From positions 1-33,463 of the forward strand of contig JADLEX010000059.1 of assembly GCA_020845895.1 (NCBI GenBank): a stretch of DNA of 33,463 nucleotides, read 5' to 3'. The notes beneath the pieces are model-generated. The model made no database searches and had not been told where the DNA came from. It worked only from the letters and a program-made list of their open reading frames with translations. The first letter of the stretch is position 1; every line of letters begins with the position of its first letter. A program made the translations under genes and the position numbers. Source of the DNA: Deltaproteobacteria bacterium. Its GTDB lineage: Bacteria > Lernaellota > Lernaellaia > JACKCT01. Shown here one piece after another: positions 1 to 33,463 of this stretch.

Positions 1-258
1 CTGCGTGGACGCGAAACTCGTCGTCAGGCCCGTGACGCCGATGATGTCGGGGTCGAACTCGGCAACGCGGCGCAGGAGCTGCCCCGAGGAAAGCTGCTCG
101 ACCGCCGCGTCGATGATTTCGGCCCGGTGACCGCCCTGCTCCGCGACCGCCGCCAGATACCCGATGCCCAGTGGCATGGAGTTGTAGAACAGGCGTGCCA
201 CCACGGGGTGGCCGCGTTCGCGGTCGGCAACGGGGGGATTGACCAATAGGACCTTCAT
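1..258 (-). CDS. B12-binding-domain protein, probably a radical SAM enzyme (N-terminal fragment)
   Basis: The first 86 residues are visible; the rest lies beyond the left edge. The protein starts MKVLLVNPP and continues MPLGIGYLAAVAEQGG and DIIGVTGLTT, the pattern of the Rossmann-like B12-binding domain that precedes the radical SAM domain in BchE-type proteins (family knowledge). The CxxxCxxC cluster motif would be further downstream and cannot be seen, so the catalytic half is inferred. The ATG at 258 has a GAGGA ribosome site a few bases upstream. It follows gpsA by 97 bp on the same strand and may be co-transcribed with it. The 97-bp gap shows no other feature. Substrate unknown. Confidence 0.75.
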   Translation of the reverse strand, partial: MKVLLVNPPVADRERGHPVVARLFYNSMPLGIGYLAAVAEQGGHRAEIIDAAVEQLSSGQLLRRVAEFDPDIIGVTGLTTSFASTQ

Positions 259-355
259 CGATCCTCGCCGCGGTCTTCACCGCATGTGGTTGAAGAAGAA
301 TAACACGCCGAAATCACGGCGGAAAGCGAGACGGCTCACGAGACGGCGCGCGGAT

Positions 356-1384
356 TCACACGCCGGGGGCCGCGAAGAATATGCCCGCCAGCTCGTCCTT
401 GCTCTCGCGGTTCATCAGGCCCATCGCCGCCATGAGCAGGTGCACGCCCTCGTAACACACGCGATAGACCGCCTCGGTGATCGGCATGTCCACGCCGAGC
501 TTGCGCGAAAGCTGGTAGACCGGCTTTGCCGTCACGTAGCCCTCGGCCACCGCCTTTTGCGACGCGACGATCTCCTCCGGCTTTTCGCCCTTGGCAAGGC
601 GTTTGCCGAGCTGCCGGTTGCGCGACAGGTCGCCGGTGCACGTGAGGATCAGGTCACCGACCCCCGCCAAGCCCAAAAACGTCAACGGGTTCGCGCCCAT
701 CGCCACGCCCAGGCGCGTGATCTCGGCGAGGCCGCGCGTCATGAGCGAAGCCCGCGCCGAATCGCCGAAACCCAGCCCGTCGGCCGCGCCGCACCCCACG
801 GCGATGACGTTCTTGAGCGCGCCGCCCAGTTCCACGCCGATGACGTCGGCGCTCGTGTAAACGCGAAAACGCGGCGAATGCAGAAGCTGCTGAACCCGCC
901 GCGCCACGGCGATGTCGTGCGCCGCCATCGCCACATCCGCGGGCAGGCCCTGCGCGATCTCGCGCGCGAAACTCGGCCCCGACATGAAACACAACCGGTG
1001 AACGTGAGCCGGCAGCACCTCGGTCAGCACCTGGCTCATGAGGCAGAGCGACTCGTGCTCGATGCCCTTTGCCGCGGACACGATGAGCGCGTTTTCGGGG
1101 AGAAGCTCGCATGCCTGGGTCGCCACGCGCCGCACGAACGCCGACGGGCACATCAGGCTGACGAGTTCCGCCTCCGTGAGCGCGTCCGCCATGTCGTTCG
1201 TCCAGCGGATGGAGGCGGGCAGTTTGACGCCGGGCAGAAACGTCTCGTTGACGCCGGACTCGGCGACGGCGGCGGGCAGGTCCTTCTCGAACGCCCACAC
1301 GCGAACGTCGTGCCCGAGCGCCGCCGTGTACGCCGCCAGCGCCGTGCCGAACGCCCCCGCCCCCAAGATCGCCGTGCGCGTCAT
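356..1384 (-). CDS. gpsA: NAD(P)H-dependent glycerol-3-phosphate dehydrogenase
   Basis: This 342-aa cytosolic enzyme reduces dihydroxyacetone phosphate to sn-glycerol 3-phosphate, the backbone precursor of phospholipids. The N-terminal nucleotide-binding loop is GAGAFG at residues 8-13. SAAKG (103-107), SGPSFA (135-140) and ELGGALKN with the active-site lysine near residue 191 match the family, as does the C-terminal GLAGVGDLILTCTG segment with the following SRNRQLG. The length is normal for GpsA. The ATG at 1384 is preceded by a GGAG site about seven bases away. Upstream lies a palindromic repeat; downstream, on the same strand, the B12-binding gene. Nothing is missing or broken. Confidence 0.96.
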   Translation of the reverse strand: MTRTAILGAGAFGTALAAYTAALGHDVRVWAFEKDLPAAVAESGVNETFLPGVKLPASIRWTNDMADALTEAELVSLMCPSAFVRRVATQACELLPENALIVSAAKGIEHESLCLMSQVLTEVLPAHVHRLCFMSGPSFAREIAQGLPADVAMAAHDIAVARRVQQLLHSPRFRVYTSADVIGVELGGALKNVIAVGCGAADGLGFGDSARASLMTRGLAEITRLGVAMGANPLTFLGLAGVGDLILTCTGDLSRNRQLGKRLAKGEKPEEIVASQKAVAEGYVTAKPVYQLSRKLGVDMPITEAVYRVCYEGVHLLMAAMGLMNRESKDELAGIFFAAPGV

Positions 1385-1469
1385 CCCGCCGCTCCGATCG
1401 ATTCGTCAAATACGGATGAAGGATCTCATTTTCGACCCCGGTGGCCGAATTTGCAACGCGCGCCGCATG

Positions 1470-1543
1470 AAGCCCTCACCCCTATCCCCTCTCCCGTCAA
1501 TCGGGAGAGGGGTGCTGAGCAACGCGAGGCGGGGTGAGGGCTT
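1470..1543. repeat. Palindromic intergenic element, copy A
   Basis: A 74-bp element with 13-bp perfect terminal inverted repeats (AAGCCCTCACCCC at 1470-1482, its complement at 1531-1543). It encloses an 11-bp perfect hairpin (1486-1496 with 1502-1512, 5-nt loop). It lies between two minus-strand genes. Related copies are at 8671, 11244 and 17935. There is no T-run after the stem, so it is not a classical terminator, although a strong RNA hairpin would form on either strand. Confidence 0.9.
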
Positions 1544-1569
1544 CCGGACACGCGCCGCGCGCTCCACGG

Positions 1570-2913
1570 TCAGTAAAACAGGTACACGAACCCGGCCGAC
1601 GTCTGCTGGAGCACCACCGCGACGTGCAGCGCCGCCCAGCCGAGCACATAGACGAGCGCGTGCAGGCCGCGCCCCTCGCGTTCCTCGATGTCGAGCACCT
1701 CGCGCGCCGCGACGAACGCGAGCAGCGCCCCGATGGCGAGCAGATACCGGGGATTGGGCAGCGTGAACGCGAGCAGCGCCGCGTAGGCGCACACCGCGAC
1801 CACGGGGAGGCGACCGAGAGCGCCGCTCGGATCGCGCCACGAGCGAATCGCTCCGTTCACCCAAAGTGGCAGGTTAAAGAATCCGACCATGAACGGCACG
1901 AGCGGCAGCATGTATTGCCGAAGGTAGAACGCCCCGCCGTCGGGAACGAACGCCGTGAGGGCAAACGACGCAATGCGCGTCGCCTGAACCGCCAGCGTGC
2001 CGGTCGCCGCGGAGTAGGCGATCCACGGCAGCACCAGCAGCGCGGGGGTGAAAACGACGATCCACGTCGCCGCGCGACGCGCAAACGGTCGATACACTGG
2101 AACGATAGCGACGATGGCGAGATAGACCGGCGGCAGCAGCACCGCGTTGTAGCGCGCCATGCACGCGACCGCCGTCCACACCGCGACGACAACCGCGTCG
2201 CGCCGCGAGCCGGTCTGCAAAAAGCGGTCGAACGCGACGAGCGCCAGCGTGAACAGCAGCCAGAATGGCGCGTCGAGAATTCCCGCCGTGCCTGAGAACA
2301 GGGCGACAGGCAACGAGGGCATGAGCGCGAGCGTCGTGAGCGCGAGCCGCCGCCCGTGCCGCGCCGAGATCCACCGATACACGACGATGGCCGTCGCGAG
2401 CGAACACGCGACGGCGAAGACGCGCCCCGCCGCCAAGTGAAATCCGAACGCACCGAAGATGGCGCCGTACACGAGCGGCAGAAACGGCGGATGATGCGGT
2501 CCCAGCCAGTCGTTCACCGTCGCGAGGTCACGCAAATACGCCGCGATTCCATGTTGGGCGAGGTAGCGCGCGGCATCGATGTTCGAGCGTTCGTCGTTCC
2601 ACGGAATCATGACGAGTGCGACGACGATCCACATTGCCGCGAGCCCCGCGAAGACAAATGCCGGGGCGCGCGGGTGATCGAGGGCGCGCGTCAGCAGGGC
2701 GCGCCCGCGATCGGGCCGATCGGTGAAGATCAGCCCAGCGCACAGCCACGCGAACGACAGCGCCGACGCCAGCACGATCGCGCGGAGCGACAGCGACTGC
2801 GATTCGAGTGTGCGCGCCGCGACCAGCAGGCCGAACCAGTGCGCGAGCGCCAGCGCGCCCGAGACGAGCACGATCCAGCGCGCGGGGTGGCCCGTTCCCA
2901 GCAGACGGCCCAC
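1570..2913 (-). CDS. GT39/ArnT-like polytopic membrane glycosyltransferase
   Basis: A 447-aa polytopic protein with about ten hydrophobic segments. After the first segments come an acidic/Arg stretch ERSNIDAARYLAQHG and HHPPFLPLVYG, the arrangement of the first periplasmic loop in the PMT/ArnT superfamily (dolichyl/undecaprenyl-phosphate-sugar users). These enzymes transfer a sugar from a lipid-phosphate carrier on the outer face of the inner membrane. Donor and acceptor cannot be read from sequence. A GTG start at 2913 is preferred because GGAGG lies six bases upstream; the ATG at 2918 is out of frame and touches the ribosome site. It is the last gene of a four-gene operon, 26 bp after the preceding stop, and that junction carries a 25-bp tandem duplication. 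Confidence 0.72.
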   Translation of the reverse strand: MGRLLGTGHPARWIVLVSGALALAHWFGLLVAARTLESQSLSLRAIVLASALSFAWLCAGLIFTDRPDRGRALLTRALDHPRAPAFVFAGLAAMWIVVALVMIPWNDERSNIDAARYLAQHGIAAYLRDLATVNDWLGPHHPPFLPLVYGAIFGAFGFHLAAGRVFAVACSLATAIVVYRWISARHGRRLALTTLALMPSLPVALFSGTAGILDAPFWLLFTLALVAFDRFLQTGSRRDAVVVAVWTAVACMARYNAVLLPPVYLAIVAIVPVYRPFARRAATWIVVFTPALLVLPWIAYSAATGTLAVQATRIASFALTAFVPDGGAFYLRQYMLPLVPFMVGFFNLPLWVNGAIRSWRDPSGALGRLPVVAVCAYAALLAFTLPNPRYLLAIGALLAFVAAREVLDIEEREGRGLHALVYVLGWAALHVAVVLQQTSAGFVYLFY

Positions 2914-2963
2914 GTCATACCTCCGTCAGGCGGCGCACGTCATGCCTCCGTCAGGCGGCGCAC
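2914..2963. repeat. 25-bp tandem duplication across a gene junction
   Basis: Two adjacent 25-bp copies (2914-2938 and 2939-2963) differ at one base (2919 versus 2944). On the minus strand the unit holds the last codons of the FAD-protein gene (ending LTEA), its stop, the GGAGG ribosome site and a GTG. The first copy in the minus direction supplies the stop of the upstream gene; the second supplies the ribosome site for the GTG at 2913. The 25-bp period shifts the frame, so the GTG at 2938 would open only a seven-codon peptide. Confidence 0.95.
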
Positions 2964-4256
2964 GAGATCCAGCGAATCCTCGATGACCTGATCCATGTTC
3001 TTATACGTGAACGCGCCGGTGCGTCCCACCAGTTCCACGCCCGAGTCGCGGATGGCGGCCGTGACCGCCGCGAGCTTGTGCTCGAAACCGACGAGGAACA
3101 CGGGGTAGGCGTCGCGCACGCGCAGGTCGGCGGCGTGCGTCACCTCGCCCGCGTCGATGAAGCCGAGGCGCGCGAGATCGTTCACGCATCGCCGATGCAA
3201 CTCCTCGCCGTCCATGTTCCACAACTCGTCGCCTTCGGTGCAGAAGACCTCGAGGCACAGGCTCGTTCCGTCGCCGGGCACGAGATGCGGCGACCAGTTC
3301 TTTGGCTCGTGAATGCGCGCGAAGATGATGTCGGAGTCGGGGGTGTAGATCCACGTGTCCGATGTGACGCGCGGCCGGCGCAGCAGCACCTGCACGCAAC
3401 GCAGGCTGCGGTATTCCAGAGCGCCCGCCGAAACGTCGATCCCCAGCATATTCGCCGCGAGGCCGATGGGAATCGTGCTGACGACCCGGTCACCGCGAAG
3501 CGTTTCCCCGCTCGCGAGTTCGACTCGAAAGCCGTCCCCGTCGCGCGCAACGCCGCGCACCGCCTGCCCCGTGACGATGCGCCCGCCGCGCGACTCGCTG
3601 CGTTTCGCGATCCGAATCGCGATGCGGCCGATGCCGTTGCGCGGATAGAAAAAACTCGACACGAGCGTGCGCGGGCCGCCCGGCGCGGGGAACATGGCCT
3701 TGCGCACCGCCTGCGCGAGCGAGAGAAGCTGGATGCGCTGCGCGGCCCACGTCGCGCTGATACGGCGCGGGTCGATTCCCCACACCTTTCGCGTGTACGG
3801 GCCGAAATAGATGTCGTAGAGCGCGCGGCCGAAACGGCTCACCACCCAATCCTCGAAGTTGTCGGTCTCGCCGCGCGACGACGCCGCTACGCGCAGATAC
3901 CCCGCCAATACCTCGAAGCTCTTTTTCGGACCCATGCCGAAAAACGCGTTGACGGGCCGTAGCGGATAATCGGCGAAGCGCCCCGCGAGCAGGATGCGAC
4001 TGCGCCGCTCGACCGTGAGGAGTTCGTCGCCGAGCAGATCCTGGATCCACGCGATGATCTCGGGGTTGTCCGAATGAAACCGGTGGCCGCCGATGTCGAA
4101 GATGTGGTCCTGCACCACCAGGTTGCGCGCGAGTCCGCCGACCTCACGCTGCGCCTCGACGCACACCGCGTCGTGCCCCCGACGCAGCAATTCGTCCGCG
4201 CACGTCAGCCCGGCGAGACCGCCGCCAAGGATCACGTAGCGAAGCCGCACGCTCAC
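2940..4256 (-). CDS. FAD-dependent amine-oxidase/UDP-galactopyranose-mutase-like protein
   Basis: A 438-aa flavoprotein. The N-terminus RYVILGGGLAGLTCADEL carries the dinucleotide-binding GxGxxG (residues 11-16), followed by EVGGLA and FDIGGHRFHSDNPEI, the flavin-binding signatures of the protoporphyrinogen-oxidase/UGM-like superfamily. YTRKVWGIDPRRISATWAAQRI is typical of members found in polysaccharide loci. The C-terminal GRTGAFTYKNMDQVIEDS closes the FAD site. It lies among three glycosyltransferases, so a sugar-nucleotide or lipid-linked-sugar substrate is likely but unproven. GTG at 4256 is chosen because it gives a GTGA overlap with the upstream stop; a longer in-frame extension to 4409 overlaps the upstream coding region and resembles no family sequence. 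It is not close enough to bacterial Glf to be named glf. Confidence 0.8.
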   Translation of the reverse strand: MSVRLRYVILGGGLAGLTCADELLRRGHDAVCVEAQREVGGLARNLVVQDHIFDIGGHRFHSDNPEIIAWIQDLLGDELLTVERRSRILLAGRFADYPLRPVNAFFGMGPKKSFEVLAGYLRVAASSRGETDNFEDWVVSRFGRALYDIYFGPYTRKVWGIDPRRISATWAAQRIQLLSLAQAVRKAMFPAPGGPRTLVSSFFYPRNGIGRIAIRIAKRSESRGGRIVTGQAVRGVARDGDGFRVELASGETLRGDRVVSTIPIGLAANMLGIDVSAGALEYRSLRCVQVLLRRPRVTSDTWIYTPDSDIIFARIHEPKNWSPHLVPGDGTSLCLEVFCTEGDELWNMDGEELHRRCVNDLARLGFIDAGEVTHAADLRVRDAYPVFLVGFEHKLAAVTAAIRDSGVELVGRTGAFTYKNMDQVIEDSLDLVRRLTEA

Positions 4257-5170
4257 GGCGCGGTCTCTTGCGGATAACGGCGACGTGACGCGAATCCGTC
4301 GCGCCAGCCCTCGCAGATACGCCGCGAACGCGTGTCGCCTCCGAGCGCCCGTGCCCCGTGATAGATCCCGCCCATGACCATCCAGAAAAAGAATTTCGCG
4401 CGGTCCCACCCGCGCGCGTGTTTGCGATACAGCAAAACGCTGTTTCGCGCCAGAAAGTATGCCTTGAGCGCTTCGCGCCGGGCATCGAATGTCGGACCCG
4501 CGTGCGTCGCCGCCGCGCGCGGTTCATACAATACCGACAGGCCCGCGCGGGCGAGGCGCAGACCGAGATCGACCTCGTCCTGGTACGCGAAAAACGCCTC
4601 GTCGTAACCGCCCTCACGCGACACGGCGTCGAGACGCACGAGCGCACAGCATCCGTGTCCGGCGAGCACGCGGCGGGGAACGCTCCAACGCGCACCGTCG
4701 GGCGCGCCCTCCCCCGCGAAGCGCGTCGCCAGATGCCGCCACGTCAGTTCGAGCCACGAGCCGTCGAGCACACTCGCCTGATGCCGCCGAAAGACCTTCG
4801 GGTGCGCGATGGCGATTTGGGGATCGCGTTCCAGCGCGGCGACGAGAACACCCAGCGAACCCGCGTCGATGCGCGCATCGGGGTTGATCGCGAGGCCGTA
4901 CGCAAAGCCCGCCTCACGCGCGGTGGCGATCAGCCGATTCATCGCCGCGCAGTAGCCGATGTTGCCGCCGTCGCTGGTCGGCGAATTGTCGAAGACGAAG
5001 ATGGATCTCGCGTCAAGCACGCCCGCCAGCGATGCCGTGCACGCGCGCACCTCGGCGGGGTCGTCATACGCGACCAAGAGCGCCGCGAGGCGCCGAAAAT
5101 CCGTCGCCGCGAGGCGCAGAAAATCCGTCGCCGCGAGGCGGCGCAAGTCCGCGGCCGAGCGCTCAGTCAT
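4253..5170 (-). CDS. GT2 glycosyltransferase, rhamnosyltransferase-like
   Basis: A 305-aa cytosolic family 2 glycosyltransferase. The core begins at LAALLVAYDD and contains FDNSPTSDGGNIGYCAAMN (nucleotide-sugar site), AINPDARI (the DxD-equivalent), GYDEAFFAYQDEVDLGLRL (catalytic acidic cluster) and YEPRAAATHAG near the C-terminus, as in WbbL-type rhamnosyltransferases. The first about 30 residues are an in-frame 8-residue repeat (RRLAATDF and variants) encoded by three 24-bp units. ATG at 5170 overlaps the preceding stop by 8 bp, and the next gene starts by a GTGA overlap, so all three should be translationally coupled. Donor sugar unknown. Confidence 0.85.
   Translation of the reverse strand: MTERSAADLRRLAATDFLRLAATDFRRLAALLVAYDDPAEVRACTASLAGVLDARSIFVFDNSPTSDGGNIGYCAAMNRLIATAREAGFAYGLAINPDARIDAGSLGVLVAALERDPQIAIAHPKVFRRHQASVLDGSWLELTWRHLATRFAGEGAPDGARWSVPRRVLAGHGCCALVRLDAVSREGGYDEAFFAYQDEVDLGLRLARAGLSVLYEPRAAATHAGPTFDARREALKAYFLARNSVLLYRKHARGWDRAKFFFWMVMGGIYHGARALGGDTRSRRICEGWRDGFASRRRYPQETAP
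5087..5158. repeat. Three 24-bp in-frame tandem repeats near the GT2 start
   Basis: Units at 5087-5110, 5111-5134 and 5135-5158. The first two are almost identical and the third has diverged. Each adds eight residues (RRLAATDF, FLRLAATD register) between the start codon and the first beta strand of the GT2 fold, so copy number can change without breaking the frame. Confidence 0.92.
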
Positions 5171-6437
5171 CGCCCGTCCGGCGCGTGCGTTGCCACGCTG
5201 TCGAACCGGCCCGGTCGAGATTCGCCGCCGCGTGATCGACGAGATCGCCGAGCACCAACGCCGCGAGGTCGCGAATCGGCAGGCGAACTCCCGAATCCGC
5301 CAGCCGTCGCCACGCGAGAACGAGCTGGGCGAAGGCGACGAGCAGATACACTTCCAGGACAACGCACGGCGCGACGAACGTTTCGGCGCGCCACCCGGCA
5401 ACGAGACACAGCGCGTAGAGCGCCAGCGCGGCGCGATCGAAGTAACCCGTCGCGAGCAGCGTGAGATCGACCTTGCGCCAAAACGTCAGCGGGCCGACCC
5501 AGATCTCCGTCCAGCGCCGCCGCGCGATGTCGCGAAACGCGCTCGACCAGTCGCGGTGCTGCCGCCGCCCGTCGCCCGCGTCCTCGCAGGCGAGAATGGA
5601 CGAGCGCGCCTCCGGCTCAAAGACGACTGCGTCACCGCGCGCCTGTAGAGTCACGCAAAGATCCACGTCCTCCAGCCGCGTGTCCTCGCGAAATCCGTCG
5701 AACCGCTCGAGGCGATCCCGTCGCACCACGTAATTCGAGCCGAGCAGCATGACCGACGCGCCCGTGTGCATTGCGCCGACCTGCGTCAGATCTTGGTGGA
5801 CGAGACTCTCCATCGCCGCGAACGCCGCCGCGCTGGACCGATCGGCGTTGCGAACCGCCATCATCCCCTGCGCGGCCGCCGCGCCGACGCGGGTTGCCGC
5901 GTCCACCAGCCTCGCCGGGGCGTCGGGCGCGATGCGGGCGTCGGCATCGACCACGTAAACCCACTCGCCGAAATCGATCGCGGCGAGAGCCGCGTTGAGT
6001 GCCGCCGGTTTCCCGCGCCCAGCCGCGTGGCCTTCGCGGCGCAGCACCTCGACGCCGCGATCCGCAAAAGACGCCGCGATGGCGCCCGTTGCGTCGGTGG
6101 AGCCGTCGTCGATGACGACGATCTTTCTGCGTTGTGCCGGCCAATCGAGCGTGACGAGGTCGCCCAAGAACTCGGCGAGCACGCCCGCCTCGTTGCGCGC
6201 CGGAACGAGCGCGAGCAGCGTCGGCCGGGCGCCGTCCGTATGAGAGCGCGGGGTGTCGTCGCGCCGAAGCGCGGCCCACGCGAGCAGAATGCGCCGCGCG
6301 GTGACGGCGACGAGCCACGCGCCGCTCGCGAGCGCGACAAGCCGCCATCCAAACAGAATCGGCGTCCACGGGGCGCAGACGAACGCAAAGACCCCGAGGG
6401 CCGCGAGCGATTTCGCGCTGAAAAACGACGAGTTCAT
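5163..6437 (-). CDS. Membrane GT2 glycosyltransferase (processive-type)
   Basis: A 424-aa inner-membrane protein with two N-terminal hydrophobic segments, a cytosolic GT2 domain and two to three C-terminal membrane segments. Visible motifs are LLALVPARNEAG, VVIDDGSTDATG, YVVDADARI (DxD) and DTRLEDVDL (base), followed by an Arg/Trp-rich ARRRW stretch at the place of the (Q/R)xxRW motif. This architecture is shared by cellulose/hyaluronan-synthase-like and N-acetylglucosaminyltransferase-like enzymes; the product here is unknown. The ATG at 6437 follows an AGGA site at long spacing; in-frame extensions upstream run into the divergent peptidase gene. It is the first gene of the minus-strand glycan operon. 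Only 40 bp separate it from the divergent gene at 6478. Confidence 0.85.
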   Translation of the reverse strand: MNSSFFSAKSLAALGVFAFVCAPWTPILFGWRLVALASGAWLVAVTARRILLAWAALRRDDTPRSHTDGARPTLLALVPARNEAGVLAEFLGDLVTLDWPAQRRKIVVIDDGSTDATGAIAASFADRGVEVLRREGHAAGRGKPAALNAALAAIDFGEWVYVVDADARIAPDAPARLVDAATRVGAAAAQGMMAVRNADRSSAAAFAAMESLVHQDLTQVGAMHTGASVMLLGSNYVVRRDRLERFDGFREDTRLEDVDLCVTLQARGDAVVFEPEARSSILACEDAGDGRRQHRDWSSAFRDIARRRWTEIWVGPLTFWRKVDLTLLATGYFDRAALALYALCLVAGWRAETFVAPCVVLEVYLLVAFAQLVLAWRRLADSGVRLPIRDLAALVLGDLVDHAAANLDRAGSTAWQRTRRTGDD

Positions 6438-6477
6438 GGAATTGTGAAGTCCTGTCGTTAGACTGTAGCATGGTGCG

Positions 6478-8661
6478 ATGCGTGAATCGAGTTCATCGGC
6501 GCTCGTGGTTTTGCTGGTCGCGGGAGTCCTCTCGGCGACGGCGATCTTTGCTCCCGCAACCTCGACATGGGCATGCGAGGAACGCACCCGCGAGGTCACG
6601 GTGCGCCTCATCGACGCGGACGATCTCGCGCGGCTCGATGGCTTGCGCTTCGGCGTCGTGAACCGGATCGGCGACCGCGTCGTTCTGCACCTGACCGACG
6701 CCGACGCCCGCGCCCTCGCGACAATGGACATCGACATCGTCTCCGACAACCCCCTCGTCGCCGCGCCGCCGCGCGCCGACTACCACGATCCCGACGAGGC
6801 GCTCGCCCTCGTGACGCAGTGGGCCGAGTCGTATCCCGATCTCGTCACCGTCGAGACGATCGGCGAGAGCGTCGGCGGGCGGCCGTTGCTGCTCGTGAAG
6901 GTGTCGGACAACGCGGCCGAAGACGAACCCGAGCCCAGCGTGCTCTTCGACGCGTCGATCCACGGCAACGAAAATATCGCCACCGAGGTGGTGCTCGCCT
7001 TCGTGCAACGGCTTCTGGAGGGCTACGGCGAAGACGACACGCTCACCGCGCTCGTGGACGACCACGAGATTTTCGTCGTGCCGATGGTGAACCCCGACGG
7101 CGTGGCGAACGGCAAACGGCGAAACGGCGGAAACGTCGATCTCAACCGAGACCACTCGATCTTCTGGGAAGAAGGCTGGACCGGCAAACCGACCTATGCC
7201 ACGCAGCCCGAAACCCGCGCGATGATCGAGCTTGCCGCGCGCATGAACTTCACCGCGTCGGCCAGCTACCACTCGGGCGCGGTGCTCTTCAACTACCTGT
7301 GGGACACCCTGCCCTCCGGCGTCCACGACGCGCAGGACATCGACGAGCTGCTGATCCTCGCGTCGGGCTACGCCGATCTCGCCGACATGGAAGCCATCGA
7401 AGGCTACGACTGGTTCCAAATCCACGGCAGCAGCGAAGAAACGTATTACGGCATGAACGGCACCCTCGCGGGCATCATCGAGATCGCGAACGGCCAGCCG
7501 CCGCCCGAGGGCATGATCGATGCGATCGCGGACGAGAATTTCGACGCGATGGTCTTCTACACGCGTGTCGCATCCCGCGGGGCTTGGGGATTCGTCTCCG
7601 ACGCCGTCACCGGCGAGCCCATCGCCGCCACCGTTCGCACCACGCACCCCCACTGGCCGATCTATGCCGACGCCGAACTCGGCGATTACCATCGCGTGCT
7701 CGCCCCCGGCGTGACCGACGTGTGGGCCGCCGCGCCCGGCTACCTGGACGCGTTGCCCGAGACCGTCGTGCAGGACGACGACGAGTCGGTGCGCGTCGAT
7801 TTCGCGCTCGAACCCCGCCTCGAATACGTCGGCACGCCGTACAAGGTCGCCGCCGCGAAGATGGCGGATCCCGGCGATGACCACGCCAATACGAGTCGCC
7901 CTTTCATGGCGCTCGGCGAGCCCGACGGCGAGGCGTTTCACCTGGGCAAGGGCGGGTTCATCGTCTTCGATATGGGCGAGACGTTGCCGATCGACGACAT
8001 CGACGGCCCCGACTTCACCGTCGTGCAGGCGGGCGCGAGCGCGGCCGATGAGGGCTACGAAGTCTTCGTCTCCGAGAGTTGGACCGGACCGTGGACGTCC
8101 ATCGGCTCCGCATTCGGCACCTCGTCGTTCGACCTCGCCGGAGGTCCGCGAAGCGACGTGCGTTATGTGCGTATCGACGACGACGGCGACGGAGTCGCGG
8201 ATGCGCCCGACGCCGGATTCGACCTCGACGCGCTCGTCTACGAACGCGCCTGCCCCGCGCCGGTGCCGGACTTCGGCGCTTCGCCCATCACGGGTTCCGC
8301 GCCGCTCACCGTGGCGTTCGCGCCGAGCATGGGCGGGCGACCGGGGTGCGTTGAATCGGTCGCGTGGGATTTCGGCGACGGCGACGGCGCGACGGACGGC
8401 ATCGTCGAGCACACCTACACCGAGCCCGGCGTTTACGACGTGGCGCTCACCGCGACGGGCCCCGGCGGCGAGGTCACGAAACTCAAAACCGCGCTCATCC
8501 TGGTCGGTGAAGGCGACGACGACGATGACACGTCCGACGACGACGTCTCGCCGGATGACGACACGTCGGAAGACGACGACATGACCGACGACGATGCGGA
8601 TGACGACGACGCGGATATCGCCGGGGACGACGACGACGACAATGGTGCGTGCTGCGGCTAG
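6478..8661 (+). CDS. Secreted M14-family zinc carboxypeptidase with PKD domain and Asp-rich tail
   Basis: A 727-aa exported metallopeptidase. A Sec signal peptide covers about residues 1-32. The M14 domain (about 100-355) has the zinc ligands in HGNEN (H162, E165), VDLNRD, the third ligand in SYHSG (H265) and the catalytic glutamate in IIEIANG (E335), so it looks active. Next come a carboxypeptidase-regulatory-like beta domain (about 365-450), a beta-rich domain of unknown type (about 455-590), a PKD domain (about 594-677, with WDFGDGDG) and a 49-residue tail almost wholly Asp with Ser/Thr/Glu, ending CCG. The tail could bind calcium, act as a spacer or carry a sorting signal; this is inference. 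A weak TTGTGA-18-TAGCAT promoter may lie in the 40-bp divergent gap. Confidence 0.93.
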   Translation: MRESSSSALVVLLVAGVLSATAIFAPATSTWACEERTREVTVRLIDADDLARLDGLRFGVVNRIGDRVVLHLTDADARALATMDIDIVSDNPLVAAPPRADYHDPDEALALVTQWAESYPDLVTVETIGESVGGRPLLLVKVSDNAAEDEPEPSVLFDASIHGNENIATEVVLAFVQRLLEGYGEDDTLTALVDDHEIFVVPMVNPDGVANGKRRNGGNVDLNRDHSIFWEEGWTGKPTYATQPETRAMIELAARMNFTASASYHSGAVLFNYLWDTLPSGVHDAQDIDELLILASGYADLADMEAIEGYDWFQIHGSSEETYYGMNGTLAGIIEIANGQPPPEGMIDAIADENFDAMVFYTRVASRGAWGFVSDAVTGEPIAATVRTTHPHWPIYADAELGDYHRVLAPGVTDVWAAAPGYLDALPETVVQDDDESVRVDFALEPRLEYVGTPYKVAAAKMADPGDDHANTSRPFMALGEPDGEAFHLGKGGFIVFDMGETLPIDDIDGPDFTVVQAGASAADEGYEVFVSESWTGPWTSIGSAFGTSSFDLAGGPRSDVRYVRIDDDGDGVADAPDAGFDLDALVYERACPAPVPDFGASPITGSAPLTVAFAPSMGGRPGCVESVAWDFGDGDGATDGIVEHTYTEPGVYDVALTATGPGGEVTKLKTALILVGEGDDDDDTSDDDVSPDDDTSEDDDMTDDDADDDDADIAGDDDDDNGACCG

Positions 8662-8769
8662 AGCGCGGCGCTCGCCCCCGTCCCCTCTCCCGTCAGACGG
8701 GAGAGGGGTGCCGAGCAACGCGAGGCGGGGTGAGGGTTCCCGCCCGCGCACCGGCGCTTGCTGCGGCTA
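8650..8769. mobile_element. Possible insertion: repeat copy B bounded by 11-bp direct repeats
   Basis: TGCTGCGGCTA occurs exactly at 8650-8660 and again at 8759-8769, on either side of the palindromic element. Just inside are short inverted ends (AGCGC at 8662-8666, GCGCT at 8754-8758). This is the layout of a non-autonomous element with a target-site duplication. The left direct repeat contains the TAG stop of the peptidase gene and the right one contains the TAG stop of the convergent gene. Without an empty site for comparison, local duplication is equally possible. Confidence 0.45.
8671..8736. repeat. Palindromic intergenic element, copy B
   Basis: Same family and orientation as the copy at 1470. 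The central hairpin is a perfect 13-bp palindrome arm pair at 8682-8708 (11 bp if a 5-nt loop is allowed), followed by the shared spacer GAGCAACGCGAGGC and the terminal GGGGTGAGGG. It separates convergent genes and may act as a two-way transcription barrier. Confidence 0.9.
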
Positions 8770-9795
8770 ATCGGAATCCGTCAGCAACGCTTCCTGCCCG
8801 GTTCTGATCGACTCGCGGATCGCCTCGCGAAAACGCGCGATCCGAATCGCCTCGAGATCCGCGAATTCCGGCTTCGAACGATAGCGCGCCGCGCGGACGA
8901 GATCGGCCGCGGCGGCCCGATACGCCGTCGTGGGGTCTTCGTCGAAGCGCGCGATCGGCACCTCGTACCGATCGCCGATATACGTGGCGAGCGCGGGCCC
9001 ATCGCCATCGCGCCCCGTGAGCGCGCCGCCGAAGATGTAGCCATCCGTGCCCGCGAATTCGAACGACTCAGCCACCGGCTCCAACGGCCCGCGCACCACG
9101 ATGCCCGGCGCACGCACCGCCTCGTACACACCGAAACGCCGCGCGCCCGCCTCGCCGGCGTTGTGCCACGTCACGAGCGTCGCCGCCTCGGTCGTCCACG
9201 CGTGAACGGCGCGCACCGGACCGAGCAGCGCGGCGAGCGGCAGCGCCTCGAACTCCGGCCCGCACGCGATCGGCGCGGCGGGCAGCGGCTCGGTCACGAT
9301 CGGCTCGTCGGCGCGGCCATGACGCCCGGCCACCGAACGCACCCGCAGCGTTTGCACGTCGCCGATGCGCGTCGCGTTCAGCAGCTCGCGCGCGGCGGTG
9401 ACGATCGGGCTGTAGTGGGCGGGCGAATACACGCGCAGCGCCACCTTCGCCTGTTTCGCCTCCACCATCGCATCGACCGCCGTCGCGTCATGCAGCGCGG
9501 TGCCGCGAATGCCGACGGAGATTCCCGATTCGAGGCATTTCTCCGCCACGTCCAACGCCTCGAGCACCGGAGTGTCGATCTCCGCGATCCACACCTCCGA
9601 GTTGCCCAGCACGTCACCCAGGCTGCGAAACACGGCGAGCTCGGGGAATTGCCGCGCGAGACGCGTCGCCGCGTCCGGATCGTCGTCGTACACGCCGACG
9701 AGGTGCACGCCGGCGAGCGGGCGATAGGCCTCGCACCACACGCGCGCGTGCGGGCCCGCTCCGATCAACACGACTCCGATCGCCTCTTCAGCCAT
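8767..9795 (-). CDS. Gfo/Idh/MocA-like protein lacking catalytic signatures
   Basis: A 342-aa protein with an N-terminal Rossmann fold (VVLIGAGPHARVWCEAY) and the general length and layout of Gfo/Idh/MocA sugar dehydrogenases. Where the family has the EKP motif with its catalytic lysine, this protein reads GIRGTAL. Where most members have a His in a GxHxxD-like helix, it reads CGPEFEALPLAALLG. Both losses are seen directly from the translation; loss of dehydrogenase activity is inference. It may be a binding or regulatory partner of the intact paralogue encoded upstream, or act on another chemistry. It starts 6 bp after the small gene upstream and ends in the TAG of a short direct repeat. Confidence 0.7.
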   Translation of the reverse strand: MAEEAIGVVLIGAGPHARVWCEAYRPLAGVHLVGVYDDDPDAATRLARQFPELAVFRSLGDVLGNSEVWIAEIDTPVLEALDVAEKCLESGISVGIRGTALHDATAVDAMVEAKQAKVALRVYSPAHYSPIVTAARELLNATRIGDVQTLRVRSVAGRHGRADEPIVTEPLPAAPIACGPEFEALPLAALLGPVRAVHAWTTEAATLVTWHNAGEAGARRFGVYEAVRAPGIVVRGPLEPVAESFEFAGTDGYIFGGALTGRDGDGPALATYIGDRYEVPIARFDEDPTTAYRAAAADLVRAARYRSKPEFADLEAIRIARFREAIRESIRTGQEALLTDSD

Positions 9796-9801
9796 GACCG
9801 C

Positions 9802-10077
9802 TCACTTCAAGAACGCGCCGCGCACGATCATGCGCAGGCGGACGGGATCGCCGTCGCGCAGCATGCGCCGCACGATGGTGGTGCCCGGTTTCCCCGCAAC
9901 GAAAATCGCCTTCACCTCGTTCACTGAGCGAATCTCAACCGGCCCCGCTCCCCCAAGACGCAGGAACGCCGCCGTCACGCCGAGCAGACGCACGATGGTT
10001 GGATCGGGAAACCGCATCAGCCATCGCCCCACGGCGAGCGCCATCCGCGCCTTCCACATCGCGCGCCGGGTGTTCAC
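9802..10077 (-). CDS. Small hypothetical protein between two Gfo/Idh-type genes
   Basis: A 91-aa basic protein that I do not recognise. GTG at 10077 forms a GTGA overlap with the stop of the upstream oxidoreductase, and the stop is 6 bp before the next gene, so translational coupling supports it as real. The N-terminal third is Arg/Met-rich (ARMALAVGRWLMRFPDP); the remainder has alternating hydrophobic stretches (VNEVKAIFVAGKPGTTIV, VRLRMIVRGAF) that would form beta strands. No signal peptide or clear membrane helix is seen. It may be an accessory subunit or chaperone for the flanking oxidoreductases; this is only suggested by position. Confidence 0.6.
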   Translation of the reverse strand: MNTRRAMWKARMALAVGRWLMRFPDPTIVRLLGVTAAFLRLGGAGPVEIRSVNEVKAIFVAGKPGTTIVRRMLRDGDPVRLRMIVRGAFLK

Positions 10078-11144
10078 ATCGGCTCCTTTCCCGTCACCGT
10101 CGCGGGATCGACCGACGCGCCGGACTTCGACGATACGTAAGCCGCCAGCGCCGCCTGCATCACGTGCCGCGCCGTCTTGCCCGAGAGCTTCGCCTCGCGG
10201 AAGTTTCGCAGGGCGTCGATGAAGTGGTGCGTCGAATCGCGAAAACTGTCCATCCAGTCGTGACGCAGGTCCTCAAAGCCCACGGTGCGACCGTCCTTGA
10301 CGAGCAGCAGCGGCGGCAGGTCGAGCAGCCGCCCCGAGCAGCGCGTCATGACGATGGTCCCGCGCGTGCCGGTGATTTCCATGCGTTCGTCGGCGCTGTA
10401 GTAGTTGCCGCGCATGCGCGCGTTGGGCGAAAACGCCGCCTCGAAGTACCCCAGCACGGGGCTTTGGCGAAAACGAAGGGCGATCATCGCCGGCGAGTCG
10501 ATCACGGCGGCGGTGCGGTCGATCCACGCCTTCACTTCGGCGATCTCGCCGAACAGGTCCACCGCCATCGAAAACTTGTGGTAGCCGTCGTCGAAGATCG
10601 CGGGGCCCGGCCCACACTCGTCGGGATTCAGCCGCCAGATCCACGTATTGAGCGGCACGTGCCAGCCGCCGGTGAGCGTGCCGAGTTTCAGCCGCAGCGT
10701 CAGCACATCGCCGATCTCGCCCTCCTGAATCAGGCGCTTCGCCATGACGAAGGGCGGGTAGAAGACGAAGTTTTCGAAGACCTTGAGCTGCACCCCGGCG
10801 TAGAAGCACGCGCTGATCATCTCGTCGCATTCGGGGATCGTGAGCGCCATCGGTTTTTGCACCGACACGTGCTTTCGCGCGGCGGCCGCGTCGCACACCA
10901 TCCGCCGGTGCAGGTGGTGCGGCGTGAGGATCTCGACCGCGTCGATCTCGGGATCGGCCAGCACGTCGCGGTAATCGAGGTAGATCCGCGTCGCGCCCCA
11001 CTCCTTCGCGCGGCGCTCAGCGGTCTCGGCCGACACGTCGCACACGGCGAGGATCTTCGCGTCGGCGCGGTCCAGATAACCCGGCGCGTGCATGTCGGCG
11101 ATGCGTCCGCCGCCGATGATGCCCACCCGGATCTGCTCGCCCAC
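10074..11144 (-). CDS. Gfo/Idh/MocA family NAD(P)-dependent oxidoreductase
   Basis: A 356-aa cytosolic dehydrogenase, probably acting on a sugar, nucleotide sugar or inositol-type substrate. The N-terminus RVGIIGGGRIADMHAPGY is the nucleotide-binding loop. VQKPMALTIPECDEM is the EKP motif with Glu changed to Gln but the catalytic Lys kept. DDGYHKFSMAVDLFGE supplies the conserved His near the active site. GTG at 11144 is chosen because GAGGAG lies seven bases upstream; an ATG at 11225 would add 27 unfamiliar residues running through the promoter region. It is first of three genes on this strand and divergent from the SCP2-led operon. With the DegT aminotransferase and hexapeptide protein across the divide, a WbpB-like role in amino-sugar synthesis is possible (inference). 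Confidence 0.85.
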   Translation of the reverse strand: MGEQIRVGIIGGGRIADMHAPGYLDRADAKILAVCDVSAETAERRAKEWGATRIYLDYRDVLADPEIDAVEILTPHHLHRRMVCDAAAARKHVSVQKPMALTIPECDEMISACFYAGVQLKVFENFVFYPPFVMAKRLIQEGEIGDVLTLRLKLGTLTGGWHVPLNTWIWRLNPDECGPGPAIFDDGYHKFSMAVDLFGEIAEVKAWIDRTAAVIDSPAMIALRFRQSPVLGYFEAAFSPNARMRGNYYSADERMEITGTRGTIVMTRCSGRLLDLPPLLLVKDGRTVGFEDLRHDWMDSFRDSTHHFIDALRNFREAKLSGKTARHVMQAALAAYVSSKSGASVDPATVTGKEPM

Positions 11145-11163
11145 CGTGAAGCTCCTCGATTGC

Positions 11164-11192
11164 CGTATCGTGTTCGCGCGCACATTAGCCAA
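11164..11192 (-). promoter_or_regulatory. Candidate sigma70-type promoter for the oxidoreductase operon
   Basis: On the minus strand, TTGGCT (11187-11192) and GATACG (11164-11169) are separated by 17 bp, upstream of the strong GAGGAG ribosome site for the GTG at 11144. The -10 match is weak, so this rests on spacing and position. Confidence 0.3.
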
Positions 11193-11243
11193 TCGCACGG
11201 GGCTTGGGTAGCGGAGATGCCGCAAAAAGCCGGGGACGGGCGG

Positions 11244-11315
11244 CCCTCACCCTTGCCCCTCTCCCGCCCGGCGGGAAAGGGGTGCCTCGAGCGAACGCGA
11301 GGGACGGGGTGAGGG
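11244..11315. repeat. Palindromic intergenic element, copy C
   Basis: Bounded by CCCTCACCC and its near-complement GGGGTGAGGG. The central hairpin has a 12-bp stem with one mismatch around a CCG loop. It sits between divergent genes, unlike copies B and D which lie between convergent genes. Same orientation as copies A and B. Confidence 0.88.
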
Positions 11316-11329
11316 TCGCCGCGTTTTGC

Positions 11330-11358
11330 TTGTCGCGCCCAAACCGTTTCGATATGCT
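11330..11358 (+). promoter_or_regulatory. Candidate promoter of the seven-gene operon
   Basis: TTGTCG (11330-11335) and TATGCT (11353-11358) with a 17-bp spacer, just after repeat copy C and 63 bp before the first start codon. The -10 matches consensus at four of six positions. No better candidate is visible in the 11316-11420 leader. Confidence 0.35.
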
Positions 11359-11370
11359 TGTGGCCCTCGC

Positions 11371-11401
11371 AACGCGGGGACTCGTCCGCGAACGCGGGGA
11401 C
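11371..11401 (+). promoter_or_regulatory. Paired 11-bp direct repeats in the operon leader (possible operator)
   Basis: AACGCGGGGAC occurs exactly at 11371-11381 and 11391-11401. The 20-bp period is two helical turns, placing both on one face of the DNA, and they follow the candidate promoter directly. This geometry is common for tandem binding sites of a regulator; no regulator is encoded nearby. Confidence 0.4.
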
Positions 11402-11420
11402 CATCCCACAGGAGGCCGTG

Positions 11421-12182
11421 ATGTTGGATCAGGAGGTTCTGGCGAGGCTGCACGTGTCGGCGGTGCTCCAGAACATCGAGGAACTGGTCGACTTCGACGC
11501 CGCCGCGAAGGACATCGTGAAGGACTGGCGCGCGACGATCCAGTTCTCGTGTCCCGGCGGTATCGGCGCGCATCTGGAATTCGGCGGCGGCCGCGCGCGC
11601 TGGGCCGACGGATCGACCTCCATGCCGTCGGTCGCCCTGTGGTTCGCAACGCCGGGGCAGCTCAACAACATGTTCACGGGCAAGGGAGTCGCGATTCCCG
11701 TGCCCTGGATGGGCGTGTGGAACGTGGGGCTGCTCAAAGGCTTCACGGAGCTGACGAAGCGCCTCGAGCACTACCTCAAACCCGCGGATGCGACGCTCGC
11801 CGACCGCTCGGCGTTCGAGTTCCACACCAAGTGCCTGCTCTACACGGCGATGTACGGTCTTGCGCCGATCGCCGGGTACGACCACCACGTGCGTCACTTC
11901 GTGTCGGGCATCCGCGACGGCGTGGTGGAGTTCCGCATCGCGAACGGCCCCGCCGCGCACGTGACCGTCAAGGGCGGCAAGCTCTACCCGGCCAAGGGGC
12001 GCAGCGCTGAGCCGTCCGTTTCGATCGAGCTGCCCGACTACGACACCGCGTACGGCATGCTCTCGGGCAAGCTGGACGTCATGGCCCTCGTCGGCGCGCG
12101 CCGAGCCACCATCCGCGGGTTCATCCCGCTCGTCGACAAGATCGGCTCCGCGCTGGACCGGCTTGCGATCTACCTGAACTGA
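11421..12182 (+). CDS. SCP2-type sterol/lipid-carrier-like protein, apparently with two SCP2 repeats
   Basis: A 253-aa soluble protein. The C-terminal part (about 167-252) has the SCP2 pattern: a beta sheet GVVEFRIANGPAAHVTV, PSVSIELPDYDTAYGML, SGKLDVMALV and a terminal helix. Residues 38-119 repeat the same order (ATIQF...HLEF, MPSVALWF, FTGKGVAIPV, a helix ending HYL), so the protein looks like an internal duplication. SCP2 folds bind lipids or acyl-CoA in a hydrophobic tunnel. ATG at 11421 has GGAGG five bases upstream. It leads the operon, 13 bp before the aminotransferase. A lipid-presenting or acyl-carrier role in glycolipid synthesis is inference. Confidence 0.75.
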   Translation: MLDQEVLARLHVSAVLQNIEELVDFDAAAKDIVKDWRATIQFSCPGGIGAHLEFGGGRARWADGSTSMPSVALWFATPGQLNNMFTGKGVAIPVPWMGVWNVGLLKGFTELTKRLEHYLKPADATLADRSAFEFHTKCLLYTAMYGLAPIAGYDHHVRHFVSGIRDGVVEFRIANGPAAHVTVKGGKLYPAKGRSAEPSVSIELPDYDTAYGMLSGKLDVMALVGARRATIRGFIPLVDKIGSALDRLAIYLN

Positions 12183-12195
12183 AGGAGGACTCGAC

Positions 12196-13566
12196 ATGAG
12201 CGCCGCACGCACTCCCACCGCTTCGAACAAGTCCTCCGCCGCGCGCAACGGCGCGAAATCCAAACCCGTCCCCACGACCGCGAAGGGTTCGAGCGGCCAG
12301 GCCGCCGCGCGAGCGGGGAAGAAAGCCGCGTTGTACGAGTTCGACAAGACGCTCGCGCTCTTCGACCGCGCGGTGAAGGTGATCCCGCAGGGCATCTACG
12401 GCCACGTGAGCCCCGTGCTCATGATCCCCGGCGCGTTTCCGTATTACGCGGTGCGCGGCGAGGGTTGCCGCTACGAGGACGCCGACGGCAACTCGTTCAT
12501 CGACTACATGTGCGCGTACGGCCCGATGGTGGTGGGTTACGCGAACGAACGGGTGAACGCGGCGGCGATGCGTGAGATCGCGAACGGCGACTGCTTCAAC
12601 CACCCCAGCGAACTGATGGTGCGTCTCGCGGAACGGCTCACGGGCCTGATCGACATGGCCGACTGGGCGGTCTTCGCGAAGAACGGCTCGGACCAGACGA
12701 CGTGGGCCGTGCAGGTGGCCCGCGAGCACACCGGACGGCGCAAGATCGTCATGGTCAAGGGCACCTACCACGGCAAGGACGCGTGGTGCACCCCGGGCCA
12801 CGGCGGCGTGATCGCCGAGGACCGCGCGCAGATGCTCTATTACCAGTGGAACCGCGCCGACCAGCTCGAGGAGCTGTTCCGCAAATACGGCGACGACATC
12901 GCGGCCGTCATCATGACGCCCTACCATCACCCGGCCTTCGCCCAAAGCGAGATGCCCGCGCCGGGGTTCTGGCAGGCGGTGCAATCGCTGTGCAACCGCA
13001 ACGGCTCGCTGCTGATCCTGGACGACGTGCGCGCGGGATGGCGTCTGTCGATCAAAGGCTCGCACGACTACTTCGGCTTTACGCCCGACATCGCGTGCTA
13101 CTGCAAGGCGATCGCCAACGGCTACCCGCTGTCCGCGGCGGTGGGCCGCGAGGAGTACAAGGCGGCGGCGGCGCGCGTGTTTCTCACCGGCTCGTACTGG
13201 AACGGCGCGATGTGCCAGGCGGCGTCGCTGGCCACGCTCGACATCCTCGAAAAGGAAAAGGGCGTCGAGACGATGATGGCGATGGGCGAGTTGCTGGGCG
13301 CGGGCCTACGCGAACTCGGCGACAAATACGGCTACCCGATGCACCTCACCGGCCCGGCGTCGATTCCCTATCTGGTGCTGGAAGACGACGCGAATCTGCT
13401 GAAGATCCAGCGCTTCGCGGCGGAGGTCACGCGGCGCGGGAGCTTCTTCCACCCGCATCACAACTGGTTCCTCTCCACGGCGCACACCGCCGCGGATATC
13501 CAGGAAACGCTCAACCACTGCGAAGACGCGCTAAAGGCCATGCAAGGCGCGGCCTTTACCCTGTGA
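12196..13566 (+). CDS. Class III PLP-dependent aminotransferase, glutamate-1-semialdehyde-aminomutase-like
   Basis: A 456-aa fold-type I PLP enzyme. After a 45-residue Ala/Lys/Ser-rich disordered extension come CRYEDADGNSFIDY (strand pair), AKNGSDQTTWAVQVAR (phosphate-binding region), LLILDDVRAGWR (Asp276 for the pyridine nitrogen) and DIACYCKAIANGYPLSA with the PLP lysine at 304. It resembles HemL, but the usual DEVxTGFR motif is DDVRAGWR, and the extension is unusual, so it is unlikely to be the housekeeping HemL. The amino acceptor could be a keto sugar or another carbonyl compound. A GGAGG site precedes ATG 12196. Confidence 0.85.
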   Translation: MSAARTPTASNKSSAARNGAKSKPVPTTAKGSSGQAAARAGKKAALYEFDKTLALFDRAVKVIPQGIYGHVSPVLMIPGAFPYYAVRGEGCRYEDADGNSFIDYMCAYGPMVVGYANERVNAAAMREIANGDCFNHPSELMVRLAERLTGLIDMADWAVFAKNGSDQTTWAVQVAREHTGRRKIVMVKGTYHGKDAWCTPGHGGVIAEDRAQMLYYQWNRADQLEELFRKYGDDIAAVIMTPYHHPAFAQSEMPAPGFWQAVQSLCNRNGSLLILDDVRAGWRLSIKGSHDYFGFTPDIACYCKAIANGYPLSAAVGREEYKAAAARVFLTGSYWNGAMCQAASLATLDILEKEKGVETMMAMGELLGAGLRELGDKYGYPMHLTGPASIPYLVLEDDANLLKIQRFAAEVTRRGSFFHPHHNWFLSTAHTAADIQETLNHCEDALKAMQGAAFTL

Positions 13567-13573
13567 GCGCCGC

Positions 13574-14410
13574 ATGACGCTTGCCGCATCGCTGTTTTTC
13601 GATCTCGATTCGTTCGCGCACCGCGCGCTCTTTCACGACGGCGAAAACGTGTGGGAGGCGCTGCGGCGCCTGCCCGAGTACCTCGCGGGTCTGTTCGAAA
13701 AAGACTGGCCGCTGCAAGGGGTAACGGGGCTCGTGACCGAGCCGCTGGTCATATTGGACGGCGTGCTCGTGCTCGACGGCGCGGTGTCGCTCGCTGTCAC
13801 GGGCAAGAAGAACCAGCTCGTCGTCGAGGTGGACGGCAAGGCGCACAAGGACGCGGCGGTCGTCATGCCCGGCGCGTTTCTGTTCGACGACCGCGTCCTC
13901 ATTGGGCCCGGCACGGTGGTCGAGCCCGGCGCGCTCATCAAGGGGCCGTGCGTGATCGGCGCGCACACCGAGGTGCGCCAAGGTGCGTACATCCGCGGCG
14001 ACGTGCTCGTCGGCGACCGGTGCGTGGTCGGCCACACGACCGAGGTCAAGTCCGCGATTCTCCTCGACGACGCCAAGGCGGGGCACTTCGCGTACATCGG
14101 CGATTCGATCCTGGGCAACAACGTCAACCTCGGCGCGGGCACCAAGTGCGCCAACCTCAAGATGGTCGGCGGCAACGTCACGGTGCGCTCCGGCGTCGAA
14201 AAGCTCGACACCGGGCTGCGCAAGATCGGTGCGATTCTGGGCGATCACACCGAGACCGGGTGCAACTCGGTCACGTCGCCGGGAACGCTGATGGGCAAGA
14301 AGTCCGGCGTGTACCCGTGCGTCAACGTCCCGAGCGGCTACTACGCCGACGGCACCGTGGTCGCGTCGACCAGCGAGGCGCTCGCGATTCGTCGCGGTCA
14401 GCGCTCGTGA
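13574..14410 (+). CDS. Left-handed beta-helix (hexapeptide) protein related to the GlmU acetyltransferase domain
   Basis: A 278-aa protein. Residues about 95-270 are hexapeptide repeats (VLIGPGTVVEPGALI, CVIGAHTEV, YIRGDVLVG) forming a left-handed beta-helix. KAGHFAYIGDSILGNNVNLGAGT closely follows the GlmU acetyltransferase core, including the histidine that acts as base in GlmU. The N-terminal about 90 residues (LFFDLDSFAHRALF) lack the GxG nucleotidyl-transfer loop of GlmU, so pyrophosphorylase activity is not expected from them. Likely reaction: transfer of an acetyl or acyl group to an amino sugar. It starts 7 bp after the aminotransferase and ends in a GTGA overlap. Confidence 0.8.
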   Translation: MTLAASLFFDLDSFAHRALFHDGENVWEALRRLPEYLAGLFEKDWPLQGVTGLVTEPLVILDGVLVLDGAVSLAVTGKKNQLVVEVDGKAHKDAAVVMPGAFLFDDRVLIGPGTVVEPGALIKGPCVIGAHTEVRQGAYIRGDVLVGDRCVVGHTTEVKSAILLDDAKAGHFAYIGDSILGNNVNLGAGTKCANLKMVGGNVTVRSGVEKLDTGLRKIGAILGDHTETGCNSVTSPGTLMGKKSGVYPCVNVPSGYYADGTVVASTSEALAIRRGQRS

Positions 14411-14667
14411 GCCGCATCGTCGGCGTCGGTATCGAGATGGTGCGCATCGAAGGCGGCGAACAGGAGGCGGGAACGCACGCCGCACGACGCGCGCTGGCCA
14501 AGGCGATGGGGCGCGAGCCCGATGACGCCGAGTTGCCCTCGGTCTCATTTCTCGCCGGCGGCGCACCCGTCGCGGCGGATTTTCCCGAGAACCTTCGCGC
14601 GCATCTGACCATCACGCACGAGGACGGACGCGCCGTCGCCGTGGCGATCGTGGAGGACGTGTCATGA
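14407..14667 (+). CDS. Mini AcpS-like (4'-phosphopantetheinyl transferase superfamily) protein without catalytic residues
   Basis: An 86-aa protein, well short of the roughly 120-130 residues of holo-ACP synthase. IVGVGIEMVRI matches the AcpS start GIGTDIVEI, with the metal-binding Asp changed to Glu. AARRALAKAMG matches the AAKEAxxKAxG helix, with the conserved Lys-Glu changed to Arg-Arg. GGAPV fits GKP and HLTITHEDGRAVAVAIVE fits the C-terminal HVSLSHExxYAxAVVxxE strand. The segment between the first strand and the KEA helix (about 35 residues) is absent. GTG 14407 overlaps the preceding stop (GTGA), and the next gene begins with ATGA overlap, so it is embedded in the operon. Enzyme activity looks unlikely; a binding or structural role is inferred. 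Confidence 0.65.
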   Translation: MSRIVGVGIEMVRIEGGEQEAGTHAARRALAKAMGREPDDAELPSVSFLAGGAPVAADFPENLRAHLTITHEDGRAVAVAIVEDVS

Positions 14668-15782
14668 CCGAAGCGCCGATTCCCGTTTTCGACGCGAAAC
14701 GGCAGTACGAGTCGATCCGCGAAGAAATCGACGCGGCGGTGCGCGGCGCGCTGGAGTCCGGCTGGTACATCCTCGGCGAGCAGCTCGCGGCGTTCGAGCG
14801 CGAGTTCGGCGCGTTTTTGGCCGACGCCCACTGTGCCGGAGTCGGCAACGGCACCGACGCGATCCGCCTCGCCCTCGAAGCGCTCGACGTGCCGCGCGGC
14901 GCGGAGGTCATCACCGCTGCGAACACGGCGATTCCCACCGCGATGGCGATCGTGGACGGCGGGTTCCGACTGCGTCTCGCGGATGTGGAAACAAAAACGT
15001 GGAATCTCGATCCCTGCGCCTTCGAAAATGCGATCACCGCGAACACCGCGGCCGCGGTGCCGGTGCATCTGTACGGTCGCGCGCCGTTCATGAACGCGAT
15101 TCTGGAGACGGCCCGCGCGCGCGGCGTGAAGATCGTCGAGGACTGTGCGCAGGCGCACGGCGGCACGTATTTCGACGCGATGGCCGGCACGCTCGGCGAC
15201 GCCGGCGCGTTCAGTTTCTACCCCACCAAGAACCTCGGCGCGTACGGAGACGGGGGGCTTGTGGCGTCTCGCGACGCGGCGGTGATCGAGCGCGTCAAGC
15301 TGCTGCGTCACTATGGGCAGAAGACGCGCTACGAGGCGTCGGCCATCGGCATCAACAGCCGCCTCGACGAGGTGCAGGCGGCGATCCTGCGCGTCAAGCT
15401 CACGCACCTCGCCGCATGGACCGAGCGCCGACGCGCCATCGCGAAAATCTACAAAGCCGCGTTCGCGGGGCTGCCGCTCGAGCGCCCCGGCTGCCCGCCC
15501 GGCGGCAACTGCGTGTACCATCTGTTCGTCGTCGCCGTCGAAGACCGCGACGCGTTCATCGCGCATCTCGGCGCACGCGGCATCGGCACGCAGATCCATT
15601 ACCCGATCCCGATCCACCTGCAGCCCGCGTTTCGCGATCTCGGATACTCGCGCGGCGACTTCCCCGTCTCGGAGCGCCTCGCAGGGCGCGTCGTGTCGAT
15701 TCCGCTCTTCCCCGAGATGACGGACGGCGAGGTGGAGCGCGTCGCGCGCGCGGTGCGATCGTACTTCGGGTCGGGGAACTGA
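14664..15782 (+). CDS. DegT/DnrJ/EryC1 family sugar aminotransferase
   Basis: A 372-aa PLP enzyme that typically aminates a keto group of a nucleotide sugar. Signatures: PVFDAKRQYESIREEI, SGWYILGEQLAAFE, VGNGTDAIRLAL (PLP phosphate), VEDCAQAHGGTY (Asp160 on the pyridine nitrogen), FSFYPTKNLGAYGDGG with the PLP lysine at 189, and GINSRLDEVQAAIL. Its length is normal. The family includes WbpE and QdtB, which act with a dehydrogenase or isomerase and a hexapeptide acetyltransferase; the neighbouring hexapeptide and Gfo/Idh genes fit that pattern, but the sugar cannot be named. ATGA overlap upstream and TGATG overlap downstream. Confidence 0.92.
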   Translation: MTEAPIPVFDAKRQYESIREEIDAAVRGALESGWYILGEQLAAFEREFGAFLADAHCAGVGNGTDAIRLALEALDVPRGAEVITAANTAIPTAMAIVDGGFRLRLADVETKTWNLDPCAFENAITANTAAAVPVHLYGRAPFMNAILETARARGVKIVEDCAQAHGGTYFDAMAGTLGDAGAFSFYPTKNLGAYGDGGLVASRDAAVIERVKLLRHYGQKTRYEASAIGINSRLDEVQAAILRVKLTHLAAWTERRRAIAKIYKAAFAGLPLERPGCPPGGNCVYHLFVVAVEDRDAFIAHLGARGIGTQIHYPIPIHLQPAFRDLGYSRGDFPVSERLAGRVVSIPLFPEMTDGEVERVARAVRSYFGSGN

Positions 15783-16915
15783 TGCCGGGCGACGGTCACG
15801 CAAGGCTGCGCGTCGCGCACGTGCGCGACACGTATCTGCGGGCGACGGAGACGTTCATCTACGACATCGTGACGCGGCATCGCACGGTCGAGCCTCTGTT
15901 TTTGTGCGAGCGCGTGCGCGGGGACGCGCACTTCCCCGGCGTGTCGCCCCGCGCGATCGAAACGCTGGGCGCGGCGACCCGCGCGGTGAACGCTGTGTCG
16001 CGGCGGGTGCGTCACGCGTTCCCGTTTTATACCGGCGAGTGCCGGCGGTTCGGTGCGCGACTCATTCACGCGCACTTCGCGCCCAGCGGCTACTTCTTGC
16101 TCGCCACGCGCCGCGCGCTGGGGATTCCCCTCGTCACGAGTTTTTACGGGCAGGACGTCTTCGAGGTCCCCGCGACGCCGCGATGGCGCGGGCGCTACGC
16201 GCGCCTGTTCGCCGAGGGCGATCTTTTTCTCGCGCTTTCCGAGGACATGAAAAAGGACCTCGTCGCGATCGGATGCCCCGCATCGAAGATCCGCATCTAT
16301 CGGCTCGGCATCGACCTGCACGACTTTTCGCCGATCGACCGGCCCGTGCGCGAGACGGTGACGATTCTGACGATCGCGCGCCTCGTCGAGAAAAAGGGCA
16401 TCGACGTGCTGATCCGAGCGCACGCGCGCCTCGTCGCCAAAGGGCTGCCGGTGCGGCTGCGCGTCGTCGGCGACGGCCCGCTGATGGATTCCCTCGTCGC
16501 GCTCGCGCGCGAACTGGGCGTCGCGGATCGCGTGGATTTCGCCGGGCGCGTGCCCTTCGCCGAACTGCCCGCCGAGTTCGCCGCGGCGGATGTGTTCTCG
16601 CTGCCGTCGGTGACGGACCGCTACGGCGGCAAGGACGAGATCTCGATGGTGCTGAAAGAGGCGATGGGCACCGCCCTGCCCTTCGTCGCCACGTTTCACG
16701 CGGGCATCCCCGAGGTGATCGACGACGGCGTGAACGGTTTGCTCGTTCCCGAGCGCGACGACGCGCGCCTCGCCGACGCACTCGAACGCCTCGCGGTCGA
16801 TCCGCTGCTTCGCGCGCGCATCGGCGCCGAGGGCCGCCGGCTTGTGGAGCGCGTGTGGGAGATCGGGCGGCAGGTCGAGGTGCTGGAAAACATCTACCAC
16901 GAACTCGCGGGTTGA
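15782..16915 (+). CDS. GT4 (GT-B fold) glycosyltransferase
   Basis: A 377-aa family 4 transferase. The N-terminal domain has VAHVRDTYLRATETFIYDI and LIHAHFAPSGY; the C-terminal domain has ILTIARLVEKKGIDVLI, RVVGDGPLMDSL, FAGRVPFAELP, FSLPSVTDRYGGKDEISMVLKEAMG and GIPEVIDDGVNGLLV, the nucleotide-sugar-binding series of retaining GT4 enzymes. Resembles transferases of capsule and exopolysaccharide loci (WcaL-like opening). ATG at 15782 shares one base with the previous stop; an open frame continues far upstream, but that part overlaps the DegT gene and is not coding. Confidence 0.9.
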   Translation: MPGDGHARLRVAHVRDTYLRATETFIYDIVTRHRTVEPLFLCERVRGDAHFPGVSPRAIETLGAATRAVNAVSRRVRHAFPFYTGECRRFGARLIHAHFAPSGYFLLATRRALGIPLVTSFYGQDVFEVPATPRWRGRYARLFAEGDLFLALSEDMKKDLVAIGCPASKIRIYRLGIDLHDFSPIDRPVRETVTILTIARLVEKKGIDVLIRAHARLVAKGLPVRLRVVGDGPLMDSLVALARELGVADRVDFAGRVPFAELPAEFAAADVFSLPSVTDRYGGKDEISMVLKEAMGTALPFVATFHAGIPEVIDDGVNGLLVPERDDARLADALERLAVDPLLRARIGAEGRRLVERVWEIGRQVEVLENIYHELAG

Positions 16916-16920
16916 ATGCG

Positions 16921-17934
16921 ATGCAACTTCCGATGCCGGTAATTCCCGGTCCCGATGTGACGCCGAACCCTTTTCGCGGCCTCGTGAGCGTGGTGCTCGC
17001 GTCGTACAATTGCGCCGCGACGCTGCCGCGCTCGATCGAGTCGCTGCTCGCGCAGACCTATCCGAACATCGAGATCGTCGTGGCCGACGACGCCTCCACC
17101 GACAACACCGCCGAAGTCGTCGCGCGGTTTCCCGGCGTGAAGTACGTGCGCCGCGACAAAAACGGCGGCGTGGCCGCGGCGCGCAACACCGGCGCGGCGG
17201 CAACACGCGGCGAGATCGTCATCTTCGGCGAGTCCGACGGATATTACGACGCGGACTACATCGAGAAGATCATCCGATACCTGCATCTGCCGGGCGTCGC
17301 GGGCGCGATCAACCTGGGCCGCCGCGTGTGGAGCGACAAAGGCAACGCGCTCGTGCGCATGCAAAATGACCAGTTCGAGGCGATTTGCGACCTCGTCGAG
17401 CAGGGACGGCGCGGCACCGGCGCGTGGGCGTTCCACCGCGCGGCGTTCGATTCCGTCGGCGGGTATGACCTCGGCTGCCGCATCGGCTCCGATCTCGATC
17501 TCGTTTTTCGCATGCAGAAAACGGGGCTGAAGACCACCATCGGCGCGCGCTCGAACCTTTACCACAAGGACCCCGACAACCTTCGCGCCTGGTGGAAGCG
17601 CTCGTATCGCGGCGGGGTCAACTCGGCGCTCTACCGCGAGCGCTGGCACGGCATGGCGGGTGCGTCGAAGAAGGCGCTCTACCTCGCCAAATACGCGGGC
17701 ATGGCGCTGTGGCCGCTCTATCTCGCGCTCGCGATCGTGTGGCACGTCGCGTGGCTCGTGCCGTTTTTCGCGGTGCCGGCCTATCTGCTCACCGAGGATG
17801 CGATGACGCGGCTGGGGTGGACTAAAGGGGTGCGTCGTGGGGATGTCGCGCTCGCCCTGGCGACGCCGGTGCTGCTCTACATTCGCCGCCTCGCCATCGG
17901 CTACGGGCGCATTCAAGGCTTTGCGAAGGGGTGA
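16921..17934 (+). CDS. GT2 glycosyltransferase with C-terminal membrane segments
   Basis: A 337-aa family 2 transferase. LVSVVLASYNCAATLPRSIE and IVVADDASTDNTAEVV form the nucleotide site; GEIVIFGESDGYYDADYI holds the metal-binding acidic residues; CRIGSDLDLVFRMQKTG is the catalytic acidic region. Residues about 255-300 contain two adjacent hydrophobic helices (GMALWPLYLALAIVWHVAW onward) that should anchor it to the inner membrane. ATG 16921 is 5 bp after the GT4 stop with only a weak ribosome site, implying coupling to upstream translation. It is the last gene of the operon and is followed by palindromic repeat copy D. Confidence 0.87.
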   Translation: MQLPMPVIPGPDVTPNPFRGLVSVVLASYNCAATLPRSIESLLAQTYPNIEIVVADDASTDNTAEVVARFPGVKYVRRDKNGGVAAARNTGAAATRGEIVIFGESDGYYDADYIEKIIRYLHLPGVAGAINLGRRVWSDKGNALVRMQNDQFEAICDLVEQGRRGTGAWAFHRAAFDSVGGYDLGCRIGSDLDLVFRMQKTGLKTTIGARSNLYHKDPDNLRAWWKRSYRGGVNSALYRERWHGMAGASKKALYLAKYAGMALWPLYLALAIVWHVAWLVPFFAVPAYLLTEDAMTRLGWTKGVRRGDVALALATPVLLYIRRLAIGYGRIQGFAKG

Positions 17935-18005
17935 CCCTAACCCGGCTCGCTTCGCTCGGCACCCCTCTCCCGTCATGACGAGAGAGGGGACGGGGGTGAG
18001 GGCTT
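17935..18005. repeat. Palindromic intergenic element, copy D (inverted)
   Basis: Same family as copies A-C but in the opposite orientation: the spacer reads GGCTCGCTTCGCTCGGC before the hairpin instead of after it. The hairpin pairs CCCCTCTC with GAGAGGGG and CGTCA with TGACG around one mismatch. It separates the GT2 gene from the convergent FHA gene. Confidence 0.88.
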
Positions 18006-18008
18006 CAA

Positions 18009-18419
18009 CTACAGCGCCGTCCTCGCGCCCGGCGGAATCGTGACGCGCAGTTCGATCTTGCCGAGGCGGATGACGTCGCCGTTTTTCAGGTAGCAGCGCG
18101 TCGCGGGTTGGTTATTCACGATCGTGCCGTTCGTCGACTTCAGATCCTCGATGAGCAGCCCCTCATCATCCGAGGTGATGACCGCGTGCTCCGACGACAC
18201 GAGGCGGTCCTTGATCTGGAGATGGCAGCGGCTGGCGCGGCCGATCTTCGTTTCCTTGGTGACGATCAGGAACTTCTTGCCCTTCTCCTCGCCGTTCATC
18301 ACGATCAGGAACGGCGCGGGTTTTTCGTGCGCCCGCGCCGCCTTTCGCACGACGTCCTGTTCCTTGTGCGCGTCCGTAATGTCCGTGATGACCGTTTTGT
18401 CGATTTCGTCGCCGGTCAT
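18009..18419 (-). CDS. Soluble FHA-domain protein
   Basis: A 136-aa cytosolic protein. The FHA domain spans about residues 36-130, with the phosphothreonine-binding residues in IGRASRC (G60, R61), SSEH (75-78) and STNGT (95-99). The N-terminal segment DKTVITDITD has several threonines in an acidic context and could itself be a phosphorylation site, as in GarA/OdhI-type proteins (inference). ATG at 18419 overlaps the stop of the tail-anchored FHA gene (ATGA), so the two are probably made together. No Ser/Thr kinase or phosphatase is encoded in the window. Confidence 0.92.
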   Translation of the reverse strand: MTGDEIDKTVITDITDAHKEQDVVRKAARAHEKPAPFLIVMNGEEKGKKFLIVTKETKIGRASRCHLQIKDRLVSSEHAVITSDDEGLLIEDLKSTNGTIVNNQPATRCYLKNGDVIRLGKIELRVTIPPGARTAL

Positions 18420-18949
18420 TGCGTGAACACCAGCCAGGCGATGACGACAAGCAACAGCGCCGCGCCGCCGATGACGACCCATTTCAGATTTCCGCCCGGA
18501 ACCGCACTCGCGGAAGGTGTCGGAGCGGCGGCTTCCATCTTTCGGTCAAACGGCAGCGTGTCGTCCCACGCGGTCTTGCGCTCCTGGTCCGACGCCTCGA
18601 TGGGCTTCGCATCCGGCGCGCGCATGTGCACCTCGGTGGACGCGGCGAAATCCTCGAGCGGGCTCGTCTCGATCACCCGGATTTTCTCGGTGCCGATCTG
18701 AATGGCGTCGCCGGTTTTGAGGCGCAACGGACTCGCCACGCGCTGGCGATTGACGAGGGTGCCGTTGGGCGAGCCGAGATCCTCGATCACCGCTTCGCCG
18801 TAATCGAGAAAGACACGGGCGTGGCGGCGCGAGACGGACGGGTCCTCGAACCGGATCTGGCATTCGCGGCTGCGCCCGATGACGAGCTCGCCCGTGACCG
18901 GGAACGAGGCCTCGCCGCCTTCGACGTCGCGAATGACCAGCCGAATCAT
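18416..18949 (-). CDS. Tail-anchored FHA-domain protein
   Basis: A 177-aa protein with an N-terminal FHA domain (about 5-95: IGRSREC with R26, SVSRRH at 38-43, GSPNGT at 59-64), a Thr/Asp-containing linker (TAWDDTLPFD) and one C-terminal hydrophobic helix at 155-175 followed by two residues. This is a tail-anchored inner-membrane protein with the FHA domain in the cytosol. It would recruit a phosphothreonine protein to the membrane. It is the first gene of the pair and is divergent from the ABC transporter operon 193 bp away. Ribosome site is weak. Confidence 0.92.
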   Translation of the reverse strand: MIRLVIRDVEGGEASFPVTGELVIGRSRECQIRFEDPSVSRRHARVFLDYGEAVIEDLGSPNGTLVNRQRVASPLRLKTGDAIQIGTEKIRVIETSPLEDFAASTEVHMRAPDAKPIEASDQERKTAWDDTLPFDRKMEAAAPTPSASAVPGGNLKWVVIGGAALLLVVIAWLVFTQ

Positions 18950-18988
18950 GACACGTGCACCCGTATCCGCATGGGGAAATCCGGCCTC

Positions 18989-19017
18989 TTCCTAACACAC
19001 GGGAGCGCGCGGTTCAA
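18989..19017 (-). promoter_or_regulatory. Candidate promoter of the FHA pair
   Basis: On the minus strand, TTGAAC (19012-19017) and TAGGAA (18989-18994) with a 17-bp spacer, leaving a leader of about 33 nt before the ATG at 18949. The -35 box matches four of six consensus positions and the -10 three. Confidence 0.4.
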
Positions 19018-19098
19018 GAATTCGCCGCCGGTCCGCACCTCGGCGAACACCGGCGCGTTTTGGCATCGTTCCGCAGACCGGGGTTGCTTGATTTCCCG

Positions 19099-19113
19099 TT
19101 GCGTCCGACGCAA
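19099..19113. promoter_or_regulatory. 15-bp palindrome upstream of the ABC operon (possible operator)
   Basis: TTGCGTC and GACGCAA flank a single C, a perfect dyad 30 bp before the ATPase start codon. It could bind a dimeric regulator or form a small RNA hairpin in the leader. A T-run follows at about 19124-19130. No clear -10 box is visible for this operon. Confidence 0.35.
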
Positions 19114-19142
19114 GGTAGAGCACGTTTTTTTCAGGGGCCGCC

Positions 19143-19859
19143 ATGCTCGAAGTCCGTGACATCCGCAAGACCTATTATCAGGGCAAGATTCCCGTGCACG
19201 CCGTCGACGGCATCAGCTTCGTCCTGAACACGGGCGAGTTGCTCGCCGTGACCGGGCCTTCGGGATCGGGGAAATCGACGCTGCTCAATCTGATCGGCGG
19301 ACTCGACGAGCCCACGTCCGGCGAACTGCTCATCAGCGGCCAGTCGATGCTCTCCCTGAACGACGCCGACCGCACACGCATGCGGCGCACGAAGATCGGA
19401 TTCATCTTCCAATTCTTCAACCTGCTGCCGACGATGACGGCGCAGGAAAACGTCGCCCTGCCCCTGCTGCTCGACGGCCGCGCGCGCAAGACCGCCTACG
19501 AGCGCGCCGCCGAGATTTTGGGGCGCGTGGGCCTCGGCAAACGCATGGTGCATCGCCCCGACGAGCTGTCGGGCGGCGAGCAGCAGCGTGTCGCCATCGC
19601 ACGCGCGCTGGCGTTCGATCCCGTACTGATCCTCGCCGACGAGCCGACGGGCAACCTCGACTCCAAGTCGGGCACGGCGGTCATGGAAATGGTCCGCGCG
19701 CTCGCGACGGATTTCAACAAGGCCGTGTTGCTCGTGACGCACGACCCGCGAAGCTGGGGTTACGCCGACCGCATCATGCGCATCGTGGACGGCAAGGTGC
19801 AGTCGATCGAGGACAACACGCCGACGCCGATCGGAACGGATGCGCCATCTCCTTCGTAA
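19143..19859 (+). CDS. ABC transporter ATP-binding protein, LolD/MacB type
   Basis: A 238-aa ATPase with all ABC motifs: Walker A GPSGSGKST (38-46), Q-loop Q90, signature LSGGEQ (142-147), Walker B VLILADE (161-167), D-loop NLD and the switch His in LVTHD. The opening MLEVRDIRKTYYQG and the TGNLDS stretch are typical of the LolD/MacB/FtsE branch, which energises FtsX-type permeases that extract lipoproteins or drive mechanotransmission rather than ordinary import. An AGGGG ribosome site lies five bases before ATG 19143. Overlaps the permease gene by 20 bp. Confidence 0.95.
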   Translation: MLEVRDIRKTYYQGKIPVHAVDGISFVLNTGELLAVTGPSGSGKSTLLNLIGGLDEPTSGELLISGQSMLSLNDADRTRMRRTKIGFIFQFFNLLPTMTAQENVALPLLLDGRARKTAYERAAEILGRVGLGKRMVHRPDELSGGEQQRVAIARALAFDPVLILADEPTGNLDSKSGTAVMEMVRALATDFNKAVLLVTHDPRSWGYADRIMRIVDGKVQSIEDNTPTPIGTDAPSPS

Positions 19860-22425
19860 CATCACGCTCCGCCGCCTGTTCGAGCACCCGTTTCGCACCG
19901 CGCTGACGATCCTCGGCATCTCTCTCGGCGTCGCGGCGTTCATCTCCGTTCGCATCATCCTCGACACCATGTCCGACTCGTTTTCGTCGATGATCGACAC
20001 GGTGTCGGGCCGCGTGCAGCTCCAGATCACGGGCGGCGAGCTCGGCGTGGACGAAGATGTTTACCGCCAACTCACGGAACAGGACGAGCAGGGCCGGCTG
20101 CCCGTGCCCGGCCTGCGCACGGCGTTGCCGACGATCCAGGCGGTCACGCGCTACGGCGACGAAAGCGTGCTGGTGCTCGCGGTGGACACGCTCAACGACA
20201 AGGCGGCGCGCGACTACAGGATGGTCGGCGAGAACGATGTGGAGATCAGCGATCCGCTGGAGTTCCTCAACAGCCTCGACTCGCTGCTGCTCAACCGCGC
20301 GTACGCGAAACGCCACGACATCAAGATCGACGACACGATCGAGCTGCTCACGTCGAGCGGGCGCAAGCCCTTTCGCGTGCGCGGATTGCTGGAGGAACAG
20401 GGTGCGGCCTCGACCTTCGGCGGCAACTTCGCGCTGATGGACGTGTACGCCGCGCAGCAGTATTTCGGGCGCGGCGCGAAATTCGACTCGATCGACCTGC
20501 TGCTCGAAAAAGACGCCGACGTGGCCGCCGTGAAAGCCGCGACCGAGAAGTTCCTCGGCGGGCGATACGACGTGCAGCGCCCCGAGCAACGCAACGAGGG
20601 CGTCGAGTCGATGACGCGCACGTTCCGCATGGGTCTCACGGTGATGGCGCTGGTCGTGCTCGCCATGGGCGGCTTCATCATCTTCAACACCATCACGACC
20701 ACGATCTATCAGCGCATGCGCGAGATCGGCATTTTGCGCATGGTGGGCGTGACGCGTCTCAAGATCTGGTTCCTGTTCGCGATCGAGGCGCTCGCCCTGG
20801 GCTCCGTCGGCTCGGCGCTCGGCGTCGCGGCGGGGTATTTCGCGGGCCGCGAGGCCGTCCTCAATTTCATGAACAAGGTCAGCGGCCTGTTCGTCCCCAC
20901 GAACATGGATCACGCCACGTTCACCACGGACATGATCGTGCGCGGCTGCCTGCTGGGGCTCGGCGTCAGCCTGATCGGCGCATCGTGGCCGGCGTTTCGC
21001 GCCGCGCGCGTGCCGCCGCTCGAGGTCGTCCGCTTCGGTCCGGGGCTCGCGGGCGGCAAGGGTTCGGCACTCGGGCGATGGTCTGTCGCGATGGCGGTCG
21101 CGGCCCTCTCGGTCACGGCGATTCTCGTGCACCCCGCGTGGGGGAGCAGCCTCGACGGCATTCGCGCGTCGATGATCCTGCTGCTCATCCTCGGCATCAC
21201 GACGACGCCGCCGGCGCTATGGATTCTGCTGCGCGCCACGGTGCGCATCTCGCGCGATTTCAAGACGCCGCTCGTGCGCCTCGCGGCCGAGAACGTGCTG
21301 CGCGATCTGGGCCGCAGCGCGATGACCGTGTCGGCGTTCATGGTCGCGCTCGCCGTGATGGCGCAGATCTACCTGTTCATGAACTCGACCAAGGCCGAGG
21401 TGCGCGGTTGGATCGACGACGTGCTCAAGGCCGACCTGCTCGTCACGTCGTCGTCGCGCTACGCGTCGCGCACCAGCGTGCCGATGGACCCCTCGATGGC
21501 GAACACGCTGCGCTCCCTGCCGGGCGTGACCGAGGTCGTGCCGATGCGCCTGCTCCTGACCACGCACAACAATGCGCGCATGTCGATCCTCTCGCTCGAT
21601 TTCGCGACGCGCTTCAATCCCAAACGTTTCCGCTTCGTGAAGGGCGATCCCGAGATCGCATTGCCGGCTTTTCTGGCCAACGAGGGCATCCTCGTCACGC
21701 AGAACCTGCTCATTTCCGACTCGGAACTCGGCGTCGGCGACACCTTCGAACTGATGACGCCGAAGGGACGGCGTGGCTTCAAGATCCTCGGCATCGTCAT
21801 GGACTACACCACCGAAGGCGGCGTCGCGATGATCAATCGCCCGCTCTTTCTCGACGCCTTCGCCGATCCGCTCGTGGACACGTTCCAGATCTATCTCCAG
21901 AGCGGCTTCGACCCGCGGGAAGCCCGCCGATCGATCGACCGGACGTTCGGCGCGCAGTTCAACCTCTTCGTGCTGACCAACCGCGAGTTCCGCGGTTCGC
22001 TGCTCGAAACCGTCGATCATCTCTTCCTGCTCGCGCTGGCGCTCGAAGTCATCACGCTCGCCATCGCGCTCATCGGCATCGTCAACAACCTGCTCGCCAA
22101 CGTCATCGACCGCACGCGAGAGATCGGCGTGCTTCGCTCGCTGGGCGCGACGCGCGCGCAGGTGTCGGCGGTGTTTCTGGTGCAGGCGGGGCTGCTCGGC
22201 CTCGCGGGGGCGTGCGTGGCGACGGCGTGCGGGTTCGCGCTCGGCTGGGTTCAGCTCACCCGCCTCAACTATGTGATGGCGGGTTGGGCGATGCCGATGC
22301 ACTACTCGACGACGACCATCGTCATCGCTTTCATCGCGTCGATCGTGATCGCCGTGGCGTCGGGCGTGCTGCCCGCGCGCAAGGCCGCCGGGCTCGTGCT
22401 GCACGAGGCCCTCAAGTACGAGTGA
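19840..22425 (+). CDS. ABC transporter permease with two FtsX-type modules
   Basis: An 861-aa inner-membrane protein. One N-terminal helix (TALTILGISLGVAAFISV) is followed by a periplasmic domain (about 45-260), a three-helix FtsX/MacB core ending MREIGILRMVGVTRLKIW (about 265-400), two further helices, a second N-terminal-type helix near 495 (LRDLGRSAMTVSAFMVAL), a second periplasmic domain (530-720) and a final FtsX core with TREIGVLRSLGATRAQVSAVF. The two halves look like a duplicated permease in one chain, as in the larger members of this family, so one polypeptide may replace a LolC/LolE-like dimer. Substrate unknown; lipoprotein or lipid transport is a family-based guess. Its stop shares one base with the next start. 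Confidence 0.92.
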   Translation: MRHLLRNITLRRLFEHPFRTALTILGISLGVAAFISVRIILDTMSDSFSSMIDTVSGRVQLQITGGELGVDEDVYRQLTEQDEQGRLPVPGLRTALPTIQAVTRYGDESVLVLAVDTLNDKAARDYRMVGENDVEISDPLEFLNSLDSLLLNRAYAKRHDIKIDDTIELLTSSGRKPFRVRGLLEEQGAASTFGGNFALMDVYAAQQYFGRGAKFDSIDLLLEKDADVAAVKAATEKFLGGRYDVQRPEQRNEGVESMTRTFRMGLTVMALVVLAMGGFIIFNTITTTIYQRMREIGILRMVGVTRLKIWFLFAIEALALGSVGSALGVAAGYFAGREAVLNFMNKVSGLFVPTNMDHATFTTDMIVRGCLLGLGVSLIGASWPAFRAARVPPLEVVRFGPGLAGGKGSALGRWSVAMAVAALSVTAILVHPAWGSSLDGIRASMILLLILGITTTPPALWILLRATVRISRDFKTPLVRLAAENVLRDLGRSAMTVSAFMVALAVMAQIYLFMNSTKAEVRGWIDDVLKADLLVTSSSRYASRTSVPMDPSMANTLRSLPGVTEVVPMRLLLTTHNNARMSILSLDFATRFNPKRFRFVKGDPEIALPAFLANEGILVTQNLLISDSELGVGDTFELMTPKGRRGFKILGIVMDYTTEGGVAMINRPLFLDAFADPLVDTFQIYLQSGFDPREARRSIDRTFGAQFNLFVLTNREFRGSLLETVDHLFLLALALEVITLAIALIGIVNNLLANVIDRTREIGVLRSLGATRAQVSAVFLVQAGLLGLAGACVATACGFALGWVQLTRLNYVMAGWAMPMHYSTTTIVIAFIASIVIAVASGVLPARKAAGLVLHEALKYE

Positions 22426-23600
22426 TGGCAAGAGTGATGTCGTCCACCGCCGAGCGATCCCTCTACATCGACTTCCTCAAGGGCGTGTGCTGCCTGTTCA
22501 TGATGGCCGCGCACGCGATGTTGATCGACGTGGTGTTTCACGGCGCGATGCCGCCGTACGCTCTCGGCGCGCGATATTTCATCTACTTCGCGCAGCTTGT
22601 CGTGCCGATCTTCTACATGGCGTCGGGCATCAACGCGCTCACGTTCCACGAGCGCGGCGCCCGACGCGCGGATTTCGACGCGACACGCTTCTACCTCGCC
22701 TCGGCCGCCCTGCTCTTCGTCGGCGGCTACACCTACAGCCTGATGATCGGCTCGGCGAAAAACGGCGTACCCGACATCTTCCAGTGCGTCGCGATGGGCA
22801 CGGCGCTCGCGTTTCTCCTCGTGCGTTTTCGCGTCCCGACATGGATCATGGCGGCATTCGGCCTCGCGATCCTCGGCGTATTTCTCGCGTTCCGCGTTTC
22901 GTTTTCGCCGACCGCCGAGGGCTTCGCCGCGCTGTCGCCGTTGCAACGCTGGGCCTTCGGCCACTTCTCGTTTTTCCCCTGGTGCGCGTTTTTCCCGCTC
23001 GGCATCGTGCTCCACCGAATCACGGGACGTGCGGGTCGCGCTGTGGTCCTGACGATCCTCGCCGGCCTCGCCGTCGCCGGGGCATTCATGGACGGCGTCA
23101 TCCCAGAGTCCGAGTTCGAGGTCATGTTCCGCGTCGATCCCAAGTTCGCGCTCACGGCCACGGGGCTTTCGGGAATGCTCCTCATGTGGACGCCGCGCAT
23201 CTACCCGGCCGCACCGGGGCGGTTCCTGCGTTTCGTGGAACTCGTCGGGCGTGAGTCGCTGCTCTTCCTCATCTTCCACGCGTTGGTGCTGGCGGTGCTG
23301 CTCATCGTCTTTCAGGGGCGAATCGATTACGGGGCGCGGGCATTGCTGGAAACCGCGTTCACGTGCGCGCTGCTGCCGCAGCTCGTGGCGTGGCGCGATC
23401 GGCGCACGTCGTCCCCGGCATTCTTGCGAAACGCACTCGTCGCGCTGGGCGTGTTCGGAGTCATCGCGGCACTGGCCTGGATCAACGGGGCCAAGGCGCT
23501 GATGTCGCTCGCCGGCGCACCCGCGGCGATGGCCTTCGCCCTCGCGTTCCCCACCCTGCGCCGCCGTCTGCAAACGCGGTTCGTTCGCGCGGACGTCTGA
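22425..23600 (+). CDS. Membrane acyltransferase of the DUF1624 (heparan-alpha-glucosaminide N-acetyltransferase-like) type
   Basis: A 391-aa protein with about ten to eleven hydrophobic helices. The start ERSLYIDFLKGVCCLFMMAAHAML matches the catalytic N-terminal helix of DUF1624/HGSNAT-like proteins, with a conserved His in AAHAM. The family moves acyl groups across the membrane onto glycans. ATG at 22425 forms TGATG with the permease stop; a second ATG at 22437 is possible. Same operon as the ABC transporter, suggesting that an envelope glycan or lipid is modified with it. It ends 1 bp from the convergent GT4 gene with no terminator between them. Confidence 0.78.
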   Translation: MARVMSSTAERSLYIDFLKGVCCLFMMAAHAMLIDVVFHGAMPPYALGARYFIYFAQLVVPIFYMASGINALTFHERGARRADFDATRFYLASAALLFVGGYTYSLMIGSAKNGVPDIFQCVAMGTALAFLLVRFRVPTWIMAAFGLAILGVFLAFRVSFSPTAEGFAALSPLQRWAFGHFSFFPWCAFFPLGIVLHRITGRAGRAVVLTILAGLAVAGAFMDGVIPESEFEVMFRVDPKFALTATGLSGMLLMWTPRIYPAAPGRFLRFVELVGRESLLFLIFHALVLAVLLIVFQGRIDYGARALLETAFTCALLPQLVAWRDRRTSSPAFLRNALVALGVFGVIAALAWINGAKALMSLAGAPAAMAFALAFPTLRRRLQTRFVRADV

Positions 23601-23601
23601 G

Positions 23602-24810
23602 TCACATGGGGCGCGGCCGGGGATGGCGCTCCTCGCGGAACGGCAATTCCCGAACGAACTCGACGATACGCTCGCCGCGGTGCCGCCAGGTCCACTCGCT
23701 CGCCTGATGCAACGCCGCGAGGTGGCGGCGGCGGAAGATCGCGTCGTCCTCGAACAAATGCGTGATCGCCCGGGCCATCGACTCGTCGTTGCCCGGCTCG
23801 AAGAACTCCGCGGGCGATTCGTCGCGAAAGATTTCGCGAAACACCGGCAAATCGGGCACGACCGGCACGACGCCCGACGCGAGGTAGTCGAAGATCTTCA
23901 TCGGGCTCGACACGTATCGATTGAAAAAGACATCGACGAGCGGCACGACCCCCGCGCGACATCGGCCCAGGTGGTGCGGGAGCTGCACGGGCATGACGAA
24001 GCCCGTGTAGTCGATGCGGTCCTCGGTGCCCACCGTGCGCGCGATGTCCTTGATCGACGCCAGATGCCGCCCCTTGCCGAAGATCAGCAGCCGCGCTTTC
24101 GGCGGCAACCGGTCCATCACACGCACCAAGCCGCCCACGCCCTTGTGCGGGTCGAGCGCGCCGACGTACGCAATGTGCCGTCGATCCGCCGTGCCGGAAG
24201 GATCGAGGAGCGGACGGCTCGCGCTGCCCGCCGCAAGGACGCGTTGGGACACGGGCTTCGTGCGGACGAGGATGTCGGCGAGGCCCTGCGTGAGCGCGAT
24301 GACGCCGTCGGTACGGGCGAAGACGTCATCCTCCATCGGCGCGCGCGACGCGTGCATGCGCAGCTTGTCGGCGGGGAAGAACGCGGCGTTGCGGGCATCC
24401 TCGCCGAGGCTGTAGACGTTGTGCACCTCGTAGATGACGCGGCCCTCGAATCGCTCGTCGAGAAACGCCTTCGCCATTTTCAGGTCGCGGCAGATCACCG
24501 CGTCGGCGCCGAATTCGCGCGCCGCGCGCACGGCGGCCTTGCGAAACGGCCCCGACCAACTCCCGTGCAATGGCCCGATCCGCACGCGCAGTCCGCGAAT
24601 CAAACGGATTTCGAGATCGGGATGCGGCGAGAGCCCGAGCTTGCCGAGCACCTGATCCACCGACTCGCCGGCGTCCGACGCGACGAACAGGCTCTTCGCC
24701 CCGGCCTCGGCGATCCCGCGCGCGGTGTTCGTCGAGAACACCGTCCCCGCCTCGTAGATGTCGAAGGGCTGCGTGTGGACGTAGGCGATTTTCAGGGGGC
24801 GTTCGGACAT
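23602..24810 (-). CDS. GT4 (GT-B fold) glycosyltransferase
   Basis: A 402-aa family 4 transferase. KIAYVHTQPFDIYEAGTVF and DAVICRDLKMAKAFL lie in the acceptor domain; HIAYVGALDPHKGVGGLV, RLLIFGKGRHLASI, YTGFVMPVQLPHHLG and VSSPMKIFDYLASGVVPVV form the donor domain. The EX7E region is replaced by SPMKIFDYLASG, seen in several GT4 branches. ATG at 24810 is selected because homology starts directly after it; GAGGA lies eleven bases upstream, which is long. The leader carries a large hairpin (24825-24888). Confidence 0.87.
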   Translation of the reverse strand: MSERPLKIAYVHTQPFDIYEAGTVFSTNTARGIAEAGAKSLFVASDAGESVDQVLGKLGLSPHPDLEIRLIRGLRVRIGPLHGSWSGPFRKAAVRAAREFGADAVICRDLKMAKAFLDERFEGRVIYEVHNVYSLGEDARNAAFFPADKLRMHASRAPMEDDVFARTDGVIALTQGLADILVRTKPVSQRVLAAGSASRPLLDPSGTADRRHIAYVGALDPHKGVGGLVRVMDRLPPKARLLIFGKGRHLASIKDIARTVGTEDRIDYTGFVMPVQLPHHLGRCRAGVVPLVDVFFNRYVSSPMKIFDYLASGVVPVVPDLPVFREIFRDESPAEFFEPGNDESMARAITHLFEDDAIFRRRHLAALHQASEWTWRHRGERIVEFVRELPFREERHPRPRPM

Positions 24811-24824
24811 GCTGGTCGGTTCCT

Positions 24825-24888
24825 CATGTGGCACAGCCACCCCCGGTTGTGCATGTACCGGCACAGCCGGGGACGGCTGTGCCACATG
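24825..24888. repeat. Long nested hairpin in the GT4 leader
   Basis: Outer arms CATGTGGCACAGCC (24825-24838) and its exact complement (24875-24888) enclose an inner inverted repeat (CCCCGGTTGTGC with GCACAGCCGGGG, one G-T pair). The whole 64-bp sequence can fold into one long stem. It lies 14 bp before the GT4 ATG on the minus strand and includes an ATG triplet inside the arm. The arms also repeat the inner GGCACAGCC word, so the element looks like two inverted copies of a smaller unit. Confidence 0.9.
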
Positions 24889-24917
24889 ACGGGGTGGTGC
24901 GCAGCACCTTCTTAGAT

Positions 24918-25610
24918 TCAATCGGAGCCGGACTCAACCTCGGCAAACGTCTCGTCGCGCGATGCCCGCGAGGGCTGATACCGGATCTTCGTGGCGAACA
25001 GCAACACCGCGACGGCGAGCAGGTACGTCCAGGTTTCGTGCCGGTTAAAAGGCGCGAAGTCGAGCACGGTGGCGGCCTCCTGCGCGGCGACCAGTGCGAC
25101 GCACCCCGCCGCCACGAACCGCGACGCGCGCGTGCCGTAGACGATGACGAGATAGAAGCCCAGGAACACGCTGCTCACAACGAACCAGAAGACCGGCGGA
25201 ATGACCAGGCAGTCGAGGTCCCCGCGCCAGCGCCACAGGCCGATTGCCACGAGGCACGACTCAACCGCGAAACTCACCGACGCGCACACGAGCGCCGCCC
25301 GCAGCACGACGCGGTACGTACGCTTTTCGAAATCGAGAACGTGTGCGTCGGCCCACGCCCACGCCACGCCCCACGTGAGCACCCAGCCGAGGACCGGAAG
25401 CAGCGGCACGCCCGCGATGGTCGGCAGGTGCGCGGCATAGATGTATTCGGGAACGGGTTCGGCGATGGAGTGGCGTTCCTTGAGGAACGAGAACACCACC
25501 GCGCACGCGAAAAAGAGCCCCGCGTGCCAAGGCCCGCGCTGCGCGGCCATATCACGCGCGAGCCACGCGAACATGGCCGCCGAGAGCACCAGGACGACGC
25601 CGGCGATCAC
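24918..25610 (-). CDS. Polytopic membrane protein resembling CruF/DUF422 carotenoid-biosynthesis proteins
   Basis: A 230-aa protein with about seven hydrophobic helices. IAGVPLLPVLGWVLTWGVAWAW, SFAVESCLVAIGLWRWRGD and CLVIPPVFWFVVSSVF follow the order of conserved segments in DUF422/CruF (GGVPL, an acidic helix ending GxWxW, then VPxxNxxGW), but the key motifs are only partly kept, so the assignment is tentative. The start is uncertain: GTG 25610 has GGGGA upstream; ATG 25694 is in frame, but the added codons have many A/T third positions, unlike the body of the gene, and overlap the divergent gene. It precedes the GT4 on the same strand by 107 bp. Confidence 0.6.
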   Translation of the reverse strand: MIAGVVLVLSAAMFAWLARDMAAQRGPWHAGLFFACAVVFSFLKERHSIAEPVPEYIYAAHLPTIAGVPLLPVLGWVLTWGVAWAWADAHVLDFEKRTYRVVLRAALVCASVSFAVESCLVAIGLWRWRGDLDCLVIPPVFWFVVSSVFLGFYLVIVYGTRASRFVAAGCVALVAAQEAATVLDFAPFNRHETWTYLLAVAVLLFATKIRYQPSRASRDETFAEVESGSD

Positions 25611-25673
25611 CCGGATTCCCCATGCGGGCGCTTTGACGAGGGCATGGCCCCTTCGTAAGCTGTTTGACGCATC

Positions 25674-25892
25674 ATGAGAAGTCCGATCGTCCATTTTCCG
25701 CGAATCGCCGTCACGCGCCACGCGCCGCTCGCGATCCTGTGGATGATCGCCGCGACCTGTCTCGCGCTCGACGTCGCGCTCGCACCGGACGCGCGAACGG
25801 CGCTCACGACGATCCCCCTGTTTCTCGTCGCCGCATTCGGCACCCGACGCGCGATGCGATCGGTGAAAGATCATGCGTATCCTGCTCGTTGA
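25674..25892 (+). CDS. Small two-helix membrane protein
   Basis: A 72-aa protein I do not recognise. Two hydrophobic segments, APLAILWMIAATCLALDVAL and TTIPLFLVAAF, are separated by a short polar turn with Arg clusters at both ends. Third codon positions are mostly G/C, supporting coding. Its 3' end overlaps the GT4 gene at 25873 by 20 bp, so it may be coupled to it. The ribosome site is weak. The 63-bp gap to the divergent gene should hold promoters for both; none is convincing. Confidence 0.55.
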   Translation: MRSPIVHFPRIAVTRHAPLAILWMIAATCLALDVALAPDARTALTTIPLFLVAAFGTRRAMRSVKDHAYPAR

Positions 25893-26964
25893 CACCGCGC
25901 GCGAAATGCGCGGCGGGCAGCGACAGGTGGCGCTGCTGGCGTCGGGGATGCTGCGAGCCGGCGCGGACGTCCGCGTCGCGGTTCGGCCCGATTCGCCCCT
26001 CGGTGCGCGGCTCGCGGAACTGGACGTCCCGACCGTGTTCGTCCAGCCGCGCTTCGAGGGCGATCCGCTCGCGGCGCGCTCGCTCGGGCGCGTCATCGAC
26101 CTGTATTCCATCGACCTCGTCAACGCGCAATCGAGCCACGATCACACGCTGGCGTGGTTCGCGGGCTCGTTCGCCACGCGCACACACCGGCGAGTGGTCA
26201 CGCGGCGCGTCGATTTCGGCCCGGGGAGCGGGTGGTTCAACCGGCGCAAGTACCTGCGCGGCGCGGACCGCTACATCGCGATCAGTGACGCCATCGCCCG
26301 GGTGCTGACCGAATACGGCGTCCCCGCCTGGCGAATCGAGACGATTCACAGCAGCGTGACGCCGATCGAGCCCGTCCCCGGCGCGCGCAACGAGGTGCTG
26401 GCGGAACTGGGCTGGCCGGACGATTCCTGGGTGGTGGGCGACGTCGCGGCGCTCGAGGATCACAAGGGACACGTCGATCTCATCGACGCGTTCGCGCTCG
26501 TCGCCGCGAAGCACGCATCGGCGCGCCTCGCCCTGATCGGCGATGGTTCGCGCCGTGCGGAACTGGAGGCGCGTGTTCGGCAACTCGGGCTCGGCGGGCG
26601 GGTGCGTTTACTCGGTCACCGCACCGACGTGGCACGTTTACTTTCGGCGCTCGACCTTTTCGCCATGACGAGCCGTCAGGAGGGACTTTGCACGAGCATC
26701 CTCGACGCCATGTCCGCCGGGGTGCCGGTGGTGGCGACGAACGCGGGCGGAATCCCCGAGATCGTGCGTGACGGCGAAACGGGCCGCCTCGCGCGAACGG
26801 GCGACCCCGCCTCGATCGCCGAAAAGATCCTCGACGCCGCAGCCACGTCGGAATTTTCCCGCAAACTCGCCGAACGCGCGCGGCACATGGTGCGCGACGA
26901 ATTCGGCGTGGACGGCATGGTCAAAAAGAGCCTCGGCGTTTACACGGACCTGATGAAATGCTGA
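25873..26964 (+). CDS. GT4 (GT-B fold) glycosyltransferase
   Basis: A 363-aa family 4 transferase. [20 protein letters not shown] is the typical opening (GGxQ loop). [17 protein letters not shown] lies in the acceptor domain; [51 protein letters not shown] and [21 protein letters not shown] in the donor domain, where the usual EX7E reads E-x7-[16 protein letters not shown] completes the nucleotide site. Resembles the branch used in lipopolysaccharide and capsule synthesis. ATG 25873 lies within the end of the 72-aa gene. Confidence 0.92.
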
Positions 26965-27055
26965 CTGGAAACGAAAACCGATGCCGGATGTCATACCCGG
27001 TGAACGGAATTTTGCTGACATTCCCCTCGATGGGACATTCGGCATAAGGATCGCG

Positions 27056-28537
27056 ATGGAGCCCCGCCTTCTGAAAATCGCCGTCGGACTCTTCTGCTTC
27101 CTCATGACGGGCTGGCTGCTGTCGCGCTCGAGCGCGTTCACCGAACAGGCGTCCGAGGATCTGGGGTCGATGGCCGCGATCGCCGCGCGGGAAGGCCCCG
27201 TGTGGTCCGGCATCTACTACGTCGACAAGAAAAGCGGCGCGCGGGTGAAGGTCGGATACGCCAAGAGCGAGACCACGAAGACGGAGCGCGGCTACATCAT
27301 CGACGGCGAAAGCCGCCTGACGCTCAAGGCGCAGGGCCAGACCGCGCAGATGCGCGTGCTGTCCAAGATCCTCACCGATCTCGACAACCGGCTGCTCTCG
27401 ATCGACTTTTCCATGCTGTCCGACGCGGTGAAATTCGAACTGTTCGGCTCCGTGGACGGCAAGAAGCTGAATATGCGCATCCGCACCGCCGCCGGCGAGC
27501 AGGAACAGTCCATCGACATCCAGGGCGACACGGTGCTGCCCGAAACGATTCTCACGCATGCCGTGCGCAAGGGCCTCGCCGTGGGCGACGTGGTGAAGGT
27601 GCCGTTTTTCGATCCCACCACATTCTCGTACGCCGACGCCGAGCTGCGCGTCGCGGAAATCACGACGCTGCCCGAGGCCGGAGACGCAAAGGTCTATCAC
27701 CTGCGAGCGACCTTCATGGGCATCGAAGCCGACGCGTGGGTGGACGCCGAGGGGCGCACGCTGCGCGAGGAGGCGGGTGGCCTGCTCACCAAGATCGAGA
27801 CGCAGGAGCAGGCGCTCACGGCGGGCTGGAGCGGCGGCGCGAAGGTCGAATCCGATCTCGTCGAGGTCGCGGCGGTCCGCACGCAAACGCCCGTCGAGCG
27901 CCCGCGCGACGCGACGAAGCTCGTCCTGAAAATCGGCGGAATCGACCCCGCGAAGTACGGCTTCGCCGATCACCGCCAGACGCTTGACGGTGACGTCGTC
28001 ACCATCGCGACCGAGGACATCCAACCCTCGACCTACCGCATGCCGATGCGCGACGCGGCCTTCGAGCCGGAACTCAACGCGACGCCGATGATCCAGGTCT
28101 TCGATCCGGGCATCAAGGAAAAGGCGCGCGAGATCGTCGGCGAGGTGCGCGACCCGCTTCAGGCGGCGCGCCTCATCCACACGTGGGTGTACAAGACGAT
28201 CGAGAAAAAGCCGCTCATCTCGATCCCGTCGGCCAGGGACGTGCTCGACATCAAGCGCGGCGATTGCAACGAGCACGCCACGCTCTACACGGCACTCGCG
28301 CGCGCGGTCGGCATTCCCACGCGCATCGAGGTCGGCCTCGTCTGGAACAACAACGGCTTTTATTACCACGCGTGGAACGCGGTCTACACGGGCCAGTGGA
28401 TCTCCATCGATCCCACCTTCGGCCAGTTCCCCGCCGACGCTTCGCACCTGAAGGTGCTGTCGGGCGATCTCGACGCGCAGGTGCCCATCGTTCAGATGGT
28501 CGGTCAAATCACCCTCGACGTGCTGGAGGAAAAATGA
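27056..28537 (+). CDS. Membrane-anchored transglutaminase-like protein
   Basis: A 493-aa protein with an N-terminal hydrophobic helix (about 7-24), then a long beta-rich extracytoplasmic region and a C-terminal transglutaminase-like domain. The catalytic triad is visible: C404 in GDCNEHATLY, H438 in YYHAWN and D452 in IDPTFGQ. SARDVLDIKRGDCNEH and RAVGIPTRIEVGLVW match the family. These domains act as proteases, amidases or cross-linking enzymes. ATG 27056 is chosen for its AAGGA site; an ATG at 26981 would add 25 residues with no ribosome site. It overlaps the ABC ATPase start (ATGA), so the enzyme and the exporter are co-translated. Substrate unknown. Confidence 0.88.
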   Translation: MEPRLLKIAVGLFCFLMTGWLLSRSSAFTEQASEDLGSMAAIAAREGPVWSGIYYVDKKSGARVKVGYAKSETTKTERGYIIDGESRLTLKAQGQTAQMRVLSKILTDLDNRLLSIDFSMLSDAVKFELFGSVDGKKLNMRIRTAAGEQEQSIDIQGDTVLPETILTHAVRKGLAVGDVVKVPFFDPTTFSYADAELRVAEITTLPEAGDAKVYHLRATFMGIEADAWVDAEGRTLREEAGGLLTKIETQEQALTAGWSGGAKVESDLVEVAAVRTQTPVERPRDATKLVLKIGGIDPAKYGFADHRQTLDGDVVTIATEDIQPSTYRMPMRDAAFEPELNATPMIQVFDPGIKEKAREIVGEVRDPLQAARLIHTWVYKTIEKKPLISIPSARDVLDIKRGDCNEHATLYTALARAVGIPTRIEVGLVWNNNGFYYHAWNAVYTGQWISIDPTFGQFPADASHLKVLSGDLDAQVPIVQMVGQITLDVLEEK

Positions 28538-29319
28538 GTTCGATCCCCCATGCGCCTTCGCCGATGATCCGCGCGCGCGGCCTCGCCAAGGCGTACGACC
28601 GGCTCGTCGCGGTCGATCACATCGATCTCGATGTCGCGCCCGGCGAGGTCTACGGCTTTTTGGGCCCGAACGGCGCGGGCAAGACGACGACGATCCGCAT
28701 GCTCGTCGGCATGATGAAGCCCACGTCGGGCACGGTGGAGATCGACGGCATCGACATCGCGAAAAACCACATCGAGGCGAAATCGCGCATCGGCTTCGTG
28801 CCCGACCGCCCCTACATCTACGAAAAACTCACGGCGATGGAGTTCCTGCACTTCGTCGGCGGGCTGTTCCGCATGGAAACGTCCGACATCGTGCGCCGCG
28901 GCCAGGAATTGCTGGAGCTGTTCACCATCGATCATGTGGCGAACGAACTCGTCTCGGGCTTTTCCCACGGTATGCGGCAGCGCCTCATCATGGCGTCGGC
29001 GTTTCTGCACCGGCCCAAGCTGATCGTCGTGGATGAGCCGATGGTCGGCCTCGACCCGCGCGGCATGAAGCTCGTGAAAAATCTCTTCCGCGAGCAGGCC
29101 CGCACCGGCACCACCATCTTCATGAGCACGCACACCCTCGACATCGTCGAAGAGGTTTGCGACCGCGTGGCGATCATCCACAACGGGCGCATCATCGCGA
29201 CGGGCACGATGGAAGAACTGCGCTCCGAGGCGGGACACTCCGACCGGCTGGAGGAAATCTTCCTTCGGCTCACCGACACCGAAGACATGCCCGACGTGGC
29301 GGGCGTGGTGAACGGATAG
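28534..29319 (+). CDS. ABC-2-type exporter ATP-binding protein
   Basis: A 261-aa ATPase. Walker A GPNGAGKTT (44-52), Walker B PKLIVVDE (161-168) with GLDP, and switch His in MSTHTLD are intact. Two motifs are variant: the signature is FSHGM (143-147) instead of LSGGQ, and the Q-loop glutamine is replaced by Asp in FVPDRPYIYEKL; both are common in some ABC-2 exporters, so the protein should still be active. It pairs with the large permease whose GTG start follows 8 bp later. Works at the inner membrane to drive export. Confidence 0.93.
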   Translation: MSSIPHAPSPMIRARGLAKAYDRLVAVDHIDLDVAPGEVYGFLGPNGAGKTTTIRMLVGMMKPTSGTVEIDGIDIAKNHIEAKSRIGFVPDRPYIYEKLTAMEFLHFVGGLFRMETSDIVRRGQELLELFTIDHVANELVSGFSHGMRQRLIMASAFLHRPKLIVVDEPMVGLDPRGMKLVKNLFREQARTGTTIFMSTHTLDIVEEVCDRVAIIHNGRIIATGTMEELRSEAGHSDRLEEIFLRLTDTEDMPDVAGVVNG

Positions 29320-29327
29320 GACGCGTC

Positions 29328-31028
29328 GTGATCGACACCTGGCGCCTCGTGCGCGCGAAAACGTGGATCATGCACAACCGGTTCTCGCGGCCCGGCCGCG
29401 CCGATCGGTTCAAGTCGATCTTCTTCTTTTCGCTCACGCTCGGCTTTCAGGTCGGCCTGTTTTTCGGCGCGACCGCGCTCTTTCAGCGGCTCGCGGCCGA
29501 GGAGCCCTTCGGTTCGATCCTCGTCGGCAAACTCGTCGAGTTCCTGTTCATCACGTTTTTCACGGTGCTGACGTTCTCCAGCATCATCACGAGCCTCAAC
29601 GCGTTTTTTCTCGACGCCGACCTGCCCATGCTCATCACCGCGCCGACCACGTGGGGGCGGCTCTACATCGCCCGGTTCGCGCAGGCATTCGGGATGACAG
29701 GCTGGATGATGATCCTCGTCGGCTTGCCGATCTTCGTTTCCCTCGGCCTCGTGTTCCACGCCCCGGCTTACTTCTACCCGTGGATGCTCGCGGTGATGGT
29801 CGTGTTCCTGCTCGTGCCGATCGCGCTCGGCAGCCTCATCACCATCGTGCTCGTCAAGGCGTTTCCCGCGCGCAAGATGCAGGACATTCTCATCCTCATC
29901 GCCGTCGTGCTGATCGTGATGCTGTATTTCCTGTTCCGGTTCCTGCGTCCGGAGCAGCTCTTCAACCCCGACATCTTCCACGGCTTCGCCGAATATTTCG
30001 CCACGCTTCAGACGCCCGACTCCCCGCTGCTCCCATCGTCGTGGGGCGCGTCGGCTCTGATGGCCCCGCTGCACGGGCGCATGCGCGAAGACGGCATCGG
30101 CTTCCTGCTGCTCTCGCTGTCGTGGGGCCTGATGCTCGTCACCATCGGCACGAGCGTCGCCAAGCGCACCTTCCTCGACGCCTACACCAAGAGCCAGGAA
30201 GGCCGCCGCCTCACCATCACGGGGCTGCCCTTCGTGCAGGCGATCTTCGAGGGCATGACGCGCGGTCGCGATCCCGTCAATCGCCAGTTCTTCCTCAAGG
30301 AGATCCGCACCTTCTTCCGCGACACGGCCCAATGGACGCAGCTTCTGCTGCTCATGTCGCTCATCGTCGTGTACCTGTTCAATTTCAAGGCGCTCGACCT
30401 CGATCGCTTCTCGGGCATCACGTTCCAGCTCCGCAACATCATCGCCTACATGAACCTGATCCTCGCGGGCTTCGTGCTCTCGGCGATCTGCGTGCGCTTC
30501 GTGCTGCCGGCGGTGTCGCTCGAAGGCGAGGCGTTTTGGATCGTCAAGGCCGCGCCGGTCTCGATGAACCGCTTCGTGTGGAACAAGTTCAATTTCTACG
30601 CGCCGCCCGTCTTCATCGTCTCGGAAATGCTCGTCGTGCTGTCCAACATCTTCCTGCGTTCAACGCCCTTCATCATGGGCGCGTGCGCGGCGCTGATGGG
30701 CCTGCTGTCGCTCTCCATCACGGCGCTCGCCATCGGGGTCGGCGCGATCTATCCCAACTTCGAGGAGAAGAACGTCGCGAAGGTGGCGACGAGCGTGTCG
30801 AGCATCATCTACATGGTGGCCTCGCTCGGCCTCGTCGTCGCGGTCGTCTCCATCATGGCCTACCCCGCCCGCATCGTGCAGCGTGCCTTGCTGGACGAAG
30901 CGCCCCTCGCGGCCACGCAATGGGCCATCATCGGCTTGTCAATCGCGGTCGTTTTGACCATGATCGCCGCGTCGGTGCTTTGGCCCATTCGGCGCGGCAT
31001 TCGCGCGCTCGAAACGCGCGAGGACTGA
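29328..31028 (+). CDS. Large ABC exporter permease
   Basis: A 566-aa polytopic protein with about twelve hydrophobic helices in two halves, separated by a cytosolic loop with GRDPVNRQFFLKEIRTFFRD. The opening DTWRLVRAKTWIMHNRF and the paired halves fit the group of putative ABC exporters in which one chain provides both membrane modules. Start GTG 29328 has TAGGA eight bases upstream and gives the first helix at the expected distance; an upstream ATG in the same frame lies inside the ATPase gene. Substrate unknown; the transglutaminase and UbiA genes on either side suggest a lipid or processed peptide (inference). Confidence 0.85.
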   Translation: MIDTWRLVRAKTWIMHNRFSRPGRADRFKSIFFFSLTLGFQVGLFFGATALFQRLAAEEPFGSILVGKLVEFLFITFFTVLTFSSIITSLNAFFLDADLPMLITAPTTWGRLYIARFAQAFGMTGWMMILVGLPIFVSLGLVFHAPAYFYPWMLAVMVVFLLVPIALGSLITIVLVKAFPARKMQDILILIAVVLIVMLYFLFRFLRPEQLFNPDIFHGFAEYFATLQTPDSPLLPSSWGASALMAPLHGRMREDGIGFLLLSLSWGLMLVTIGTSVAKRTFLDAYTKSQEGRRLTITGLPFVQAIFEGMTRGRDPVNRQFFLKEIRTFFRDTAQWTQLLLLMSLIVVYLFNFKALDLDRFSGITFQLRNIIAYMNLILAGFVLSAICVRFVLPAVSLEGEAFWIVKAAPVSMNRFVWNKFNFYAPPVFIVSEMLVVLSNIFLRSTPFIMGACAALMGLLSLSITALAIGVGAIYPNFEEKNVAKVATSVSSIIYMVASLGLVVAVVSIMAYPARIVQRALLDEAPLAATQWAIIGLSIAVVLTMIAASVLWPIRRGIRALETRED

Positions 31029-31070
31029 TCCGCGCGACGACGGAAACAGGCCCCGAAAACGCGACGCGAA

Positions 31071-31088
31071 CGCGCCCGCCCGGGCGCG
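31071..31088. other. GC-rich hairpin between the permease and UbiA genes
   Basis: CGCGCCCG and CGGGCGCG flank CC, an 8-bp perfect stem. No T-run follows, so it is not a clear terminator; it could reduce read-through or protect mRNA. The rest of the 73-bp gap is plain. Confidence 0.4.
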
Positions 31089-31101
31089 ACGGTTTCGATC
31101 C

Positions 31102-32073
31102 ATGAGGTGGGACGTGCTGCAAATCGTCAAATCTAAAATGAAGCTGTATTGGGAATTCGCGCGTCCGTTCACGCTGCTGCCGCCGGCGCTCGGCATGGTC
31201 TCGGGCGGCATCACGGCGCTCGGCGCCGATCCCCAATGGGAGAGCCACTGGGTCGATCCCGGCTGGGCGTTCGCGATCTACATGGGCCCGGATTGGCTGC
31301 GGATCACGTGGTACATCGTCGTCGGCGCGATCATGGCCGCGACGCTCAACGCGGCGAGCAACGCGCTCAACCAGATCACCGATCTGACCAACGACTCGGT
31401 TTCCAAGCCGACGCGGCCGATCCCCAGCGGGCGCATCTCGATCACCGAAGCGACCGTCATCACCGTGTTCTGGTACGTGCTCGCGCTTTTCATGAGCTTC
31501 CTCGTCAACTGGCAGTGCTTCCTGATCGTCCTGGTCGCTTCGTTTTTCATCTACGGCTATTCGGCCAAGCCGTTTCGCACCAAGGCGCGCGGTTGGTGGG
31601 CCAATTTCACCATCGCCATCCCGCGCGGCATTTTGCTGAAAGTCGCCGGCTGGTCGAGCGTCAAGACGATTTTCGCCGCCGAGCCTTGGTACATCGGCCT
31701 GATCTTCGGTCTGTTCCTGCTCGGCGCGGCGACGACCAAAGACTTTTCGGACATGGAAGGCGACGCCGCGGACGGCTGCAAGACGCTGCCCGTGAAGTAC
31801 GGCCCCAAGGCCGCCGCGTGGATGATCGCGCCGTTTTTCGTGCTGCCCTTCCCGCTCATCCCGCTGGGCGCGCACTGGGGCATCCTGACCGGCAACCGGC
31901 TGATGCTCGACATCATGGGCGTGGGCCTCGCCCTGTGGGGCTGCTACACGGTCTGGCTGCTGCTGCGTAATCCCGACGAACTGTCCAAGACGGAAAACCA
32001 TCCGTCCTGGAAGCACATGTACGGGATGATGATGGGCATGCAGATCGGGTTCGCGCTGAGCTATCTGTTCTAA
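31102..32073 (+). CDS. UbiA-family membrane prenyltransferase
   Basis: A 323-aa polytopic enzyme with about nine helices. It moves a polyprenyl group from its diphosphate to an aromatic or other acceptor. The two Asp-rich motifs that bind Mg-diphosphate are present: N90xxxD94xxxD98 in NALNQITDLTND followed by KPTRPIPSG, and D217xxxD221 in DFSDMEGD. YGYSAKPFRTKARG is also family-typical. The KPTRPIPSG form is shared by chlorophyll-synthase and geranylgeranylglyceryl-phosphate-synthase branches, so the substrate is not obvious; it is not a plain UbiA or MenA. ATG 31102 has a poor ribosome site; ATG 31138 is an alternative. Last gene of the plus-strand run, 73 bp after the permease. Confidence 0.92.
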   Translation: MRWDVLQIVKSKMKLYWEFARPFTLLPPALGMVSGGITALGADPQWESHWVDPGWAFAIYMGPDWLRITWYIVVGAIMAATLNAASNALNQITDLTNDSVSKPTRPIPSGRISITEATVITVFWYVLALFMSFLVNWQCFLIVLVASFFIYGYSAKPFRTKARGWWANFTIAIPRGILLKVAGWSSVKTIFAAEPWYIGLIFGLFLLGAATTKDFSDMEGDAADGCKTLPVKYGPKAAAWMIAPFFVLPFPLIPLGAHWGILTGNRLMLDIMGVGLALWGCYTVWLLLRNPDELSKTENHPSWKHMYGMMMGMQIGFALSYLF

Positions 32074-32106
32074 CAACGTTTCGAATAACCCGCTGTGGCG
32101 CACTTC

Positions 32107-32222
32107 CTGTCATCCCGACCGGAGCGAAGCGCCCTCCGCCCTGTCATCCCGACGGGAACGAAGCGCCCTCTGCCCTGTCATCCCGACCGGAGCGAGTGAA
32201 GCGAGCGGAGCGGAGGGATCCC
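32107..32222. repeat. 34-bp tandem repeat of a CTGTCATCCCGACCGGAGCG-type intergenic element
   Basis: Copies at 32107-32140 and 32141-32174 share most bases; a third begins at 32175 and runs on through GAGTGAAGCGAGCGGAGCG to about 32222. The unit belongs to a widespread class of short intergenic repeats containing GTCATCCCGA and GAGCGAAGCG. It lies between UbiA and the AT-richer RES gene, marking the border of the compositional change. The remaining gap, 32223-32334, shows no gene, tRNA or obvious attachment site. Confidence 0.92.
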
Positions 32223-32334
32223 TTTCAGATCCGAAGCGGGAAGGGATTTCTCCACTCCCCGCCTACTCGAACGCATCGGCGAATCGCTCGAAATGACTGA
32301 ACCTACTGGTGCCACACATTCGTGTATCTACACC

Positions 32335-33463
32335 TCAAAAGCTTTCCGCCTTGGAACCGCTGTCCTCGCTAAGTCGACTCTCCATCTGATAAAATTCAGT
32401 ATTTCCATAATAGACATTTCGATTCGATACACTCAAGGTCGAATCAGAATTATACCCAGTTGAAATCGGGGATGGAACGACTGATTGAGCGATAGACCAC
32501 GGCAACGGATCGGTTAACAAGAAGCGCTCCCGTAGAGTCTCGCTGTAATCTCCGTAATGCTTATCCCCCCTCGCCGGAAATACATAATTAGAAACAAAAG
32601 TCGAAATGCCATTTGCAAATTGCCTACATACACGATTTGACAAATAGCGAATTCCGACAAAATCTTCCTGCCGAAGCGCCCACTGAAGGAACATTTGCGG
32701 AAATATATACTCGTGAATAAACGGAGCACTTTGACTTTCGTTATCAAGCGACAGCGCGAGCAACAAAGGCCACAATTCGATGTAATCTTTAACTATCTTA
32801 ATAGCGACAGACCTAGACGAATGACCTTGCGGCCACTGGCTAGCTATGTTTAACAATGTGTCGACCATTTCTGTTGAATAGCCGAAATCATAGATTCCAC
32901 TGAAATCCAAAAGCTCGAACCTAGACATAACCATAGAATGCAATGGCGGTTCTCCCAACTCCGTCCAGCAAGTATAGACAGAACCCCCAAGATACAAACA
33001 AGGTAATCCGGGAACGCTATACCTTTGCCGCCCAACCAATTTTCTTCGCGAAAATGGAATATGAAACATATCACGCCTTCCCAGCGACGTCGGAATCTGA
33101 TCCGTTCGGCAACGATAGAGGTTCAATAAAAGACTATCAACTTTGACATCCGTTCTACACTTTTCAATCCTGAAGAGATCATAGAATGAGTTGAGATTTG
33201 CGCTATTGTTGAGAATCCCGCCAAATGCCTCAAACGCTTCTGCTTGCTTCCCGTCCAAATATGTTTCCAATATTTCGAGTATGCCATTAAACATGAAACT
33301 CACGTTTCGCTCGTCGACAATCATTTCTCCAATGCATTGCGCATCGTTCATATGCCGACTCAAGCAATTGTAATAGTCATCAAATATCTGCTTTAGATCT
33401 TCGCGAAACATTGGCCCAAGACCCTTGAAATACACCGGGATTTTCACCGCGCGTTCACGACGA
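32335..33463 (-). CDS. RES-domain protein (NAD-cleaving toxin family), 5' end may lie beyond the window
   Basis: At least 370 residues. The RES core runs from LYRCRTDQIP (Arg112, Arg114 counted from the GTG at 33447) through DMFHIPF, GRQRYSVPGLPCLYLGGSVY and CWTELG (Glu163), matching the Arg/Tyr/Glu pattern of RES NAD+ phosphorylase/glycohydrolase toxins. About 100 N-terminal residues, mostly helical, precede it and may be a HEPN/RES-type N-terminal domain. The frame stays open to the window edge, so the true start may be further right. Two 60-base rows counted by hand are 43% and 50% GC, well below the neighbours, and codon use differs, which suggests recent acquisition. No Xre-type antitoxin is visible in the window. 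Possible role: NAD depletion in defence or stasis. Confidence 0.8.
   Translation of the reverse strand, partial: RRERAVKIPVYFKGLGPMFREDLKQIFDDYYNCLSRHMNDAQCIGEMIVDERNVSFMFNGILEILETYLDGKQAEAFEAFGGILNNSANLNSFYDLFRIEKCRTDVKVDSLLLNLYRCRTDQIPTSLGRRDMFHIPFSRRKLVGRQRYSVPGLPCLYLGGSVYTCWTELGEPPLHSMVMSRFELLDFSGIYDFGYSTEMVDTLLNIASQWPQGHSSRSVAIKIVKDYIELWPLLLALSLDNESQSAPFIHEYIFPQMFLQWALRQEDFVGIRYLSNRVCRQFANGISTFVSNYVFPARGDKHYGDYSETLRERFLLTDPLPWSIAQSVVPSPISTGYNSDSTLSVSNRNVYYGNTEFYQMESRLSEDSGSKAESF

Follow-up and report, generated by a model that had tools for sequence, protein, structure and literature searches.

A repeated gene end on both sides of a palindromic element

In the window, the 33,463-nucleotide stretch of DNA analysed here, two convergent genes end on either side of a palindromic element, and an exact 11-bp direct repeat, TGCTGCGGCTA, stands at the two gene ends (Table 1). 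This arrangement raises the question of whether the repeat records the arrival of a mobile element and, if so, of what kind. The repeat occurs exactly twice in the whole 4,975,318-base genome, both times at this locus (8650-8769). A reading of the sequence alone had stated that the repeat carries both stop codons. This holds for the exactness of the repeat and for the minus-strand gene, whose stop (CTA, 8767-8769) lies wholly within the right copy; of the plus-strand stop, only TA lies within the left copy, and the G at 8661 falls outside it. Removing bases 8661-8758 (98 bases) on paper, together with one copy of the repeat, would leave a single CTAA holding both stops.

Table 1. Features at the copy B locus and further element copies in the window.
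Feature	Position	Strand	Remarks
M14 zinc carboxypeptidase	6478..8661	+	PKD domain, Asp-rich tail with GACCG end
Left copy of the 11-bp direct repeat	8650..8660	+	last codons CCG and TA of the peptidase stop
Spacer, left repeat copy to element	8661..8668	.	8 bp
BoxC-type palindromic element, copy B	8669..8736	+	68 bp between family ends
Degenerate left end of copy B	8669..8678	+	family CCCTCACCCC
Core hairpin of copy B	8682..8708	.	two perfect 13-bp arms
Right end of copy B	8727..8736	+	GGGGTGAGGG
Spacer, element to right repeat copy	8737..8758	.	22 bp
Right copy of the 11-bp direct repeat	8759..8769	+	holds minus-strand stop CTA; plus-strand reading CCG-TA(A)
Gfo/Idh/MocA-like oxidoreductase	8767..9795	-	match slightly below the Pfam cut-off
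Further element copy	1473..1540	+	
Further element copy	11244..11315	+	
Further element copy	17935..18002	-	

The repeat can be extended to 18 nt with three mismatches, all at third codon positions, and both extended copies read Gly-Ala-Cys-Cys-Gly-stop (GACCG-stop). A tail of the GACCG type is the tail of Asp-rich proteins, and the pattern Asp-Asp-x-Gly-Cys-Cys-Gly is found at 12 places in the genome. Other Asp-rich proteins of the genome end in GGCCG, GGCCGC or GCGC, and GxACCG-stop fits 5 places, two of which are the 8650/8759 pair. Additionally, we observed that the products of window positions 8509-8661, of L097, L098, L099 and L101, and of the relatives L065, L066, L070 and L071 are secreted-type proteins of this lineage that close with a short Cys tail (GGCCG, GGCCGC, GCGC, ACCG) after an Asp-rich run. 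This combination has the look of a C-terminal signal for sorting or anchoring that is so far undescribed.

In G001 and G002, two genomes of the same family, both oxidoreductases and the convergent peptidase are conserved, and neither genome has an exact hairpin of the copy B type. In both, another small gene, presumably PPC/DUF296-like, lies downstream of the peptidase, between it and the oxidoreductase (L064, L065); a search of the window's genome, run without a positive control, gave no match to this gene. No relative closer than G001 and G002 was found, and none of the closest relatives in the GTDB 220 collection has a close oxidoreductase homologue.

The element is a BoxC-type palindrome

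The family to which copy B belongs has the layout CCCTCACCCC - about 3 nt - CCCCTCTCCCGTC..GACGGGAGAGGGG - small hairpin - GGGGTGAGGG. The sequence-only reading had described a dispersed palindromic element, and this was borne out, since 48 copies with perfect outer arms stand in the genome; four copies, copy B included, lie in the window. The computed fold of the family consensus is a three-way junction (z -8.9), and the fold of copy B, whose left end is degenerate, resembles it but is poorer. The ends CCCTCACCCC and GGGGTGAGGG form terminal inverted repeats, as in a MITE. A possible right-hand extension shared by the copies at 1473 and 8669 (a BLAST match extended to 8758) was rejected; their right flanks reach the 99%-99.9% level of random 22-mers, yet two other copies score equal or higher. 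A separate repeat of the window, at 32105-32200, consists of three near-identical tandem units CCTGTCATCCCGACCGGAGCGA(AG) with a step of about 34 bp.

BoxC, PIT or intrastrand-triplex palindromes have been known since the 1990s, and we know of no mobiliser for them. That the element is a member of this group is well supported by its sequence. Specifically, the family copies, which are many in the genome, contain a pyrimidine block, a purine block and a third purine block in the order found in the TM(ECO) list of PMC4666352, as far as that list is accessible, the third block of copy B being degenerate on one side. The blocks are the same as in the TM(ECO) repeats, CCCTCTCCC - loop - GGGAGAGGG - short loop - GGGTGAGGG, and both kinds are multicopy (Holder et al. 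2015, PMC4666352, accessible text). Unlike TM(ECO), the copies here are about 68 bp long and carry a third block at each end as well as a second, small hairpin; some lie inside a gene. According to the accessible text of the same paper, the TM(ECO) repeats were earlier named BoxC and PIT, and E. coli K-12 has 23 copies, always intergenic; the text describes inverted pairs, raised instability around the repeats, no link to transposons and no linked mobility gene. The core hairpin is also the same as that of one hundred CCCTCTCCC..GGGAGAGGG repeats of Enterobacter sp. 638, which the accessible text of PMC2869309 proposes as terminators, with no nuclease link.

The flanking repeat is a feature of copy B, not of the family

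The sequence-only reading had likened the 11-bp repeat to the target-site duplication of a MITE-type element and had proposed that other genomic copies be checked for flanking duplications. We found 59 hairpins, of which 52 entered the flank comparison, the rest having no recognisable ends or being too long. As a family property the likeness failed: a lack of flanking duplications at other copies, which that reading had named as refuting it, is what the comparison showed. At copy B the repeat stands 8 bp (left) and 22 bp (right) away from the element ends, instead of abutting them as in a MITE, and copy B alone has an exact flanking repeat of at least 9 bp (0 of the 51 other copies), the next longest being 8 and 7 bp. 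The mean longest flanking repeat was 5.10 bp over the 52 copies and 5.15 bp when the flanks were mispaired, and repeats anchored at the element ends averaged 0.92 versus 0.98 bp. Within 200 bp, the repeat score of element sites did not exceed that of controls (8.44, n=50, versus 9.05, n=400), two of the 52 copies lying too close to a stretch end for this comparison. When flanks of different copies were mispaired, a match of at least 11 bp appeared in 1 of 2,652 cases. Between 40-bp flanks lying 68 bp apart in the genome's sampled DNA, an exact match of at least 11 bp arises by chance in 0.24-0.32% of placements (21,340 and 23,191 overlapping placements), so that about 0.15 such matches would be expected over 52 copies.

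Related repeats outside this genome gave the same picture. At six E. coli loci some strains carry the repeat, while others are without all or part of it, and target duplication was absent from all six; in nine pairwise alignments, no single target copy is duplicated in the filled state. At adk and lldD the spacer blocks are swapped from the stop codon onward, and at alx-sstT part of an inverted pair is absent between repeated blocks. The outer flanks of 18 two-sided units built around a DUF559 gene, described below, show no general duplication either (mean 5.6 versus 4.5), the exceptions being L282 (17 bp) and L287 (8 bp). On the genome copies, the E. coli loci, the DUF559 unit flanks and the 200-bp flanks, we therefore rejected the idea that target-site duplication marks the family. 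Since the other copies stay near the null rates, the repeat is an oddity of copy B, and a striking flanking repeat alone is no proof of transposition.

BoxC elements flank genes for DUF559 nucleases

A candidate mobiliser is the DUF559 nuclease. Profile A1 matches the endonuclease-like protein 3hrl (E 1.8e-36) and the mobile intron protein 3r3p (E 1.1e-5), and all 13 invariant columns of A1 are present in the DUF559 domain of the window's own genome. The accessible part of PMC1189080 places YcjD in the PD-(D/E)XK superfamily near Vsr, and that of PMC12907096 describes a Caulobacter DUF559-domain protein as responsible for an SOS response in cells without a methyltransferase.

The only PF04480 match of the genome has element copies on both sides. 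It lies in an ORF of 1,415 aa (C97:37898-42145; L072, G000) that encodes an MmeI-type restriction-modification protein with several in-frame element copies, and its DUF559 domain sits between two groups of these copies, between the helicase-spacer and methyltransferase domains. In E. coli K-12, ycjD is a DUF559 gene (1351407-1351760) with a BoxC at 1351205-1351239, and its last codons pass through a CCCTCTCCC block. Among the listed E. coli strains that lack ycjD, no simple empty site was seen.

Among the G-series genomes, a BoxC lies within 300 bp at 13 of 45 DUF559 loci (12 of 30 genomes), on both sides at 6, and 32 loci have none at this distance. In the same genomes, none of 40 control windows has one within 300 bp (Fisher p 1.2e-4, kinship ignored), and 3 of the 40 have one anywhere in 3.3 kb. 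The 45 loci comprise the 30 in the tool's listing and another 15 with E <1e-20; left aside were three others that also passed this limit, of which one lies beside L160 and two at contig ends, and every weaker match. The pattern used for the 45 was loose (any base at the block centre, loop to 25), looser than the strict pattern of the genome-level counts below. In an earlier comparison the motif was seen at 1 of 30 control loci, which was the window's own peptidase gene. Counted by genome with kinship ignored, the strict pattern occurs in 16 of 31 genomes with a strong DUF559 match against 15 of 114 others (p 1.9e-5), the limit for a strong match (E 1e-10) having been chosen after the list was seen. 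With all DUF559 matches included the link is weaker (17/52 versus 14/93, p 0.019, kinship again ignored), and 4 of the 13 genomes with at least 10 BoxC hairpins have no strong DUF559.

Alignment A2, scanned against named genomes, matched 566 relatives, and the best 80 of these were examined; because they were ranked by likeness to one query, the subfamily of that query is over-represented. Of the five A2 members, four come from BoxC-bearing loci, and the query itself comes from a locus without BoxC. With kinship ignored, 53 of the best 80 of 566 have a BoxC at a distance of no more than 300 bp, 31 of them on both sides, and 27 have none. Within the first 100 bp, a BoxC is present upstream at 37 of 80 loci and downstream at 40 of 80 (77/160 sides), compared with 15 of 1,808 of the 100-bp bins past 300 bp. 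The positive loci among these best 80 include Betaproteobacteria, Gammaproteobacteria, Nitrospirae, Deltaproteobacteria, a Planctomycetota MAG and an Anaerolineales MAG. We regard the position of BoxC beside DUF559 genes as well supported by the sequences. A literature search, with subscription papers outside its scope, gave no paper linking DUF559 or YcjD to BoxC or palindromic repeats, and the link is proposed here.

Flanking elements face inward, and some units lie in frame inside genes

In the best 80 of 566, the first block met upstream of the gene is of the purine kind in 51 of 56 loci, and the first one downstream is of the pyrimidine kind in 50 of 55, which means that both BoxC elements face inward. 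The full three-block layout was present on both sides in 18 of the 80 loci, again inverted and inward-facing around the DUF559 gene. Of four gene-less inverted pairs examined in E. coli, three (hrpB, fepB, alx) have the same layout, and the pair at lldD has the opposite one.

The DUF559 ORF continues into the downstream BoxC in 41 of the 53 BoxC-flanked loci among the best 80 of 566. A Pfam scan covered seventeen ORFs, and three more from G-series genomes. One open frame contains DUF559 and BoxC blocks in ValRS (L263, L300), Mfd (L282), EarP (L252), HsdS (L237), MmeI (L268), M14 peptidase (L265, L302) and the succinate dehydrogenase flavinylation factor (L289, L298), and the hosts of DUF559 in G004 and G079 are of the MmeI and Eco57I types. 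The match to the host family is split in two in L263 and L252, with DUF559 between the host parts. Elsewhere in the ValRS ORF that bears the unit in L263, at aa 686-693, there is a lone BoxC hairpin in frame. In the scanned ORFs every intein model stayed below its cut-off, one sub-threshold match being seen in L160. In L310 and L273 (HsdS) and in L241 (MeaB), DUF559 is in frame without BoxC blocks; other DUF559 subfamilies may use other ends.

Origin of the copy B repeat

How the repeat arose at copy B itself is a separate matter. Our tentative preference, to which we give somewhat less than an even chance, is that it would be a single local duplication that arose as the 98-bp segment 8661-8758 entered between two genes whose stops overlapped as CTAA; at such an overlap both genes would stay whole only if the insertion copied the ends of both. 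A gene-end repeat beside a BoxC was also observed in E. coli (L151, 1351205-1351460), where the 3' end of ycjD recurs at a distance of 106 bp, past a degenerate BoxC. This resembles the 109-bp spacing at copy B, and two cases make no rule.

Chance, in a GC-rich, tail-coding context, is a rather unlikely source of the 11-bp match. The placement rate given above makes such a match conceivable, the more so as no other copy has one, but the 11-mer occurs only twice in 5 Mb and the mispaired flanks reached this length a single time. It is rather unlikely that the right copy is the relic of a second Asp-rich gene tail that formerly lay between the two genes, the two tails being alike from selection for GACCG-stop. 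Such a history would fit the shared GACCG-stop with differences at third codon positions only, the recurrence of such tails in the genome, and the tandem M14 paralogues with similar tails in relatives of the same class; however, no Asp-rich coding sequence lies upstream of the right copy, and a GxACCG-stop is found at so few genome places that this pair makes up two of the five. Finally, insertion of a MITE-type element by a DDE-type transposase with an 11-bp target-site duplication, for which the exact repeat, unique in the genome, the inverted ends and the dispersed copies would speak, is highly improbable given a repeat that does not abut the ends, no comparable repeat at the 51 other copies, wider flanks no richer in repeats than controls, and none in the E. 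coli relatives.

A proposed mobile unit of BoxC ends and a DUF559 nuclease

Taken jointly, the best explanation, to which we assign a probability of about 0.55, is that the element is a small non-autonomous BoxC, that BoxC elements are the ends of a unit moved by DUF559, and that the copy B repeat is a local duplication. The proposed unit would consist of a BoxC, a DUF559 nuclease gene and an inverted BoxC. DUF559, a PD-(D/E)XK nuclease resembling Vsr and homing endonucleases, would cut at or near the BoxC ends, and repair of the break would place copies of the unit, or of BoxC ends alone, between genes and at times within genes in frame. Such insertion would proceed without a fixed target-site duplication. 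From the sequence comparisons we infer, on good grounds, that DUF559 would be the mobiliser of BoxC. The fuller proposal, in which BoxC elements are the ends and non-autonomous derivatives of an element with the Vsr-like DUF559 nuclease as its sole gene, inserting without target duplication and at times in frame (valS, mfd) with BoxC translated as linkers, stands at about even odds.

A somewhat unlikely alternative is that DUF559 does not move BoxC, and that the two co-occur because they accumulate in shared unstable spacers or because each has a role in repair. The instability of BoxC loci (PMC4666352, accessible text), the Vsr-like nature of DUF559 proteins and the many DUF559 genes with no BoxC would all agree with mere co-occurrence. 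Against it, most blocks are found no more than 100 bp away, in inverted orientation on the two sides, and they enter unrelated genes in frame together with DUF559; accumulation at hot spots does not predict such tight inverted flanking or joint in-frame units. A REP-type identity of the element, with movement by a REP-associated tyrosine transposase, is improbable, because, although the genome has one such gene (PF01797; NF047646; L073, G000:C124:13213-13455), the only one found, no element copy lies in the 4.5 kb around it and the nearest listed copy on the contig is about 13.5 kb away, whereas DUF559 genes have adjacent, inverted, inward-facing BoxC.

Under the DUF559 model, a nuclease gene found directly between inverted BoxC elements in several phyla would give a concrete, testable answer to how BoxC spread. 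The sequences also show that in-frame positions inside genes are open to such units.

Comparison with known systems

The proposed unit shares features with other known systems. With the EDxHD/Vsr-like homing endonucleases (3r3p; PMC9403480, accessible text) it has in common a related nuclease domain, and units here lie in frame inside valS and mfd. Unlike those endonucleases, it is associated with no intron or intein found here, and has BoxC ends instead and many sites. The Rickettsia palindromic elements are palindromes that lie in frame in protein genes. The in-frame palindromes here are alike in this respect, but their sequence differs, and a nuclease gene accompanies them. In RAYT-REPIN systems, short palindromes in inverted pairs flank the gene of an HUH tyrosine transposase, and non-autonomous pairs are present elsewhere. 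The arrangement described here is similar in its short palindromes, inverted pairs, nuclease-type gene between them and non-autonomous pairs at other places (PMC3116915, accessible text). It differs in block sequence and in its gene, which encodes a Vsr-like DUF559 protein of the PD-(D/E)XK type rather than an HUH tyrosine transposase. If the model is true, BoxC and DUF559 would form a counterpart of the RAYT-REPIN systems built on a homing-type nuclease.
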